From assembly GCA_017942035.1 (NCBI GenBank), contig JAGAVG010000083.1:1-58398 (forward strand): 58,398 nucleotides of DNA, given 5' to 3'. Below the pieces are notes generated by a model that saw nothing but the letters and a program-made list of their open reading frames with translations, was not told where the DNA came from and searched no databases. The position numbers and the translations under genes are program-made. Below are positions 1 to 58,398 of the stretch, piece after piece. Source of the DNA: a bacterium (lineage in GTDB: Bacteria; Cyanobacteriota; Vampirovibrionia; Gastranaerophilales; Gastranaerophilaceae). Numbering within the stretch: the stretch's first letter is position 1; each line of letters starts with the position of its first letter.

Positions 1-51
1 ATAATATATAAATATATATAAAATTAATCATCATCATAACCAAACAATATT

Positions 52-246
52 TGTAGAAAACTAACGGAAACTATTGTTATGATTATGTTTAAACTATGTA
101 TAAAATATGTAGAAAACCTGTAGATTATGATATTTTATTGTTTAAAAATCCAATAAAAATAAAAATGAATAGAAAAATGTAGAAATCAATAAAAGTTTTC
201 TACTGAAATTAAGGAGTTTTCTACAATAAAAATTCCAAATTCTACA
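52..246. repeat. AT-rich cluster of TTTTCTACA-like 9-mers
   Basis: The first 277 bases hold no gene. They are extremely AT-rich and contain about seven copies of a 9-mer related to TTTTCTACA: in the TGTAGAAAA orientation at 52-60, 108-116, 119-127 (degenerate) and 178-186, and in the opposite orientation at 196-204, 217-225 and 238-246. The last three are spaced exactly 21 bp apart, two helical turns. The word resembles the cyanobacterial DnaA box (TTTTCCACA) with one change. It could be a DnaA-box or iteron-like array, or an operator cluster for a gene beyond the left edge. No origin gene is visible here, so the function is open. Confidence 0.4.
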
Positions 247-277
247 ATATTATTTTATGGAATTTAACAAAAAAATA

Positions 278-442
278 CACCAAATTTTATATTTTGATGC
301 GAGTTTTTTATAGCCTTATTATACAATATTTTCAGACACTTTTCAAGTGGTCGTTTGTCATTTTTTGTGAAATTTTTGAATTTTGAGAAGGTATGTTTTA
401 GGGAGTTTCAGGCCTATTCGCACCAAAATATAAATTATGGTG
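278..442. repeat. 165-bp element with 27-bp inverted ends, copy 1
   Basis: The ends (278-304 and 416-442) are inverted repeats matching at 23 of 27 positions around a core TATATTTTGGTGCGA. A second copy of exactly the same length lies at 27242-27406, likewise just upstream of a pseudopilin gene and in the same orientation relative to it. Homology continues roughly 17 bp beyond the gene-distal end and a few bases beyond the other, so the unit is not cleanly a transposable element. The interior carries a near-consensus promoter directed away from the pilin gene. It may be an invertible promoter segment or a duplicated regulatory region. Confidence 0.6.
318..346 (-). promoter_or_regulatory. Promoter inside 165-bp element, directed leftward
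   Basis: On the minus strand: TTGAAA (346-341), 17-bp spacer, TATAAT (323-318). This is near-consensus for a housekeeping sigma-70 promoter and points away from the pseudopilin gene that follows. The same boxes and spacing are kept in the copy at 27338-27366. Confidence 0.65.
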
Positions 443-483
443 CAAAAATTTAAACGCCAGTTTATGACAGGAAAGGAGACAGG

Positions 484-1494
484 ATGCTAGAATATGAAAT
501 TAAGGAAGGCAAAAATTTGAAAGAGGATATTATGATAAAAAATAGTAGTAGGGTAGACTTTAGTCTACCAGAAAAAATGGATTGCCGCATCCTCACTTCG
601 TTCGGACTCGCAATGACGAAAGTTGACAATACCCCCCTTGTTAAAGCGGCTTGCGCGCAGAGGGCGCAACGGTCAAGGCAGATGAGCCTTGCCGTGGAGA
701 CCCGTTTAACGCGCGCAAACAAGAGTGGGGGGAAGAGAAGTGGGGATTGTTTATTAAATGAAAATCCCTCCACCGCTAACGCGGTCCCCCTCCCTTTGAC
801 AAGGGAGGTTAAGAGGTGTGCCTTCGCCCTGGCGGAAGTTTTAATCACTCTTGGTATCATCGGGATTGTTGCGGCGATGACCATGCCGGCGTTGGTTCAG
901 CATTATAAAAAAGTTGAGTACTCTTCAAGATTAAAGAAATTCTACAGTGTGATGAATCAAGCTATTCTCGCTTCCGAGTTAGACAATGGGCCGGCAGGTG
1001 ATTGGCAGAAGGTAGGTGGTATATCTGGAGATATTAAAAATGAAGAAGATGAGTATGATTATGAAGCAAATTCGTCTGTCACACAAAACTACATAAACAC
1101 ATATCTTAAACCGTACATTAAAATTACCGATTTTAAAATATTAAAAAAGGGTGATCCTGGAAGTACAATGGGGCAGGCTGTAATGACATTTGCCGATGGC
1201 AGTTATGTTATAGTACATAACGGAAATTGTGTTGATTTTAGTTACGATGTGAATGGCCCTAAATTACCAAATGAACGAGGTCGGGATATATTTCATTTTT
1301 ACCTTTGTTCAAACCAAAAATGTGTGGTTAATCCTTGGCTTGCCGGATACTGTGGAAAATTTATACCTATTGGGAGTGCAGTAGGTGCACGCACGACAGA
1401 ACTTGAGAATTGTAAGTCTTCGCCGGATTCTTGTGTGAGATTATTATATATTGATAATTTCGAATTCAAAGACGACTATCCGATAAAATTATAA
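484..1494 (+). CDS. Pseudopilin with long repeat-encoded leader
   Basis: Type IV pilin/type II secretion pseudopilin-like protein. The class III prepilin signal FALAEVLITLGIIGIVAAMT starts near residue 114, with Glu at +5 of the mature protein and Ala rather than the usual Gly at -1. A hydrophobic helix is followed by a soluble domain ending FKDDYPIKL; the DDYP ending is shared by the pilins at 26166 and 39372. The roughly 110 residues before the signal are translated intergenic repeat DNA, including a GGTAGAC palindrome. The start at 484 has a good Shine-Dalgarno (AAAGGAGA, 4 nt upstream); ATG at 532 with AAAGAGG upstream is an alternative. Such a long leader is abnormal for prepilin peptidase substrates, so the gene may use an unseen internal start or be partly disabled. 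A candidate invertible promoter lies upstream. Confidence 0.75.
   Translation: MLEYEIKEGKNLKEDIMIKNSSRVDFSLPEKMDCRILTSFGLAMTKVDNTPLVKAACAQRAQRSRQMSLAVETRLTRANKSGGKRSGDCLLNENPSTANAVPLPLTREVKRCAFALAEVLITLGIIGIVAAMTMPALVQHYKKVEYSSRLKKFYSVMNQAILASELDNGPAGDWQKVGGISGDIKNEEDEYDYEANSSVTQNYINTYLKPYIKITDFKILKKGDPGSTMGQAVMTFADGSYVIVHNGNCVDFSYDVNGPKLPNERGRDIFHFYLCSNQKCVVNPWLAGYCGKFIPIGSAVGARTTELENCKSSPDSCVRLLYIDNFEFKDDYPIKL
552..569. repeat. GGTAGAC palindrome, copy 1
   Basis: Perfect palindrome GGTAGACTTTAGTCTACC, one of seven copies in the window. This one is inside the open leader of the pseudopilin gene and is followed at 579-624 by a second repeat module (GGATTGCCGC...CGCAATGACG) found between other genes. 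Confidence 0.85.
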
Positions 1495-1501
1495 ATTTTC
1501 T

Positions 1502-2584
1502 TCAAGAATTAGCCAGAATATCAAGCAGCTTTTGGGCTGAAAGTTCTATGGCATCAACTTTTGCGTAATCCGACGGAAGGATAAAAACTATAGATTTTGA
1601 AGTTGCCTTTTTGTCTGTTTGCATAATTTTTATCATTTTTTCGATTGGAAATTTCCGGATTTTTTTGAAGTCAAATTTGTTTAAAATATCGCTTGCAAGA
1701 AATTTGTAATTTTTTTCAATCATGTCAAGTTTGCAGGCAAGATTAAACGCGAAATTTATACCTTCCGTGACGGTTTCGCCATGCGTATATTTTTTGTATT
1801 TCGTAATCTTTTCGATTGCATGCGCATAAGTATGTCCGAAATTTAAAATTCGCCTTAAATCTGTTTCGGTTTCATCTTTTTGAACAACTGATGCTTTCAA
1901 AACAATACAAATTCTGATTAATTCAGAAATAGTTTCTAAATCCCGGCTGAGGATTTTTTCTTTATACTCGCTTAGAAAATTAATTAAATTAAACTCTTCA
2001 TTACATTTGCAGGACTTTTCAATAAAAGCGTATTTAACGACTTCACCCAAACCAGTTTTGAATTGCCTGTTATCAAGTGTTTTTAGAAAATTTGTGTTAA
2101 TCAAAACAACTTTCGGCTGATAGAAACTTCCTACAAGGTTTTTGCCAAAATCCGTGTCAATTGCAACTTTCCCGCCGACTGAACTGTCTGTTGCTGCCAA
2201 TAGTGTTGTTGGAACTTGAATAAAGTTAATTCCTCTCATATATGTTGAAGCTGCAAATCCTGCCAAATCACCGCAAACTCCGCCGCCGATTGCGATAATC
2301 GTACTTTTTCTGGTTAATTTCATTTTTAGAGCGCGATTAGTAATTTTTTGGTAATTTTTGAAATTTTTTTCTTTTTCGCCATCTTTCAGAACGAAAATAT
2401 TTTTTCTGTCAAAACCCAGGATTTTTCCGTAAAGTTTAAAAACTTTTTCAGAGATTACTATTAAAAATTTCTCGTCATTACAATATTTAAGGATTTCATT
2501 TTTTAAATTTTCAATAGGCAAATTATCTATAAAAATAGAATATTTTTGTGGATTTTTGTTTATATTAACAGATATCTCAACCAT
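1502..2584 (-). CDS. aroB: 3-dehydroquinate synthase
   Basis: Second step of the shikimate pathway: NAD- and metal-dependent cyclisation of DAHP to 3-dehydroquinate in the cytoplasm. 360 aa, normal for the family. The nucleotide-binding segment GGGVCGDLAGFAASTYMRG lies near residues 100-118, followed by PTTLLAATDSSVGGK, the conserved GEVVKYAFI, and the metal ligand motifs ILNFGHTYAHAIE and HGETVTEG. The start codon overlaps the end of aroK by 8 bp, so the two genes are translationally coupled in one leftward operon. Its 3' end converges on the pseudopilin gene with only 7 bp between them. Confidence 0.96.
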   Translation of the reverse strand: MVEISVNINKNPQKYSIFIDNLPIENLKNEILKYCNDEKFLIVISEKVFKLYGKILGFDRKNIFVLKDGEKEKNFKNYQKITNRALKMKLTRKSTIIAIGGGVCGDLAGFAASTYMRGINFIQVPTTLLAATDSSVGGKVAIDTDFGKNLVGSFYQPKVVLINTNFLKTLDNRQFKTGLGEVVKYAFIEKSCKCNEEFNLINFLSEYKEKILSRDLETISELIRICIVLKASVVQKDETETDLRRILNFGHTYAHAIEKITKYKKYTHGETVTEGINFAFNLACKLDMIEKNYKFLASDILNKFDFKKIRKFPIEKMIKIMQTDKKATSKSIVFILPSDYAKVDAIELSAQKLLDILANS

Positions 2585-3086
2585 TTAGAACTCCGAGTAT
2601 TTCCTCAACGATATTATATGGAGTTTTGCCGTTTGTGTCAATTTGTATGTGAGCTTTTTTGTAATTTATTTCGCGCGCTTCAATAAGAGAATTAATTCTT
2701 TCTATGGAAAAGTTTTTTTTCAATAGCGGACGATGTGTTTCAAGCTTAATTCTTTCAAAAATTTCTCTGGCAGAAGCTTTGAGGTAAATAACTTTTCCGC
2801 TGTTTAAAAGTAAATTTCTATTATCAGGGGTTTCGAATGCGCCTCCGCCCAGTGCAATGATTTGGGAATATTTTTCGCAGACTTGCCGGATTTTGTCTTC
2901 TTCCAAAAGTCTAAAATGTTTCTCTCCGAATTTTAGAAAAATTTCCGAAATCTTTTTTCCGGTGCTTTTTTCGATTTCTTCATCAATGTCAACCAGTTTA
3001 AAACTTTTAAGATTGGCGGCAAGTTCTCGCGCTACTGTTGTTTTTCCGCTTCCCATCATTCCTATAAGAATAATATTATCTTTCAT
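2577..3086 (-). CDS. aroK: Shikimate kinase
   Basis: Phosphorylates shikimate at the 3-OH using ATP. 169 aa, typical length. Walker A GMMGSGKTT near residues 9-17, the shikimate-binding DIDEEIE, the GGGAF loop near residue 80 and the lid HRPLL are all present. It overlaps aroB by 8 bp and follows the cation-efflux gene by 24 bp, consistent with a leftward operon. Confidence 0.95.
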   Translation of the reverse strand: MKDNIILIGMMGSGKTTVARELAANLKSFKLVDIDEEIEKSTGKKISEIFLKFGEKHFRLLEEDKIRQVCEKYSQIIALGGGAFETPDNRNLLLNSGKVIYLKASAREIFERIKLETHRPLLKKNFSIERINSLIEAREINYKKAHIQIDTNGKTPYNIVEEILGVLNG

Positions 3087-3110
3087 AAAATTACTGTGCT
3101 TTCTTAAAAA

Positions 3111-4025
3111 TTAATCTTCATGTGCAAACATACATTTATCTTCCGGAAAATTTTCAGGCTCTATTTGAATTGTGGAATGCGAAATCTCGAAATTTTCCTT
3201 TAAACTGCAAACGATTTTTGAAAGTAAATCACCGTCAAAATCCTTATTTTTTACAATATGAACGCTCAAAGATATTGTGTTTGAATTTATACACCAGATA
3301 TGCAAATCATGTACGCTTTTTACGCCTTCAATATTCATTAAAGAAATTTTAACTTCTTCGATATCAATATTTTCCGGAACACTTTCCATTAAAATATTAA
3401 ACGCAGATTTGATTATACCGAAGGAACTTATCAAAACAAGAAATGCGATTACAAAACTAATAATCGGGTCTGCAATGTACCAGCCGAAAACTGCCATTAA
3501 TATTCCGGCACTGATTGCACCGATAGAACCAAGCAGGTCTGCAATTATATGCAAAAATGCTCCTTTGACATTAAGATTTTCTTTCGTTCCGCTGTGTAGA
3601 ACGCAAACCCCGATTATATTAACAATTAACCCTCCAAGGGCAACTAAAAGCATTATAGGTGCATCTACAGTTTGAACAGTTTGAAATCTGTGAAATGCCT
3701 CGCAAAAAATCATACCCGCAATTATAATTAGCGCAAGTCCGTTTAGAAATGCGGCAATAATTTCTGCTCTATAATATCCAAAAGATTTTTGAAGAGGAGC
3801 TTTCCTTGATGCTAACCATATTGCCCCGAAAGAAAGTGCCAGAGAAGCAGTATCTCCAAGCATGTGGCCGGCATCCGCCATTAATGCAAGACTGTTTGTA
3901 AAATATCCGCCTATAAATTCTGCTATCATATACAAGGCTGTTACACTGAATACTATTGATAGTCTTTTTAAATTTTTGTTGTTGTGGCAGTGATCGTGAT
4001 GGTGGTGATGATTATGTTCATGCAT
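3111..4025 (-). CDS. Cation diffusion facilitator (Zn/Co/Cd efflux)
   Basis: Membrane cation/proton antiporter of the CDF family (CzcD/ZitB type). I chose ATG at 4025 because AGGAG lies 9 nt upstream; an in-frame ATG at 4058 lacks a ribosome site. The 304-aa product opens with a metal-binding His-rich tail (HEHNHHHHHDHCHNN), then six membrane helices. Helix 2 carries the HMLGD metal site (MADAGHMLGDTASLALS) and helix 5 the matching HIIADLLGS. A cytoplasmic C-terminal domain follows (ESVPENIDIEEV, VHDLHIWCI). It sits between pnuC and aroK in a leftward run. Zinc is the likeliest substrate, but the metal cannot be fixed from sequence. Confidence 0.93.
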   Translation of the reverse strand: MHEHNHHHHHDHCHNNKNLKRLSIVFSVTALYMIAEFIGGYFTNSLALMADAGHMLGDTASLALSFGAIWLASRKAPLQKSFGYYRAEIIAAFLNGLALIIIAGMIFCEAFHRFQTVQTVDAPIMLLVALGGLIVNIIGVCVLHSGTKENLNVKGAFLHIIADLLGSIGAISAGILMAVFGWYIADPIISFVIAFLVLISSFGIIKSAFNILMESVPENIDIEEVKISLMNIEGVKSVHDLHIWCINSNTISLSVHIVKNKDFDGDLLSKIVCSLKENFEISHSTIQIEPENFPEDKCMFAHED

Positions 4026-4080
4026 TTCAAAAACTCTCCTCATCTTGAATTTTAACATAAAATTTATACAAACAAAAATA

Positions 4081-4773
4081 TTATATTGTGTGATAAATTT
4101 CTTTTTTCCATTTCAGGTAAAAATATATTGCGGCCATAAAATAAAATGCCCACATAATTAATGTTGAGTAAGCTTTCGTTCCATGTATAATGAGATTTGC
4201 CCACATAAAAAATGATAACCCGTTTACAACAATCCAAATAATCCATTGCTCAATGCATCTTTTTACAGTCAAATACATACCGGCTATGGAAAGTACAGTT
4301 GTTATGCCGTCAAGAAAAGGCTTACTGCCGCCGGTTGATTTGATTAGATATATTCCAATCAGCGAGGCAAAAATACAGATTATAAACAAAAAAACTCTTT
4401 CTTTATTTGAAAGTTTTGTTTTTATAATTTCATTTGAATTTTTTTTGAGATTTTTCCCCCATTTAAAAATCCCGATAAGTTCCATCGGAATGTAATAGAA
4501 AAGATATAATGCGAGGTTTCCGTAAAGTGCATTTTGAAAAGCGAGCCAGCAATAACAACCTGAACCCGAAAGCCCGAAAAAATAACAGGAAATTCGGCCT
4601 TTTCCGGCAAGAACTGTGTATAAAATTCCACAAATTGCAGAAATAACAGCAATAATACTATCTTTAAGAATTATTGCGTTAAGAAAGATTACTAAAAAGA
4701 CGGCTGAAAGCGAAAGTATTTCTACTTTATTCCAGCCTTGAAACTCTTTTATTAAAAAACTTTTTACATGCAA
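4081..4773 (-). CDS. pnuC: Nicotinamide mononucleotide/riboside transporter PnuC
   Basis: Integral membrane facilitator for an NAD precursor (nicotinamide riboside or mononucleotide). 230 aa, about seven hydrophobic segments. The family block is visible around residues 70-105 (FFGLSGSGCYCWLAFQNALY, then LFYYIPMELIGIFKW). The start overlaps the end of the small gene upstream by 10 bp, suggesting coupling. No NadR or Nudix partner lies beside it. Confidence 0.87.
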   Translation of the reverse strand: MHVKSFLIKEFQGWNKVEILSLSAVFLVIFLNAIILKDSIIAVISAICGILYTVLAGKGRISCYFFGLSGSGCYCWLAFQNALYGNLALYLFYYIPMELIGIFKWGKNLKKNSNEIIKTKLSNKERVFLFIICIFASLIGIYLIKSTGGSKPFLDGITTVLSIAGMYLTVKRCIEQWIIWIVVNGLSFFMWANLIIHGTKAYSTLIMWAFYFMAAIYFYLKWKKEIYHTI

Positions 4774-5015
4774 TATTGTTCTTCCTGAATTGCAAGTGCG
4801 GCAATCTGATTTGAGATGAACGAAACTTTTTTCAAAGGTCCTTGAGTTTCTTTTTCAATCAAAATAGCGGTCGGGCTTTTCATTGCCTGAATAAGTTCAT
4901 TGTATAAGCTTTGCGCATCTTCAACATACAAAACCAAAGGCGCTGTAGAACCTTTCAAAAATACTAACGTTGCATATCTTTTTTTGATATTTTGCGGATT
5001 AAATTGTTGTGCCAT
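4764..5015 (-). CDS. Small conserved-looking protein of unknown function
   Basis: 83 aa, no signal peptide or membrane helix. It starts MAQQFNPQNIKKRYATLVFL with a good ribosome site (GGGAGAAA) upstream, is alpha/beta in composition and ends in a Gln/Glu-rich tail. It overlaps pnuC by 10 bp, so it is probably the first gene of the leftward operon. I do not recognise a family. A read-out or regulatory subunit for the operon is possible but unsupported. Confidence 0.7.
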   Translation of the reverse strand: MAQQFNPQNIKKRYATLVFLKGSTAPLVLYVEDAQSLYNELIQAMKSPTAILIEKETQGPLKKVSFISNQIAALAIQEEQYCM

Positions 5016-5089
5016 TTTTTCTCTCCCTTATTAATAATGTAGATTATTATACAATAAAATTTTGCGGCGGGCAAATCGTTAAAATTTAA

Positions 5090-5153
5090 CAAGGGGGAAG
5101 TCATTGCGAGCGAATAACGAAAAATTCTTACCCTCTCACAAAGAGAGAGGGTA
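5090..5153. repeat. Intergenic repeat modules (TCATTGCGAGCG and CCCTCTC)
   Basis: Between the divergent operons: a GTCATTGCGAGCG module, then a hairpin TTACCCTCTC-ACAAAG-AGAGAGGGTAA. Both belong to families that recur at about 13.8, 15.7, 21.1, 27.0, 40.1 and 49.7 kb. Confidence 0.7.
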
Positions 5154-5231
5154 ATTACTAAATAAGGAGGTTATAAATCTCAATATTAAAAAATTGCCCG
5201 AAAAATTTTTTTGAAATAAAATAAAAGGGTT

Positions 5232-6356
5232 ATGAAAAATGTTAGACAAACAAATGTAAATATACACAGAGATTCTTGGGTCGAAATAAATGTGGAGAGC
5301 GTTGCGCACAATATGCGTGAGATTAGAAAAAATACCCCGCAAGATGTTAAACTTCTTGCAGTTGTAAAGGCAGACGCTTATGGCCATGGTTCTGTAATGC
5401 TTGCACCGACACTTTTGGCGTCAGGTGCAGATATGCTTGGAGTTGCCTCCATTGACGAAGGTGTGGATTTGAGGAATGCGAAAATTACCTCTGATATCCT
5501 CGTTTTGGGCGCTGTTCCTGTCTGGGCAGTTGAAAGTGCGCAAAAAGCCGACATTTCAATTTCGATTTTTTCAAAAGAACATCTTCAAGCCTGTAAACAA
5601 GTTTTTGAAAGAACCGGAAAACCCGTAAAAGCGCATATAAAGCTTGATACCGGCATGAACAGAATTGGAATTTCAACAGATGAAGCACCGGAATTTATAA
5701 AAAAAGTTCAAAATTGTGAATATATAAAGCTCGAAGGGATTTTTACCCACCTTGCCGCGGCAGAAGAGCGTGATGAAACCCAATTGCAGATAGATAAATG
5801 GAACAGCGTAATTTCAAAAGTCGACACAAAAGGATTGCTTTTGCATATTTTAAACACTGCAGGCGCAATGTGTTATGATGTTCCCAATTCAAACATGAGA
5901 CGCGCCGGAATTGCGATATACGGGCTTTATCCGGATTTGCCATGTGATGGGGAAGTTAGAAAACCTGATTTAAAACCGGTGATTTCAGTTAAAGGCCGTG
6001 TGGTTAACATTCACACTGCAAAAGACGGTGAAGGCGTGAGTTACGCTCATACTTTCCGCGCTAAAGGCGAAAGAAAGATTGCGACAGTTCCTTTAGGTTA
6101 CGCTGACGGAATTCCGCGCGGGCTTTCAAACAAGATTTGCGGGGTAATCAATGGGAAAAAAGTTCCGCAGGTCGGAAATATTACAATGGATCAGATGATG
6201 TTTGATATCACCGGTGTTGACGTGAATTTGGGCGATGTTATTTCAATTCTCGATGAAAATAATTCAATTGACGAATGGGCAAAAATTCTTAATACGATTA
6301 ATTATGAATTGACTTGCCGCCTGAAATTGAGACTTCCGAGAATTTATACGAGGTAA
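5232..6356 (+). CDS. alr: Alanine racemase
   Basis: PLP enzyme making D-alanine for peptidoglycan. 374 aa, normal size. The PLP lysine sits in AVVKADAYGHG near residue 46, the second catalytic base Tyr is in VSYAHTF near residue 270, and GYADGIPRGLSN and GNITMDQMMFDI mark the C-terminal domain. A weak AAAAGGG ribosome site precedes the ATG. It is followed after 4 bp by the FAD oxidoreductase, so they form an operon. Confidence 0.96.
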   Translation: MKNVRQTNVNIHRDSWVEINVESVAHNMREIRKNTPQDVKLLAVVKADAYGHGSVMLAPTLLASGADMLGVASIDEGVDLRNAKITSDILVLGAVPVWAVESAQKADISISIFSKEHLQACKQVFERTGKPVKAHIKLDTGMNRIGISTDEAPEFIKKVQNCEYIKLEGIFTHLAAAEERDETQLQIDKWNSVISKVDTKGLLLHILNTAGAMCYDVPNSNMRRAGIAIYGLYPDLPCDGEVRKPDLKPVISVKGRVVNIHTAKDGEGVSYAHTFRAKGERKIATVPLGYADGIPRGLSNKICGVINGKKVPQVGNITMDQMMFDITGVDVNLGDVISILDENNSIDEWAKILNTINYELTCRLKLRLPRIYTR

Positions 6357-6360
6357 AATT

Positions 6361-7599
6361 ATGCAAGAATATGATTTGGGAATAATCGGCGGCGGGCCGG
6401 CCGGATATACAGCCGCAATCCATGGGGCTTTAGGCGGTCAGTCGGTTGTTATGTTTGAGAAAGACTGTGTGGGCGGAACCTGTTTAAACAGAGGCTGCAT
6501 TCCGACAAAAGCCATAATGCACATAAGTGAAGTTTATGAGGAGATGAAAAATTCTGCAAAATACGGGATTTCAGCCGAAAACGTCGGGTTAGATTATAAA
6601 AAAGTCATAGAAAAAAAAGACGAAATAGTTTCAAAATTACGCAAATCTCTGGAGCTTACCCTGAAAAATTCCGGAGTTTCAACCGTTATCGGCGAAGCCG
6701 TGCTTCAAGATAAAGATGAAATTTTATGCAACGGAGAAATTTATAAATGCAAAAAGGTTATCGTTGCAACTGGTGCAAAACCCCGTCAAATCAAAGGTCT
6801 TGAGTTTGATCACAAATTCATTTTGTCATCTGATGACATTTTAAATTTGACAGAACTTCCAAAAAGCATTTTAATTGTCGGCTCCGGCGCAATCGGGATT
6901 GAGTGGGCGCGGATTTTCTCAAATTTCGGGGTTGAAGTTTCCGTTGTTGAAATGGCCGAACATCTTGTGCCGCTTGCTGATATCGAAGTTTCCAAAAGGG
7001 TTGAGAGAATTTTTAAGACAAAAAAAATTAAATTTTACTTGAATAATTGCATTGAAAAAATTACAGACAAAAAAGCCGTTCTGAAATCCGGCGAAACCCT
7101 TGAGCCCGAATGTATTCTTGTTGCGGTCGGACGCGAGGCGGTGAGCGAATTTGAGATAAATTGCGAATGCGTTCTGGGAGATGCCTGCGGAAAAATTCAA
7201 CTTGCACATTTTGCAAGTAAACAGGCACTGGAAGAAGTTAGCGGAGTAAAATTCGACAAAAACCTTGTCCCTTGTGTAATCTACGGAACCCCTGAAATCG
7301 CATGGGTTGGCAAACGCGAACAGGATTTAGAAGAAGGAACTTACAAAAAATCAAGTCTTCTTATTTCGGCACTCGGAAAAGCGCATTGTGATGATTGTAC
7401 GGAAGGGTTTATAAAAATTCTTTCTCAAGATGACAAAATTGTCGGCGCGCATATTGTGTCAAAAGAAGCGTCAAGCCTTGTTCAACAGGTTTTGATTGCA
7501 ATGCAGAATGATATTTCCATCGAAAAACTCAAAGAGGTTTGTTTTGCGCACCCGACATATTCTGAAGGAATTTTCGAAAGTCTTTTTAGACTGTCATAA
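6361..7599 (+). CDS. lpd: Dihydrolipoamide dehydrogenase-like flavoprotein (short form)
   Basis: FAD/NAD-dependent disulfide oxidoreductase, probably the E3 that reoxidises lipoyl groups. FAD motif GGGPAGYTAAIHG near residues 10-22, redox-active CVGGTCLNRGCIPTK near 36-50, NAD motif IVGSGAIGIEWA near 175, and C-terminal HPTYSEG with the base His. At 412 aa it is about 50 residues shorter than usual E3. The missing part is mostly the loop and strand between VAVGR and the second FAD motif GDA (here VLGDACGKI). Active-site elements are intact, so it is probably functional. A lipoyl synthase gene lies 2.5 kb downstream; no E2 or GcvH is in the window. The end overlaps the convergent kinase gene by 14 bp. 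Confidence 0.85.
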   Translation: MQEYDLGIIGGGPAGYTAAIHGALGGQSVVMFEKDCVGGTCLNRGCIPTKAIMHISEVYEEMKNSAKYGISAENVGLDYKKVIEKKDEIVSKLRKSLELTLKNSGVSTVIGEAVLQDKDEILCNGEIYKCKKVIVATGAKPRQIKGLEFDHKFILSSDDILNLTELPKSILIVGSGAIGIEWARIFSNFGVEVSVVEMAEHLVPLADIEVSKRVERIFKTKKIKFYLNNCIEKITDKKAVLKSGETLEPECILVAVGREAVSEFEINCECVLGDACGKIQLAHFASKQALEEVSGVKFDKNLVPCVIYGTPEIAWVGKREQDLEEGTYKKSSLLISALGKAHCDDCTEGFIKILSQDDKIVGAHIVSKEASSLVQQVLIAMQNDISIEKLKEVCFAHPTYSEGIFESLFRLS

Positions 7600-9451
7600 C
7601 TTCCTGCGGATTAAAAATAGAAATATTTTGCGGTTTAGCCGTTGTTATTGTTATATATTCGGCCGGATCTGACAAGAATTGATATGAAGTTTTAGCTGCG
7701 CGGGTTTGGTTGTGGTATGCAAATTTCATAGAATCAGAAACGGCAGGCAGAGGGTTAACCCGGTTTTTCACCATACATTTCAAAGCTTGAGGAATATCTC
7801 TTACTATTGTTCCGACATTCAAAACTTTTCCGTCCAGTTGTGCAGCTTCTGATATTCCGGTGAAAAACTGAATTTGTGCTTTTAAGGCGGTTGATGATTC
7901 TGGTCTCATAGAAAGACCATTTTGTTCTAAAATTGTTCTTATTGTTGATTGAACTGCATAACCGTCTGTAATATTATGAGATTTGTTGAATATAAGTTCA
8001 TCAATTTCCTTTGTAACTTTTTGGATTAATTCTTCATCTGTAAGTCGTTGAGATGATTGTGAAACTTTTGAGGAGGCTTTTGCCAAACTTGTGCAAGGAA
8101 AAGATTTTTGCATAAGTTCCGGTTCTCTTTCGCACATGCTTACAAAATATTTAGCCAAACCCTTTGAATTTCCTACAAAATAGCTTGATAGAAATTTTAA
8201 ATCTTCAATAATTTGCTCGGAATTTCTTTCAATACAGTTTCCGGTGTCAATAAATTCAGGAATAAGTTTTCCGTCTTTACCCGCTGTGATAAAATAGTTT
8301 CCCATGTGAGGGTCGCCATGCATGATAGACTTTCCGCCTTTTTTAGTGAACAAGAACATTTCATCAAATGCTTTTGTAATACTTTGAGGAAGTTCTTTTA
8401 TAACTTTTTCAACATCAGCAAGCCAAGGATTTTCGGCAATTTCTTTTGCGTATTTTTTCATAAATCCCGTCGGATTTTTCTTATAATCTTTTAAAATTTT
8501 CATCAGATCACTCATTTGTATTCCGTGTGCTTTTTCCATTAAAATACAAGTTTTATCTTTTGAAATTTTTATTATATCAGCAACTTTGTATCTTTGAGCA
8601 CCCTGTTGAAGAAGTTTGTTGAATTTGAATTCCTGTTCAAAATTTAACTCTTTGCTCCAGTCTTTATAAAGGCTCTTTAATATTGCAATTGATTTTCTGC
8701 ATGTTGATTTATCCGGTGCAAAATCCGAAATAAACCTTGAAAATATCTTTTCTTCCAGTTCCAGCTGTTCACTGTCAACATTTTTCTTTATCATTTTCAC
8801 AATGCATTCTTTGCCGCTTTCTGTTTTAGCAAGATAAGCTTCTCCGACAGTACCGGCACTGAGAGGTTTTAAAAGTCTGATATTACCGGATAAAGCTCCG
8901 TTTAAGACAGGCTGTGCTGCGTTAAAACTTTCGTTCATTAACGCTTTTTGTGCATTTGGATTGAAAGCTTTATCTACAATTATTTGAGCTTCTTGTAATG
9001 TTCTGCTGAAAGGGTTTTCACTTCTTGTTTTTCTGATTATTTCTTGAAGACGCGGAGATAATTTTTCCATAATAGATTTTTCAGATGAAATTATCTGAGC
9101 AAATTTGCAAGGGCCGACTCCGCTTTTTTGAAGAATAATTTCAAGAAGTTCTTCTTGATTAAGTCTTGAAATGTCAATATCAAATAATTTATTTTTTTCT
9201 GCATATCGTTTTAATGTTTTTTGCATGGACTTATCTCCGGCTAAATCCATTACCCGTGAAATTCCATTCCTTTGAATTGATTCTTTGTATGCTTGAAACA
9301 CTGATAAATTTGATGACTCTACCTCTTCAAACTTGAATATTGCTTCATTGCGCCCTTGTCTTATTCCCGATATAATACGTCTTCCAATTCCTGTCTTAGA
9401 CGCTAATTTTTCTGCGCTGTCGCGCAGTCTGGTTGATAATTGTTCTGGCAA
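7586..9451 (-). CDS. ABC1/AarF/UbiB-type atypical kinase
   Basis: 621 aa. ABC1 hallmarks in order: a KxGQ-like KFAQ near residue 116, an Ala-rich nucleotide loop LSAGTVGEAYLA near 197-208, Lys219 in CIVKMIKK, ExxxxE in KELNFEQE near 268, catalytic loop HGDPHMGN at 378-385, and the DFG equivalent FIDTGN at 400-405. Known members control isoprenoid quinone or lipid metabolism at membranes; the substrate here is unknown. The frame starts only at TTG (9451) with no Shine-Dalgarno, and an in-frame stop lies upstream. The start sits inside a 23-bp inverted repeat whose 50-bp centre, if inverted, would supply GGGGGA plus ATG in frame, adding the residues MNLSRIK. As sequenced the gene may be translationally off. 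Confidence 0.85.
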   Translation of the reverse strand: MPEQLSTRLRDSAEKLASKTGIGRRIISGIRQGRNEAIFKFEEVESSNLSVFQAYKESIQRNGISRVMDLAGDKSMQKTLKRYAEKNKLFDIDISRLNQEELLEIILQKSGVGPCKFAQIISSEKSIMEKLSPRLQEIIRKTRSENPFSRTLQEAQIIVDKAFNPNAQKALMNESFNAAQPVLNGALSGNIRLLKPLSAGTVGEAYLAKTESGKECIVKMIKKNVDSEQLELEEKIFSRFISDFAPDKSTCRKSIAILKSLYKDWSKELNFEQEFKFNKLLQQGAQRYKVADIIKISKDKTCILMEKAHGIQMSDLMKILKDYKKNPTGFMKKYAKEIAENPWLADVEKVIKELPQSITKAFDEMFLFTKKGGKSIMHGDPHMGNYFITAGKDGKLIPEFIDTGNCIERNSEQIIEDLKFLSSYFVGNSKGLAKYFVSMCEREPELMQKSFPCTSLAKASSKVSQSSQRLTDEELIQKVTKEIDELIFNKSHNITDGYAVQSTIRTILEQNGLSMRPESSTALKAQIQFFTGISEAAQLDGKVLNVGTIVRDIPQALKCMVKNRVNPLPAVSDSMKFAYHNQTRAAKTSYQFLSDPAEYITITTAKPQNISIFNPQEVMTV

Positions 9452-9531
9452 TTTTATGTGTGCGAAATTTTTTATATATCCAGGGGGATATTATATGAAT
9501 TTAAGCCGCATAAAATTGCCAGAACAATTAT
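9436..9531. repeat. 23-bp perfect inverted repeat around 50 bp at kinase gene start
   Basis: Arms 9436-9458 and 9509-9531 are exact reverse complements (one arm reads CATAAAATTGCCAGAACAAT then TAT). The centre (9459-9508) holds GGGGGA at 9483-9488 and ATG at 9495-9497, directed rightward. As sequenced this ATG opens only a 34-codon frame (9495-9599) running through the next terminator. If the centre is inverted, the same ATG reads leftward as Met-Asn-Leu-Ser-Arg-Ile-Lys and joins the kinase frame without shift. I interpret it as an invertible translation-start switch; a static cruciform is the alternative. Confidence 0.7.
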
Positions 9532-9599
9532 GGTTCTTTAAAGAAAATTTACAAATAAAAAACGCTGATTTTTATTGTCAGCGCTTTTTAATAAAATAA
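9495..9599 (+). CDS. 34-codon dead-end frame from switch ATG
   Basis: Opens MNLSRIKLPEQL, then continues WFFKENLQ and ends in FLIK. The first 12 residues are those the kinase would gain after inversion; the rest is read from the terminator region of the neighbouring gene. It has a Shine-Dalgarno-like GGGGGA 6 nt upstream. Probably not a functional protein; recorded because it marks the current orientation of the switch. Confidence 0.3.
   Translation: MNLSRIKLPEQLWFFKENLQIKNADFYCQRFLIK
9557..9590 (-). terminator. Rho-independent terminator
   Basis: On the minus strand a stem formed by GCGCTGA and TCAGCG with flanking A and T runs, ending in a T-run. It ends the transcript of the small secreted-protein gene at 9613-9894. 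Confidence 0.75.
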
Positions 9600-9612
9600 A
9601 CAAATTTGATTT

Positions 9613-9894
9613 TTAGTGGCCGTTTGAACCGGTGTATTTTGTAAACGCACCGAAGTGGTAATAAGAATTCATATCAGGTGCGAAGAAACGTCTTTTCTTT
9701 TTTACCTTAGTTTGGCCGGAAGTTGATGAAACAGAAACTTCACCGTTATTGTTTGGATTTTCTGTAACTACATAGCCTGAATTTGCAAGTCCTTCAACAT
9801 GTTCGCGTTCAGCTCTATAGGTGTCTCCATCCATTGCGATTGCCGCTGAAAGTGTGAAGGCAAGTAGTGATAAAACTGCTAAAAACTTTTTCAT
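9613..9894 (-). CDS. Small secreted protein
   Basis: 93 aa with a clear Sec signal peptide (MKKFLAVLSLLAFTLSAAIA, likely cleaved after the AIA near residue 20). The mature part is short, polar and basic in the middle (KVKKKRRFF) and ends HFGAFTKYTGSNGH. The ribosome site AAAGGAGA lies 6 nt before ATG. Single-gene transcript with its own terminator. No family recognised; periplasmic or extracellular location is inferred. Confidence 0.75.
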   Translation of the reverse strand: MKKFLAVLSLLAFTLSAAIAMDGDTYRAEREHVEGLANSGYVVTENPNNNGEVSVSSTSGQTKVKKKRRFFAPDMNSYYHFGAFTKYTGSNGH

Positions 9895-10017
9895 AAGTAT
9901 CTCCTTTTTGTATGTTGTTAATTTTATTTATATTACTTAATAAAAAATTATGCAATATTCCTAATATTATTATATAATTTTTTTAACAAAATTTCTACAT
10001 GTATAAACGAAAAATTT

Positions 10018-10860
10018 ATGAAAAGATTGCCTGATTTTTTAAAAAGACCAATAATTGATACAGATAAAACACGAACTGTAAGAAAAATTTTAAAGACAAA
10101 ATGCCTCAATACAGTATGTGAAAATGCCCGCTGTCCTAATAAAAACGAGTGTTATACAAAAAACACGGCAACGTTTTTGATTATGGGAAACGATTGCACG
10201 AGAAATTGTAAATATTGTAACATTTCTTGTAACAAACCGGCTCCTTTGGATTTGGAAGAGCCAAAACATGTTGCCGAGGCCGTTTCTGCTTTAGGATTAA
10301 AATATGCGGTGATAACCTCTGTTACGCGTGATGATTTGCCGGATGGCGGTGCAGAACACTTTGCCAATTGTATTTATGAAATCAGAAATTTGACTCCTGA
10401 AGTTAAAATAGAAATTCTTACGCCGGATTTTAAAGGGTTGGAAAGTTCTCTTGATACAATAATTAAGGCTAAACCGGATGTTTTTAATCATAATATTGAA
10501 ACTGTCAGAAAAGTTTTTAAAAACGCTCGTCCGCAGGGAAGTTACGACACCTCTTTAAAAGTTCTGAAATATATTAAGGATTACGGCAAGATTACGACAA
10601 AATCCGGACTCATGATAGGCCTCGGTGAAACTTTACAGGATATAGAAGAAACATTGATTGATTTGAAAAATGCCGGCTGTGATATTTTAACTATCGGACA
10701 ATACATTCAGCCATCCAAAAATCACCTTGAAGTCGAAAAATTTTACGAAGAAGATGAATATAAAACACTGCGCGAACTTGCACGAAAAGTCGGGTTTAAA
10801 CATTATCAAATCGGGCCGTTGGTAAGAAGTTCCTACCGTGCGGCTGAAATCGCCGGGTAA
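10018..10860 (+). CDS. lipA: Lipoyl synthase
   Basis: Radical-SAM enzyme that inserts two sulfurs into protein-bound octanoyl groups. 280 aa, typical. Auxiliary cluster cysteines CENARCPNKNEC near residues 35-46, radical-SAM CTRNCKYC near 60-67, and the C-terminal RSSYRA that ligates the auxiliary cluster. No octanoyltransferase gene is adjacent. It fits with the E3-like flavoprotein upstream in supporting a lipoylated complex, probably glycine cleavage or a 2-oxoacid dehydrogenase. Confidence 0.95.
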   Translation: MKRLPDFLKRPIIDTDKTRTVRKILKTKCLNTVCENARCPNKNECYTKNTATFLIMGNDCTRNCKYCNISCNKPAPLDLEEPKHVAEAVSALGLKYAVITSVTRDDLPDGGAEHFANCIYEIRNLTPEVKIEILTPDFKGLESSLDTIIKAKPDVFNHNIETVRKVFKNARPQGSYDTSLKVLKYIKDYGKITTKSGLMIGLGETLQDIEETLIDLKNAGCDILTIGQYIQPSKNHLEVEKFYEEDEYKTLRELARKVGFKHYQIGPLVRSSYRAAEIAG

Positions 10861-10977
10861 AGTAAGGAATTTACGCTGAAAAATATTAAGTGATGTTACA
10901 AGATTATGAAATAAATTTGTTTTTTTTGTATATATAAAATAAAATATAATTGGGGAAATTTTGAGGGATATATAAAT

Positions 10978-11490
10978 ATGCTAAAAGAAAAGTTGAAAGA
11001 GAAAATTTTAACACCGCAAGAAGTCCGTGATATTTTGAAAGCGGACAATAAGGAAATAGTTGAACTATGCCGTCATGCTTCAATTTTGCCTAAGAAAAAC
11101 AGCAAAGGACAGACTTATTTTTCATACGACGAAGTTAAGCACCTTAGAAGAGTTCAAGCTCAGAAAAATGCCGTTAAACCGGTTGTAAAGGTGTCGGAAG
11201 CTCCTGTTCCTGCCGGAAGACATTCATCAGCTGTTGCTAATATTTTAAGTTCACTGAAAAATATGGAACAAACTTTGTCAGATAAAATCGGTAAAGTTAT
11301 CGATGAAAAACTTGAAGGTATGGACGAAGTTGTTGTTGAACTTATACGCTGCAAAACTGACAATGAAACTTTAAGACAGAAAATTATAGATTTAAACAAA
11401 GAAATTTATCAATTGAAAAATGAAGTTACCTGCTATAAACCGGTAGGGTTTGGTTTGTATAAGAAAAAAGAACATCACGTTTGGGAATAG
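10978..11490 (+). CDS. MerR-like DNA-binding protein with coiled coil
   Basis: 170 aa. The N-terminal 60 residues look like an excisionase/MerR winged helix (LTPQEVRDILKADNKEIVEL, then YFSYDEVKHLRR). A flexible linker is followed from about residue 85 by amphipathic coiled coil. It lies 9 bp before recA, probably co-transcribed, behind GAGGGA. The pairing with recA suggests a chromosome-related role, but this is inference. Confidence 0.65.
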   Translation: MLKEKLKEKILTPQEVRDILKADNKEIVELCRHASILPKKNSKGQTYFSYDEVKHLRRVQAQKNAVKPVVKVSEAPVPAGRHSSAVANILSSLKNMEQTLSDKIGKVIDEKLEGMDEVVVELIRCKTDNETLRQKIIDLNKEIYQLKNEVTCYKPVGFGLYKKKEHHVWE

Positions 11491-11499
11491 GATAGTAAA

Positions 11500-12528
11500 A
11501 TGGCAGCTTCAAAAGAAAGAGAATTAGTAATTCCGGGCACATTAGAAGAGAGAGAAAAAGCCCTCAAATTAGCTATAGAAAAAATTGAAAAAGATTTTGG
11601 TAAAGGGTCGATTATGAAGTTGGGAGATAAATCAACCGTAAATGTTGACGCAATCCCGACCGGTGCGCTTGCCCTTGATATTGCCCTTGGTATTGGCGGA
11701 ATTCCGCGCGGCCGTATTATAGAAATATATGGCCCTGAAAGTTCCGGTAAAACTACTCTGGCACAGCACATCGTTGCAGAATGTCAAAAACGCGGCGGCA
11801 TCGCAGCTTTTGTGGATGCAGAACATGCTCTTGACCCTGAATATGCACGTAATGTCGGTGTTCAAGTAGATGACTTGCTGATTTCACAGCCTGATACAGG
11901 TGAACAGGCCCTTGATATTACGGAAGAACTCGTTCGCTCCGGTGCAGTCGATATCGTTGTTGTTGACTCAGTTGCCGCACTTGTTCCGAAAGCTGAAATC
12001 GACGGATCTATGGAAGATCAGCAGATGGGCTTGCAGGCTCGTTTGATGAGTAAAGCTTTAAGAAAATTGACCGGTATTATCGGAAAAACTAACACTACCG
12101 TAATTTTCATTAACCAGTTAAGAATGAAAATCGGCGTTATGTACGGTAATCCTGAAACCACTACCGGCGGTAATGCGCTTAAATATTACGCATCAGTTCG
12201 TATGGAAATCAGACGTGTTGATGGTTTGAAAGGTGATGACGGTGATGTAGGAAACCATGTCAGAGTCAAAGTTCTTAAAAATAAAGTTGCACCGCCTTTC
12301 AGAACTGCTGAATTCGATATTATTTTCGGTAAAGGTATTTGCAAAATCGGTAATATTCTCGATGTTGCCGTTAACCTTGATATAATTAAGAAAGCCGGAT
12401 CCTGGTTTAGTTATAACGAAGAAAAACTCGGTCAAGGAAGAGACAAAGCTAAAGATTATCTTGCCGAAAATCCTGAAATTTTAGCCGAAGTTGAAACTAA
12501 AGTAAGGGAAAAATTGGCTGAAAATTAA
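11500..12528 (+). CDS. recA: Recombinase A
   Basis: DNA strand-exchange and SOS co-protease. 342 aa. Walker [10 protein letters not shown] near residue 73, the family signature [17 protein letters not shown] near 225, and loop L2 region [20 protein letters not shown]. The C-terminal acidic tail is short. No LexA box was identified upstream. A stem-loop at 12589-12645 is the likely terminator. Confidence 0.98.
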
Positions 12529-12588
12529 CATGTTAACTTATGTTAACTTGAATATATAGGCTGAAATCCGCTTATATCAGTAAATTTT

Positions 12589-12645
12589 TAAAAAGACCAT
12601 AATTAATTTGTTATTTACTAGCAACTTTAATTATGTTCTTTTTTA
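12589..12645 (+). terminator. Inverted repeat after recA, likely terminator
   Basis: AAAAAGACCATAATTAA pairs with TTTAATTATGTTCTTTTT apart from one mismatch, around a 19-nt loop, ending in a T-run. It separates recA from the next gene. Confidence 0.6.
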
Positions 12646-12691
12646 ATTTAAATACGAAAGTGTAATGTGTAGAAAATGGAGGTTTCCTAAA

Positions 12692-13738
12692 ATGCAAGTA
12701 AATGCAGTAAACAATTTTAGCAATATTAACAGTACATCATTTCAGGGAAGAAAAAAATCGTCACAACCTGAATATGCAGATAATAGATTTGATGAAGGCA
12801 GACAAATTGATGCAGAGAAAAGTTCTAAGTTTTCAAAAGCAGTCAGAAATGCTGTTGTAGGTTCAATGATGCTGGCTCCGGCATCTTCTGCTTTGCAGTC
12901 TTGCGGCGATCATAATATGTTTTTTGATCATGAACATAATTTTAAAATTTGTTGTCCGGTAGATACAGGTAAAGTAGGCGAAAAAATTTATATAAAAGAA
13001 TATCTTCCGGGAGAAAAGGTATATATACATGACACTATAACTCAACATGATACTGCAATTGTAGAAAAGCCGGGCCAAAACGACACTATTATTAAAATCG
13101 ACACTGTAATTGTGGAAAAACCTATTCAACTTCCACCAGATACTGTTTTTGTAATACCTGATTTTGAATCAGAAGTTGTGGATACTTTGAACAAAGATTT
13201 ATGTAAATTAGGTATTGATTGTGAAAAAGGACTTCCGGTACAGATGGTATTTAACGACGAATGGAACGTTACAAACAATGCTCTAGTTTTGAATGGCCGT
13301 CAAACTTCTCCGGGCAGACTTGTATATGACAACACAATAACCGGCTGGTATGATGATAAAGAGTACGTAAGAGCTGAACTTTCCGTAGCTAAAGGAAAAG
13401 GTCTTGTTATAAACTTCAAGAAAGCAAGAATTGAAGGTGTAAAACCTACTGACGATATCGGCTGGAAACCGTTCAAAACAATTGTTCTTCAAGATGTCGG
13501 TGACAAACTTTTGAAACTTGAAGTTGATGATAAAGGTAATCTGAAAAAATACGGTACAATAATTCCAGGAGACAAGGAAAACAGCGTATTTAATAATAAC
13601 GACCTTCCAAACGGTGAAACAGAAACTTGGAGATACTCTGATTGGAAAGTTAAACGTCACGATATGAAACTTGATGAATTGTATAATGATTACCTCAGAA
13701 GAAAAGAAGCCTATGAAAATGGCAAGTACGAAGACTAA
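12692..13738 (+). CDS. Putative exported protein with Asp-Thr repeat segment
   Basis: 348 aa. Start chosen at 12692 because GGAGGT lies 9 nt upstream. It begins MQVNAVNNFSNINSTSFQG, a leader type seen on several proteins here. A hydrophobic stretch with a lipobox-like LQSCG follows near residues 50-75, so it may be a lipoprotein or anchored. Residues 105-150 carry a repeated HDT/NDT/IDT pattern with VEKP (HDTAIVEKPGQNDTIIKID). A C-terminal beta-rich domain of about 190 residues is unrecognised; its W-rich parts (GWYDDKEYVRAELSVAKGKG) could be a carbohydrate-binding fold, which is a guess. It has its own terminator. Confidence 0.7.
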   Translation: MQVNAVNNFSNINSTSFQGRKKSSQPEYADNRFDEGRQIDAEKSSKFSKAVRNAVVGSMMLAPASSALQSCGDHNMFFDHEHNFKICCPVDTGKVGEKIYIKEYLPGEKVYIHDTITQHDTAIVEKPGQNDTIIKIDTVIVEKPIQLPPDTVFVIPDFESEVVDTLNKDLCKLGIDCEKGLPVQMVFNDEWNVTNNALVLNGRQTSPGRLVYDNTITGWYDDKEYVRAELSVAKGKGLVINFKKARIEGVKPTDDIGWKPFKTIVLQDVGDKLLKLEVDDKGNLKKYGTIIPGDKENSVFNNNDLPNGETETWRYSDWKVKRHDMKLDELYNDYLRRKEAYENGKYED

Positions 13739-13785
13739 TAAATTTTAAATGCAAATCCTTTCTATATTGAATATTTCTACACAAA

Positions 13786-13819
13786 CGGAAAAACGCTCCA
13801 AAAGGGCGTTTTTTTTGTA
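13786..13819 (+). terminator. Rho-independent terminator
   Basis: AAAACGCTC, loop CAAAA, GGGCGTTTTTTTT: a compact GC stem with a T-run, ending the exported-protein gene. Confidence 0.85.
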
Positions 13820-13833
13820 ATTACTTACCCTCG

Positions 13834-14040
13834 CGTCATTGCGAGCGACGAAATGACGTAACACTTCTTACCCTCGCCCCTTGTGGGAGAGGGTGAATTT
13901 GTTAGTGAGCAGTATGCGAACTTACAAATTCGGGAGAGGGGTCAGTATAGAGGGCCGGAGGTCAGGAAGGCAAGAGGGCAAGCTGGTATCAGGATGTAAA
14001 TTCTTCCTCACTTCCTTACCTACTAACTTATTTACTTTAA
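13834..14040. repeat. 207-bp inverted repeat, left arm
   Basis: Composite intergenic repeat, close to identical in reverse complement to 15577-15784. It strings together the CGTCATTGCGAGCG module, CCCTCGCCCCTTGTGGGAGA, a stem GAATTTGT...ACAAATTC, and a C/T-rich tail CTTCCTCACTTCC. Differences between arms are an 8-bp duplication and a few substitutions. The rest of 13739-14200 holds further repeat modules (14041-14172), one of about 85 bp nearly identical to 26931-27015. Confidence 0.85.
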
Positions 14041-14172
14041 CAAGATTGCCACGCTCGTTTCACTCGCTCGCAATGACGCTACTCCCGCGCCCCTTGAGGA
14101 GCAAAGGGAACAGGCACAACGCAGTGAGCCTTCTGACCCTGCTTCCCGCAGCGAAGCGGAGTGGTGAGAGGG

Positions 14173-14202
14173 TTGACTTTGTAATTTAATATTTTGTATA
14201 AT
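14173..14202 (+). promoter_or_regulatory. Promoter for leaderless HTH gene
   Basis: TTGACT (14173-14178), 18-bp spacer, TATAAT (14197-14202). The ATG at 14210 lies 7 nt beyond the -10 box, so the mRNA should start at or next to the ATG. The -35 box is at the outer edge of a GC-rich repeat module, so repeat insertion may have helped build this promoter. Confidence 0.7.
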
Positions 14203-14209
14203 GATTATT

Positions 14210-14614
14210 ATGAAAACACTTGCGCAATTTGTACAGAAAAGAAGAGAGGATATTGGGTTATCAGCTAAAGGGCTTGCGATGAAGAGCAATCTTCCCATTG
14301 AAATTATTGAAGACATTGAAAGCGGAAAAGATTTGTTTTTAGCAACTTCTGTAAGGCAAAATCTTGCAAAAGGTCTCAAATGTAATCCTCAAGAAATAAA
14401 AGCTTTAGAAAAAGATTTTTCGACCGTAACTGTTTCAGAACAGATGATTGAGAGTTTGAAAGAACTTATTCTTAACGGTGCCGGCGGTTTAAAATGTCCG
14501 GTCTGCGGAGCGGATTTGGTTACACGTATAGCTAAGATGTATGATTTGGAAGACAATTTGGTATTGTCCCCAAAAGCACATTGTGTTAAATGTTCTTTTC
14601 AAATTCATTCATAG
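14210..14614 (+). CDS. XRE-type HTH protein with C-terminal zinc ribbon
   Basis: 134 aa. N-terminal Cro/C1-type helix-turn-helix (FVQKRREDIGLSAKGLAMKS, then IEDIESGKD), a central helical segment, and a C-terminal zinc ribbon CPVCGADL...HCVKCSF. Start at 14210: the frame is open to 14201, but the -10 box overlaps that codon, so a leaderless start at 14210 is better. It precedes the solute-binding lipoprotein by 12 bp, so it probably belongs to the same transcript. Both genes lie between 207-bp inverted repeats. Confidence 0.75.
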   Translation: MKTLAQFVQKRREDIGLSAKGLAMKSNLPIEIIEDIESGKDLFLATSVRQNLAKGLKCNPQEIKALEKDFSTVTVSEQMIESLKELILNGAGGLKCPVCGADLVTRIAKMYDLEDNLVLSPKAHCVKCSFQIHS

Positions 14615-14626
14615 TTAAGAGGATTT

Positions 14627-15415
14627 ATGATTAAAAAATTTGCAATAGTATTGATGTTTTGTGCGGGGCTTATTTTTACCGGCTGCGGGAAAAAAGAGGC
14701 TTTTAACGACGATTTGACAACTATACAACAGCGCGGTGAGCTTATTGTCGGGGTCAAAACAGATACTAAGCCGTTCGGGTACTATGATGAAAAAAGAAAT
14801 CTTATAGGTTATGATATTGATTTGGCAAAATATATTGCAAAAGCACTTTTGGGAAGTGAAAAAAGGGTAAAATTTGTACCGGTTACACCATCAAACAGAA
14901 TTATGAAATTGGAATCAAAAGAGGTTGATGTGCTGATTGCGACGATGTCTGTAACAAATCAGAGGAAACAGATTGTTAACTTCTCTACACCTTATTACAT
15001 GGCCGGACAAGCAATGCTTGTAAGAGAGAACAGCAATGTTACATCACTAAAAAGTCTTGCCGGAAAAAGTGTAATAATTGTGTTTGGTTCAACCAGTGAA
15101 AAAAATATACGCGATAATGTTCCGGGGGTTGTGATTTTGGGGTATAGAACTTATCCGGAGGCTTTTGCGGCTTTGAAAGCTAAAAAAGCTGATGCTATGA
15201 TAGCGGACGACACAATTTTATGGGGATATGCACTTTCCGATAAGACGGTAAAATTATTGCCGGAAAGATATTCTCAAGAACCTTACGCTGTTGCGTTCAG
15301 AAAAAGCGAAGAGTCTAAAAAACTTGAAACGAAATTGGATATTGTTATAAACACAATGATTTCATCAAGACAGCTTGAAAAGCTTCAAAAAAAATGGGGA
15401 ATATTTAATCCTTAG
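14627..15415 (+). CDS. Amino-acid ABC transporter substrate-binding lipoprotein (orphan)
   Basis: 262 aa, SBP family 3. Lipoprotein signal MIKKFAIVLMFCAGLIFTGC with Cys20 as the lipidation site. Ligand-binding core: GELIVGVKTDTKPFGYYDE near residues 37-55, IGYDIDLAKYIA near 60, and VDVLIATMSVTNQRK near 100. No permease or ATPase gene is adjacent, so it must share a transporter encoded elsewhere or act as a sensor. GAGG lies a few nt before ATG. It is flanked, with the HTH gene, by long inverted repeats. Confidence 0.88.
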   Translation: MIKKFAIVLMFCAGLIFTGCGKKEAFNDDLTTIQQRGELIVGVKTDTKPFGYYDEKRNLIGYDIDLAKYIAKALLGSEKRVKFVPVTPSNRIMKLESKEVDVLIATMSVTNQRKQIVNFSTPYYMAGQAMLVRENSNVTSLKSLAGKSVIIVFGSTSEKNIRDNVPGVVILGYRTYPEAFAALKAKKADAMIADDTILWGYALSDKTVKLLPERYSQEPYAVAFRKSEESKKLETKLDIVINTMISSRQLEKLQKKWGIFNP

Positions 15416-15426
15416 GCATTGAATGT

Positions 15427-15444
15427 GGTAGACTAAAGTCTACC
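15427..15444. repeat. GGTAGAC palindrome, copy 2
   Basis: GGTAGACTAAAGTCTACC immediately after the lipoprotein gene, followed by CCTAC. The remainder of 15445-15576 holds two stacked stem-loops of another family (TCCTGAACTCGTTTCAGGA and TTCCGAAACAAGTTCGGAA), each bordered by CATGTCAT or ATGACATG. Confidence 0.85.
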
Positions 15445-15576
15445 CTACTTCTTACTGAATGTCGGATTGACCTCCGTATTTCATGTCATCCTGAACTCGT
15501 TTCAGGATCTCAGCATTATAAGATTCCGAAACAAGTTCGGAATGACATGTATTCGTCATTGCGAACGGTAATTCAA

Positions 15577-15784
15577 TTAAAGTAAATAAGTGAGTAGGTG
15601 AGGAAGTAAGGAAGTGAGGAAGAATTTACATCCTGATACCAGCTTGCCTTCCTGACTTCCGGCCCTCTATACTGACCCCTCTCCCGAATTTGTAAGTTCG
15701 CATACTGCTCACTAACAAATTCACCCTCTCCCTCAAGGGGCGAGGGTAAGAAGTGTTACGTCACTACGTTCGCTCGCAATGACG
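15577..15784. repeat. 207-bp inverted repeat, right arm
   Basis: Reverse-complement partner of 13834-14040. The two arms enclose 1.5 kb carrying the HTH/zinc-ribbon and solute-binding genes. Recombination between them would invert the module; identity is high enough for RecA-dependent exchange. It also borders the 3' end of the class A PBP gene. Confidence 0.85.
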
Positions 15785-15808
15785 TAAATTCTTAGTGCCT
15801 TTCGTCAT

Positions 15809-17980
15809 CTAAGGAGTTGCCATAGGAATAGGGGCACGGGCCGGAGTTGGAGCAGGTGCGGCCGGTTTAGGGGTCGGAGCTGCAGGTTTAGGTGCAGGAG
15901 GTGTTGTTTTCGGACTCAAATCCGGAGTCTGTACCGGTGCGGCCTGTTCGCTATGGTTCTGTTTTGGGATGTCAAAATTTGGTAAAACTTCATTATTATT
16001 TGATGAAGTTTCTTCTTTTTCTTCCTCTTCTTCTTTGGCTGGAGTTTCGCCGCCTATAACTTCTTCTCCTGATTTTGGTGATTGAACAAGTTTGATTTCC
16101 GGATAGTTAAAATCGGCTTTTCCGTAAGGTTCGGTGGCAACTTTCATAATATCGCGCCATATTACGGCCGGAACGGAACCGCCTTGAACATTTTTCATTT
16201 CAGTATTGTCATCTTTACCAACCCATACGCCGGTTACAATATTTGGAGTGTAACCGATAAAACTTGCATCTTTATAATCATCTGTAGTTCCGGTTTTTCC
16301 GGCGGCTGGTTTGCCGATATTAGCACCGCGGCCGGTACCGTATTGAATTACTGTTTTAAGCATGGCAGTCATTTCAGCGGCTGTACTCATGCTAAGCTGG
16401 TGAGAGCTTTTAGTTTTAGGTGCTCTATATACAACTTTTCCACGTGAAGTTATTATTTTTTCTATAGCGTAAGGCTGTACAACATATCCGCCGTTTGCAA
16501 AAGCACCGTACGCACGTGTTATTTCAAACAATTTTACACCGTTTGAACCCAAAGCAATTGTATAATCGTATTCGAGCGGAGTTTCAATGCCCAGTGCTCT
16601 TGTTAATTGTAAAACAGGCCGAATTCCGACTTCTTTAATTAATCTTGCTGCACAGACGTTTGAAGATATCATTAAAGCTTTGTAAATCGGAATATTTCCG
16701 CGGTATTTTCTGCCGTAATTGCGTGGTGACCAGGTTCCGATTGTAACCGGACTGTCATTAATCATATCATTAGGTTTAATTCCTTTTTCCAGTGCTGCGG
16801 CATAAACAAACGGTTTGAACGCTGAGCCCGGCGGTCTTATTGCTTGAGTAACTCTGTCGTATTGGCTTTCTGTGTAATCTTTTCCGCCTGCATAGGCAAG
16901 AATTTTTCCGTCAATCGGGCTGAATGCAAATACTGCGGCCTGATTTTCTTTTGAAGTTAATCCCCAGTTTCTCATGTTTTTGGTGATAGCTTCGTTTGCG
17001 GCAATTTGAGTTTTATAATCCAGTGTTGTTACAATTTTGTAACCGCCCTGTGATATTTCTGTTTCGTCAAATCCAAGTTTTTCAAGCTCTTTTAATACGT
17101 AATCGCAGAAATAAGGAGCTTTATTCGTTGTATAGAATTTTGGTACAGAAGTTAATTTAACTTTTTCTTCTTTTGCACTTTCATACTGTTCTTTTGTAAT
17201 ATATTTCATTTTATACATTCTTGCAAGAACCTGATTACGTCTTTGAACAGCGAGTTTCATATTATTGAAAGGCGAATAAACAGAAGGAGCCTGCGGCAGA
17301 CCTGCAATAAGCGCTAATTCAGCCAAATCACAATCTTTCAAATGCTTATTAAAATATATTTGAGCTGCACCTTCCACACCGTAGGCGCCGGAACCCAAAT
17401 AGACGTTATTCATATACATTTCAAGAATTTTGTCTTTTGAAATAGTTTTTTCAATCCTTGCGGCGATAAACAATTCTTTTAACTTTCTGTCGAAAGTTTT
17501 TTCATTAGATAAGAATAAAACCCTTGCAAGCTGTTGTGTAAGAGTACTTGCACCCTGAACCACATGGCCTGCCATAATATTTTGGACGGTTGATCTTACA
17601 AGACCGGTCAAGTCGTAGCCGTGGTGACGGTAAAAGTTTTTATCTTCCGTTGCGATTAGAGCTTTCTTCAAATCTTCGGGAATATCTTTGAGTTCAATTT
17701 TTTGGAAAGTATATGCCGTGAATGTTTTGATAATTTCGGTTTCGTCATTTGCATAAAATTTGGTTACAATGTTAGGTTTGAAATTGTCTAAATCATCAAT
17801 CGGCGGGAGTGATGCAAGATACAATTGTAAAGAAACTATTCCTGCAAGCGAACAGGCCGTAAATACAATTATTCCGTTTTTAATTGTATTCAAAATTCCA
17901 TTATTCGGTTTTTTCTTTTTAGGCATATTTTCTCTTGCGTAATCCCTTGCGGACATATAGTCGTAATATTTTTTTCCCAT
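15809..17980 (-). CDS. mrcA: Bifunctional class A penicillin-binding protein (PBP1A type)
   Basis: Polymerises and crosslinks peptidoglycan at the outer face of the inner membrane. 723 aa: cytoplasmic tail, membrane anchor near residues 34-56, transglycosylase GT51 domain with catalytic Glu in ATEDKNFYRHHG (110-121) and GASTLTQQLAR (143-153), transpeptidase with SAFK (386-389), SSN (439-441) and KTGT (562-565). The last 80 residues are acidic then Pro/Ala-rich (TPPAPKPAAPTPKPAAP), a low-complexity tail of unknown use. GAGGA precedes the start. Monocistronic as far as can be seen. Confidence 0.95.
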   Translation of the reverse strand: MGKKYYDYMSARDYARENMPKKKKPNNGILNTIKNGIIVFTACSLAGIVSLQLYLASLPPIDDLDNFKPNIVTKFYANDETEIIKTFTAYTFQKIELKDIPEDLKKALIATEDKNFYRHHGYDLTGLVRSTVQNIMAGHVVQGASTLTQQLARVLFLSNEKTFDRKLKELFIAARIEKTISKDKILEMYMNNVYLGSGAYGVEGAAQIYFNKHLKDCDLAELALIAGLPQAPSVYSPFNNMKLAVQRRNQVLARMYKMKYITKEQYESAKEEKVKLTSVPKFYTTNKAPYFCDYVLKELEKLGFDETEISQGGYKIVTTLDYKTQIAANEAITKNMRNWGLTSKENQAAVFAFSPIDGKILAYAGGKDYTESQYDRVTQAIRPPGSAFKPFVYAAALEKGIKPNDMINDSPVTIGTWSPRNYGRKYRGNIPIYKALMISSNVCAARLIKEVGIRPVLQLTRALGIETPLEYDYTIALGSNGVKLFEITRAYGAFANGGYVVQPYAIEKIITSRGKVVYRAPKTKSSHQLSMSTAAEMTAMLKTVIQYGTGRGANIGKPAAGKTGTTDDYKDASFIGYTPNIVTGVWVGKDDNTEMKNVQGGSVPAVIWRDIMKVATEPYGKADFNYPEIKLVQSPKSGEEVIGGETPAKEEEEEKEETSSNNNEVLPNFDIPKQNHSEQAAPVQTPDLSPKTTPPAPKPAAPTPKPAAPAPTPARAPIPMATP

Positions 17981-18119
17981 TAATATTTCCTCATTTGAAC
18001 AACCTATATTCTATTATAAAATTAAGATAATAGCAAATATATAAACTAAATATACAATCAGCTTAAAAATTGTATTTTATAGACTTTTATGATACTTATT
18101 ATTTACAAAGAGGGGTTAG

Positions 18120-19424
18120 ATGACGGATAAAAAGATAAAAATGATTTTTGATGCGACCCATTTGTCATATATGGCAGAAAAAAACGGGATGCGGAGCGCA
18201 ATATTTTTTGTCACGAAAAATTTGCTTCTTGAATTTTGTAGAAATCCGGAACTGGATATTTATCTTTTTTGCGATTATAAAAGACTTGAATATTTGAAAA
18301 AGCTTGTGAAAGACGGAAATTTTCCCGAAAATTGCAAAATTTTAGATACTGAAAAAGCAGTAAATCCTTTTATGATATTTATGGCAAAAATCGCGTGTGT
18401 TTGTCGTAAAGAAAATGGAAAAGATAATTTTATAAAGAAAATTTTGCGTTTTTTCGCATTCAGATGTTTTCATTTTTTTGACGAACATAAAGGGATTTCT
18501 CGCAGGTTGATAAGTTTGTTTGACAAATATGATGTGTATTTTTCACCGTACGAGCCTATTTTGCCGGAAGTTGACAGGGCAAAGATAAAATCTTATTTAT
18601 TTTTGCATGATGCAATCCCGCTTGTTCTTGACGGTTTTTATAAGGAGAATAATTTTTCAAGAGACTGGTTTAAAACTCTTATGAAATCTTTGAGGGCTGA
18701 AAATACTTATTTCGCAAATTCTGAACATACAAAAAATGATTTTATAAAATATTCTCCGGATATTACGTCTAAAAATATTGTTGTTGCACCGCTGGGTGCG
18801 AATGAAAATTTTTATCAAGAAAAAAATATTGAAAAAATAGAAAAGATTAAAAGAAAATATAAAATCCCGCCGGATAAAAAATATTTATTTAGTCTTTGTA
18901 ACCTTGAACCGCGCAAAAATCTTGTTTTTGCCGTTAAAAATTTTATAGAATTTATCAAAAAAAATAATGTTGAAGATTTTATTTTTGTAATTGGCGGAGG
19001 CTCTTGGGTAAAATTGGTTTATCATCTTGAAAAATACGTTGAGAATTTTGACGATTTTAAGGATAAAATTTTAAAAATCGGATATGTTGATGATGAAGAT
19101 TTGCCGATTTTGTATAGCGGAGCTGAAATGTTTGTGTACCCGTCGTTTTATGAAGGTTTTGGTATGCCTATTCTGGAAGCGATGCAGTGCGGCTGTCCGG
19201 TAATTTGTTCAAACACTTCGTCAATGCCTGAGGTTATCGGAGACTGCGGAATTATGATTGACCCAAAATCCGACGAAGATTTAATTTCGGCATTTGAAAA
19301 AATGTATTTTGATGAAACTTTCAGAAATTCTTGCCACGAAAAAGGATTAGAGCGCGCGAAAATATTTTCTTGGAAAAAATGTGCGGATATTATTATCGAA
19401 AAAATTAAATCTGATTTAAATTAA
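18120..19424 (+). CDS. Glycosyltransferase, GT4/GT1 family
   Basis: 434 aa. C-terminal Rossmann half typical of group 1 transferases: SLCNLEPRKNL near residue 260, IGYVDDEDLPILYSGAEMFV near 320, then YPSFYEGFGMPILEAMQCG, PVICSNTSSMPEVIGDCG. The EGFGMPILEA motif binds the nucleotide sugar. The N-terminal half contains HDAIPLVLDGFY. Probably cytoplasmic-face assembly of surface polysaccharide. GAGGGG lies a few nt before ATG. The acceptor and sugar are unknown. Confidence 0.9.
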   Translation: MTDKKIKMIFDATHLSYMAEKNGMRSAIFFVTKNLLLEFCRNPELDIYLFCDYKRLEYLKKLVKDGNFPENCKILDTEKAVNPFMIFMAKIACVCRKENGKDNFIKKILRFFAFRCFHFFDEHKGISRRLISLFDKYDVYFSPYEPILPEVDRAKIKSYLFLHDAIPLVLDGFYKENNFSRDWFKTLMKSLRAENTYFANSEHTKNDFIKYSPDITSKNIVVAPLGANENFYQEKNIEKIEKIKRKYKIPPDKKYLFSLCNLEPRKNLVFAVKNFIEFIKKNNVEDFIFVIGGGSWVKLVYHLEKYVENFDDFKDKILKIGYVDDEDLPILYSGAEMFVYPSFYEGFGMPILEAMQCGCPVICSNTSSMPEVIGDCGIMIDPKSDEDLISAFEKMYFDETFRNSCHEKGLERAKIFSWKKCADIIIEKIKSDLN

Positions 19425-19481
19425 TTTTTCCATGGCAATTTTTTAATCTAAAATTACTTTATATAAATATAAGGTTAGTTT

Positions 19482-20858
19482 ATGGTGAATAATATTTCGC
19501 AAAATAATATTAATAGCAGGTTTTTTCTTCCGCAAAGTACCGTAAAAAGTATAGCAGGAGGGGAAAAGAATGTTTATTTATCTTCTAACCCGCCGCAGGA
19601 CAGTGTAGAGATTTCTCAACAAAATAAAAAACAAAAGAAAGGTCTTGTCGGCTGGATTATAGGTGCCTCCGCCGCGACTTTGGTTGGTGTGACGGCAATT
19701 CTTTCTATTGTGTCGCCAAAACTTTTCTCAAAAAATATTACTAAATTAAAAGCATATTTTGAAAAACAAGCTGATAAGGCGCTTTCAAATTCCAGAACCA
19801 AAAAATTCTATACAAAAGCTAAAGATGTGACAGATTGGACACTTAGAAAGTTCGATTTCGCAAATACAATAAACAACCTTAAAGATATCGGCTATGCGAG
19901 ACTTTGTAAGAGCAAAATTTTTGGCGGCGAAAAATCTTTCCTTGTAAAAACGAATAGAAAAATAACAGATTTCTTTAATGGAATTGCAAAAAGTACTGTT
20001 TATAGAACTTATCACCGTACAAACAGCAAATATAACCATCTTATCGACGCAATCAAAGCACATAAAAGTTCATTCTCTCCGTCAGATTGGGCAAAAATTG
20101 AAAAAAATATTACGGAACTTCAAAACTCTGTCAACAATGGATTTTCAGATATTGCTATTGCGAACAGAATAAGAGAACAAAAAGCTATTATGGAAGGACT
20201 TGATGAAAAAGTCTTGTCAGAAACAAAAAATCTTTTTGCACGCAAAAATTATAGCGGCAGAAGTATTCGCGAAGGTGCTTCTCATGTTGATAAAAATTTG
20301 AGATTTTTCTCTCAAGAGATTATCGCGGCGGATAAACAGCGTTACGGCAAATCTGTTGAGGAATTGAAAAAAGTGATTTCAAATCAGGATGAAAAAGCTC
20401 CGGGCAAACTTCAAGAACTTCTTGGCCGGTTAGAAGGTAAACTTCCTAAAGATGAATATGATTTGATACTTAAAAAGGCTAATGATGCTGAAAAATCAAT
20501 GAATAAAGCAATGCATAATGAGACAGAAAAATATTTTGACAAACACCGTGACCTTTCTTTAGGAAGCGCACCGACTGATATTGTAACAATTGTCGGCTCA
20601 TCTGTCATAGCAGGTGCAGTGATTGCAAGGGCAAAAGATAAGGATGAAAGGATTTCCAAAACTCTTACAAAAGGTATTCCGATTATCGGAACAATCGGAA
20701 CTTCTCTCCTTTTGAGCGCTAATATGGTTGCCGGCTCAAAAGCAATTGTATATTCAGGTATTGCGGGTCTTGCGATTTCGAAAATCGGCGGATTGATTGA
20801 CTTTGCAAGACACAAATCATACGAAAAGAAACTTAACAAAGCGCAACAAAAAGCTTAA
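19482..20858 (+). CDS. Unknown protein with several membrane segments
   Basis: 458 aa. Begins MVNNISQNNINSRFFLPQS, a variant of the short Asn-rich leader seen on other proteins here. One hydrophobic helix follows near residues 53-75 (GWIIGASAATLVGVTAILSI), then about 260 residues of charged, helical, partly coiled-coil sequence, and two more hydrophobic stretches near 365-385 and 395-435. It is Lys-rich throughout. No family recognised. Topology suggests a membrane-tethered helical protein with a large soluble middle. Confidence 0.6.
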   Translation: MVNNISQNNINSRFFLPQSTVKSIAGGEKNVYLSSNPPQDSVEISQQNKKQKKGLVGWIIGASAATLVGVTAILSIVSPKLFSKNITKLKAYFEKQADKALSNSRTKKFYTKAKDVTDWTLRKFDFANTINNLKDIGYARLCKSKIFGGEKSFLVKTNRKITDFFNGIAKSTVYRTYHRTNSKYNHLIDAIKAHKSSFSPSDWAKIEKNITELQNSVNNGFSDIAIANRIREQKAIMEGLDEKVLSETKNLFARKNYSGRSIREGASHVDKNLRFFSQEIIAADKQRYGKSVEELKKVISNQDEKAPGKLQELLGRLEGKLPKDEYDLILKKANDAEKSMNKAMHNETEKYFDKHRDLSLGSAPTDIVTIVGSSVIAGAVIARAKDKDERISKTLTKGIPIIGTIGTSLLLSANMVAGSKAIVYSGIAGLAISKIGGLIDFARHKSYEKKLNKAQQKA

Positions 20859-20908
20859 ATTCTAATATAATGGGGACTTAATACAAGTTTACACAAGATG
20901 TAGAAAAA

Positions 20909-20926
20909 GGTAGACTAAAGTCTACC
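20909..20926. repeat. GGTAGAC palindrome, copy 3
   Basis: GGTAGACTAAAGTCTACC. It is followed in 20940-21150 by the CATGTCAT-bordered stem-loop pair (TTCCGAACTTGTTTCGGAA; GCTGAAACACGG), a tandem TTAGTGCC/TTAGTATC segment and the CCTCTCCCACAAGGGGCGAG module. No gene lies in this gap. Confidence 0.85.
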
Positions 20927-21162
20927 CTACAGTCTGTTTCCGTATTTCATGTCATTCCGAACTTGTTTCGGAATCTCTTTATCATGAGATGCTGAAACAC
21001 GGAGGTCAATCCGACATTCAGCATGACATGGCTATCGCGTAAATCCTTAGTGCCCTAGTGCCTTAGTATCTTAGTGCCTATTTTGACCCCTCACCCCAAC
21101 CCTCTCCCACAAGGGGCGAGGGAGTAGCGTCATTACGAGGTCGGATTTTCGCATAATGTCGA

Positions 21163-21191
21163 TTTACAAACCTTCTATTCTGATATATAAT
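21163..21191 (+). promoter_or_regulatory. Promoter for leaderless glycosyltransferase gene
   Basis: TTTACA (21163-21168), 17-bp spacer, TATAAT (21186-21191), and ATG at 21198, 6 nt after the -10 box. This decides the start of the next gene. Confidence 0.7.
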
Positions 21192-21197
21192 CCTTTT

Positions 21198-21992
21198 ATG
21201 CTTATTTCAGTTGTGATGGCTAGTTATAATTACGAAAAATTTTTGGCGGAAGCTATCAATTCTGTCATTGCACAAACTTTCAGCGATTGGGAATTGATTA
21301 TTGTTGATGATGGTTCAAACGATGGGTCTTTAAAGCTTATTGAAGAATTTTGCGCTAAAGATAGCAGAATAAAACTTTTTACCCATAAAAACCATGAAAA
21401 TAAAGGGCTTATAGAAACTCTCAAACTCGGAATATCGAAAGCGCAGGGTGACTGGATTGCTTTTTTGGAAAGTGACGATTTGTGGGATGAAAATTGCCTT
21501 CAAACGCGTGTTACATCAGTTCAAAACTCTCCGGCAGAATGCGTTTTCAATGATGTGAAATTTATCGGTGAGGTTTCTAAAAAATTGAAAAATTTGCATG
21601 AAAAAAATCGAAATTTTTTGAACGCAAAAAGCTGGCCGTGCAATATGTTTTATGATTTTGGCGTAAGAAATCGTATCCTGACTTTTTCTTCCGGCATGAT
21701 TAAAAAAGACTGTTTTAAGGATTTCAACTGGAATTGCCCGAGTGACAAGCTTTTTGACTGGTGGCTTTATATTCATATCGCATATTCAAACAAATTTTTG
21801 TATATAAATCGCCCGTTGAGTTTTTGGCGAATTCACAGGGAAAGTTTTGTTAACAGCGGAAAAAAATTTTTTGCACTGAATATTGCGGCATATTTTGATG
21901 TTTTCAAAAAACATCCTTCTTTTAGGCTGTTAATATTTATCCCGCTTGCGTTTTTGGGGTTTGTGACCAGGAAAATTTTTGAGAAATTCTAG
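21198..21992 (+). CDS. Glycosyltransferase family 2
   Basis: 264 aa GT-A fold enzyme. Start at 21198: the frame is open back to 21156, but the -10 box lies within that extension. Nucleotide-binding start VVMASYNYEKFLAEAINSVI, WELIIVDDGSNDGS near residues 30-43, metal-binding ESDDLWDEN near 93, and WRIHRESF near 210. A C-terminal hydrophobic stretch (LLIFIPLAFLGFV) may anchor it. It overlaps the convergent RgpF-like gene by 4 bp. Likely role in cell-surface glycan assembly. Confidence 0.9.
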   Translation: MLISVVMASYNYEKFLAEAINSVIAQTFSDWELIIVDDGSNDGSLKLIEEFCAKDSRIKLFTHKNHENKGLIETLKLGISKAQGDWIAFLESDDLWDENCLQTRVTSVQNSPAECVFNDVKFIGEVSKKLKNLHEKNRNFLNAKSWPCNMFYDFGVRNRILTFSSGMIKKDCFKDFNWNCPSDKLFDWWLYIHIAYSNKFLYINRPLSFWRIHRESFVNSGKKFFALNIAAYFDVFKKHPSFRLLIFIPLAFLGFVTRKIFEKF

Positions 21993-22906
21993 TCAAATAT
22001 AAACGGCAAAAGTTTTTGAACAAGGCAAACAATCGGTTCTCTTAAAATTTTCGGGATAAATAAAATTGAGTTAAAAAACATTCTCTTCACAGCAAGCGGA
22101 GATTTTTCCTCAACTGGGCGAATATTAAATCGTTTTAAATTATTCTCGATTAATTTTATGTCATACGCTGATGTATCAATAGTTTTAGTCCACCCTTGAA
22201 CGGTCGTTTTAGTTGTGTTTTGAAGTTTTAACAGCGAACATTTTAAAAATGGCGAAAGGTTTTCGGCTATGAGTTCTCGCCATTTGTAAATTGTTGAATT
22301 TCCGACACTGCGGTATTTTTCAACGTAACTTTCTCCAATAAATCCGTTTTTGAACAATATTTGCGAAAGTCCGATTTCATAATTTTCAATCACATTATTT
22401 TTATTTTGCATTTGCCTGATTGAATGCATAAAGTTGATAAATTCAGAGGATTGGAAAACTTCTTTTTTAAATACCATAAAATAGCTCTGGATATGCCTTT
22501 GCGGCTTTTTAATTCCGTATTTGTTTTCGGTGATTCCCCAGAAATCACATTTTCTGTTTTCCATTTCATCAAATATTTGCCCGAGAGGGAAAAATGGGCC
22601 GTAACAACTGTCGTTTGCAAAAATAAGTTCGTCAAAGTCAATATTTTCTTTTGTGTTGGCAAATTCGAAGCCTCTCTTCCAGCTTCCAAAATCATATTCG
22701 TTGTGTTTTTCGCCTATCACGTAATCGCACAATCCTTCCAGCTTAGCTTTTTCGCTGTCATTCAGAATGCAATCGGAAGAGAAAATTATTTTTTCCGAAA
22801 CTTCCTTCAAGCATTTGAGATAATAAAGCACGTAATCATCAATTACGTTATCTTTATCATAATGTGCAAATATTGCAAGCCTTTTTGTCAAAACACATTT
22901 TTCCAT
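21989..22906 (-). CDS. RgpF-like (rhamnan synthesis F) protein
   Basis: 305 aa. Matches the rhamnan synthesis F family pattern: LAIFAHYDKDNVIDDYVLYY at the N terminus, NEYDFGSWKRGFE near residue 70, LIFANDSCYGPFFPLGQIF near 93-111, and CDFWGITE. In streptococci such proteins build rhamnose polysaccharides; here the sugar is unknown. Third gene of a leftward group after the HIT protein and speE. No Shine-Dalgarno is evident. Confidence 0.82.
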   Translation of the reverse strand: MEKCVLTKRLAIFAHYDKDNVIDDYVLYYLKCLKEVSEKIIFSSDCILNDSEKAKLEGLCDYVIGEKHNEYDFGSWKRGFEFANTKENIDFDELIFANDSCYGPFFPLGQIFDEMENRKCDFWGITENKYGIKKPQRHIQSYFMVFKKEVFQSSEFINFMHSIRQMQNKNNVIENYEIGLSQILFKNGFIGESYVEKYRSVGNSTIYKWRELIAENLSPFLKCSLLKLQNTTKTTVQGWTKTIDTSAYDIKLIENNLKRFNIRPVEEKSPLAVKRMFFNSILFIPKILREPIVCLVQKLLPFIFD

Positions 22907-22929
22907 ATTATTTTCTGTAAAAAATATTT

Positions 22930-23778
22930 TTACAAAAGCTCTTTCAAATAGTTAGGAAGGGCAAAACGAGCGTTATGGTAATCTTTGTTATAGATTTTGC
23001 AAGTTTTTAAAATGTCCTCGTATCTGTCATCCGCGAAATAAGATAACGGTTTTACTGTTTCGGAGCAAAAAGCCCAAGCCCAGTATCCGCCCGGATATGT
23101 CGGGATGTTTGATGTGTAAGTCGCTGTTATCGGGAAAACTTTTTTCAACAAATCATACATTTTTTTGATTTCAGATTTATTAACAAACGGGCTTTCAGAT
23201 TGAGCGGCAACAATTCCGCCTTCTTTAAGCGAATTTTTAACGTTGGTATAGAATTCTTCCGTAAACAGTCCTTCTCCCGGCCCCATCGGATCGGTTGAGT
23301 CAATCAAAACAATATCAAATTCATTTTTCTTATGTTTAATATATTCAATCGCATCTTCGACTAAAATTTCGCACTTAGGGTTGTCAAGTTCGCATGCAAT
23401 TGTTGGGAGGTATTTTTTACAAGCTTCAATAACAAGTCCGTCAATTTCGCAGAGGACGACTCTTTCAACGGTTTTGTGTTTCAAAACTTCACGAACGGTT
23501 CCGCCGTCACCTCCGCCTATTACAAGTACGGATTTCGGACATTTATGATGCATCATCGGAATATGTGCTATCATTTCGTGATAATGAAATTCGTCGCCTT
23601 CTGTCGTCATCATTAAATCGTCAAGTGTTAAAATCTTTCCCAGAGTAGAATCGCTGTCAATAATTTCAACTTTTTGAAAAGGTGACTGCTCTGAATATAA
23701 AACCCCTTTTGATTTTATGCAAATTCCGAACCCTGAAGGTGTAATCTCTTTATAATATCCGTTTTCGTATCCGTTCAT
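22930..23778 (-). CDS. speE: Polyamine aminopropyltransferase (spermidine synthase)
   Basis: Transfers aminopropyl from decarboxylated SAM to putrescine or a related amine. 282 aa. Motifs: YHEMIAHIPMMHH near residue 65, SAM-type VIGGGDGGTVREVLKH near 84, EIDGLVIEACKKYLP, and DSTDPMGPGEGLFTEEFY near 155. Ribosome site AAAGGGA. SpeD is not adjacent; carboxyspermidine routes use other enzymes, so the amine product is unsettled. Confidence 0.94.
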   Translation of the reverse strand: MNGYENGYYKEITPSGFGICIKSKGVLYSEQSPFQKVEIIDSDSTLGKILTLDDLMMTTEGDEFHYHEMIAHIPMMHHKCPKSVLVIGGGDGGTVREVLKHKTVERVVLCEIDGLVIEACKKYLPTIACELDNPKCEILVEDAIEYIKHKKNEFDIVLIDSTDPMGPGEGLFTEEFYTNVKNSLKEGGIVAAQSESPFVNKSEIKKMYDLLKKVFPITATYTSNIPTYPGGYWAWAFCSETVKPLSYFADDRYEDILKTCKIYNKDYHNARFALPNYLKELL

Positions 23779-23806
23779 TTAAATATTCCCTTTCATAATA
23801 TTGATT

Positions 23807-24115
23807 TTATTTTCCCAAAATATGTATATGCAGGTGCATAACCTCTTGTCCGGCTTCTTTTCCGGTGTTTACCTGCAATCTGTATGAATTCAAACCAACT
23901 TTCTTTGCAGCTTTTTTAACAGCACATAATAAATCCGCCATAAGCTCTCTGTCTTCAAGTTCGTTCAAATTCTCAACATGAACTTTTGGAACAACAAGAA
24001 GATGTACAGGTGCTTTTGGGTTAATATCCTTAAAAACTACGGTTTTTTCATCTTCATATATGAATTCTGTTCCAAATTCACCGTTTGCTATTTTACAAAA
24101 AATACAATCTGTCAT
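23807..24115 (-). CDS. HIT-family nucleotide hydrolase (HinT type)
   Basis: 102 aa, typical of HinT-like purine nucleoside phosphoramidases. N-terminal CIFCKIANGE with the zinc-type Cys pair, VFKDINPKAPVHLLVVPK in the middle, and the His triad HLHIHILG at the end. It precedes speE by 28 bp in the same orientation. Confidence 0.93.
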   Translation of the reverse strand: MTDCIFCKIANGEFGTEFIYEDEKTVVFKDINPKAPVHLLVVPKVHVENLNELEDRELMADLLCAVKKAAKKVGLNSYRLQVNTGKEAGQEVMHLHIHILGK

Positions 24116-24269
24116 AATTCCCTCTTCTTACCAATATAGAGTAATTTTACAATGGTAAATTCTAAAAATCAAATTTTCTATTGTAACAAAAAATGTAACC
24201 TATTTGCCATAAAGATTTAAATGCGCTAAAATAATAACATAGTTGTCCTTTGGGGAGGAAAAAGATTTA

Positions 24270-25463
24270 ATGCCGGAATTATTGAGGAATTATAACCAGC
24301 AGGATTATTCAGATTATTATAACAGAAGATATTCTTCTTATACCAATCCGCAGCAGAATTCGCCGCATCTGCGTGCTGTTCAGCAGCCTCAAATCCACAG
24401 AACAAGAACTGTTAACCAGAAAAAAGTTGCCCGTAATAATTTGATACACCGCATTTTATCGGTTTCATTAATGGCATTAATTGGTTTTACAATTCTTCCT
24501 GCCGGATTTAATAAAGTTACAAAAAATTTGTGGAAAACATCACCTTATCCGAATATTAAAGCTGATTATGAACAAATCCTCTTCCCGACAAGGAACTATA
24601 TTTCAAATGACTGGCTTTTAGGTTCAAGACTTTTGACTCCTGTTAATACAAAACATCCTCAAATGTTACCTTTAAAAGAAGAGCATGAACTTGTAAATCT
24701 GGAAAATAATCTTAAAAATTTATCGGCGCAATATCCTTCTATCCATCCATCTGTATACGTTTGGGATTATGACGGAAATTATGCCTCGTTAAATTCCGAG
24801 GAACTTTTTGCGACAGCAAGTATTATAAAATTGCCGGTTCTTGTGAGATTATTCAAATCTATTGAATTGGGCCAGTTATCCCTGAATGATAGAATGGCGC
24901 TGACAGAATACTATAGAACCGAAGGTTCCGGCTCGCTTCAATTTAAGGCCGCAAATTCAACATATTCAATAGATACCCTCGCGAGAATCATGATTACGGA
25001 ATCTGACAATTCAGCAACAAATATGATTATGGCAAAACTCGGTTCTATGACAGATATTAATGCCGGAATAAGAGATTGGGGGCTGAAAAATACCAAAGTT
25101 CAAACCTGGCTTCCTGACCTTGGCGGAACAAATAAAACTACAGCACAAGAGATGGCCCGAATTCTTTATAATATAGATAATCCGGAATTCTTGAGTATGG
25201 CGTCAAGAGAAAAGATTTTTGATTATATGGGACATGTTAAAAATACACGCCTCTTAAAAGCCGGACTTCCTTCTGATGCCATACTTCTACACAAAACCGG
25301 TGACATAGGTACAATGCTCGGTGATGCAGGTATTGTCTTTGCTCCTAACGGTAAAAAATATATTGTCGTTATTTTAGCAAATCGCCCGCATAATTCACCT
25401 CTGGGAAAAGAATTTATTGTTAAAGCATCTTCAATGATTTACAATTCAATAATAAATAAATAA
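24270..25463 (+). CDS. Class A beta-lactamase-fold protein, PBP-A-like
   Basis: 397 aa. Start at 24270 behind GGGGAGG; the open frame upstream lacks a site. Polar N terminus, membrane anchor near residues 60-80 (SVSLMALIGFTILPAGF), then a serine-hydrolase domain with nucleophile SIIK near 186, SDN near 250 and HKTGD near 345. The position where class A lactamases carry Glu166 appears lost (WLPDLGGTNKTTAQEMA), so hydrolysis of beta-lactams is doubtful. Cyanobacterial PBP-A has the same fold without that Glu and acts as a D,D-peptidase; I infer that role. Confidence 0.82.
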   Translation: MPELLRNYNQQDYSDYYNRRYSSYTNPQQNSPHLRAVQQPQIHRTRTVNQKKVARNNLIHRILSVSLMALIGFTILPAGFNKVTKNLWKTSPYPNIKADYEQILFPTRNYISNDWLLGSRLLTPVNTKHPQMLPLKEEHELVNLENNLKNLSAQYPSIHPSVYVWDYDGNYASLNSEELFATASIIKLPVLVRLFKSIELGQLSLNDRMALTEYYRTEGSGSLQFKAANSTYSIDTLARIMITESDNSATNMIMAKLGSMTDINAGIRDWGLKNTKVQTWLPDLGGTNKTTAQEMARILYNIDNPEFLSMASREKIFDYMGHVKNTRLLKAGLPSDAILLHKTGDIGTMLGDAGIVFAPNGKKYIVVILANRPHNSPLGKEFIVKASSMIYNSIINK

Positions 25464-25563
25464 AATGATAATAATTCCTACTTTACAAATTTATTTTTAT
25501 ATTGTAATATAAACTTTGTGAAGTATATAGTCAGTCATGGAAAATATGAAAGGTGGTTTTAAA

Positions 25564-26103
25564 ATGGCTAAATTTGTATGTACAGTATGCGGTTGGTCAA
25601 CAGAGAGCGATAAAGCGCCTGATAGATGCCCGTTATGCGGAGCAACAACATTCAAAGAAGTTGGCGGAGCTGAAAAAACCTACGCTTGTGAACATAATGT
25701 AGGCGACGGAAAAGTTGAAGATAAAGAAATTCTTGAAGGTTTAAGAGCTAATTTTGCCGGAGAATGCACAGAAGTCGGTATGTACCTTGCAATGTCAAGA
25801 GTAGCTGAAAGAGAAGGATATCCGGAAGTTGCCGAAGCTTATAAAAGATATGCATTTGAAGAAGCTGAACACGCCGCTAAATTTGCTGAATTGCTCGGTG
25901 AAGTTGTAACAGATTCAACAAAGAAAAATCTTGAATTGAGAGCAGATGCCGAACACGGTGCTTGCGAAGGAAAATTAGTTATCGCAAAACGTGCAAAAGA
26001 ATTAGGCTATGATGCAATTCATGATACAGTTCATGAAATGGCAAAAGATGAAGCCCGTCATGGCAAAGGTTTTGATGGACTTTTGAAAAGATACTTTTCA
26101 TAG
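25564..26103 (+). CDS. Rubrerythrin with N-terminal rubredoxin domain
   Basis: 179 aa. Peroxide-reducing non-haem diiron protein of anaerobes. Domain order is reversed compared with classical rubrerythrin: the rubredoxin FeCys4 site (CTVCGW...CPLCGA) is at residues 4-25, then a four-helix ferritin-like domain with ExxH pairs ([10 protein letters not shown] near 105 and DEARHGKGF near 165). Start at 25564 because AAAGGTGG precedes it. Ends in a strong terminator. Confidence 0.93.
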
Positions 26104-26126
26104 AGTTTATATAAAATAAAACAATG

Positions 26127-26160
26127 AACGGCGGATTTTGTTTAAAAATCCGCCGTTTTT
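26127..26160 (+). terminator. Strong bidirectional terminator
   Basis: AACGGCGGATTT (26127-26138), 7-nt loop, AAATCCGCCGTT (26146-26157), then T-run. The perfect 12-bp stem lies between the convergent rubrerythrin and pseudopilin genes. Confidence 0.92.
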
Positions 26161-26165
26161 ATTGC

Positions 26166-27212
26166 TTACCAAGGATAATCATCTTTAATTTGCCAACCGT
26201 CAAACATAATAAGCCCTGCACATAAACTTTTCCTCTCATTGTTTCGATTACATCCCACAAAACTATTATCTCTCCAAAAAGCTCTGGTATTGGTATCTTG
26301 CCCGCTAAGAGAGTAGTCGTAAGGCCGAACAGCAGCCATACTTGTATCGAGAACAGAATGATAATAACCTTGACGGCCACTAACAAAAAATACAAATTGA
26401 TTTTTACCATTTTGCATTTTTTTATTCAAACTTAAAGTTACAAATACATGAACTCTATTATCGCTATTAAACCAGAAAGATAAAATAGTACCATTGGTAA
26501 TTTTTACTGATACGAGATTAGATAACCTATCACCCAATCCGGGTTCATTCAAATACTGTGGCGGAGTTGGATTAATGATATCAGTGTATTTTAGGTATGG
26601 ACATATATATTGTTTTAGCCAAACTTCTACAGCATCGCTGTTATTATCAATTGGCCAAGTCCAATCATCTATTGAACCATTTTCTACTTCGGATAATTTA
26701 ACAGCTTGAGATAAAACAGTGTAAGCATGTTTTAAACGGTTAACAGTAACCTGTTTTTGATACTTAGTAATCAACGCCGGCATGGTCATCGCAGCAACAA
26801 TACCGATTATGCCGAGGGTGATTAGGACTTCAGCCAAAGTAAAGGCAACTTTTTTAAAAGACGCTAAGACATTAAGACGCTGAGACGCTAAGTTCATTTC
26901 AGAATGACATGCTGTTTTATTTTTCCTCGCCCCTTGTGGAGCAAAGGGAACAGGCGCAACGCAGTGAGCCTTGTGACCCTGCTTCCCGCAGCGAAGCGGA
27001 GTGGTGAGAGGGGCGGGGTGAGGGGTTAAAGTCGCGTTAGTGGTGGTGGGATTATTATGAGATCCTGAAACACGGAGGTTAATCCGACGTTCAGCATGAC
27101 ATGTTTTTGACGAGATTGCCGCGCTCATTTCATTCGCTCGCGATGATGATATCGGCTTGTCTTCTTGGCTTCTTGTCCTCTGTTCTTCATTTATCATACT
27201 TTTATTCTCCAT
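26166..27212 (-). CDS. Pseudopilin with long repeat-encoded leader
   Basis: 348 aa. Class III signal FTLAEVLITLGIIGIVAAMT begins near residue 122 with Ala at -1, then a hydrophobic helix and soluble domain ending GWQIKDDYPW. The leader between the start and the signal is largely translated repeat DNA: CATGACATG stem, GGGGTGAGGGGT, an 85-bp GC-rich module also at 14088-14172, and a GACGCTAAGAC tandem. The start is uncertain. ATG at 27212 has no ribosome site; the AAAGGA just upstream serves an ATG in another frame that stops after 8 codons; ATG at 27197 matches the ATGATAAA start context of the pilin at 484. A Met just before the signal (MNLASQRLN) is another option. Confidence 0.7.
   Translation of the reverse strand: MENKSMINEEQRTRSQEDKPISSSRANEMSAAISSKTCHAERRINLRVSGSHNNPTTTNATLTPHPAPLTTPLRCGKQGHKAHCVAPVPFAPQGARKNKTACHSEMNLASQRLNVLASFKKVAFTLAEVLITLGIIGIVAAMTMPALITKYQKQVTVNRLKHAYTVLSQAVKLSEVENGSIDDWTWPIDNNSDAVEVWLKQYICPYLKYTDIINPTPPQYLNEPGLGDRLSNLVSVKITNGTILSFWFNSDNRVHVFVTLSLNKKMQNGKNQFVFFVSGRQGYYHSVLDTSMAAVRPYDYSLSGQDTNTRAFWRDNSFVGCNRNNERKSLCAGLIMFDGWQIKDDYPW
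26931..27150. repeat. Repeat modules read as pseudopilin leader
   Basis: Contains the GC-rich module CGCCCCTTGTGGAGCAAAGG...CGGAGTGGTGAGAGG, near-identical to 14088-14172, the stem-loop module ending CAGCATGACATG, and a GAGATTGCCGCGCTCATTTC...CTCGCGATGA module. All three families are intergenic elsewhere, yet here they stay open in the pilin frame. Confidence 0.8.
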
Positions 27213-27241
27213 ATTTTCATTAATTATCCTTTAAATTCATG

Positions 27242-27406
27242 CACCATAATTTATATTTTGGTGCGAGTGGGCCTGAAACTCACTAAAATATACCTTTTCA
27301 AAATTCGAAAAATCACCTAAAAAATCAAAAAGACCACTTGAAAAGTATCCGAAAGTATTGTATAATAAGGCTATAAAAAACTCGCACCAAAATATAAAAT
27401 TTGGTG
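27242..27406. repeat. 165-bp element with 27-bp inverted ends, copy 2
   Basis: Arms 27242-27268 and 27380-27406 match at 25 of 27 positions, including 17 consecutive identical bases (TATATTTTGGTGCGAGT and its complement). The 111-bp interior holds TTGAAA (27338-27343), 17 bp, TATAAT (27361-27366), pointing right, away from the pseudopilin. Same length and relative orientation as copy 1. Candidate invertible promoter. Confidence 0.7.
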
Positions 27407-27475
27407 TATTTTTTTGTTAAATTTTATTATAAAAAATGTTAGGGTAAAAACTCTATCGGCATTCTTCTCTTTAAC

Positions 27476-27504
27476 TTGACTACCCCTATTTAGCAAGTTA
27501 TAAT
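27476..27504 (+). promoter_or_regulatory. Promoter of NifU-like gene
   Basis: TTGACT (27476-27481), 17-bp spacer, TATAAT (27499-27504), about 25 nt before the Shine-Dalgarno GAAGGGAG. The next gene therefore does not need the promoter inside the 165-bp element. Confidence 0.8.
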
Positions 27505-27535
27505 TTTTTTGTATATAACCGAAGGGAGTATAGAA

Positions 27536-28240
27536 ATGTTGGATCGTATACAAATTACAAAAGAAGTAGAAGAAATGTGCTGCGTAAAACGCGGTGTAAA
27601 AGGTGTACCTGCTCCTATCCCTCAAGAAGGTGAATGGACAAAATGTAAGGAAATCAAAGATATTTCAGGTCTTACTCACGGCTGTGGATGCTGTGCACCT
27701 CAACAAGGTACTTGTAAATTAACTCTTAATGTTAAAGATGGTATTATTCAAGAAGCTCTTGTTGAAACTATCGGATGTTCCGGTATGACTCACTCTGCCG
27801 CTATGGCCGGTGAAATCCTTCCGGGTAAAACAATCCTCGAAGCTTTAAATACTGACCTTGTGTGTGACGCTATTAACGTTGCTATGAGAGAATTGTTCTT
27901 GCAAATCGTTTACGGACGTACTCAAACTGCTTTCTCTGAAAATGGTTTGCCGGTTGGTGCCGGACTTGAAGATTTAGGAAAAGGTCTCCGTTCTCAAGTT
28001 GGTACAATTTATTCAACTAAACAAAAAGGCCCTAGATATCTTGAACTTGCAGAAGGTTATGTTCTTGAATTAGGTCTTGATAAAAATGATGAAGTTATCG
28101 GATATAAATTTGTTCACCTTGGTAAATTTATGGAAGCTGTTAAAAAAGGCATGGATCCGAAAGAAGCGCTTGAAAAATTCACTAGCACTTACGGAAGATT
28201 TGCTGATGCAGTGAAAAAAATTGACCCGAGAGTAGAATAA
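27536..28240 (+). CDS. NifU-N/IscU-like Fe-S scaffold-type protein
   Basis: 234 aa. Start at 27536 behind GAAGGGAG. N-terminal Cys pair (EMCCVKRGVKG), then HGCGCCAPQQGTCKLTL near 52-68 and ETIGCSGMTHSAAMAGEIL near 82-100, which is the pattern of NifU N-terminal scaffolds in anaerobes. A C-terminal segment of about 90 residues is specific to this subgroup. It is followed by the GGGtGRT protein gene, its usual neighbour in gut anaerobes as I recall the family. Role in cluster assembly is inferred. Confidence 0.8.
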   Translation: MLDRIQITKEVEEMCCVKRGVKGVPAPIPQEGEWTKCKEIKDISGLTHGCGCCAPQQGTCKLTLNVKDGIIQEALVETIGCSGMTHSAAMAGEILPGKTILEALNTDLVCDAINVAMRELFLQIVYGRTQTAFSENGLPVGAGLEDLGKGLRSQVGTIYSTKQKGPRYLELAEGYVLELGLDKNDEVIGYKFVHLGKFMEAVKKGMDPKEALEKFTSTYGRFADAVKKIDPRVE

Positions 28241-28241
28241 A

Positions 28242-28320
28242 GTTAGTAAGTAACAAGGTGAGTAAGTGTGTAGGAACAAGTCTTACTAACTTCCTAACTC
28301 AATAACTTACTACCTGATAA
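28242..28320. repeat. AGTTAGTAAG inverted repeat between the two genes
   Basis: AGTTAGTAAG near 28242 is matched by CTTACTAACT near 28283, with related GTGAGTAAGT/AACTTACTA segments on both sides. The C/T-rich family is the same as in the tails of the 207-bp repeats. It may fold as an intercistronic hairpin. Confidence 0.55.
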
Positions 28321-28334
28321 ATGAGGAAAATAAA

Positions 28335-29339
28335 ATGACAGTAAAATTTGAAGGACAAGATAGACGTCAGGCAAAATTAAATAAAATTTTACCTGAATTT
28401 GGTTTCAAATCTTTGGAAGAAGCACAAGAACTTTGTGCATCAAAAGGTATTAACGTTGATGAAATCGTTAAAGGTATTCAGCCTATCGCATTTGAAAATG
28501 CTGTTTGGGCATATACATTAGGTTGTGCAATCGCACTTAAAAAAGAAGCAAAATCAGCCGCTGAAGCTGCAAGTTTGATAGGTGAAGGCCTTCAAGCTTT
28601 CGCAGTTCCTGGTTCTGTTGGTGATACAAGAAAAGTTGGTATCGGCCACGGTAACTTGGGTGCAATGCTTTTGAGTGAAGAAACAAAATGTTTCTGTTTC
28701 TTGGCAGGTCACGAATCTTTCGCTGCTGCTGAAGGTGCAATAGGTATTGCAAGAAACGCTAACAAAGTAAGAAAAAATCCTTTGAGAGTTATCTTGAACG
28801 GTCTTGGTAAGGATGCCGCTTATGTAATTTCAAGAATTAACGGATTTACTCACGTTGAAACTGAATATAACTACAAAACAGGCGAGTTGAAAGTTGTTAA
28901 AGAAACTCCGTTCTCAGAAGGTGAAAGAGCATCAGTAAAATGCTACGGTGCTGACGATGTATCAGAAGGTGTTGCAATTATGATTAAAGAAGGTGTTGAT
29001 GTATCTATCACAGGTAACTCAACTAACCCGACACGTTTCCAACATCCGGTTGCCGGAACTTACAAAAAATGGTGTTTCGAAAACGATAGAAAATACTTCT
29101 CAGTAGCATCCGGCGGTGGTACAGGAAGAACTCTTCACCCTGATAACGTTGCCGCAGGCCCTGCTTCTTACGGTATGACAGATACTATGGGAAGAATGCA
29201 CGGTGACGCTCAGTTTGCCGGTTCTTCATCAGTTCCAGCTCACGTAGAAATGATGGGTGTAATCGGTATGGGTAACAACCCTATGGTTGGTGCTACTGTT
29301 GCTTGTGCTGTTGCAGTTGACAAAGCTTTGAGAGGTTAA
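28335..29339 (+). CDS. GGGtGRT family protein
   Basis: 334 aa, function not established. Named for the C-terminal signature, here SGGGTGRTLHPDNVAAGPAS near residue 256. Other conserved blocks are GSVGDTRKVGIGHGNLGAML near 95 and AGHESFAAAEGAIGIARNANK near 127. Glycine-rich and soluble. GAGGAAA lies 5 nt upstream. It probably shares a transcript with the NifU-like gene, pointing to an Fe-S or metal-related role; that is inference. Confidence 0.87.
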   Translation: MTVKFEGQDRRQAKLNKILPEFGFKSLEEAQELCASKGINVDEIVKGIQPIAFENAVWAYTLGCAIALKKEAKSAAEAASLIGEGLQAFAVPGSVGDTRKVGIGHGNLGAMLLSEETKCFCFLAGHESFAAAEGAIGIARNANKVRKNPLRVILNGLGKDAAYVISRINGFTHVETEYNYKTGELKVVKETPFSEGERASVKCYGADDVSEGVAIMIKEGVDVSITGNSTNPTRFQHPVAGTYKKWCFENDRKYFSVASGGGTGRTLHPDNVAAGPASYGMTDTMGRMHGDAQFAGSSSVPAHVEMMGVIGMGNNPMVGATVACAVAVDKALRG

Positions 29340-29366
29340 TTTATTTAATTTTCTCGATGAAATTTT

Positions 29367-29398
29367 AAAAAGCCCTCGTTCGGGGGCTTTTTATTTTT
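29367..29398. terminator. Bidirectional terminator
   Basis: AAAAAGCCCTCGTTCGGGGG then CTTTTTATTTTT. It ends the GGGtGRT gene and lies at the 3' end of the convergent small gene. Confidence 0.85.
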
Positions 29399-29585
29399 CG
29401 ATTTCATTATTACTTTTTTGTTTTTCTCTGTATTGTTCTTGCATTAGTTTGAAATATCGGATAATATGTAACCTTGCCCATGTTTCGCAAATAGCATCTA
29501 TCATATATTGTAAGTCATCTTCTATGCTATCCATGATAATTGTCGTTTTCTTAATCATTTGTTCTTCAAAGTAATCATTTGACAT
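29391..29585 (-). CDS. Small helical protein beside XRE regulator
   Basis: 64 aa, MSNDYFEEQMIKKTTIIMDS..., strongly acidic then basic, predicted all-helical, no membrane segment. Ribosome site AAGGAGA. Divergent from the XRE gene at 29663, with an operator-like inverted repeat between them. Unknown function; a regulator partner or an accessory remnant are both possible. Confidence 0.6.
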   Translation of the reverse strand: MSNDYFEEQMIKKTTIIMDSIEDDLQYMIDAICETWARLHIIRYFKLMQEQYREKQKSNNEIEK

Positions 29586-29598
29586 TTTTGTCTCCTTA

Positions 29599-29623
29599 TA
29601 TATTGTGGGTTACTCACGATATA
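29599..29623. promoter_or_regulatory. Operator-like inverted repeat
   Basis: TATATTGTG, 7-bp spacer, CACGATATA (one mismatch), between divergent genes and close to both start regions. A plausible binding site for the XRE protein encoded next to it. Confidence 0.45.
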
Positions 29624-29662
29624 TCATATGGAAAATTGATTGTCAACTGATATACTGTGAAT

Positions 29663-29890
29663 ATGAATAATAAATCAGATACAATTACCTATAAACTGGG
29701 TAAAAAGATTAAAATAGAACGAATTAAAAGAGATATTTCTCAAGAGCAACTTGCTGAGCTGGCAGGTGTTGGAACAAATACAATAAGTGGCATAGAGCGT
29801 GGTGTTCAATCACCAACAGTTGAAACTGTAGGAGCCATTGCAAAAGCTTTGGATATCGAGCTTTACAAGTTGTTTATTTTTGATATTTAA
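29663..29890 (+). CDS. XRE-family transcriptional regulator, leaderless
   Basis: 75 aa, essentially a single Cro/C1 helix-turn-helix: KIKIERIKRDISQEQLAELA, then GVGTNTISGIERGVQSPTVE. Start at ATG 29663, because TATACT (29651-29656, extended by TG upstream) ends 6 nt before it; an in-frame GTG at 29657 touches the -10 box. It lies directly upstream of the four-unit peptide array and reads toward it, so it may regulate the array. Confidence 0.85.
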   Translation: MNNKSDTITYKLGKKIKIERIKRDISQEQLAELAGVGTNTISGIERGVQSPTVETVGAIAKALDIELYKLFIFDI

Positions 29891-29931
29891 ATTTTAGATT
29901 GACATTTACAGGAAATATTGTTAATATAATT

Positions 29932-30136
29932 AAGAGGGTAAAAGCTTCTTAAATATCATATCCATATCTTAACGGCACGAACTGAAAATTTGTTAAACCG
30001 TTAAAGAAAGGAGGTGATAATAGTGATTTTCACGATAAGTGAAAAAGCGCTAATGCTTATCTTGTTGATAGTCATAGCGCTCAAACTAAAAAAATAAGGG
30101 GCTTTTAAAAGTGCGGAGTGCAATCCGCACGCCCTT
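29932..30136 (-). ncRNA. Candidate antisense RNA, unit 1
   Basis: Promoter on the minus strand: TTGAAA (30170-30165), 16 bp, TATAAT (30148-30143) preceded by TG. Start is expected near 30136, inside the 3' arm of the peptide gene's terminator, so the RNA would cover the whole coding region. The 3' end is guessed at the inverse of the sense 5' hairpin. Confidence 0.55.
30023..30097 (+). CDS. Hydrophobic small peptide, array unit 1
   Basis: 24 aa from GTG behind AAAGGAGGTGATAATA. Begins MIFTISEKAL, then a Leu/Ile-rich single helix and a basic end LKLKK. Promoter TTGACA 29899-29904, -10 TAATAT 29922-29927. The coding RNA forms two hairpins: TTTCAC-GATAA-GTGAAA and AGCGCTA...TAGCGCT. The 5' hairpin uses a G-U pair possible only in the sense strand. 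Size, amphipathic ends and antisense promoter fit a membrane-acting type I toxin; a benign small membrane protein is the alternative. Confidence 0.7.
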   Translation: MIFTISEKALMLILLIVIALKLKK

Positions 30137-30142
30137 GTTTTT
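30096..30142 (+). terminator. Terminator of array unit 1
   Basis: Outer AAGGGGC/GCCCTT arms around an inner GTGCGG...CCGCAC hairpin, then GTTTTT. Confidence 0.75.
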
Positions 30143-30238
30143 ATTATAACATACTTTTTAAAGATTTCAAGTGTATTTAATAATTTAAAAATAATTCTGT
30201 TTTTATTGACATTTGTAATGGGAATTGGTATTATAAAC

Positions 30239-30444
30239 AAGAGGGCAAAAGCCTCTTAAATATCATTATCCATATCTTTACGGCACGAACTGAAAATTTG
30301 TTAAACCGTTAAAGAAAGGAGGTGATAAGATGGATTTCAGTATAACTGAAAGAGCACTAGTAATCATTTTACTGATAATACTAGCACTCAAATCCAAATA
30401 ATAAGGGGGCTTTTAAAAGTGCGGAGTGCAATCCGCACACCCTT
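30239..30444 (-). ncRNA. Candidate antisense RNA, unit 2
   Basis: Minus-strand TTGAAA (30478-30473), 16 bp, TATAAT (30456-30451), TG-extended. Expected start near 30444, reading leftward over the terminator and peptide gene 2. The 3' end is approximate. Confidence 0.55.
30330..30401 (+). CDS. Hydrophobic small peptide, array unit 2
   Basis: 23 aa from ATG behind AAAGGAGGTGATAAG. Begins MDFSITERAL, hydrophobic core VIILLIILAL, end KSK. Promoter TTGACA (30206-30211)-17-TATTAT (30229-30234). Hairpin 1 in the coding sequence is TTTCAG-TATAA-CTGAAA: both arms differ from unit 1 but still pair, a compensatory change. It is the most divergent peptide of the four (Asp2, Arg8). Confidence 0.7.
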   Translation: MDFSITERALVIILLIILALKSK

Positions 30445-30450
30445 ATTTTT
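30401..30450 (+). terminator. Terminator of array unit 2
   Basis: Same hairpin as unit 1 (GTGCGG...CCGCAC inside AAGGG/CCCTT arms), then ATTTTTATT. Confidence 0.75.
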
Positions 30451-30545
30451 ATTATAACATATTTTTTAAAGATTTCAAGTGTATTTAATAATTTAAAAAT
30501 AATTCTGTTTTTATTGACATTTGTAATGGAAATTGGTATTATAAA

Positions 30546-30747
30546 CAAGAGGGCAAAGCCTCTTAATATCATATCCATATCTTAACGGCACGAACTGAAA
30601 ATTTGTTAAACCGTTAAAGAGAGGAGGTGATAATAGTGATTTTCGCAATTAGCGAAAAAGCGCTAATGCTTATCTTATTGATAATCATAGCGCTTAAACA
30701 ACACTAAAGGGGCTTTTATGAGGCCGGGCCTAACCGGTCTCGCCCTT
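30546..30747 (-). ncRNA. Candidate antisense RNA, unit 3
   Basis: Minus-strand TTGAAA (30781-30776), 16 bp, TATAAT (30759-30754), TG-extended. Expected start near 30747. The 3' end is approximate. Confidence 0.55.
30636..30707 (+). CDS. Hydrophobic small peptide, array unit 3
   Basis: 23 aa from GTG behind GAGGAGGTGATAATA. Begins MIFAISEKAL, core MLILLIIIAL, end KQH. Promoter TTGACA (30514-30519)-17-TATTAT (30537-30542). Coding hairpin 1 is TTTCGC-AATTA-GCGAAA, again with paired changes; hairpin 2 keeps AGCGCTA...TAGCGCT as in unit 1. Confidence 0.7.
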   Translation: MIFAISEKALMLILLIIIALKQH

Positions 30748-30753
30748 TTCTTT
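30706..30753 (+). terminator. Terminator of array unit 3
   Basis: Different inner hairpin from units 1-2: GAGGCCGG...CCGGTCTC inside AAGGGGC/GCCCTTTT arms. Confidence 0.75.
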
Positions 30754-30849
30754 ATTATAACATATTTTTAAAAGATTTCAAGTGTATTCAATAATTTAAA
30801 AATAATTCTGTTTTTATTGACATTTGTAATGGGAATTGGTATTATAAAC

Positions 30850-31054
30850 AAGAGGGCAAAACCTCTTAATATCATTATCCATATCTTAACGGCGCGAACT
30901 AAAAATTTGTTAAACCGTTAAAGAAAAGAGGTGATAAAAGATGATTTTCACTATAAGTGAAAAAGAACTAGCAATAATCTTGTTGATTATACTAGTTCTC
31001 AAATCAATCTAAAAGGGGCTTTTATGAGGCCGGGCCTAAACCGGTCTCGCCCTT
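30850..31054 (-). ncRNA. Candidate antisense RNA, unit 4
   Basis: Minus-strand TTGAAA (31088-31083), 16 bp, TATAAT (31066-31061), TG-extended. The promoter lies only about 10 bp after the stop codon of the leftward solute-binding gene, with no terminator between, so read-through from that gene could also produce antisense RNA across the array. Confidence 0.55.
30941..31012 (+). CDS. Hydrophobic small peptide, array unit 4
   Basis: 23 aa from ATG behind AAAGAGGTGATAAAAG. Begins MIFTISEKEL, core AIILLIILVL, end KSI. Promoter TTGACA (30817-30822)-17-TATTAT (30840-30845). Hairpin 1 is TTTCAC-TATAA-GTGAAA; hairpin 2 is a perfect AGAACTAG...CTAGTTCT, different bases from units 1 and 3 but fully paired. 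Confidence 0.7.
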   Translation: MIFTISEKELAIILLIILVLKSI

Positions 31055-31060
31055 TCCTAT
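31011..31060 (+). terminator. Terminator of array unit 4
   Basis: GAGGCCGG...CCGGTCTC hairpin as in unit 3, inside AAAGGGGC/GCCCTTT arms. Confidence 0.75.
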
Positions 31061-31097
31061 ATTATAACATATTTTTTGAAGATTTCAAGTGGCAGAT

Positions 31098-32318
31098 TTA
31101 TTGTTCAAGTGCTTTCCATTGTTGTGACACGTTATCCAGAACTTTTCGGGTTGAAGTTTTATCAAGCAGAATTTCCTGAACTGCTGAATTTATTAAAATA
31201 TTTACCTCTTTTTGGTTTTTGTCCGGTTTCATTACAGGGTTAATTTTATTTAATTGTCTTGCACTTATTACGCGCGCTTTTGACATCAAATCCTCTTCAT
31301 CATAGTGTGTGTAAAATTCGTTTTTAAGTGTTTCTTTGTTAACGGCAATAATATTTGTAAGTTTTGCAAGCTTGAGTTGGTTTTCGTCATTTGTCAGAAA
31401 TAGCGCGAATTTTAAAGCCTCTTCTTTGTGTTTGGCTCTTTGTGGGATAATGAAATTCATTAGTGAAAAATCGTTCTGTCCGAGTTTGCCTACAATTTGC
31501 GGTGCAACATCGGTATTTTTGTAAGTTGACGGCGCGTTTTCTTTAATCATATTTAAAAAGTTTGCACCGGCAGAGAAAAATACAATCTTTTCGGCCATAT
31601 ATTTCTCTAACGCTTCGCTGTGTGTTAAAGTTATGGATTCTTTCGGGATTAAATCATTCTGATAAAGTTTTTTGAAAAACTCGAAAACTTCAACCGAACT
31701 TGCACTGTTAATCATATCAAAAGAATTAACTCCGTATTTGTGCAGAATTTTTGCCATAGTGTCGTTTTCTGTGATATTTGGAAGATAAACATACGCACCG
31801 GTCTTGGCTTTAATCTGCGGTGCAATTTTACCTAAATCTTCATAAGTTTGCGGCAAATTTGCTCCGGCTTTTTTTACAAGATTTTTGTTGTAAATTGTTA
31901 TCGCAGAAGTTGCATACCAGGGAATTGAATAGAGTTTGTCATTAACCTTCAACGCTTCAAGAATTTCTTTGTTAAATTGTGAAATCTCCGGTGTATTTAT
32001 TTCGTATAAAGCGCCTCTTTGTGCTAAAAGGTTTGTGAAATCAGGGTTAAGATTAATCAAATCCGGCGGATTGTCAGAAAGAATGCTTGCAAGCGTTCTT
32101 TTTTCACCTTCCGAAAACGGAACATCAATCCATTTGATTTTTATTTCAGGATTTTCTTTTTCAAAATCTGAAATAACTCCGTTCATATATTCTGAAAAAT
32201 TGCTCATTTGAAGCGTCCAGAAAACAACTTCTTCATTTGTCGGCTTTTGTGTTTTCATAAAACAAAAAGACAAAGCCCAAACGATTATAATTAATGATAT
32301 TAAGACGATTTTTTTCAT
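31098..32318 (-). CDS. Extracellular solute-binding protein, family 1 (sugar type)
   Basis: 406 aa. N-terminal signal MKKIVLISLIIIVWALSFCF; the Cys is not in a canonical lipobox, so it could be a membrane anchor or an atypical lipoprotein. The mature protein shows the family opening VVFWTLQMSNFSEYMNGVIS and FEKENPEIKIKW near 30-65, DLINLNPDFTNLLAQRG near 90, and IPWYATSAITIYNKNLVKKA near 127. No permease genes adjoin. AGGAG lies before ATG. It is divergent from rarA, with 38 bp between starts. Confidence 0.87.
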   Translation of the reverse strand: MKKIVLISLIIIVWALSFCFMKTQKPTNEEVVFWTLQMSNFSEYMNGVISDFEKENPEIKIKWIDVPFSEGEKRTLASILSDNPPDLINLNPDFTNLLAQRGALYEINTPEISQFNKEILEALKVNDKLYSIPWYATSAITIYNKNLVKKAGANLPQTYEDLGKIAPQIKAKTGAYVYLPNITENDTMAKILHKYGVNSFDMINSASSVEVFEFFKKLYQNDLIPKESITLTHSEALEKYMAEKIVFFSAGANFLNMIKENAPSTYKNTDVAPQIVGKLGQNDFSLMNFIIPQRAKHKEEALKFALFLTNDENQLKLAKLTNIIAVNKETLKNEFYTHYDEEDLMSKARVISARQLNKINPVMKPDKNQKEVNILINSAVQEILLDKTSTRKVLDNVSQQWKALEQ

Positions 32319-32344
32319 AATTTCTCCTAAACTTAATTATATGC

Positions 32345-32350
32345 TACAAT
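32345..32350 (+). promoter_or_regulatory. Extended -10 of rarA, leaderless
   Basis: TACAAT preceded by TG at -1 spacing (TATGCTACAAT), ending 6 nt before the ATG at 32357. No clear -35. The reverse strand carries TATAAT for the solute-binding gene in the same 38-bp gap. Confidence 0.55.
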
Positions 32351-32356
32351 TAAGTT

Positions 32357-33589
32357 ATGAACAACTTATTTACAGAACTTGAAAATCAGAATAAACAAAT
32401 TCCGCTGGCGGAGCTTTTGCGCCCGAAAACTCTTGAAGATTTTATGGGGCAAAGTAATGTTATTTCTGACAGAAGCCCGCTTTTGAATTTGTTAAAGACA
32501 AACCGTCTGTTCTCGCTTATTTTATGGGGAACTCCGGGCTGCGGAAAAACGACCCTTGCCCGATTAATTGCGACTAAAACAAATGCAAATTTCATTGAGA
32601 TTTCGGCAGTAACCTCAGGAGTTAAAGATATTAAAGAGGCGGTTGAAAACGCGAAAATGTCTCTTAGAAGCGGAACAAAAACAATTCTCTTTATTGACGA
32701 AATTCATAGATATTCCAAAACCCAGCAAGATGCCCTTCTGCCGCATCTGGAAAACGGAACCTTGTTTTTAATCGGCTCAACCACTGAAAATCCTTCATTT
32801 CAGGTTGTTCCGGCCTTGTTGTCACGAGTTCAGGTGATAAGATTGAATTCTATTGATGATAAAAGTATGGATAGCATTATAAAAAGAGGGTTTGCGTATC
32901 TTGCGAAAAACTATCTTCCTATGGATTGTGAAACCGGCGCTATTGATTTTATCATTAATCTTGCGCGTGGTGATGCTCGTTATGCCTTGAATGTCGTTGA
33001 GAATGCGTATTTTGCCTCTGATTTAAAAGATGGCCGCCGAAATTTGACGGTGAAAATTATAGAAGAGATTTGCCAGCAGAGGAATACAAGATATTCTGAA
33101 CAGGAACATTATGATTGCGCATCCGCTTTTCAAAAAAGCTTAAGGGGTTCTGATCCGGATGCAGCTATTTATTACCTTGCAAAGATGATTGCGGCGGGTG
33201 AAGATCCGAGATTTATTGCCAGAAGATTGATTGTTTGTGCCTCAGAAGACGTTGGAAATGCTGACCCGATGGCTTTGAATGTTGCGGTGAATGCTTATAA
33301 AGCTGTCGAACTTATCGGACTTCCGGAAGGTAGAATACCGCTTGCGCAGGCCGTTATTTACGTTGCGAAAGCGAAAAAATCAAACGAGGCTGCCTGTGCT
33401 GTTGATGAGGCGTTGAATGATATAAGAAACGGTAAAGATTTTCCGCCCCCGATGCATTTGAGAGATAGCCACTACAAAGACGCGAAAAAATACGGTTTTG
33501 GTGTCGGATATATTTATTCGCATGATGCTCCGGACGTTGAACAGCAGTTTTTGCCGGACGAACTTGTCGGGAAAAAATATACATTCTAA
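32357..33589 (+). CDS. rarA: Replication-associated recombination protein A (MgsA/RarA)
   Basis: AAA+ ATPase acting at stalled replication forks. 410 aa. Walker A WGTPGCGKTT (57-66), Walker B LFIDEIHRYSK (111-121), sensor 1 GSTTENPSF near 138, arginine finger LLSR near 153, and C-terminal MgsA region including EDVGNADPMALNVAVNAY and PPPMHLRD. Full-length and intact. Confidence 0.94.
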   Translation: MNNLFTELENQNKQIPLAELLRPKTLEDFMGQSNVISDRSPLLNLLKTNRLFSLILWGTPGCGKTTLARLIATKTNANFIEISAVTSGVKDIKEAVENAKMSLRSGTKTILFIDEIHRYSKTQQDALLPHLENGTLFLIGSTTENPSFQVVPALLSRVQVIRLNSIDDKSMDSIIKRGFAYLAKNYLPMDCETGAIDFIINLARGDARYALNVVENAYFASDLKDGRRNLTVKIIEEICQQRNTRYSEQEHYDCASAFQKSLRGSDPDAAIYYLAKMIAAGEDPRFIARRLIVCASEDVGNADPMALNVAVNAYKAVELIGLPEGRIPLAQAVIYVAKAKKSNEAACAVDEALNDIRNGKDFPPPMHLRDSHYKDAKKYGFGVGYIYSHDAPDVEQQFLPDELVGKKYTF

Positions 33590-33647
33590 GCTAATTTTAT
33601 CAAATTAATTGTTGTGTTTCAATCAACCTGCTTTTCTTTTCTAGTAG

Positions 33648-33971
33648 TTAAAGGCTATAATTACGGATTAACTTTATAAAATCTTTTATAAGTTTTATTT
33701 GTGTATCAGAAAGACCAACGAGAGAATCTGTTATTTGTTCAATATCGCTAGACTTTTCACTACCATATCTCAATAATTCAAGCGGTGTCAAGTTAAAAGC
33801 AGCACATATTTTGTCAATGGTGCTTGATTTAGGTGAATGCCTGTTGTATTCCAAATTTCTATAATTATCAGTACTTAATCCGCATTTTTCGCTAAATTTT
33901 TCTTGAGTCATATCAAGACTCAATCGCAAGTTTTTAATTGATTTGTTAATTAACTCTTGAAAATCTGTCAT
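33648..33971 (-). CDS. XRE-family regulator
   Basis: 107 aa. Cro/C1 helix-turn-helix NLRLSLDMTQEKFSEKCGLS and NYRNLEYNRHSPKSSTID in residues 14-65, then a short helical C-terminal part that may dimerise. Divergent from the SLOG-like gene at 34065 with 93 bp between; both promoters should lie in that gap. Confidence 0.83.
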   Translation of the reverse strand: MTDFQELINKSIKNLRLSLDMTQEKFSEKCGLSTDNYRNLEYNRHSPKSSTIDKICAAFNLTPLELLRYGSEKSSDIEQITDSLVGLSDTQIKLIKDFIKLIRNYSL

Positions 33972-34052
33972 GCATATAGAGTAATTGATAAAGTTACAAA
34001 TTATAAGTGTCCTAGTTTACGAATTTATCTGTTAATTAAAACTGGTTTATGT

Positions 34053-34058
34053 TATACT
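34053..34058 (+). promoter_or_regulatory. Extended -10 of SLOG gene, leaderless
   Basis: TATACT preceded by TG (TGTTATACT), ending 6 nt before ATG at 34065. Confidence 0.6.
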
Positions 34059-34064
34059 GTAGGT

Positions 34065-34511
34065 ATGGACAAAAAAACTTGTTTTTTTATGGGGAATAAA
34101 CATACTCCTGGTAGCATTAAAGAATCTTTAATAGAGGCGGTTGAAACACATATAACAGAATACGGTGTCAATATATTTGTTGTTGGCCGTTATGGAGATT
34201 TTGATAGTTTAGTTAAACCTGTTTTGAGGGAGGCAAAGAAACGTCACCCAGAGATTCTATTATATTTGCTTGCCCCATATGCACTTATTCAGCAAATAGA
34301 AACTCCAATAGATTTTGATGGAACTCTTTATCCAGAAGGCATGGAGACTGTGCCTAAACCTCTTGCTATTGTTCAAGCAAATCGAAAAATGATAGAGCGA
34401 AGTGAGTACTTAATTACATATAGCCACAAGTCTTTTGGTAACACTCAAAAAATTGTAGAATATGCACAAAGGCGTGAGAAAAAGGGATTAATTAAAGTAA
34501 CATTCTTGTAA
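34065..34511 (+). CDS. SLOG/YpsA-like (DUF1273-type) protein
   Basis: 148 aa. Start at 34065 set by the -10 box; the open frame extends further upstream without a ribosome site. Pattern: TCFFMGNKHTPGSIKESLIE at the N terminus, FVVGRYGDFDSLVKPVLREA near 38-58, YLLAPYALIQ, and SEYLITYSHKSFGNTQKIVE near the end. This is the Rossmann-like YpsA/DUF1273 layout, a group proposed to bind nucleotide ligands. Cellular role unknown. Confidence 0.75.
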   Translation: MDKKTCFFMGNKHTPGSIKESLIEAVETHITEYGVNIFVVGRYGDFDSLVKPVLREAKKRHPEILLYLLAPYALIQQIETPIDFDGTLYPEGMETVPKPLAIVQANRKMIERSEYLITYSHKSFGNTQKIVEYAQRREKKGLIKVTFL

Positions 34512-34677
34512 TACAATATGGTTACTATCGGCCTTTTGTGTGTTTACAGACAGGCCGGTTAATGCTAATGGGGGTATTTTTTTAATCTATTATTTTGGTA
34601 TTAGCTTGTAGGTGCAATTTGTTGCATTTAAAATGTCGAATTTACTAAACCTGTTTTGTATGTTAACATGTTTACAA

Positions 34678-35082
34678 ATGAACAGATTTTTGGATTTTTT
34701 ATTTGTTATTAAAAATGAATTTTTATCGTATTTTGTGCCTGAAAAAGTAGAGTATGAGATTACCGGTGAGTGCAAAAAATGCGGCAAATGCTGCAATTAC
34801 ATGTACAGTTATGACACTTACACAGAGAAAGAATTCAAGATTATGCAATTTCTTTTTCCGAAATACAAACGATTTTACATAAAAGGCAAAGATGAAGAAG
34901 GCAATTTTATTTTTGCGTGCAAAATGGTCACAAAAGACGGGCTTTGTTCGGATTACAAGCACCGTTTGAGGATGTGTAAAAATTATCCGGCAAAGAAAAT
35001 TTTTTACCCTGCGCAACTTCATGAAGGCTGCGGTTACAAAATTAAAACAAAATCTTTTGAAGAATATTTAAATAAGGATTAA
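34678..35082 (+). CDS. YkgJ-type Cys-cluster protein
   Basis: 134 aa from ATG 34678 (the frame is open to 34612). Contains the zinc/iron-chelating YkgJ pattern: CKKCGKCCNYM near 35-45, FACKMVTKDGLCSDYKHRLR near 83-102, then CKNYP and GCGYK. The N-terminal 20 residues are hydrophobic (FLDFLFVIKNEFLSYF). A TAACAT box 8 nt before the ATG may make it leaderless. It overlaps the convergent pcrA by 4 bp. Confidence 0.8.
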   Translation: MNRFLDFLFVIKNEFLSYFVPEKVEYEITGECKKCGKCCNYMYSYDTYTEKEFKIMQFLFPKYKRFYIKGKDEEGNFIFACKMVTKDGLCSDYKHRLRMCKNYPAKKIFYPAQLHEGCGYKIKTKSFEEYLNKD

Positions 35083-37652
35083 ATTTTTTTCAATTTTGCG
35101 TATGCCGCATCCATAGCTTTTTTGCCAAGTTTGCCGAAATCTATTTTATACATTGTGCTATCACCGATTTGTTCAACATCTGTGATATGTCCGATACCAA
35201 GTTTTTCGTGGAAAACCCTTTCGCCCGCTTTAAATATATATTCAATCGGTTTTTCTCTTTCAGCGTCAAGCTTTTGTTTTTCAATTAATTGAGCTTCTTC
35301 TTGTTTCTTCTGCTCTTCAATCATTCTTTTGATTGCGTTATCTTTGAAGAAGTTTTTAGCGGCCGCTTCTGCCCTTTCCTGATTAACCTTAGATTTCACA
35401 AGAACAGTTCTTTGAGGGGTTCTTTTCGGCTGTGAGTAATAAGAATTATTTCCATAAGAAGGTGTTTTTACTTCCGGCCTGTTGGAACTTCCGCCATAAT
35501 TTGATTTGTTCGGATTTGTATTGGTCGAAAGTCCTTTTGAAGACGGTGCGACAAAACCTTTACCAAACCCGCTCGACGGCTTTATATATCCGTAACTGTC
35601 CGATTGTGCGGCAGAGTATGAAAAATCAGATTTTCCGGTTTTTGCTTTAGATACAGCATTACGGAAAGTCGAGCTGTCATGGGTGCTTCCTTCAAATCCA
35701 ACTTTGTTCATCAATTGAGGCGGAATTTCTTCAATAAATCTTGAAGGGTTGTAATATTTGTATTCTCCCCACATCTGACGGCGTTTTGCACTTGTAAGGT
35801 AAAGTTTTTCTTCCGCACGGGTAACTCCAACATACATAAGTCGTCGCTCTTCCTCCATTTCGGAAGGAATGTTAAATGTGCGCTGATGCGGAAAAATTCC
35901 CTCATCCATACCTGCCAAAAATACTACCGGAAATTCCAAACCTTTTGCGGAATGCAGGGTCATCAAGGTTACGTTGTTTGAAATATCGTCCATTCCGTCA
36001 ATGTCAGACACGAGGGCAACCTGTTGGAGAAATTCTCCCAGAACGTTATTTTCATCTTCGGCTTTGAATTCTCCCGCAACGTTTACAAGTTCTTGAAGGT
36101 TTTCAATATCTGCTTCGCTTTCCGGTGTATCCTGTCTTTGAAGTTCAGCCAGATAGCCTGTTTTTTCGATAACAAGGGTTACAAAATCTTGAAGGCTGTA
36201 GCTTTTTTCCGCATCTTTAAATTTCACGATAAGCGTTGCAAATTCTTTCAATTTTGCTCTTGTTCTTGGCGGCATTTCGTTAAAATCGTCAATATGTTTT
36301 ACGGCCTCAAAAAGACTTTCATCATTTTTGTCCGCAAATTCAGAAAGCGATTTAATCGTTGTGTCACCGATTGCACGTTTCGGAACATTTACAATACGTC
36401 TGAAACTCTGCGAATCATCAGTATTATAGATAAGTTTCAAATATGCAATTATATCTTTGACCTCTTTTCGGTCGTAGAATTTTAAGCCGCCGTAAATTTT
36501 ATACGGAACTCCGGCCGCCATACAAGCTTCTTCTAAAGAACGTGACTGAGAATTTGTGCGGTAAAGGATTGCGTAATTGTTATAATCTCCGCCGCTATCC
36601 TGCTTAATTCTGCTTACAATAAAATTGGCCTCATCCGCTTCATCCTGCGCTTCAAAGTAATCTATAAGCTCGCCTTCGCCCTTATTTGAATAAAGAACTT
36701 TTTCAACGCGCTCTTCGTTATTTTCAATAATTGCGTTTGCAACATTCAAAATATTTGCAGTTGAGCGGTAATTTTGTTCAAGTTTGATTAGCTTTGTATT
36801 CGGATAATCTTTTTGAAAATTCATAATAATCGTGAAATCTGCACCGCGCCATGAATAAATCGACTGGTCAACGTCTCCCACAACGCATAAAGAACGTTCC
36901 GGCGGAATTTCTTTACAAAGGTTGGTATAGAGCATTGTCACAAGATTATATTGCGCAAGGTTTGTGTCCTGATACTCGTCAACAAGAATGTGGCGGAAAC
37001 GCTCGTAATACTCGTTTCGAACCTCTTTGCTCTGCTCAAGAAGTTTTACCGTCAGCATCAACATATCGTCAAAATCTATCGCATTATTATTATTTAAAGT
37101 GTTTTCATACTCTTCAAAAATCTGCGCTATTTTTTGAGATTTGAAATCTCTCGCAAAAGTTGCAAAGGTATAAGCGTCCTGCATTTTATTTTTCGCGTTG
37201 GAAATAATTGATTTTACAAGCTTTGGCGCGTAAAGTTTTTCATCAAGGTTTAATTTTTTTACAGCCTGTTTGATAACGGCATTTGTGTCGTTGTCATCGT
37301 AAATTGTAAAATTTTTATCCAATTTTTTGCCCGACTGAAAATTATATCTGTCGATATTTTCTCTCAAAATCCTTCCGCAAATTCCGTGAAAAGTTCCGAC
37401 CCACATGTATTTCACTGTATTTTCGCCGAGAATATTTCCGAGACGTTCTTTCATCTCTCTTGCGGCCTTATTTGTAAAGGTTACGGCGAGAATATTTCGA
37501 GGCATGACACCATTTTGTATTAAATAAGCAATTCTGCTTGTTAAAACTTTAGTTTTTCCGGAACCCGCTCCGGCAAGGATTAAAAGCGGCCCTTGTGTCG
37601 TCTGTACGGCTTCTTTTTGCTCTTTATTAAGATTATCCAACAAATTTTCCAT
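35079..37652 (-). CDS. pcrA: UvrD/PcrA-type DNA helicase
   Basis: SF1A 3'-5' helicase for repair and displacing RecA or RNA polymerase. 857 aa, within range with its C-terminal extension. Walker A LAGAGSGKTK near 28-37, VDEYQDTN near 222, GDVDQSIYSWRGAD, QNYRSTANILN, TLMTLHSAKGLEFP near 560, and VGVTRAEEKLYL. Residues 660-770 are a low-complexity linker rich in Ser/Asn/Gly. The last 55 residues form the Tudor-like RNA polymerase-binding domain (FKAGERVFHEKLGIGHI). Confidence 0.95.
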   Translation of the reverse strand: MENLLDNLNKEQKEAVQTTQGPLLILAGAGSGKTKVLTSRIAYLIQNGVMPRNILAVTFTNKAAREMKERLGNILGENTVKYMWVGTFHGICGRILRENIDRYNFQSGKKLDKNFTIYDDNDTNAVIKQAVKKLNLDEKLYAPKLVKSIISNAKNKMQDAYTFATFARDFKSQKIAQIFEEYENTLNNNNAIDFDDMLMLTVKLLEQSKEVRNEYYERFRHILVDEYQDTNLAQYNLVTMLYTNLCKEIPPERSLCVVGDVDQSIYSWRGADFTIIMNFQKDYPNTKLIKLEQNYRSTANILNVANAIIENNEERVEKVLYSNKGEGELIDYFEAQDEADEANFIVSRIKQDSGGDYNNYAILYRTNSQSRSLEEACMAAGVPYKIYGGLKFYDRKEVKDIIAYLKLIYNTDDSQSFRRIVNVPKRAIGDTTIKSLSEFADKNDESLFEAVKHIDDFNEMPPRTRAKLKEFATLIVKFKDAEKSYSLQDFVTLVIEKTGYLAELQRQDTPESEADIENLQELVNVAGEFKAEDENNVLGEFLQQVALVSDIDGMDDISNNVTLMTLHSAKGLEFPVVFLAGMDEGIFPHQRTFNIPSEMEEERRLMYVGVTRAEEKLYLTSAKRRQMWGEYKYYNPSRFIEEIPPQLMNKVGFEGSTHDSSTFRNAVSKAKTGKSDFSYSAAQSDSYGYIKPSSGFGKGFVAPSSKGLSTNTNPNKSNYGGSSNRPEVKTPSYGNNSYYSQPKRTPQRTVLVKSKVNQERAEAAAKNFFKDNAIKRMIEEQKKQEEAQLIEKQKLDAEREKPIEYIFKAGERVFHEKLGIGHITDVEQIGDSTMYKIDFGKLGKKAMDAAYAKLKKI

Positions 37653-37746
37653 CTATACTCTTCCCAAAATCAAAAATTTATGCTATAATATAGCATAATC
37701 GAAAAAAATATATATTGCAATTAGAAAATAGGAGATACAAAGAATT

Positions 37747-38325
37747 ATGTACATGAGTTCTGACAATGATGAAAAAGAAAAACAAAGTTCAATAGTAGTG
37801 CCAATAGATGAAGATTTGGATAAAGTTTCATCAAATTCTCCGGATACAGTTGACGAATTAGCTATGGAATTAGCTACAATTCAACAATCAGCGAAAAAAA
37901 TTGCAATAATCGGCAGCCGAAACCTTCCGATTACTCATCAACAGATGATTGAAACTCTTGCCACAGCTCTTGCAATGCAAGGAAATACGATTATAACCTC
38001 CGGCGGGTCTTCCGGAACTAACGCTGCGGCTATCCGCGGAACTATGAAGGCTAACCCAGATAAATTAAAAGTTATTCTTCCGCAAACTATCGGCCAACAG
38101 CCTAGCGACGTTCAAAACCAGCTTATCGGTGTGCCTAATATCGTTGAGCATTCAGACCGCGCAATGATGACGCTTGCTGATGCTTCACGTATTTGTAACA
38201 GAGAAATTATTGACGACTGCAACCAGTTGATTTGTTTCCTTTCTCATACAAGTAAAACACTTCATAACGCTGTTCAATACGCAGAAGAAGGCCACAAAGT
38301 TATTACTGTTTTCTACTTAGATTAA
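37747..38325 (+). CDS. DprA-like SLOG-fold protein
   Basis: 192 aa. A charged N-terminal tail of about 50 residues, then a Rossmann-like domain: KKIAIIGSRNLPITHQQMIE near 51, GNTIITSGGSSGTNAAAIRG near 79-98, LKVILPQTIGQQPSDVQ, and CNQLICFLSHTSKTLHNAVQ. GSR and SGG-GT blocks match the DprA nucleotide/DNA-binding core, but the protein lacks the DprA C-terminal winged helix. Cyanobacteria carry a similar short form, as far as I recall. A role in DNA uptake or recombination is inference. Confidence 0.75.
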   Translation: MYMSSDNDEKEKQSSIVVPIDEDLDKVSSNSPDTVDELAMELATIQQSAKKIAIIGSRNLPITHQQMIETLATALAMQGNTIITSGGSSGTNAAAIRGTMKANPDKLKVILPQTIGQQPSDVQNQLIGVPNIVEHSDRAMMTLADASRICNREIIDDCNQLICFLSHTSKTLHNAVQYAEEGHKVITVFYLD

Positions 38326-38366
38326 TTAAAGATTTGTAATTTGAGCTTTTAGTTCAATAAAAAGCA

Positions 38367-38405
38367 AAATGAGTGAAACATTTGTTATTTCACTCATTTT
38401 ACGTT
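38367..38405 (+). terminator. Perfect 13-bp stem terminator
   Basis: AAAATGAGTGAAA (38367-38379), 8-nt loop, TTTCACTCATTTT (38388-38400). It ends the DprA-like gene and could work both ways. Confidence 0.85.
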
Positions 38406-38438
38406 TATAAATAAAAATCTGCCAGAGCAAATAAGCTC

Positions 38439-38654
38439 TTATTTTTGTTTTTCTCTAATAGTAATCTCATATCCAAGATAATCAAGAATTTCTTGTACCG
38501 TTTGAAATTTTATACGCTTTTTATTAAATGCATCAGATAAACCGCCATCAACCGGAACTTTATAACCATCAGCCAACAATTTAGCGGTCAACTTTCTCAT
38601 GGATAAACCTTTTCTTAATAATATTATTTTAATTTCCTCATAAATATTAAGCAT
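38439..38654 (-). CDS. Small HTH regulator, leaderless
   Basis: 71 aa: IKIILLRKGLSMRKLTAKLL, GGLSDAFNKKRIKFQTVQEI, resembling small phage-type XRE repressors. TAGACT (minus strand, 38666-38661) ends 6 nt before its ATG, and TTGTCA (38689-38684) sits 17 bp upstream. The promoter is back-to-back with that of the gene at 38756, the two -35 boxes overlapping by 5 bases. Confidence 0.72.
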   Translation of the reverse strand: MLNIYEEIKIILLRKGLSMRKLTAKLLADGYKVPVDGGLSDAFNKKRIKFQTVQEILDYLGYEITIREKQK

Positions 38655-38660
38655 AATAAC

Positions 38661-38732
38661 AGTCTATTTACATTTCTAACAATTGACAAATTTATAAAGC
38701 AATAGTATAATATATCTAATATTATTAGATAT
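38661..38732. promoter_or_regulatory. Overlapping divergent promoters with operator
   Basis: Rightward: TTGACA (38683-38688), 17 bp, TATAAT (38706-38711). Leftward: TTGTCA (38689-38684), 17 bp, TAGACT (38666-38661). A perfect 9-bp-arm inverted repeat, ATATCTAAT-ATT-ATTAGATAT (38712-38732), lies at the rightward transcription start and is a likely operator for the leftward HTH product. The arrangement resembles a repressor switch. Confidence 0.65.
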
Positions 38733-38755
38733 TAAATGATAAATATTACAAATAT

Positions 38756-38986
38756 ATGACAAATATCAATTATGAAATTAATGAAGATGATGATATTTAT
38801 TTGCCTGATAATTTTTGGGATGAATTTAAATTCATATTTTTTATGCTCTGGTATATTTACAAACATTCAAACGAGCGAAAAAATGAATGGAGAAATCTTA
38901 AACGACAAGTTTTGATATATAGCTTTTTGCTCAAACAAGAATGGGGAAAGAGAAGGGGGAATTGTAGTAACAAGTTTGTAGGGTAG
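38756..38986 (+). CDS. Small unknown protein under switch promoter
   Basis: 76 aa. Acidic start (NYEINEDDDIYL), a short aromatic hydrophobic stretch FKFIFFMLWYIYKH near 26-40, then a basic tail. The last codons run into a GGTAGAC palindrome, which supplies the stop, so the original C terminus may be lost. The strong promoter at 38683 is the main reason to call it a gene. No clear ribosome site is present. Confidence 0.45.
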   Translation: MTNINYEINEDDDIYLPDNFWDEFKFIFFMLWYIYKHSNERKNEWRNLKRQVLIYSFLLKQEWGKRRGNCSNKFVG

Positions 38987-38999
38987 ACTTTAGTCTACC
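38982..38999. repeat. GGTAGAC palindrome, copy 4
   Basis: GGTAGACTTTAGTCTACC with GTAG and CCTAC on the flanks, so the palindrome extends to about 26 bp. It overlaps the end of the small gene at 38756. Confidence 0.85.
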
Positions 39000-39051
39000 C
39001 TACTATTAATTTTAGTTTGATAAAACTTACAGATTGATAAAATGCAGAAAG

Positions 39052-39270
39052 TTATGGAATATTTTTCAGTAATTCATTTATATCAATTCCAAAAACTTTA
39101 GAAATGTCATAAACCAAAAATATTGAAGGAGTCTGCATCCCTCTTTCAAGAAGGCTTATTGTGCTTTCACTCACATCTACATATTCAGCAAGTTGTGTCT
39201 GTGTTATTCCTTTACGATAACGCTCAGCTTTTAAATTTCTTGCAAATATCTTATTTCGCTCATCTTTCAT
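39052..39270 (-). CDS. XRE-family regulator, leaderless
   Basis: 72 aa Cro/C1-type repressor: NLKAERYRKGITQTQLAEYV, DVSESTISLLERGMQTPSIF. ATG at 39270 is preferred over 39294 because TATAAT (minus strand, 39282-39277) ends 6 nt before it. Divergent from the pseudopilin at 39372; it may regulate that gene. Confidence 0.82.
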   Translation of the reverse strand: MKDERNKIFARNLKAERYRKGITQTQLAEYVDVSESTISLLERGMQTPSIFLVYDISKVFGIDINELLKNIP

Positions 39271-39371
39271 ACTGAAATTATACTTGCTTGACAAAATTAA
39301 TTTAAGATAATAAACTAATACTAACTAGTAGATTACTACTATTTAGTATTTAAATATTATGAGGATTAATA

Positions 39372-40004
39372 ATGAGAAAAGCTTTTACCTTGGCAGAAGT
39401 TCTTATCACTCTTGGAATAATTGGTATCGTTGCAGCTATGACATTACCCTCAATTATTACAAAATATCGCAGGGCTGTTGTTGAGAATAGGTTGAAAAAG
39501 TTCTATTCTACTATAAATCAGGCTGTTAGATTATCTATAGCCGAACATGAAGAAATTTCTTTTGATACTTCAAATTTGGAAAATAGTAATGATTTTGTAA
39601 TAAAATGGTATAATGAGTATATCCTGAAGTACATGAACGGTATAAAAATTATAGATAATGCAAAAGATTCTAACGGACATACATATGGTATAAAAGTTTT
39701 GATGAATGATGGATCAGGGTTTACATCTTTTTTGTATTCTGCTAATTCCCTCTATCTGTTTTATTGTATAAAAGCTGATAAATCCTGTCCTGTTAATACT
39801 TATGATGGTAAAAACTCATTTTTATTTAGTTATTCCCCGAAAGAAAATGCTTTTTTGAGTTCATATGCTGATAAGCAAACAAATATTAATGAATTAAAAT
39901 ATCATGCTGCATTTGGTTGTTATACAGGAGCAAAACAATATTGTACCCGTTTAATTGAAATTAACGGCTGGAAAATTCCGGATGACTACCCTTGGATTAA
40001 ATAG
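39372..40004 (+). CDS. Pseudopilin with normal short leader
   Basis: 210 aa. Signal MRKA then FTLAEVLITLGIIGIVAAMT; leader only 4 residues, Ala at -1, Glu +5. C-terminal NGWKIPDDYPWIK and a Cys pair (GCYTGAKQYC) resemble the other two pilins. GAGG lies 8 nt upstream. This copy shows what the unexpanded gene looks like; it lacks both the repeat-derived leader and the 165-bp upstream element. Confidence 0.88.
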   Translation: MRKAFTLAEVLITLGIIGIVAAMTLPSIITKYRRAVVENRLKKFYSTINQAVRLSIAEHEEISFDTSNLENSNDFVIKWYNEYILKYMNGIKIIDNAKDSNGHTYGIKVLMNDGSGFTSFLYSANSLYLFYCIKADKSCPVNTYDGKNSFLFSYSPKENAFLSSYADKQTNINELKYHAAFGCYTGAKQYCTRLIEINGWKIPDDYPWIK

Positions 40005-40039
40005 TTTCCGACTTATCTTCTTGATCTCCGGTTTTATCC

Positions 40040-40057
40040 GGTAGACTTTAGTCTACC
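40040..40057. repeat. GGTAGAC palindrome, copy 5
   Basis: GGTAGACTTTAGTCTACC just after the pilin. It is followed at 40070-40200 by part of the 207-bp repeat family (GAATTTGTTAGTGAGCAGTA...) and CCTCTCCCACAAGGGGCGAG. Confidence 0.85.
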
Positions 40058-40199
40058 CTACTATTTACCCTCTCTCTTTGTGAGAGGGTTGAATTTGTTA
40101 GTGAGCAGTATGCGAACTTTCAAATTCGGGAGAGGGTTTTATGTATTGACTTTGACCCCTCACCCCAGCCCTCTCCCACAAGGGGCGAGGGAGCAGTTA

Positions 40200-40335
40200 C
40201 GTCATTGCGAGGTCGGATTTTCGGCAGGGCGCCGTGTGAGCGGAGCAAACCCAGCCCGCAAGGTGGCATTCGGACGTTACTCCGATGCCACCCCGAATAA
40301 TCCGATAGAACGGAGTGAGGACGCGGCAATCCATT
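40200..40335. repeat. TCATTGCGAG...GCGGCAATCC long palindromic module
   Basis: Begins CGTCATTGCGAGGTCGG and ends GACGCGGCAATCC. The GC-rich centre includes GGTGGCATTCGGACG facing CTCCGATGCCACC. Same family as 579-624, 14041-14080, 27110-27150 and 49690-49810. No gene lies in 40005-40438. Confidence 0.75.
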
Positions 40336-40361
40336 TTAATAAAACTGATGTCAGTTTGTAG

Positions 40362-40378
40362 GGTAGACTTTAGTCTAC
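40362..40378. repeat. GGTAGAC palindrome, copy 6
   Basis: GGTAGACTTTAGTCTAC; the last base of the 18-mer is changed. Two copies (5 and 6) bracket the repeat block 40040-40378. Confidence 0.8.
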
Positions 40379-40426
40379 TACCTCGCAATAATAATATTTA
40401 TATTCCCAAATAAAATTAATTTGTGT

Positions 40427-40432
40427 TAGAAT
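40427..40432 (+). promoter_or_regulatory. Extended -10 of HEAT-like gene, leaderless
   Basis: TAGAAT preceded by TG (TGTTAGAAT), ending 6 nt before ATG at 40439. Confidence 0.55.
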
Positions 40433-40438
40433 ATCTGT

Positions 40439-41611
40439 ATGTCTGAAGATTTATTAAAAAAATTAACCGGCAAAAACAAAAACGACTACGAGCCGGCAGC
40501 TAAACATCTCGTTAATGATTGTGATGAAAATCTTTTTCAGCTTTTGGTCGAAAAAGAGGATTTTCTTTTTGATTTTGTGAAACAGAATGTTTCAAAAAGA
40601 ATTGAAGAGGTCATAAATGAGAACAATTATCGTTCGCTGATTTCTTTTATGAAATATTATTCACCTTCTTACGAAGATTTGATTGCAAAAAATCTCGCAA
40701 AATTTGCCGATGAAGATTTGACAGATGAAATGCTTGAAAAGTTTGAAAATGGAACAGATGATGAAAAATGTTACTGCGCAAGATTTTTCTCATATATTCA
40801 AGATCCTTTGGCTCTGCCGTTTTTGAGATTGAACGCACAAAGTGAAAATGAAAATTTGAGTTTTGTCTGTGCTTCTACACTGGGAATTTTAAAAGATGAG
40901 GAGTCATACAATTTTGCGCTGGAAAAATTAAAAGATGAGGATGAGTTTGAAAAGTTAAAAGCCGTAAAATTTCTGACTGCTTATGGAAATAAAGATGCGC
41001 TGATGCCAATAACTGAAATGATGATAACTTCCTCAATGCAGGAAAATATTGCCTGTGAAATTCCGTATCTGGTGAGTTTGCCGGAACTTTTAAACACTTA
41101 TGAACAGCTTGGACTGCTTGTTCTCAACAATATTATTAACGGATTGGGTGAAATTATTCCGCTCTCAACAGTTTTTGATTATGAGTTGTATGATGTTTTT
41201 GAAGATATTATTTCTTCTCCGTCAAATAGTGTTTCTGCCGTTGTGCTTTTGAATGCGGCCGAAAAGTTCGAAACTTTAACAGAAAATGAAGAATATATTT
41301 TCGACGAAGATAAGAATACTCAAAATGAGATTAAAGATATTAGAAAACTTTTGTCACGTATAAACAAAAAAGAATTTTTGAAACTTAGCAATAATGAAGT
41401 TAGAGAAAATAGTCTTTTTGTGTATACTGCACTTGATTTTTGCACTGATGAAATGGTAATAAGAGAACTTTTGCGTTCGAATAATCAAACATTAATTTTA
41501 AGAGCGCTGGAAGTTTTGAAAAAAATCGGCGCACTTGATGATAACGCAAAAACAATCGGACTTTTAAAAGTTACGGATTTGAACATAAAAACAATAATTC
41601 GAGCTCTGTAA
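40439..41611 (+). CDS. HEAT-repeat-like protein of unknown function
   Basis: 390 aa, no signal or membrane segment, acidic, all-helical. Repeated units of about 30-35 residues with Ala/Leu patterns, for example SFVCASTLGILKDEESYNFA and KAVKFLTAYGNKDALMPITE, and ILRALEVLKKIGALDD at the end, suggest a HEAT-like solenoid used for protein binding. No catalytic motif. Monocistronic, with a likely terminator near 41628-41676. Confidence 0.6.
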   Translation: MSEDLLKKLTGKNKNDYEPAAKHLVNDCDENLFQLLVEKEDFLFDFVKQNVSKRIEEVINENNYRSLISFMKYYSPSYEDLIAKNLAKFADEDLTDEMLEKFENGTDDEKCYCARFFSYIQDPLALPFLRLNAQSENENLSFVCASTLGILKDEESYNFALEKLKDEDEFEKLKAVKFLTAYGNKDALMPITEMMITSSMQENIACEIPYLVSLPELLNTYEQLGLLVLNNIINGLGEIIPLSTVFDYELYDVFEDIISSPSNSVSAVVLLNAAEKFETLTENEEYIFDEDKNTQNEIKDIRKLLSRINKKEFLKLSNNEVRENSLFVYTALDFCTDEMVIRELLRSNNQTLILRALEVLKKIGALDDNAKTIGLLKVTDLNIKTIIRAL

Positions 41612-41706
41612 TTTTTACTCATATAACCAAGAATAATAGTAACAAGGCAGTTGATTGCAGAGCTATTCTTTTTTATTATGTCATAACCGATATAGGGAAT
41701 AATCTT

Positions 41707-42072
41707 TTATTTAGTTTCTTTTGACTTTTTAGAATCTTTTTTGAAAAACTTAATCAAAGAATCATATCCGTTTTTGACTTTTTCTCCGATTGAATATCCT
41801 AAGTTTTTAAATCTGTCTTTTATACCTTCCGGAGTTTCAATTTTTTTAAGGTTTCCGTTTTTAACAGAATGTCCGAGCCATAATGCTGTAAGCATTAAGC
41901 CGACACCAATCCAGCCGAGGGCTTGAATTTTTGCAGAAACCTCTTTTTCCGGTTTTTCATTTGATGGTGCAACCTGTTGTGACGGATTTTGCGAAAATTT
42001 TCCATCTTTATTAATCAATGTTTGTGCAAAATCATTGCTGCCAAATCTCACAGATGTTACCGGACTAATCAT
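41707..42072 (-). CDS. Small membrane protein with VRFGSN leader
   Basis: 121 aa. Start at 42072 behind AAAGGAGG. Begins MISPVTSVRFGSNDFAQ, then a polar linker, a membrane helix near 57-77 (IQALGWIGVGLMLTALWLG), and a basic C-terminal tail (FFKKDSKKSKETK). The layout of short F-x-G leader, linker, one helix and basic tail is shared with the protein at 49211. Unknown function. Confidence 0.68.
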   Translation of the reverse strand: MISPVTSVRFGSNDFAQTLINKDGKFSQNPSQQVAPSNEKPEKEVSAKIQALGWIGVGLMLTALWLGHSVKNGNLKKIETPEGIKDRFKNLGYSIGEKVKNGYDSLIKFFKKDSKKSKETK

Positions 42073-42233
42073 TGAGGCCTCCTTTTGCGTATAAAACCCA
42101 TACAAGTAAAACGACTGATATTTTTATTTTGTCGAAAAAATTAGATTTTTTCAACAAATGTTACAAAAGTTTACATATATTTTGGAATATTTTTTTCCTA
42201 TGTGTAATCAATATAGATAGAGGGAGAATAGAC

Positions 42234-45200
42234 ATGGCATTAGAAGAGAAAATAGAAGTAAAAATAGAAAATTCAGATAAATCATCAGCAAGTTTTTTTT
42301 CTTGCAAATTTGCAGATAAAAAAATAAAAAATAGAGCTTATGTAAATGCTCTTGCTGCGGGTATTACAGCTAAATACCTGAATAATAACGGTATAAAAAC
42401 TGATGATACAAGAAATCTTCATTATGTAAGAAAAATTCTTGAAGAATTTGATATTGCTGATATTGAGTTAAAAAATGTTAGAATTGATGTTAGAGCCGTG
42501 TTTGATGAGTCGGAAATTTTTATTCCGAAAACTCATTTTGAATATAATATTCTTCCCGATATTTACGTTATTATTAAGCTTAAAGATGATGACAGTGCTG
42601 AATTTCTGGGATTTATTGAACCGAAGATAATCAATAAAAATAATGCAAATCATGAATATTATTTTGTTGAAAAAGAAAAACTTTCTTCAATAAGTGACCT
42701 TATTCATACAATAAAAGATTTCAAATCTTCAAATACGATGCAAAACCTTTCAGAAAGTGATATTGAAAAATCAAGAGACTTAATGTTTGATATGCTTGAT
42801 AATAATATATCGGAAGGAGAAAAGAAAAATCTTCTTCACAATCTTTTGAAATCTTATGAATTGCGCGATAATTTTATAGAGCTTGAAAATTTTGAAACAA
42901 TATCTTACAGTGCTGTAAACAATTCTGAAATTGTAAGACCGGAAATAAAACCTGCTGAAATTGTAGAAGATGTTCAGGAGTCTTTGGAAGAAGATATTGA
43001 AAATCTGATTCCGGAAGGAATTTTGCCGGAAGAAACTTCACCGGAAGATATTTTAACGGGAGAAACTCTTCAAGAAGAAGGTTTAGAGGAAAATTCAGAG
43101 GTCGAAAATCAAGAAAATCTTGAAGACTTAGCCGGTGATGAAGTTCTTAATGAAGAATCGGAAGATATTATAGAACAAGAACAAAATCCGCTTGAAAATA
43201 TTGAAGAATCCTTCCAGACAGAAGAAATTATTTCTGAAGATAATTTAGAATCGGAAGAGATATTCAAAGATGATGATATTGCAAATTTGTTTAATGAACC
43301 GCCGGAAACAGAGATTAAAAATGACGAAATAGAAAAAGATTTTCAGGAAGAAATTCATCCGGAAATTTCTGAAAAGAATGATGATTTATTAGATACAGAT
43401 GATTTGATTAACAGTATTGATTCTCTTGTTCTTGGAGAAATTGAAAAAACAAGCGAGATGGATGGGTTTATTGATGAATTAAATAATACTCTTCTTGATG
43501 ATAATACAGAAGATAAAATTACAAATATTTCGCCGGTAGAAGATACTCTTAATCAAAGTTTTGAAGAAATTTTCGGATCAGATGCGGTTGCACAGCCGGA
43601 AAAAGAACAAAATACAGAAGATCATTCTCTTCTGGAACTTGATATGGAAGAAAATGGCCTTAATCTTGAAGATGAAAATTTTGAAGTAGAAAATTTAGAT
43701 AATTCCGAAAAAATAAATATTGAAGATATTGATATAAATGAATTAAATTTTGAACCGGAAGAAGAGATAAAAAAAGATACAATAAATATTGATAATATTG
43801 AAAATACATCTTTATCTCAGGATATAGAAACAGAAGAATTAGATTTTCCGCAAATAGAAAAATTATCTGTTGAAGATTTTAATGAAACAGAAGATTTGAA
43901 CAATGATATAGAAAAAGAGACAATAGAAGAAACAATTTCATTAGATGAATTAGAAAATATTGAAAAACCTGAACAAACAGAAAATTTAGGTTTTGGAACA
44001 AATCTTTTAAACACATTACAAGCGGAAGATGCAAATATATCAATAGAAGATAGTATTGATGATATTAATCTGGATGAAATAGATACACTTCTAAATATGC
44101 AAAATGATGAAATTTTAACCGAAAATGAAGAGAATGAAGAAAAACAAGAATTAGAAGAGTTAAATATTTCCACAGAAGATGAAAATCAAGATATTATTAA
44201 TCAAAATGATACAGAACAAGCAGAAAACATAGAACAAGAAAAAAGTGAAGAAGATATTTCATTAGATTTGGGTGAAATAGATAATATTCTTGGTTTGCCA
44301 GAAGAAATTAACGATCAGAATTCGGAGGTTTCATCAGACTCTGTATTGGATGAAGTTGATAAAATTCTAAATACATCAGAAGAAATTTCCGATAATAGTG
44401 AAGAAATTCCAGATAATCAAGAATTAACTCCGGAGGTTTTAATTAGCGACAAAGAAATAGATTTTCTTAATGAAGCAGTAATTAATGATTTTGAAAATTC
44501 TGATAATATAAAACCGGATAAAGAGGAAGAAACAACAAAAGAAATTGCCGAAGAAGAGATTACACCGGAAGCTGATGAAAATATGGATAATCTGGAAATG
44601 CTTTTTGATGAAGAATTAACAGATGATAAAATCCCTGAACAATATGAAGAAATAAATGAACCATCTCCAGTTCCCGGAATTGCACTAAATTCAAATGAAG
44701 CCGGAAATAAAAAAATTATGCTTATTACAGCAAGTATAATAACTTTAGCTATAATAGGAGGTTTAGGTATTGCAATAAGTCATAAAAAAGCTCCTGATGA
44801 TGTGACAGCAGAACAAAATGTTCCGGCACCGATTTCACAGACTGTTCAAAGTGACTCTCCAGCCCGGCCAACTGAAATACCTCAAAATATTCCGGATATA
44901 AATTCACAAATACCAAATGCCGTACAATCAAAACCGGTTCAACAAGATAGCCCGAAAGTTATAACATCTGAAAATACCCATAAAACTACAAATCCGGCTG
45001 GTTCAGATGCATATATGTCAGTAAAAAGTATAAGCTGGCAAGTTCCGGATTATCTCTCATATAGCGATGCAATGAGAACATATTTAAAAACCGCAGGAAA
45101 AAGTATAAAAATATCACTTTCAAGTGACCTTTTACTTGCTACAGAATATGCTTATTCAAATCAGATTAAAATAAATCTTAAAATTTCAAATAACGGCTCA

Positions 45201-45353
45201 GTTCAACAAGCGGCAATAATAACAAGCAGCGGCTCAACGCAAATTGATAAGATTGTGTTACAATCTGTTAAATCGACCTTAAATGTAGTAAAACCGCCCG
45301 TTTCAGTCATAAAAACACCTGAATTTAGCTTAACAATTACAATTAATTTGTAA
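42234..45353 (+). CDS. Large acidic membrane protein with TonB-like C terminus
   Basis: 1039 aa. Start at 42234 behind GAGGGAGA. N-terminal globular domain of about 220 residues (YVNALAAGITAKYLNNNGIK, RIDVRAVFDESEIFIP), which faintly recalls cyanobacterial DUF1822 proteins. Residues about 235-820 are low-complexity, extremely rich in Glu, Asp, Asn and Ile with recurring ENLE/EDI words. One membrane helix near 825-848 (IMLITASIITLAIIGGLGIA), a Pro-rich linker, and a C-terminal 100-residue domain with the TonB-type pattern (NGSVQQAAIITSSGSTQIDK, VVKPPVSVIK). So a cytoplasmic acidic arm is tethered to a periplasmic TonB-like domain. First of three consecutive same-strand genes. Confidence 0.7.
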   Translation: MALEEKIEVKIENSDKSSASFFSCKFADKKIKNRAYVNALAAGITAKYLNNNGIKTDDTRNLHYVRKILEEFDIADIELKNVRIDVRAVFDESEIFIPKTHFEYNILPDIYVIIKLKDDDSAEFLGFIEPKIINKNNANHEYYFVEKEKLSSISDLIHTIKDFKSSNTMQNLSESDIEKSRDLMFDMLDNNISEGEKKNLLHNLLKSYELRDNFIELENFETISYSAVNNSEIVRPEIKPAEIVEDVQESLEEDIENLIPEGILPEETSPEDILTGETLQEEGLEENSEVENQENLEDLAGDEVLNEESEDIIEQEQNPLENIEESFQTEEIISEDNLESEEIFKDDDIANLFNEPPETEIKNDEIEKDFQEEIHPEISEKNDDLLDTDDLINSIDSLVLGEIEKTSEMDGFIDELNNTLLDDNTEDKITNISPVEDTLNQSFEEIFGSDAVAQPEKEQNTEDHSLLELDMEENGLNLEDENFEVENLDNSEKINIEDIDINELNFEPEEEIKKDTINIDNIENTSLSQDIETEELDFPQIEKLSVEDFNETEDLNNDIEKETIEETISLDELENIEKPEQTENLGFGTNLLNTLQAEDANISIEDSIDDINLDEIDTLLNMQNDEILTENEENEEKQELEELNISTEDENQDIINQNDTEQAENIEQEKSEEDISLDLGEIDNILGLPEEINDQNSEVSSDSVLDEVDKILNTSEEISDNSEEIPDNQELTPEVLISDKEIDFLNEAVINDFENSDNIKPDKEEETTKEIAEEEITPEADENMDNLEMLFDEELTDDKIPEQYEEINEPSPVPGIALNSNEAGNKKIMLITASIITLAIIGGLGIAISHKKAPDDVTAEQNVPAPISQTVQSDSPARPTEIPQNIPDINSQIPNAVQSKPVQQDSPKVITSENTHKTTNPAGSDAYMSVKSISWQVPDYLSYSDAMRTYLKTAGKSIKISLSSDLLLATEYAYSNQIKINLKISNNGSVQQAAIITSSGSTQIDKIVLQSVKSTLNVVKPPVSVIKTPEFSLTITINL

Positions 45354-45360
45354 TATATGT

Positions 45361-45366
45361 TATACT
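45361..45366 (+). promoter_or_regulatory. Extended -10 of sigma-like gene, leaderless
   Basis: TATACT preceded by TG (TGTTATACT), ending 7 nt before ATG at 45374, with another ATG directly after. The box lies in the 20-bp gap after the acidic protein gene, so the sigma-like gene has its own promoter. Confidence 0.6.
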
Positions 45367-45373
45367 GGTATTC

Positions 45374-45964
45374 ATGATGAGGGAAAACCACTTGGATTTA
45401 GCACAAGATAAAATAGAACTGATAGAAAAAATAATAAAAAATGATAGAAAGTTCGAAAATAATGAGGACTTGTTTGATGATTTTGTTAATGAAACCTGCA
45501 AACGCTCTCTTTCTGTTATAAAAACAATTTCATCAGAAGATACGCTCGAAATTTATTTAAGAAAAGTTGCCGCAACATCAATTATAAATGTGTTAAAAAA
45601 TTCAGGCCGTTTAAGAAGAACGAGACAAGGATTTATTCCAGCCAAGGAAGTTTCATTAGATGCGGTATCAGAAGTATTTAAGCCAATAGATTATTCCGAT
45701 ATAAATATAGAATATAAACAGTTTAAAATTCAAGAAACTCCGGAAGATGTTGTAATAAAAAAAGAAATTTTGCAAAAGGTTATTGAATATGTTTATTCTA
45801 TTCATAATTCGGATACTTCAAAGAAATATTTAGAAATATATCTTTTGAGATATGAACAAGGTTACACTCAAAAAGAAATCGCACGAGAATTGAATTTGTC
45901 ACAGTCGGAAGTTTCAAAAAGATTATTTAAGCTAATGGATAGAATAAAAATGGCATTTAATTAG
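45374..45964 (+). CDS. Sigma-70-family-like regulator
   Basis: 196 aa. The middle resembles region 2 (EIYLRKVAATSIINVLKNSG). The C terminus is a clear region 4 helix-turn-helix (LRYEQGYTQKEIARELNLSQ, SEVSKRLFKLMDRI). Between them is a linker with VSLDAV and ETPEDVVIKKEI. It could be an ECF-like sigma factor or a region-4 regulator; the weak region 2 leaves doubt. It sits between a transmembrane acidic protein and a zinc-ribbon ATPase, suggesting a signalling trio. Confidence 0.75.
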   Translation: MMRENHLDLAQDKIELIEKIIKNDRKFENNEDLFDDFVNETCKRSLSVIKTISSEDTLEIYLRKVAATSIINVLKNSGRLRRTRQGFIPAKEVSLDAVSEVFKPIDYSDINIEYKQFKIQETPEDVVIKKEILQKVIEYVYSIHNSDTSKKYLEIYLLRYEQGYTQKEIARELNLSQSEVSKRLFKLMDRIKMAFN

Positions 45965-45978
45965 TTCCGGAGTTGATT

Positions 45979-48900
45979 ATGAAGTGTCCTAAGTGTAAAC
46001 AAAATATTCCCGAAGAAAGTTTAAAATGTCCGTATTGTAATTCAAGAACCGGTTTAATCTGCCCTTCTTGCGGAAAAATAAATTCTATTTTTAATTTGAA
46101 ATGTGAAGAATGCGGAACCGAAATTTTGAAAATTTGCCCGAAATGCAACGCCGTGAATTTTCCGAATGCTTTAAAATGTCGTAAGTGCGGTAAAAGTTTT
46201 ACTGAAGAAAAAAAAGAAAAAGAGATACAAACTTCGGAAGAAACAAGTATTCGTAAAAACAAACCTTTAAAAGAAAATAAAAAAGAAACTGATATAAAAA
46301 AAGATGATATTGATATTTCGAATTATAAATATGATGGGACAAAAATTTCTCAAGATAAAGCAGCAGAATTATTAGTAAAAGGAATTTTGTCTGAAGAAAC
46401 GAAGATTTTTTCAATATCCGGCGGTAAAGGTTCCGGAAAGAGTACACTGTTTAGAACAGTAATGCAAAAATTAACGGAGGAACGTATTGCTTGTCTTTAT
46501 GGCAAATGTTCACCATTTTCTCAATTGACAGGCGGAGGGTTAATTCAAGATTTTTTGCTGAATGTTTTTAACCTTCCAAATTCGTGTATATATAATCCGC
46601 AGTTTCAACATGACGCTTTTGAATTTTTTAGAAAAGAATTTCCGGAAATGTCAGAAGATGAAATTTCAGATCTTATAAATTTCTTATATCCTCATATTGA
46701 TGGTACTTTTGAAGATTTATTGAATAATAAAAGAAAGATGTTCAGCTTTCTCGAAAAAATCTTTGACAAAGTTATTTTAAATGTAAATTGCGTAATTGTA
46801 ATTGATAATTTTGAGTTAATTGATGCATTTTCGTATGAATTTTTAACAGATTATATAAAAAAACAAAATGTGTGGGACAGATTAAAACTAATAACAATTT
46901 ACAATGAGCCAAAACCGGTTAAGGGTTATTTTTATTTGTCTTCACCTATTCAAAATGATAATGCATATATGGATATAGTGCTTGCGCCATTTGAGTATGA
47001 TAAAATGGTAGAAATTTTGGATATGAAAAAAGAACAGGATAAAGATTTCCCGGTCTTTTCAAAAGAAGAACTTCATCAGATTCATAAATTGAGTTCGGGT
47101 AATCCGGCGTTTCTTGAGCAGATTTTTGCATTAAAATTTGATTGTCAAAAAAGTGGTCAGCCGTTTGAACTTTCGACGCATATTTCAGGTATAGTTAATC
47201 AGCGTATGTCATTATTGTCATTTTTAAATGCTGATGCTTATCAAGTGTTAATTTGTGCTGCAACACTTGGTGATAAGATAAATTTAGGTATTATTCAAGA
47301 AGTTTTGGATATGCCATACCAAGATTTCAGAGAGGTGATAAATTATCTTGTTGAAAATGATTATATAAGTCCAATGAGTGATATTTATTATGAATTTAAA
47401 AGTGTAACTCTTTGGGAATGTGTACTTGCAAAAGCTAAATTAGATGAAAATTTTATTAAAATAAATGAGCAAATTTTTGAATTTCTTTCAAAATTTACAC
47501 TGAATTCTATTTCAATACTTGGTCTGATTGCACAAAATTTAAAACAGCCGGAGCTGGCACTTTCTATTTGGACAGCAAATACCCGCATGACTTCATATAC
47601 AGGTGATACAAGCCTTTATGCAATTTCACAGAAGCAATGTCTTGCCTTGATAAATGAATTAGATGATCAAGATACATTAAAAATAAGATATAACATTGCG
47701 GAACGTTTGGGAAAACTCTTAACTTTGACGAACCCGAAAGATGCAATGGAATTTTTGCCTGATGCAATAAATAATGCTAAGAATTCAGCTAATGTACAAA
47801 AAGAAATTGAACTTTTATCTTATTTAACAACTTGCTGCCGAAAAACCGGAAATTATTACGGGGAAGTTGAATGTGTTGATACTGTGCTTGAAAAAATAGC
47901 AGAAGGACCGGCTCTTAAAAAGGCGCTTTTAAAATGTTCAAAACTCAGAGCACTTCTTGCAATTGGAAACAGCGGCCAGATAATTAATATGATTGATAAT
48001 GAAATTTTGCCGGTGTTTGATGAATTTTTCAAAACAAAACCAGACAATAAAGATGCGCAGACAGAACTTGTTTTTGAAAGCTGGGTAAAAACGTATTTGA
48101 TACTTGCTCAGGCTCTTGTTTTGCAAGGAAACAACCGTTCGTTTGAAGTTTTGACAATTCTTTTTGAAATAATTGATAACAATAAAATTGAAGATGAATT
48201 ATTTATCTGCAATTGTAAATTAACTCTTGCACTTGCTAATACAATGAAAGGAAATTTTGAAGTTTCACAAAAACTCTTAACGGATACACTTTCTCTTTCA
48301 AAAGAAAACAAAATGGATAATAATACCATAATACTGTGGAATTTTATAGATGTAATCAATCGTTTTGCAATGAAAAAATATGACAATATACAGCAGGATT
48401 TGTTCCAGATTGTAACGTTTGCAAATAATAACGGCGATAATTTTACAAAAAATATCTTGAAAGTTTTGCTCGGAAAATATTTTAAAGATAATAACGACCC
48501 AAAACATGCAATGGAAATTTATAATGATTTAATAGTTTATTTTGCCAAAGAAAAAATGGCTTTGGGAGCTTTAATGACATGGTTTATGATTGCAGATGTA
48601 TCGCTGGTTATTGAAGGGCCGGACAGCGCTATAGATATTGCCTCACAAGCTCTTGAGGTTGCGCAGAACCCTAAAATAGATAACTATTATTTTGTAATTC
48701 TTTTGAAAATTGTGCTTGCAAAAGCTCATATTATCAAATCTGATTTTGAATCTGCAAAAATTCATATAGAAACAGCGATTAAAATTGCGAAAAATTTCGA
48801 AATGAAAGATTTGCTTTCAAGATTGTATTTGATGTACGGAAAATATTTTCAGGAAATCGGCCTTGTAAAATCTCAAAAACAAACTCAATATATGAATGCG

Positions 48901-49041
48901 GCCTTTAAAATGTATCAGGCCTCAGCGGCACTCGTAAAACAGACAAAAAATACATACGTTATGCAGAATATTGAAAAAGCAAGCGTTGTTCTTGATGCAT
49001 TTTGCCGGACAAATAATATTAAGCTTTCAGAAAATAGATAA
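45979..49041 (+). CDS. Zinc-ribbon, AAA/STAND ATPase and TPR protein
   Basis: 1020 aa. Start at 45979 with GGAG 6 nt upstream. Residues 1-75 hold six CxxC knuckles (CPKC, CPYC, CPSC, CEEC, CPKC, CRKC), making three zinc ribbons. A Lys/Glu-rich linker follows, then a P-loop FSISGGKGSGKSTLFR near 143-158 and Walker B-like CVIVIDNFELID near 270, and a helical winged region. From about 500 to the end are TPR-like helical repeats (LALSIWTANTRMTSYTGDTS; DSAIDIASQALEVAQ). This is the architecture of AAA_16/STAND signalling ATPases. The input and partner are unknown; its neighbour is a sigma-like gene. Confidence 0.78.
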   Translation: MKCPKCKQNIPEESLKCPYCNSRTGLICPSCGKINSIFNLKCEECGTEILKICPKCNAVNFPNALKCRKCGKSFTEEKKEKEIQTSEETSIRKNKPLKENKKETDIKKDDIDISNYKYDGTKISQDKAAELLVKGILSEETKIFSISGGKGSGKSTLFRTVMQKLTEERIACLYGKCSPFSQLTGGGLIQDFLLNVFNLPNSCIYNPQFQHDAFEFFRKEFPEMSEDEISDLINFLYPHIDGTFEDLLNNKRKMFSFLEKIFDKVILNVNCVIVIDNFELIDAFSYEFLTDYIKKQNVWDRLKLITIYNEPKPVKGYFYLSSPIQNDNAYMDIVLAPFEYDKMVEILDMKKEQDKDFPVFSKEELHQIHKLSSGNPAFLEQIFALKFDCQKSGQPFELSTHISGIVNQRMSLLSFLNADAYQVLICAATLGDKINLGIIQEVLDMPYQDFREVINYLVENDYISPMSDIYYEFKSVTLWECVLAKAKLDENFIKINEQIFEFLSKFTLNSISILGLIAQNLKQPELALSIWTANTRMTSYTGDTSLYAISQKQCLALINELDDQDTLKIRYNIAERLGKLLTLTNPKDAMEFLPDAINNAKNSANVQKEIELLSYLTTCCRKTGNYYGEVECVDTVLEKIAEGPALKKALLKCSKLRALLAIGNSGQIINMIDNEILPVFDEFFKTKPDNKDAQTELVFESWVKTYLILAQALVLQGNNRSFEVLTILFEIIDNNKIEDELFICNCKLTLALANTMKGNFEVSQKLLTDTLSLSKENKMDNNTIILWNFIDVINRFAMKKYDNIQQDLFQIVTFANNNGDNFTKNILKVLLGKYFKDNNDPKHAMEIYNDLIVYFAKEKMALGALMTWFMIADVSLVIEGPDSAIDIASQALEVAQNPKIDNYYFVILLKIVLAKAHIIKSDFESAKIHIETAIKIAKNFEMKDLLSRLYLMYGKYFQEIGLVKSQKQTQYMNAAFKMYQASAALVKQTKNTYVMQNIEKASVVLDAFCRTNNIKLSENR

Positions 49042-49082
49042 AATTATGATATTGTAACAATTTGTAAATATGAATTTAAATT

Positions 49083-49130
49083 TGCCTCAAATCCAGATAT
49101 AATCCCTCATAGGATAGGATAGGATAGGAT
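49083..49130 (+). promoter_or_regulatory. Promoter with AGGAT pentanucleotide repeats, copy 1
   Basis: TGCCTCAAATCCAGA, then TATAAT (49098-49103), CCCTC, then four AGGAT units (49111-49130) at the expected transcript start. The same block recurs at 58347-58398. It is followed by GGGAGGGG and a 6-codon open frame (49141-49161) before the next gene. Confidence 0.6.
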
Positions 49131-49210
49131 GGGAGGGGCAATGCGCAAAATTTTTTTTTAACTTGTTTTTATGTTATTGTGAAGGTGAAAATATAAGAAG
49201 GAAAAGTACA

Positions 49211-49651
49211 ATGTTACAGAAAATTACGTTTACCCCAGCCAAATTTGGTTATCAGGCAATTCAAAAACCTAATATACCAAGTAATCAATTGCCGGTTCCG
49301 GTTTCTCATTATGGACAAATGGATATATTTGTTCCGAAAAATAGAACTTTAGAGCTAATATTGCAATCTGAAAATATTACAATTCCAAAAAAAGGTATTC
49401 CAAATGAGAGTTTGCCGGTACCGATGGATATTGTAGAAAAAGCTCGGAAGCAAAAATCTAAAAATGTAAAACAAGAAGCGAAAGAAGTTGCCAGTATGGG
49501 CGCAGAAGCCGGTAAAAAAGCAGCCAAGAGCAGCGGTAAATGGGGCTGGATTATAGGTGGAATCGGGACACTTTCTGCTATAGGATTAATAGTAAGTGAT
49601 AAAGTTAATCATAATAAAGCTAAAAACCTAAACAAAAATCAAGCAGCGTGA
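49211..49651 (+). CDS. Small membrane protein with ITFTPAKFGYQ leader
   Basis: 146 aa. Start at 49211 (AAGAAGGAAAAG upstream). N-terminal leader MLQKITFTPAKFGYQ; two copies of a short motif NQLPVPVSH and ESLPVPMDI near 26 and 73; a Lys/Ala-rich segment; and a single membrane helix near 112-132 (GWIIGGIGTLSAIGLIV) with a basic tail. Similar plan to the protein at 41707. Function unknown. Confidence 0.65.
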   Translation: MLQKITFTPAKFGYQAIQKPNIPSNQLPVPVSHYGQMDIFVPKNRTLELILQSENITIPKKGIPNESLPVPMDIVEKARKQKSKNVKQEAKEVASMGAEAGKKAAKSSGKWGWIIGGIGTLSAIGLIVSDKVNHNKAKNLNKNQAA

Positions 49652-49689
49652 GTGGTCAAAATAGAGGACCGGAGGTCAAGCGAGTTACG

Positions 49690-49985
49690 TCATTGCGAGC
49701 GAAGCGCGAGGAGGCAGAGGGCGAAGGCTTGTCGACAAAATGGCAAAGCCATTGCCGGCGACAACCGTAGACCCGTTTAATGCCGACGAGTAAGACGCGC
49801 GGCAATCCAGTTTTTCTGGTAGACTAAAGTCTACCCTACTACTATAATAAAAGACGATAAGACGCTTGGACGCTAGGACGATAAGAATTTACGTGATACA
49901 GCCATGTCATGCTGAATTTATTTCAGCATTTCGTGATACAAAGACCCTGAAACACGGAGGTCAATCTGACGTTCAGGATAACATA
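49690..49985. repeat. Block of intergenic repeat modules
   Basis: No gene in 49652-50032. In order: CGTCATTGCGAGCGAAGCGC...GCGCGGCAATCC module, GGTAGAC palindrome copy 7, a GACGATAAGACGCTTGGACG tandem, the CATGTCAT stem-loop pair (GCTGAATTTATTTCAGC; CCTGAAACACGG...GTTCAGG), and a CTTAGTGTCCTAGAGTCTTA tandem. Confidence 0.8.
49818..49835. repeat. GGTAGAC palindrome, copy 7
   Basis: GGTAGACTAAAGTCTACC followed by CTAC. Last copy in the window. Confidence 0.85.
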
Positions 49986-50032
49986 TATTACGTAAATCCT
50001 TAGTGTCCTAGAGTCTTAGTATCTTAAAGTCT

Positions 50033-51421
50033 TTAAAATATTTTATATGGATTTAAAATATTATCCGGATCGAAAGTTTTTTTGATTTTACGCATATAAT
50101 CAAGTGCTGTCGGATTTATTACCATATTAATATAATCTTTTTTTGCGTATCCGACACCGTGTTCGCCGGATAAAATTCCATCAAGTGATGCGGTTAATTG
50201 ATAGATTTCATTTTTAGCAAGTTTGTAATTTTCGTATTCGACTTTATCTTCATAATCAATCGGGATTTGAGGATGAACTGAACCATCTCCCACATGTCCT
50301 ACAAGACAGGTTATGAGGTTATATTTTTCGCAGATATTTTGAATACCTTTCACGAGTTTTGCGAGGTTTTCTCTCGGAACAATAACGTCATCTGTCGTGA
50401 CGTTTGGTCTTAATTTCGTGCAGGCTCCCATAGACGAACGTCTTGCCATCCAAATTTTTTCGTATTCTTCATCATTTGTAGAATATTGAATTGCACTTGA
50501 ACCAGAGCTTTCCAGAATATTTACAATAATTTTTCTCTGGTATTCAATGGAATTTTTGAAACCGTCAACTTCTATTACAAGAGCACATTCCTTATCGGTC
50601 AAAAGGTTTGCCGGATAAAACTTTTCGACTGTACAAATCGCGTTTTTATCCATAAAATCAATAGTTGCAGGATAAATTCTATTATCAATGATTGTATTAA
50701 CGGCTTTGATTGCACTTTCTACGGTGTCAAAATATGACATCATAACAGCTCTGGCCTCCGGTTTTGGAATGAGCTTAAGCACGGCCTCGGTAATTATTCC
50801 CAAAGTGCCTTCAGAGCCGACAAAAAGGGTTGAAAGATTGTATCCGGTTGCGTTTTTAATTGTGTTCGAGCCGGTTTGCAGAATTTCACCGTTTGCCATG
50901 ACGACGGTCAGACTAAGTATATAATCTTTTGTTGTTCCGTATTTGAAAGATTTTGCGCCTCCGGAGGATTGCGCAATACTTCCGCCGATTGTGGAAACCT
51001 TTAAATTTGAAGGGTCAGGAGGATAAAAAAGTCCAAATTTTTCAACTTCTTTTTGTAAATCGCCGAGAATTAATCCCGGTTGAACTCTTGCCGTCATATT
51101 TTCAGGATTAATTTCTAAAATTTTATTCATTTTAGAGAAGTTTAAAATTATTCCGCCGTGTTCTGTTGTGCAGGCGCCGACAACATTTGTTCCGGCTCCG
51201 CGGCAAATTATCGGGATTTTATATTTGTTCGCTATTTTTACAACATTTTGAATTTGTTCAATATTCTCAACGAAAACGACAGCATCCGCGATATTTTTTA
51301 TATCTTTCAGGTTTGAGGCATCTTGAGAATACGCATATCTTTCTTCAAGAGTTGTCAAAACATTTTCTTTAGATAACTGCTTTTTTAAATCATTTATTAA
51401 GTTTTTATTCTTCGTCAACAT
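50033..51421 (-). CDS. glcD: FAD-linked oxidase, glycolate/D-lactate dehydrogenase type
   Basis: 462 aa. FAD_binding_4 domain: PIICRGAGTNVVGACTTEHG near 75-94, PPDPSNLKVSTIGGSIAQSS near 136, and FVGSEGTLGIITEAVLKLIP near 197. C-terminal oxidase domain ends with LVGHVGDGSVHPQIPIDYED, and GEHGVGYAKKDYI near 425. Oxidises a 2-hydroxyacid, probably D-lactate or glycolate. GlcE/GlcF partners are not adjacent. Its start overlaps the end of the coiled-coil gene by 17 bp, so translation is probably coupled. Confidence 0.9.
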   Translation of the reverse strand: MLTKNKNLINDLKKQLSKENVLTTLEERYAYSQDASNLKDIKNIADAVVFVENIEQIQNVVKIANKYKIPIICRGAGTNVVGACTTEHGGIILNFSKMNKILEINPENMTARVQPGLILGDLQKEVEKFGLFYPPDPSNLKVSTIGGSIAQSSGGAKSFKYGTTKDYILSLTVVMANGEILQTGSNTIKNATGYNLSTLFVGSEGTLGIITEAVLKLIPKPEARAVMMSYFDTVESAIKAVNTIIDNRIYPATIDFMDKNAICTVEKFYPANLLTDKECALVIEVDGFKNSIEYQRKIIVNILESSGSSAIQYSTNDEEYEKIWMARRSSMGACTKLRPNVTTDDVIVPRENLAKLVKGIQNICEKYNLITCLVGHVGDGSVHPQIPIDYEDKVEYENYKLAKNEIYQLTASLDGILSGEHGVGYAKKDYINMVINPTALDYMRKIKKTFDPDNILNPYKIF

Positions 51422-54400
51422 AGGAGGCTAGTTTTTCTACATTTATTCCTAATTTTGCTATTTGTTTTTCAAGTTTATCCAATTTTTTACTTATTATTGA
51501 GTCGGATTTTTCTTCAACAGCTAATAATATATTATCCAACTTCATTTCTAATCTGTCAATCCGAAGTTCTTGAGTTTCAAACCTATGTTCCAATTCTTCG
51601 ATTAGTTCTGTTTTTTGCGGAAGTGCAAACTTTAATTCCTCGGTTATTTCCTTAACAGATGAAATTTCATTTGTTTTTTCTGAAATGCTGTTTATGCTTT
51701 CGCTGACAGAATCCATCCATTCTCCGAGATATTGAAGAACTTGATGGAAAACTTCATCGTTTTTAACCGAATTATTAACAACAATGTTTAATGCATCGAC
51801 TTTTTTCTCTATACGTTCGTTAATTTCGCTTGTATCCGGAAATTGAAGTTTATCTTCCAGTTTATAAATCATTCCGCCAAATCTGTCCAAGCCATCTGAG
51901 AGAGCTTTATATGCCTCATCAGAAGTTAGAAGGAGTTTGTTGGTTCTTGAACTTATGCTGACCATATCTTCATTTAGTTTGACAAAATCATTTTTCAAAT
52001 CAATGATTTCATCTTCGCTTAGAGAATTTTGCATAACTTCAACAGAGCTTACAATTTTATCAATGCTGTCACGTAGTTCAATGAGAGTTTGCTGCGGAGC
52101 TGTGCCGGTAACTTCGTTCATTGCAAGTCGTAACTTTGCGATATCGGATTCAACATCTTGAAGAGTGTAAGTGTATTCAGAAGTGTCAGCCTGCGCAATC
52201 TCTTTTAGCTGCTGATGAACTTCTTTCAATTTTTCATTAATTTCATCTGTTTTTTCTTCTACAAAATCTTTAATTTCTTCGGTTTCTTCAATGAATGAAA
52301 TCTGGTCAAAAATTGATATTATAGCTGTAATTATTGACTCTTTAACTTCTTTGTTCGGAACGTCATCTTTATTGATTGCGTTCATTTCTTCAAGTAATTT
52401 GTTAAAGCATTCATCCATTTTTGAGTTGGAAGAATTTGTGGTGTCAATTTTAAGCTCATTAATCTGATTTGTGATTAAATCTTTAATATCGTCAATTTCA
52501 CTTTCGATATCAAAATCATCATCCCCATCCATTGCAAGAATATCAACTTTAGAATGAAGTGCTTCAAGAGTTTTTGCAAGGTTAGAATCTGATTTTGTAA
52601 GATTTTCAATTTTTTCTGAAATATCGTCAATTTCCAGTTTTACATCAACTATATTATTATCAATATTTTTGTATGTTTTTTCAGCTTCAGTTTTTACCAC
52701 AGACTGAGTTTCGGAAATTGAAGATTTAAATTCATCTTTAACTTGAGAAATTTCATTTAAAATATTTTCTTTCCCATTAGAAAGGTCATTGAGTTTTTCA
52801 TCAATATTTTGACCTAGTGAATTTACAGAATTAATGATTTTTTCTGAATGGTCATTTTCTTCTATAAAAGATTTCAAATCTCCGCAGCAACCATCAAGTT
52901 TTGTATTTATGGATGCTTTTGTATCTTCATTTAAATTTCTTATTTTCTCGATTTCATTTTCCCAATTGTCAATAAAATCAGAATTTTTCAGCAAATATTT
53001 TTCACTATTTTTATAGAAACCTTCAATAGAGAGTTTTAAAAGCTCTAATTCATTTATCATATTTTTTCGGGTAAAATCTTCAAAAGAACTGAGTTTTAAA
53101 TATAAATCTTGTATTGATTGCTCAATATTAGAAATAAAATTACTGTTTGTATCGAGATTTTTTGAGATTTCGGAAGATACATTCATGTATGACAAATCAA
53201 TTTGAGTTTTTAATTCTTCTAAATGGCTTGAAAAATCGAAAGTTAAAAGATCTTTCAACTGTTCTTTTAATTCGGAAATATTTTCCTCGATTTTATTATT
53301 TTTCTCGGTGAAATTTTCTATTAAATCAGTGTTTACAAGATTAATTTCCTGCCTTAGAATATTTATTTTTTCATCCAAATCTCCGGCAAGATTTTTGGCT
53401 GTCTCATCAGAATTGTCTCTAAATTTTTCTATATTTGAAACAACTTCATCAAAACGGTAAGAAAGAGAATCAATACCGGCTTGTAAAGAAGATGTTTGAG
53501 TATTATTACTCAATATATTTTTAACATTTTCAATTTCTGAAGTTATTTGATAAATATTATTTTCTATAAAATTGGTTGTTATATTTAAATTTTGCTGGAG
53601 TTCGTTTGAAAAATTAATATTAATTCTTTCAAAATTTTCCTGCATTGTACAAATAGAAGAAATAATTTCATCAAAACGACCGGAAACGGACTCAAAATTT
53701 TCTTCCATAACAGAAGTTTGATTGTTATTTTCAAGAATTATTTTTATGGATTCGAGTGAAGAAATAATATTCGGAAAATGTTTGTTGAAATTTTCTTCCA
53801 TATTTGTTGACAAAACATTTTTTAACTCCATTGTACTTTGAAGCTGTGATGAGATTTCGTCAAAACGGCTTGAAACATTATCAAATCCTGATTGCAAATC
53901 TGATTTTTGCGCAGCATTTTCATAAATATTATTTGAAACATTTTTTACAGAATTTAAATCATTTGTAATCAATTCAAAGTTTGAATTTAAGTTTTCTTCA
54001 ATAGAATTCCATTTTGATTCAAAAATAGGGTTAATAGTTCTGCAAATTCCTGAAATTTCTGATAAATATTCTGAAACTTTTGAAATATCTTCAATGATTT
54101 CGGCATTTTTTATTTCTAATTTTTCATTTAAACCTGAAACTATTTCATGAAGAGTGTCTTTAATAGTAGAGAATTTTAAATCAATGATGTTATCAGAATT
54201 TATACGATTACCGCCTGCAACTTTTATTTCTGCAATTGCAGTTGTTATTTCACTAAATCTATACAATAATGAATCTAAACTGGTTTGAATGTGTGGAATT
54301 TTTTCACATGTTTCAATATTATTTTTTATTTTGTCTATTTCAAAAGACAAAATTTTTAAATTATCATCAATACTTCCGGTTAAAGCATTTAGCGTTTTAT

Positions 54401-55472
54401 CTGATGTAGAATTTGTCTGGTAAAGAGCTTGTGAAATATTGAGTAATTCATTTTTTATATCTGAAAGTTCCGTCAAAGAAGTATCAGTTTTCTTTGCGTG
54501 TTCGGTATTTATTAATGTAATGGTTTCAATATTTTGAGAAATTTTTTCTTTTAAATTTTCAATTTTGTCTTCAAATAATTCAGAATTTGAAGAAATTACA
54601 TTTTGAAGAGCGGTGAATTTATCAATCAAATCTTGCCGGACATCATCATTACCATTGTTAACAACATCACTAAGCGTTTTGATACTGTTTTGTATAATGG
54701 CATTTAAATCTTCGGTGTTTTTGGAATAATTATTTGAAAAAGTTTCAATTTTTTCAGATATTTTTTCAACATCAGCCTTTAAAGGTATCATAGGAAGCAT
54801 TGAAGAAATATCTTTTGTTCTTTCAAATATTTTGTTGATAGATTCATGAGATTGAATGTAATCGTCGCTCATTATAAGATTTTGTATAGCATTTGCAAGG
54901 TTTTCGCTTTTGTTGTTAAAAAATTTCAGTGCATCAATAGTGTTATCTGTTTTTTGTGTTAATTCTCTGATTACAGCGGTTAATTCTATATTGTCATCTT
55001 TTGTAACAAGTTCATCAAGTTTATCATATATTTTTTCCGTACTTGTTTTTGTAAACTCATCAAATGCTGAAAATTTTTCTAATATAGCATAAATTGAATC
55101 TTTTAAAACTTCGACATTTTCCTCAAAATCTTTTTTGTCCGGTTTTTCAGAATAAACTTTATCCAAAAGTTTTCCTAAATCTTCCAGATTTAATTTTTGT
55201 TCTTTTATATCTTCATTAATTATATTGACATGTTGTTGAAATATTTCAAACAGCTCTTTCAATTCATTTGTTTTAGACAAATTTTCTTGTTTTTTTGAGA
55301 TATTTTCAAAAGAAACCTCAAGTTCGCGGAATTTATCCATCGCAAATGTATGTTTTTCTTCGATTGATTTTTTGAATTCATCAAATGCGGCACGCAAAAT
55401 ATCATTATTCTTTGCTCCGTCAACTTTTATCTCTCCAAGAATTTCAATTATATCTTCAACGCCTGATGCCAT
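51405..55472 (-). CDS. Giant coiled-coil protein
   Basis: 1355 aa, almost entirely predicted coiled coil, acidic, rich in Glu/Asn/Ile/Ser, with no signal peptide or membrane helix. Four copies of a short motif with core RF(D/S)E(I/V) recur in the middle (LLYRFSEITTAI, SSRFDEISSQL, SGRFDEIISSI, SYRFDEVVSNI), at about 54260, 53860, 53675 and 53450. The C terminus (LEHRFETQELRIDRLEMKLD) is a strong heptad coil. A scaffold or filament-like role is suggested by shape only. It precedes the FAD oxidase in the same transcript. Confidence 0.65.
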   Translation of the reverse strand: MASGVEDIIEILGEIKVDGAKNNDILRAAFDEFKKSIEEKHTFAMDKFRELEVSFENISKKQENLSKTNELKELFEIFQQHVNIINEDIKEQKLNLEDLGKLLDKVYSEKPDKKDFEENVEVLKDSIYAILEKFSAFDEFTKTSTEKIYDKLDELVTKDDNIELTAVIRELTQKTDNTIDALKFFNNKSENLANAIQNLIMSDDYIQSHESINKIFERTKDISSMLPMIPLKADVEKISEKIETFSNNYSKNTEDLNAIIQNSIKTLSDVVNNGNDDVRQDLIDKFTALQNVISSNSELFEDKIENLKEKISQNIETITLINTEHAKKTDTSLTELSDIKNELLNISQALYQTNSTSDKTLNALTGSIDDNLKILSFEIDKIKNNIETCEKIPHIQTSLDSLLYRFSEITTAIAEIKVAGGNRINSDNIIDLKFSTIKDTLHEIVSGLNEKLEIKNAEIIEDISKVSEYLSEISGICRTINPIFESKWNSIEENLNSNFELITNDLNSVKNVSNNIYENAAQKSDLQSGFDNVSSRFDEISSQLQSTMELKNVLSTNMEENFNKHFPNIISSLESIKIILENNNQTSVMEENFESVSGRFDEIISSICTMQENFERININFSNELQQNLNITTNFIENNIYQITSEIENVKNILSNNTQTSSLQAGIDSLSYRFDEVVSNIEKFRDNSDETAKNLAGDLDEKINILRQEINLVNTDLIENFTEKNNKIEENISELKEQLKDLLTFDFSSHLEELKTQIDLSYMNVSSEISKNLDTNSNFISNIEQSIQDLYLKLSSFEDFTRKNMINELELLKLSIEGFYKNSEKYLLKNSDFIDNWENEIEKIRNLNEDTKASINTKLDGCCGDLKSFIEENDHSEKIINSVNSLGQNIDEKLNDLSNGKENILNEISQVKDEFKSSISETQSVVKTEAEKTYKNIDNNIVDVKLEIDDISEKIENLTKSDSNLAKTLEALHSKVDILAMDGDDDFDIESEIDDIKDLITNQINELKIDTTNSSNSKMDECFNKLLEEMNAINKDDVPNKEVKESIITAIISIFDQISFIEETEEIKDFVEEKTDEINEKLKEVHQQLKEIAQADTSEYTYTLQDVESDIAKLRLAMNEVTGTAPQQTLIELRDSIDKIVSSVEVMQNSLSEDEIIDLKNDFVKLNEDMVSISSRTNKLLLTSDEAYKALSDGLDRFGGMIYKLEDKLQFPDTSEINERIEKKVDALNIVVNNSVKNDEVFHQVLQYLGEWMDSVSESINSISEKTNEISSVKEITEELKFALPQKTELIEELEHRFETQELRIDRLEMKLDNILLAVEEKSDSIISKKLDKLEKQIAKLGINVEKLASYVDEE

Positions 55473-55634
55473 ATTTTTCTTTCCTAAAATTACTATTATT
55501 CCTCGAAATTATTGTACAGAATAAACGGCAATATAGCAAAAATTTTAACGAATATTATTACAATTGTAAACTTTAGACTTCACCTTTTAGAATTAAGTGT
55601 TACAATAAATAAGGATAGTTATGAAAGGGGAAAA

Positions 55635-55847
55635 ATGAGCCGCATAGTAATTGATGAAAATAAATGTAAAGCATGCTATCTTTGTATTAAGGAATGTCCC
55701 AAAAATCTTATACAAATCAGCAGCAAAACAAATTCTCTCGGGAATCATGTTGTGGAATTTAATGACCCCGAAGGCAAATGTTTAGGTTGTGCAATGTGCG
55801 CAAAAAGATGTCCGGATATGGCAATTACAGAAGTTTACAGAGGCTGA
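55635..55847 (+). CDS. 2-oxoacid:ferredoxin oxidoreductase, ferredoxin (delta) subunit
   Basis: 70 aa. Start at 55635 behind GAAAGGGG. Two 4Fe-4S motifs, CKACYLCIKECPKN and CLGCAMCAKRCPD, pass electrons from the TPP site to ferredoxin. First gene of a four-gene operon; the alpha gene starts 2 bp after its stop. Confidence 0.9.
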   Translation: MSRIVIDENKCKACYLCIKECPKNLIQISSKTNSLGNHVVEFNDPEGKCLGCAMCAKRCPDMAITEVYRG

Positions 55848-55849
55848 AT

Positions 55850-56926
55850 ATGACAGAAACAATGACAAAACCTGAAGAAAAAGTTTTAATCAAAGGAAAT
55901 TATGCAATTGCAAATGCGGCAATACTTGCAGGATGCGAATGTTATTTCGGATATCCGATTACCCCTCAGAGTGAAATCGGCGAATTTATGAGCGGAAAAA
56001 TGCAGGAACTTAACAGAGCATACGTTTCTGCGGAAAGTGAATTGGCCGCAATTAATATGGTTATGGGTGCTTGTTCAACCGGTGCAAAGGCCATGACATC
56101 ATCTTCATCTTGCGCAATTGCGTTAATGCAGGAGGCTCTTTCTTATGCGGCATCTCAGGAAATTCCGCTTGTCTTAATCAGCGTAATGAGAGGGGGGCCG
56201 GGACTTGGCAATATTTACCCGTCTCAGGGCGATTATAATCAGGCTACAATCGGCGGCGGAAACGGAGATTACAAATTAACTGTTTTGGCACCGGGAAATG
56301 TTCAGGAATGTGTTGATTTAACTTATAAAGCGTTCTATCTTGCGCATAAATACAGAAACCCGACAATACTTCTTGCTGATGGTTTGCTGGGACAAATGAT
56401 GGAACCGGTTACGTTTAAAGATTACCCGTATCCGGAAATAGATAATTCCGGCTGGGCTTTGACCGGCGCGAAAGGTAGAGAACGTCGTTTGTTACGTTCT
56501 TATGCGCCATTAGCCGATGTTCAGTGCGATTTTGTGAGAAGTCTTTTTGATAAATATAAAAAAATTGAAGAAAACGAGGTTATGTATGAAGAATACTTAA
56601 CTGATGATGCGGATTTGATTGTTGTAAGTTTTGGAAGTCTAAGCCGAAACGTTAAATCAGCAGTTAATGTTTGCAGGGAAAAAGGCCTAAAAATCGGAGC
56701 ATTCAGACCTATTACACTTTCGCCGTTCCCATCAAAAGAGTTGAGCAGATTGAGTAATTCTGCTAAAAAATTCCTTGTTACAGAGATAAACATGGGTCAA
56801 ATGGTGAAAGATGTGAGACTTGCTGTGAACGGAAAAGTTCCGGTGGAATTTTTAGGCAAGCCGGTCGGCTCAATGATTGATGTAGAGGATATTGTTACAG
56901 AGATTGAAAGACAGTTAGAGGTGTAA
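55850..56926 (+). CDS. vorB: 2-oxoacid:ferredoxin oxidoreductase alpha subunit (VorB/KorA)
   Basis: 358 aa. Opens with LIKGNYAIANAAILAGCECY and FGYPITPQSEIGEFM, then AESELAAINMVMGACSTGAK near 60 and SVMRGGPGLGNIYPSQGDYN near 108, diagnostic of the alpha domain of 2-ketoisovalerate or 2-oxoglutarate ferredoxin oxidoreductases. With the other three subunits it cleaves a CoA-dependent 2-oxoacid to acyl-CoA, CO2 and reduced ferredoxin, or the reverse. The order delta-alpha-beta-gamma is common in anaerobes. Substrate not decidable. Confidence 0.9.
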   Translation: MTETMTKPEEKVLIKGNYAIANAAILAGCECYFGYPITPQSEIGEFMSGKMQELNRAYVSAESELAAINMVMGACSTGAKAMTSSSSCAIALMQEALSYAASQEIPLVLISVMRGGPGLGNIYPSQGDYNQATIGGGNGDYKLTVLAPGNVQECVDLTYKAFYLAHKYRNPTILLADGLLGQMMEPVTFKDYPYPEIDNSGWALTGAKGRERRLLRSYAPLADVQCDFVRSLFDKYKKIEENEVMYEEYLTDDADLIVVSFGSLSRNVKSAVNVCREKGLKIGAFRPITLSPFPSKELSRLSNSAKKFLVTEINMGQMVKDVRLAVNGKVPVEFLGKPVGSMIDVEDIVTEIERQLEV

Positions 56927-56929
56927 ATA

Positions 56930-57682
56930 ATGGCAACGCAAGTTTTTAAAGTTCCAGACTCAATTAGAAAAGATATGAGATACGGTTTTTGCCCGGGATG
57001 TGACCATGGTGTTGCCGTAAGATTAGTTGCCGAATGCCTTGACGAACTTAATCTGAAAGAAAAAGCAATAACCGCAACTTCTATAGGCTGCTCTGTCTGC
57101 CTTTATGACTACTTGGAAGTCGATGCGGTGGAAGCTCCGCACGGAAGAGCACTGGCGCAGGCTACCGGTATAAAAAGAGCGAGACCTGACAAATTCGTTT
57201 TCACCTATCAAGGGGATGGCGATTTTGCATCAATCGGATGGGGCGAAAGTTCTCATGCAGCTTTGAGAGGGGAAAATGTTACCGCAATTTGTATAAACAA
57301 CACAACTTACGGTATGACCGGCGGACAGTTAGGCCCGACAACGCTTTTGGGACAAGTTACAACTACTTCTCCAACCGGCCGTAACCTTGAGTATTACGGA
57401 TATCCGATAAAAATTACCGAACATATTGCAATGTATGATGGTACGGCATTTGCCGCGAGAGTTTCTCTGGATACGGTTCCAAATATAAATAATGCGAAAA
57501 AAACTATTAAAAAAGCTTTTGAATATCAGATGGAAGGATTAGGGTTCAGCTTTGTAGAAATTCTTTCAACCTGCCCGACAAACTGGAGAATGACTCCCCA
57601 AGAAGCTCACGAAAGAGTAAGAACTCAAATGATGGAAATATATAAACCAGGAGTTTACAAAGATATTAAAACTCTAAAGTAA
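56930..57682 (+). CDS. 2-oxoacid:ferredoxin oxidoreductase beta subunit (TPP)
   Basis: 250 aa. Thiamine pyrophosphate-binding subunit (KorB/VorA type). RYGFCPGCDHG near 17, SIGCSVCLYDYLEVD near 52, the TPP/metal motif YQGDGDFASIGW near 94 with NNTTYGMTGGQLGPT near 123, and ILSTCPTNWRMTP near 210. It starts 3 bp after the alpha gene. Confidence 0.92.
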   Translation: MATQVFKVPDSIRKDMRYGFCPGCDHGVAVRLVAECLDELNLKEKAITATSIGCSVCLYDYLEVDAVEAPHGRALAQATGIKRARPDKFVFTYQGDGDFASIGWGESSHAALRGENVTAICINNTTYGMTGGQLGPTTLLGQVTTTSPTGRNLEYYGYPIKITEHIAMYDGTAFAARVSLDTVPNINNAKKTIKKAFEYQMEGLGFSFVEILSTCPTNWRMTPQEAHERVRTQMMEIYKPGVYKDIKTLK

Positions 57683-57716
57683 TTAATAATAAGTATTAGA
57701 ATAAAGGATTAATAAT

Positions 57717-58271
57717 ATGGAAAAAAACTTTATAATAGCAGGTTTTGGCGGACAGGGAGTTCTTCTTGCGGGAGAAGTTCTTGCAAACGCGTTTATGCTT
57801 GATGACAAGAATGTGACCTGGTATCCGAGCTATGGTGCTGAAATGAGAGGCGGAACGGTTAATTGTGAAGTTGCAATGGCATCAGATGCCGAAGTCAGCT
57901 CAGTGAGCAAAAAGAAGGTGGATTTTGTTATTGCGCTGAACCAGCTTTCCTTTGATAAGTTTCTTCCTAAAATTAAAAAAGGCGGGATGATGATTGCAAA
58001 TTCATCTCTTGTGAAAGAATTAAAAACCAGAACGGATATTGAATATATTTTTGCTCCTATTTCTAAAATGGCTGAGGATTTAGGAAACATTAAAATGGCG
58101 AATATTTTATCACTGGGAATTTTATCCTCCGCGACAAATCTTGTTTCTGTTGAGACTTTAACTAAGGCGTTGGATACAGTTTTACCGCCGCATAGAAAAA
58201 ATCTTTTGCCGAAAAATATTGAGGCGCTGAAATTAGGTTTTGGATTCAATCTTACTGCGGCTGCAATTTAA
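57717..58271 (+). CDS. 2-oxoacid:ferredoxin oxidoreductase gamma subunit
   Basis: 184 aa. Starts IIAGFGGQGVLLAGEVLANA, typical of the gamma (CoA-binding) domain, with TWYPSYGAEMRGGTVNCEVA near 38. It lies 34 bp after the beta gene and is the last gene of the operon. Confidence 0.92.
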   Translation: MEKNFIIAGFGGQGVLLAGEVLANAFMLDDKNVTWYPSYGAEMRGGTVNCEVAMASDAEVSSVSKKKVDFVIALNQLSFDKFLPKIKKGGMMIANSSLVKELKTRTDIEYIFAPISKMAEDLGNIKMANILSLGILSSATNLVSVETLTKALDTVLPPHRKNLLPKNIEALKLGFGFNLTAAAI

Positions 58272-58346
58272 TTTATAACATTACGTTTCCTTAATAAACT
58301 CCTTAAAATCTTCATTTGTAACAGAATGTAAAGATAAATTTTAATA

Positions 58347-58398
58347 TGCCTCAAATCCAGATATAATCCCTCATAGGATAGGATAGGATAGGATAGGA
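58347..58398 (+). promoter_or_regulatory. Promoter with AGGAT pentanucleotide repeats, copy 2 (cut by window end)
   Basis: Same 28-bp block as at 49083 (TGCCTCAAATCCAGATATAA, then TCCCTCAT), followed by four AGGAT units and the first four bases of a fifth before the window ends. It probably heads a gene outside the window related in control to the one at 49211. Confidence 0.6.

What the first reader, a model, noticed from the sequence alone, without database searches (positions are those of the whole stretch)
29899..31090. Four-unit tandem array of small hydrophobic peptide genes with antisense promoters: candidate new type I toxin-antitoxin array
Seen: four ~306-bp direct repeats. Each has a TTGACA-17-TATTAT/TAATAT promoter, a hairpin at the predicted 5' end, a strong Shine-Dalgarno, a 23-24 codon gene (consensus start M-[I/D]-F-x-I-[S/T]-E-[K/R], core ILLI, mostly a Lys near the end), a branched terminator, and on the other strand a conserved TTGAAA-16-TATAAT with TG-extended -10 whose start falls in the terminator. 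Known: txpA/RatA, bsrG/SR4 and aapA/IsoA pair a tiny membrane peptide with a convergent antisense RNA; ldr and ibs occur as tandem copies. Inferred: each antisense RNA silences its own peptide mRNA. The peptides do not match a toxin family I can name with confidence; a shortened holin-like toxin is closest.
Basis: partly seen in the sequence, partly recalled or inferred. Interest (0 to 1): 0.93.

Follow-up and report, generated by a model that had tools for sequence, protein, structure and literature searches.

The report
Tandem tiny-toxin genes with antisense RNAs
Four side-by-side copies of a 23-24-residue membrane-peptide gene each face a predicted antisense RNA whose own stop signal is written inside the peptide's coding sequence; about 120 relatives in related genomes keep this layout, so it is very probably a new family of RNA-silenced toxin genes that standard annotation misses.

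Summary
The window holds four 303-308-bp tandem units, each with a sense promoter, 5' hairpin, strong Shine-Dalgarno, 23-24-codon hydrophobic ORF, terminator and convergent antisense promoter. I extracted 123 distinct units from related genomes (119 with full flanks); hits concentrate in one taxonomic family, and no Pfam, NCBIfam, PHROG, PADLOC or Rfam family matches. (1) The antisense RNA's intrinsic terminator lies inside the ORF: a covarying stem over the 'AL...LAL' codons, then TTTTTC read from the GAA-AAA (Glu-Lys) codons. This predicts a ~96-nt antisense RNA covering the ORF's 3' three-quarters and the 3' UTR, but not the Shine-Dalgarno. (2) The mRNA 5' end pairs with the sequence just after the stop codon; partners change together. 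(3) The leader pairs with the Shine-Dalgarno. The antisense promoter keeps a constant strength: weak -10 boxes occur with a perfect -35. The RNA model also finds unrelated peptides with the same layout, including an embedded antisense terminator. Transcription, toxicity and silencing are untested. I call it a new variant of a known kind.

The parts
29899..29927 (+). unit 1 sense promoter TTGACA-17-TAATAT
29933..29951 (+). unit 1 5'-end hairpin; 29939-29951 (TAAAAGCTTCTTA) also pairs with 30095-30107 (TAAGGGGCTTTTA) just after the ORF
   Evidence: sequence; 5'-3' pairing
29968..30006 (+). unit 1 leader hairpin CTTAACGG...CCGTTAAAG with ACTNNAAAT loop (29981-29989)
30010..30017 (+). unit 1 Shine-Dalgarno GGAGGTGA, predicted paired with the leader
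30023..30097 (+). unit 1 peptide gene MIFTISEKALMLILLIVIALKLKK (GTG start)
30041..30080 (-). unit 1 antisense intrinsic terminator inside the ORF: stem about 30047-30080, T tract 30041-30046 (GAAAAA on +)
30111..30142 (+). unit 1 sense terminator hairpin and T tract
   Evidence: covariation
30143..30170 (-). unit 1 antisense promoter TTGAAA-16-TGTTATAAT
30041..30136 (-). unit 1 predicted antisense RNA (about 96 nt)
   Evidence: start and end inferred
30206..30234 (+). unit 2 sense promoter TTGACA-17-TATTAT
30330..30401 (+). unit 2 peptide gene MDFSITERALVIILLIILALKSK
30348..30444 (-). unit 2 predicted antisense RNA (about 97 nt); its T tract is imperfect because an Arg AGA codon replaces Lys AAA
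30419..30438 (+). unit 2 sense terminator hairpin
30451..30478 (-). unit 2 antisense promoter TTGAAA-16-TGTTATAAT
30514..30542 (+). unit 3 sense promoter TTGACA-17-TATTAT
30636..30707 (+). unit 3 peptide gene MIFAISEKALMLILLIIIALKQH (GTG start)
30654..30747 (-). unit 3 predicted antisense RNA (about 94 nt), two stem-loops
30719..30742 (+). unit 3 sense terminator hairpin (different stem from units 1-2)
30754..30781 (-). unit 3 antisense promoter TTGAAA-16-TGTTATAAT
30817..30845 (+). unit 4 sense promoter TTGACA-17-TATTAT
30941..31012 (+). unit 4 peptide gene MIFTISEKELAIILLIILVLKSI
30959..31054 (-). unit 4 predicted antisense RNA (about 96 nt)
31026..31048 (+). unit 4 sense terminator hairpin
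   Evidence: sequence
31061..31088 (-). unit 4 antisense promoter TTGAAA-16-TGTTATAAT

Best explanation
Each unit is a self-contained type I toxin-antitoxin-like gene pair. The plus strand encodes a highly structured mRNA for a single-span hydrophobic peptide of 23-24 residues, presumably a membrane toxin. The full-length mRNA is held inactive by pairing its 5' end to the bases just after the stop codon and by pairing the leader to the Shine-Dalgarno. From a strong vegetative promoter in the mRNA's 3' flank, the minus strand makes a ~96-nt antisense RNA of two stem-loops. It ends at an intrinsic terminator built into the toxin ORF: the Glu-Lys codons GAA-AAA supply its U tract and the palindromic ILLI-core codons its stem. 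The antisense RNA binds the 3' three-quarters of the ORF and the 3' UTR. It probably starts by loop-loop contact at the two hairpins, and so destroys or blocks the mRNA, as RatA and SR4 do. Shown by comparative sequence: the ORF, both promoters, the antisense terminator, the 5'-3' pairing. Inferred: transcription, toxicity, silencing, RNase III, activation by mRNA processing.
For: Family: the peptide HMM finds it in 101 of 286 genomes of the order, and 123 distinct units were extracted, most with a GAAAGGAGGTGATA-type Shine-Dalgarno. Coding: single-base codon differences are 7468 synonymous to 4471 non-synonymous in frame, against 3666:9898 and 1009:12247 in the other two frames. Antisense promoter: at least 10/12 in 117 of 119 units, spacer 16-17 in all but one, at one place after the stop; TTGACA accompanies 13 of 21 non-TATAAT -10 boxes but only 1 of 98 TATAAT boxes; control region mostly 8/12. 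Antisense terminator: stem against synonymous recoding, mean z -9.4 on the antisense strand and -5.7 on the sense strand; mispairs within the stem (nt 24-31) are A.C, that is G.U in the antisense RNA, 48 to 4; Glu codon GAA 108/109 and Lys codon AAA 107/107; helix 90.2% paired, 7 of 11 pairs with two-sided changes, covariation score 0.392 against 0.144+-0.015 shuffled (0/500) and at most 0.137 slid. Sense mRNA: 5'/post-stop duplex -11.5 against -9.41+-0.16 kcal/mol with swapped partners; leader/Shine-Dalgarno -11.5 against -10.5+-0.18; unit 2 mRNA fold z -6.4. Stand-alone: no conserved neighbour gene.
Against: No expression data. Toxicity is untested, so the peptide could be a benign small membrane protein under antisense control. 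Related units are not independent, and the shuffle and permutation controls do not fully remove shared ancestry; the slid-partner control and the A.C/G.T asymmetry address this in part. In the window a second minus-strand terminator-like hairpin lies at the mRNA 5' end, so a longer antisense RNA reaching the Shine-Dalgarno cannot be excluded. Unit 2's antisense T tract is imperfect.
Confidence: 0.76

Rival explanations
1. Antisense-regulated small membrane protein that is not a toxin: same RNA machinery, but the peptide adjusts a membrane complex or stress response.
For: Toxicity is untested. Some genomes carry one copy and many carry none, compatible with an accessory regulator.
Against: Stand-alone loci with varied neighbours and no partner gene, tandem copy-number changes, several unrelated peptides under one RNA layout, and heavy silencing (5'-3' closure, Shine-Dalgarno occlusion, strong antisense promoter) all fit a toxin better.
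Confidence: 0.16
2. The conserved hairpins are mRNA structure only (attenuator or leader-peptide element); the minus-strand promoter and terminator are by-products and no functional antisense RNA exists.
For: The sense mRNA is itself strongly structured. Part of the antisense -10 overlaps the sense terminator's T tract.
Against: The -35 lies beyond the terminator and compensates the -10. The ORF stem is more stable as antisense RNA than as sense RNA and its mispairs are G.U only in the antisense. Each unit has its own sense terminator and no conserved downstream gene.
Confidence: 0.05
3. A repeat or mobile element (MITE-like) without a gene function.
For: Dispersed multi-copy units, 12 matches at E<=0.001 in the window genome by DNA search and 11 by RNA model, plus tandem arrays.
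Against: Frame-specific purifying selection, covarying RNA helices, no terminal inverted repeats noted, no transposase neighbour class, no match in phage or plasmid collections.
Confidence: 0.03

Closest known systems
txpA/RatA, bsrG/SR4, bsrE/SR5, yonT/SR6 (Bacillus subtilis type I systems)
   Same: Small hydrophobic peptide; convergent antisense RNA with its promoter downstream of the toxin gene, pairing with the 3' part of the mRNA (about 100-140 bp); Shine-Dalgarno sequestered in the mRNA; loop-loop contact between the terminators proposed for txpA/RatA (PMC3531473, PMC6562991).
   Different: Those toxins are longer (yonT 58 aa; the others longer than 23 aa, from my own knowledge) and prophage-linked; no profile match here. 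Here the whole ~96-nt antisense RNA is nested in the mRNA, its terminator is inside the ORF with family-wide covariation, and the mRNA ends pair.
aapA/IsoA (Helicobacter pylori) and hok/Sok
   Same: 5'-3' long-distance interaction and occluded Shine-Dalgarno giving an inert full-length mRNA, with structures inside the ORF (PMC6733600).
   Different: IsoA forms an 80-bp duplex with the processed mRNA; here the predicted antisense RNA stops at about codon 7 and does not reach the Shine-Dalgarno. Processing to an active form is not shown here. Peptides unrelated.
ibs/Sib and ldr/Rdl (Escherichia coli)
   Same: Very short hydrophobic peptides, tandem and dispersed chromosomal copies (from my own knowledge).
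   Different: No Pfam match even at E<=10 and no NCBIfam toxin match; different lineage and RNA layout.
msoT1/msoA1 (Microcystis)
   Same: Reported in 2025 as the first type I candidate in Cyanobacteria; antisense RNA (56/83 nt, two hairpins) binds the 3' end of the coding region and the 3' UTR (PMC12390103).
   Different: 63-residue toxin with two predicted membrane helices; the paper reports homologues only in cyanobacterial genera. No direct comparison was run here.

Membership tests
Type I toxin-antitoxin (general) | Small, usually hydrophobic, translated peptide | tested here: met
   23-24 aa with hydrophobic core, strong Shine-Dalgarno, frame-specific conservation; translation itself inferred
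Type I toxin-antitoxin (general) | Antisense RNA gene complementary to the toxin mRNA | tested here: met
   Computational only: promoter conserved in 117/119 units and terminator covarying; transcription not measured
Type I toxin-antitoxin (general) | Peptide is toxic when overproduced | not testable with these tools
   needs an expression assay
Type I toxin-antitoxin (general) | Antisense RNA neutralises the toxin gene | not testable with these tools
   needs a genetic assay
TxpA/BsrG/holin-like toxins | Sequence homology to a described family | tested here: not met
   no Pfam or PHROG match at E<=10; only sub-threshold TatA matches in NCBIfam for one peptide
TxpA/BsrG/holin-like toxins | Convergent antisense RNA overlapping the 3' part of the mRNA | tested here: met
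   layout predicted
aapA/IsoA | 5'-3' long-distance mRNA interaction | tested here: met
   covarying partners
aapA/IsoA | Antisense RNA overlaps the 5' UTR and Shine-Dalgarno | tested here: not met
   conserved antisense terminator ends at about codon 7; a read-through form in the window is not excluded
ibs/Sib, ldr/Rdl | Peptide family match | tested here: not met
   no Pfam or NCBIfam toxin match
Any Rfam RNA family | Match at the gathering score | tested here: not met
   best is Ref84, an Enterococcus antisense sRNA, 26.5 bits against a gathering score of 52, E 1.3

The most novel reading that the evidence does not exclude
A lineage-wide design rule: in these bacteria several unrelated tiny toxins all carry the antisense RNA's transcription terminator inside the toxin reading frame, so the antitoxin RNA and the toxin protein are encoded in the same bases and the Lys-rich motif and palindromic core of the toxin are partly dictated by the antitoxin. 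At least three further peptide types (MLVEINEKEL..., MK(R/V)...KAL..., M(E/N)N(I/L)NLTL...) follow it.
Probability: 0.6. Interest if true: 0.84.

Novelty: new variant of a known kind. Interest (0 to 1): 0.74.

Why it matters
It would place abundant type I toxin-antitoxin loci in a largely uncultured gut lineage for which a library search found no report. It would show how antitoxin RNA and toxin protein can be co-encoded in one 72-base stretch. And it gives a covariance model that finds more such genes regardless of peptide sequence, whereas gene callers tend to miss 23-codon ORFs. The double-coding claim can be tested directly with synonymous codon changes.

Tried and rejected
Profile libraries (Pfam, NCBIfam, PHROGs, PADLOC) and Rfam gave no family. 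The viral-contig scan found no relative; phage and plasmid DNA searches found nothing. A dedicated partner gene was rejected: the XRE-type gene just upstream belongs to a cluster that is the immediate neighbour in only 6 of 100 loci. Empty-site comparison failed because the flanking genes lie on different contigs in the two genomes of the same genus. Many short DNA hits at query 215-290 are not units: the ones inspected (L016, L018, L019) are TTGAAA-16/17-TATAAT promoters next to other sequence, which supports the antisense box being a normal vegetative promoter. The tool's minus-strand terminator at the mRNA 5' hairpin is not followed by a T run in most relatives, so it was not taken as the main antisense end.

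Full report
What is there. The window holds four tandem units, 29899 to 31091, spaced 303-308 bp. Each has a sense promoter, a hairpin at the predicted 5' end, a leader hairpin, a near-perfect Shine-Dalgarno, a 23-24-codon ORF, an intrinsic terminator and, on the other strand, TTGAAA-16-TGTTATAAT whose start falls inside that terminator. The scan finds 21 promoter-like and 7 terminator-like sites where shuffles give 6.6 and 0.6.

It is a family. A DNA search of 99 related genomes and an HMM of the peptide found units in 101 of 286 genomes of the order, up to nine peptide matches per genome. All HMM matches listed at order and phylum level lie in the window's own family, f1. The RNA model described below adds one genome of another family of the same order, G064. 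I extracted 123 distinct units; 15 loci hold arrays of 2-4 units spaced 282-359 bp, and the window's four is the largest seen. In one genus an orthologous, colinear site has 2, 2 and 3 units (L029, L032, L075). The window's own genome has 11 RNA-model hits at E<=0.001. Neighbours are varied, many of them housekeeping genes, and no partner gene is conserved.

The ORF is coding. Start codon, Shine-Dalgarno and hydrophobic core are conserved, and single-base codon differences are mostly synonymous only in this frame. No protein library knows it.

The antisense RNA. A minus-strand promoter scoring 10 or more of 12 is present in 117 of 119 units, at one place after the stop, spacer 16-17 in all but one. 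Its two boxes compensate: TTGACA goes with 13 of the 21 weaker -10 boxes but with only 1 of 98 perfect ones. This is hard to explain unless promoter strength is selected. An unbiased covariation scan of 76 units recovered, besides the sense terminator and the leader hairpin, a stem inside the ORF. Read on the minus strand it is a textbook intrinsic terminator, for example AAGCGCTA...TAGCGCTTTTTC. Its T tract is the complement of GAA-AAA, the conserved Glu-Lys (GAA 108/109; AAA 107/107). Against synonymous recoding it is far too stable (mean z -9.4 as antisense, -5.7 as sense). Its mispairs are A.C on the sense strand, that is G.U in the antisense RNA, 48 to 4. On 48 aligned antisense RNAs, 7 of 11 pairs change on both sides, score 0.392 against 0.144 shuffled and at most 0.137 slid. 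The predicted antisense RNA is 87-111 nt, median 96, and folds as two stem-loops.

The sense mRNA. The 5' segment and the bases just after the stop are complementary in most units, and the partners change together: AAGCCC/GGGCTT, AAAGTC/GACTTT, ATGCCC/GGGCAT, AGCTCCC/GGGAGTT. Mean duplex energy is -11.5 against -9.41+-0.16 kcal/mol with swapped partners. The leader also pairs with the Shine-Dalgarno, which is mostly paired in 104 of 110 predicted folds. Unit 2 folds with z -6.4.

Mechanism. By analogy with txpA/RatA and bsrG/SR4 (PMC3531473, PMC6562991), the antisense RNA pairs with the 3' part of the mRNA and leads to its decay, or locks the ribosome site. By analogy with aapA/IsoA (PMC6733600), the 5'-3' pairing keeps the full-length mRNA inert until it is processed. 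These steps are inferred. Within the window, leaders are 89-93% identical but ORFs only 66-84%, which would fit diversification of toxin-antitoxin specificity between copies; units 1-2 and 3-4 share terminator types.

Beyond this peptide. Weak matches of the antisense model include other peptides with the same layout. MLVEINEKEL... looks like a divergent relative; MKVELIKKALAVLELLIKLILLVI and MNDFNLTLLLILLILYVLKNGSHLYR (both in the window genome) appear unrelated. Of 15 such ORFs tested, 14 carry an antisense terminator that none of 40 synonymous recodings matched; the other had 1 of 40. A strict consensus antisense promoter was found in the ten ORFs of the two unrelated types and not in the five MLVEINEKEL-type ORFs.

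Limits. Everything is comparative. Units share ancestry, so shuffles overstate independence; the slid-partner control and the strand asymmetry are the better guards. Toxicity is unknown. Library searches found no paper that joins type I toxin-antitoxin with Melainabacteria, and the two papers that hold both Gastranaerophilales and toxin-antitoxin appear off-topic from their abstracts. The first cyanobacterial type I candidate was published in 2025 (PMC12390103).

Noticed in passing
L170 (G000:C20:1385-1549), L158, L160, L161, L169, L020: Second, apparently unrelated peptide type (e.g. MKVELIKKALAVLELLIKLILLVI) with the same leader, antisense promoter and an antisense terminator inside the ORF.
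   Followed up: partly
L171, L172, L173, L174 (G000 C81, C82, C61, C47): Third peptide type (MENINLTLIMIFLILFIIKSSTYPKG and kin) in the window's own genome; the antisense terminator sits at the 3' end of the ORF (Lys-Asn/Lys-Ser codons). In L172 a degenerate copy lies in tandem.
   Followed up: partly
window 29981-29989 and equivalents in other units: Leader hairpin loop ACTNNAAAT in 76 of 121 units (0.8 expected in shuffles). The 7-nt loop CUNNAAA resembles a tRNA anticodon loop; its role is unexplained because the antisense RNA is not predicted to reach it.
   Followed up: partly
window 29657-29890: Small XRE/Cro-type regulator gene ending 9 bp before the first unit's -35; HTH_3 match E 8.6e-17. 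Not a conserved neighbour of the family.
   Followed up: yes
L071: GTDB record titled 'uncultured Brachyspira sp. RUG745' carries a unit; its DAHP-synthase-like protein is 87% identical to a genome of the window's family, so the organism label is probably wrong.
   Followed up: yes
G064:C4:100401-100543 and 101217-101360 (L157): Two antisense-model hits in another family of the order; the ORF terminator stem is kept but the upstream part looks degraded.
   Followed up: partly
window 58373-58398: Perfect ATAGG pentamer repeat (5.2 copies) at the contig end.
   Followed up: no
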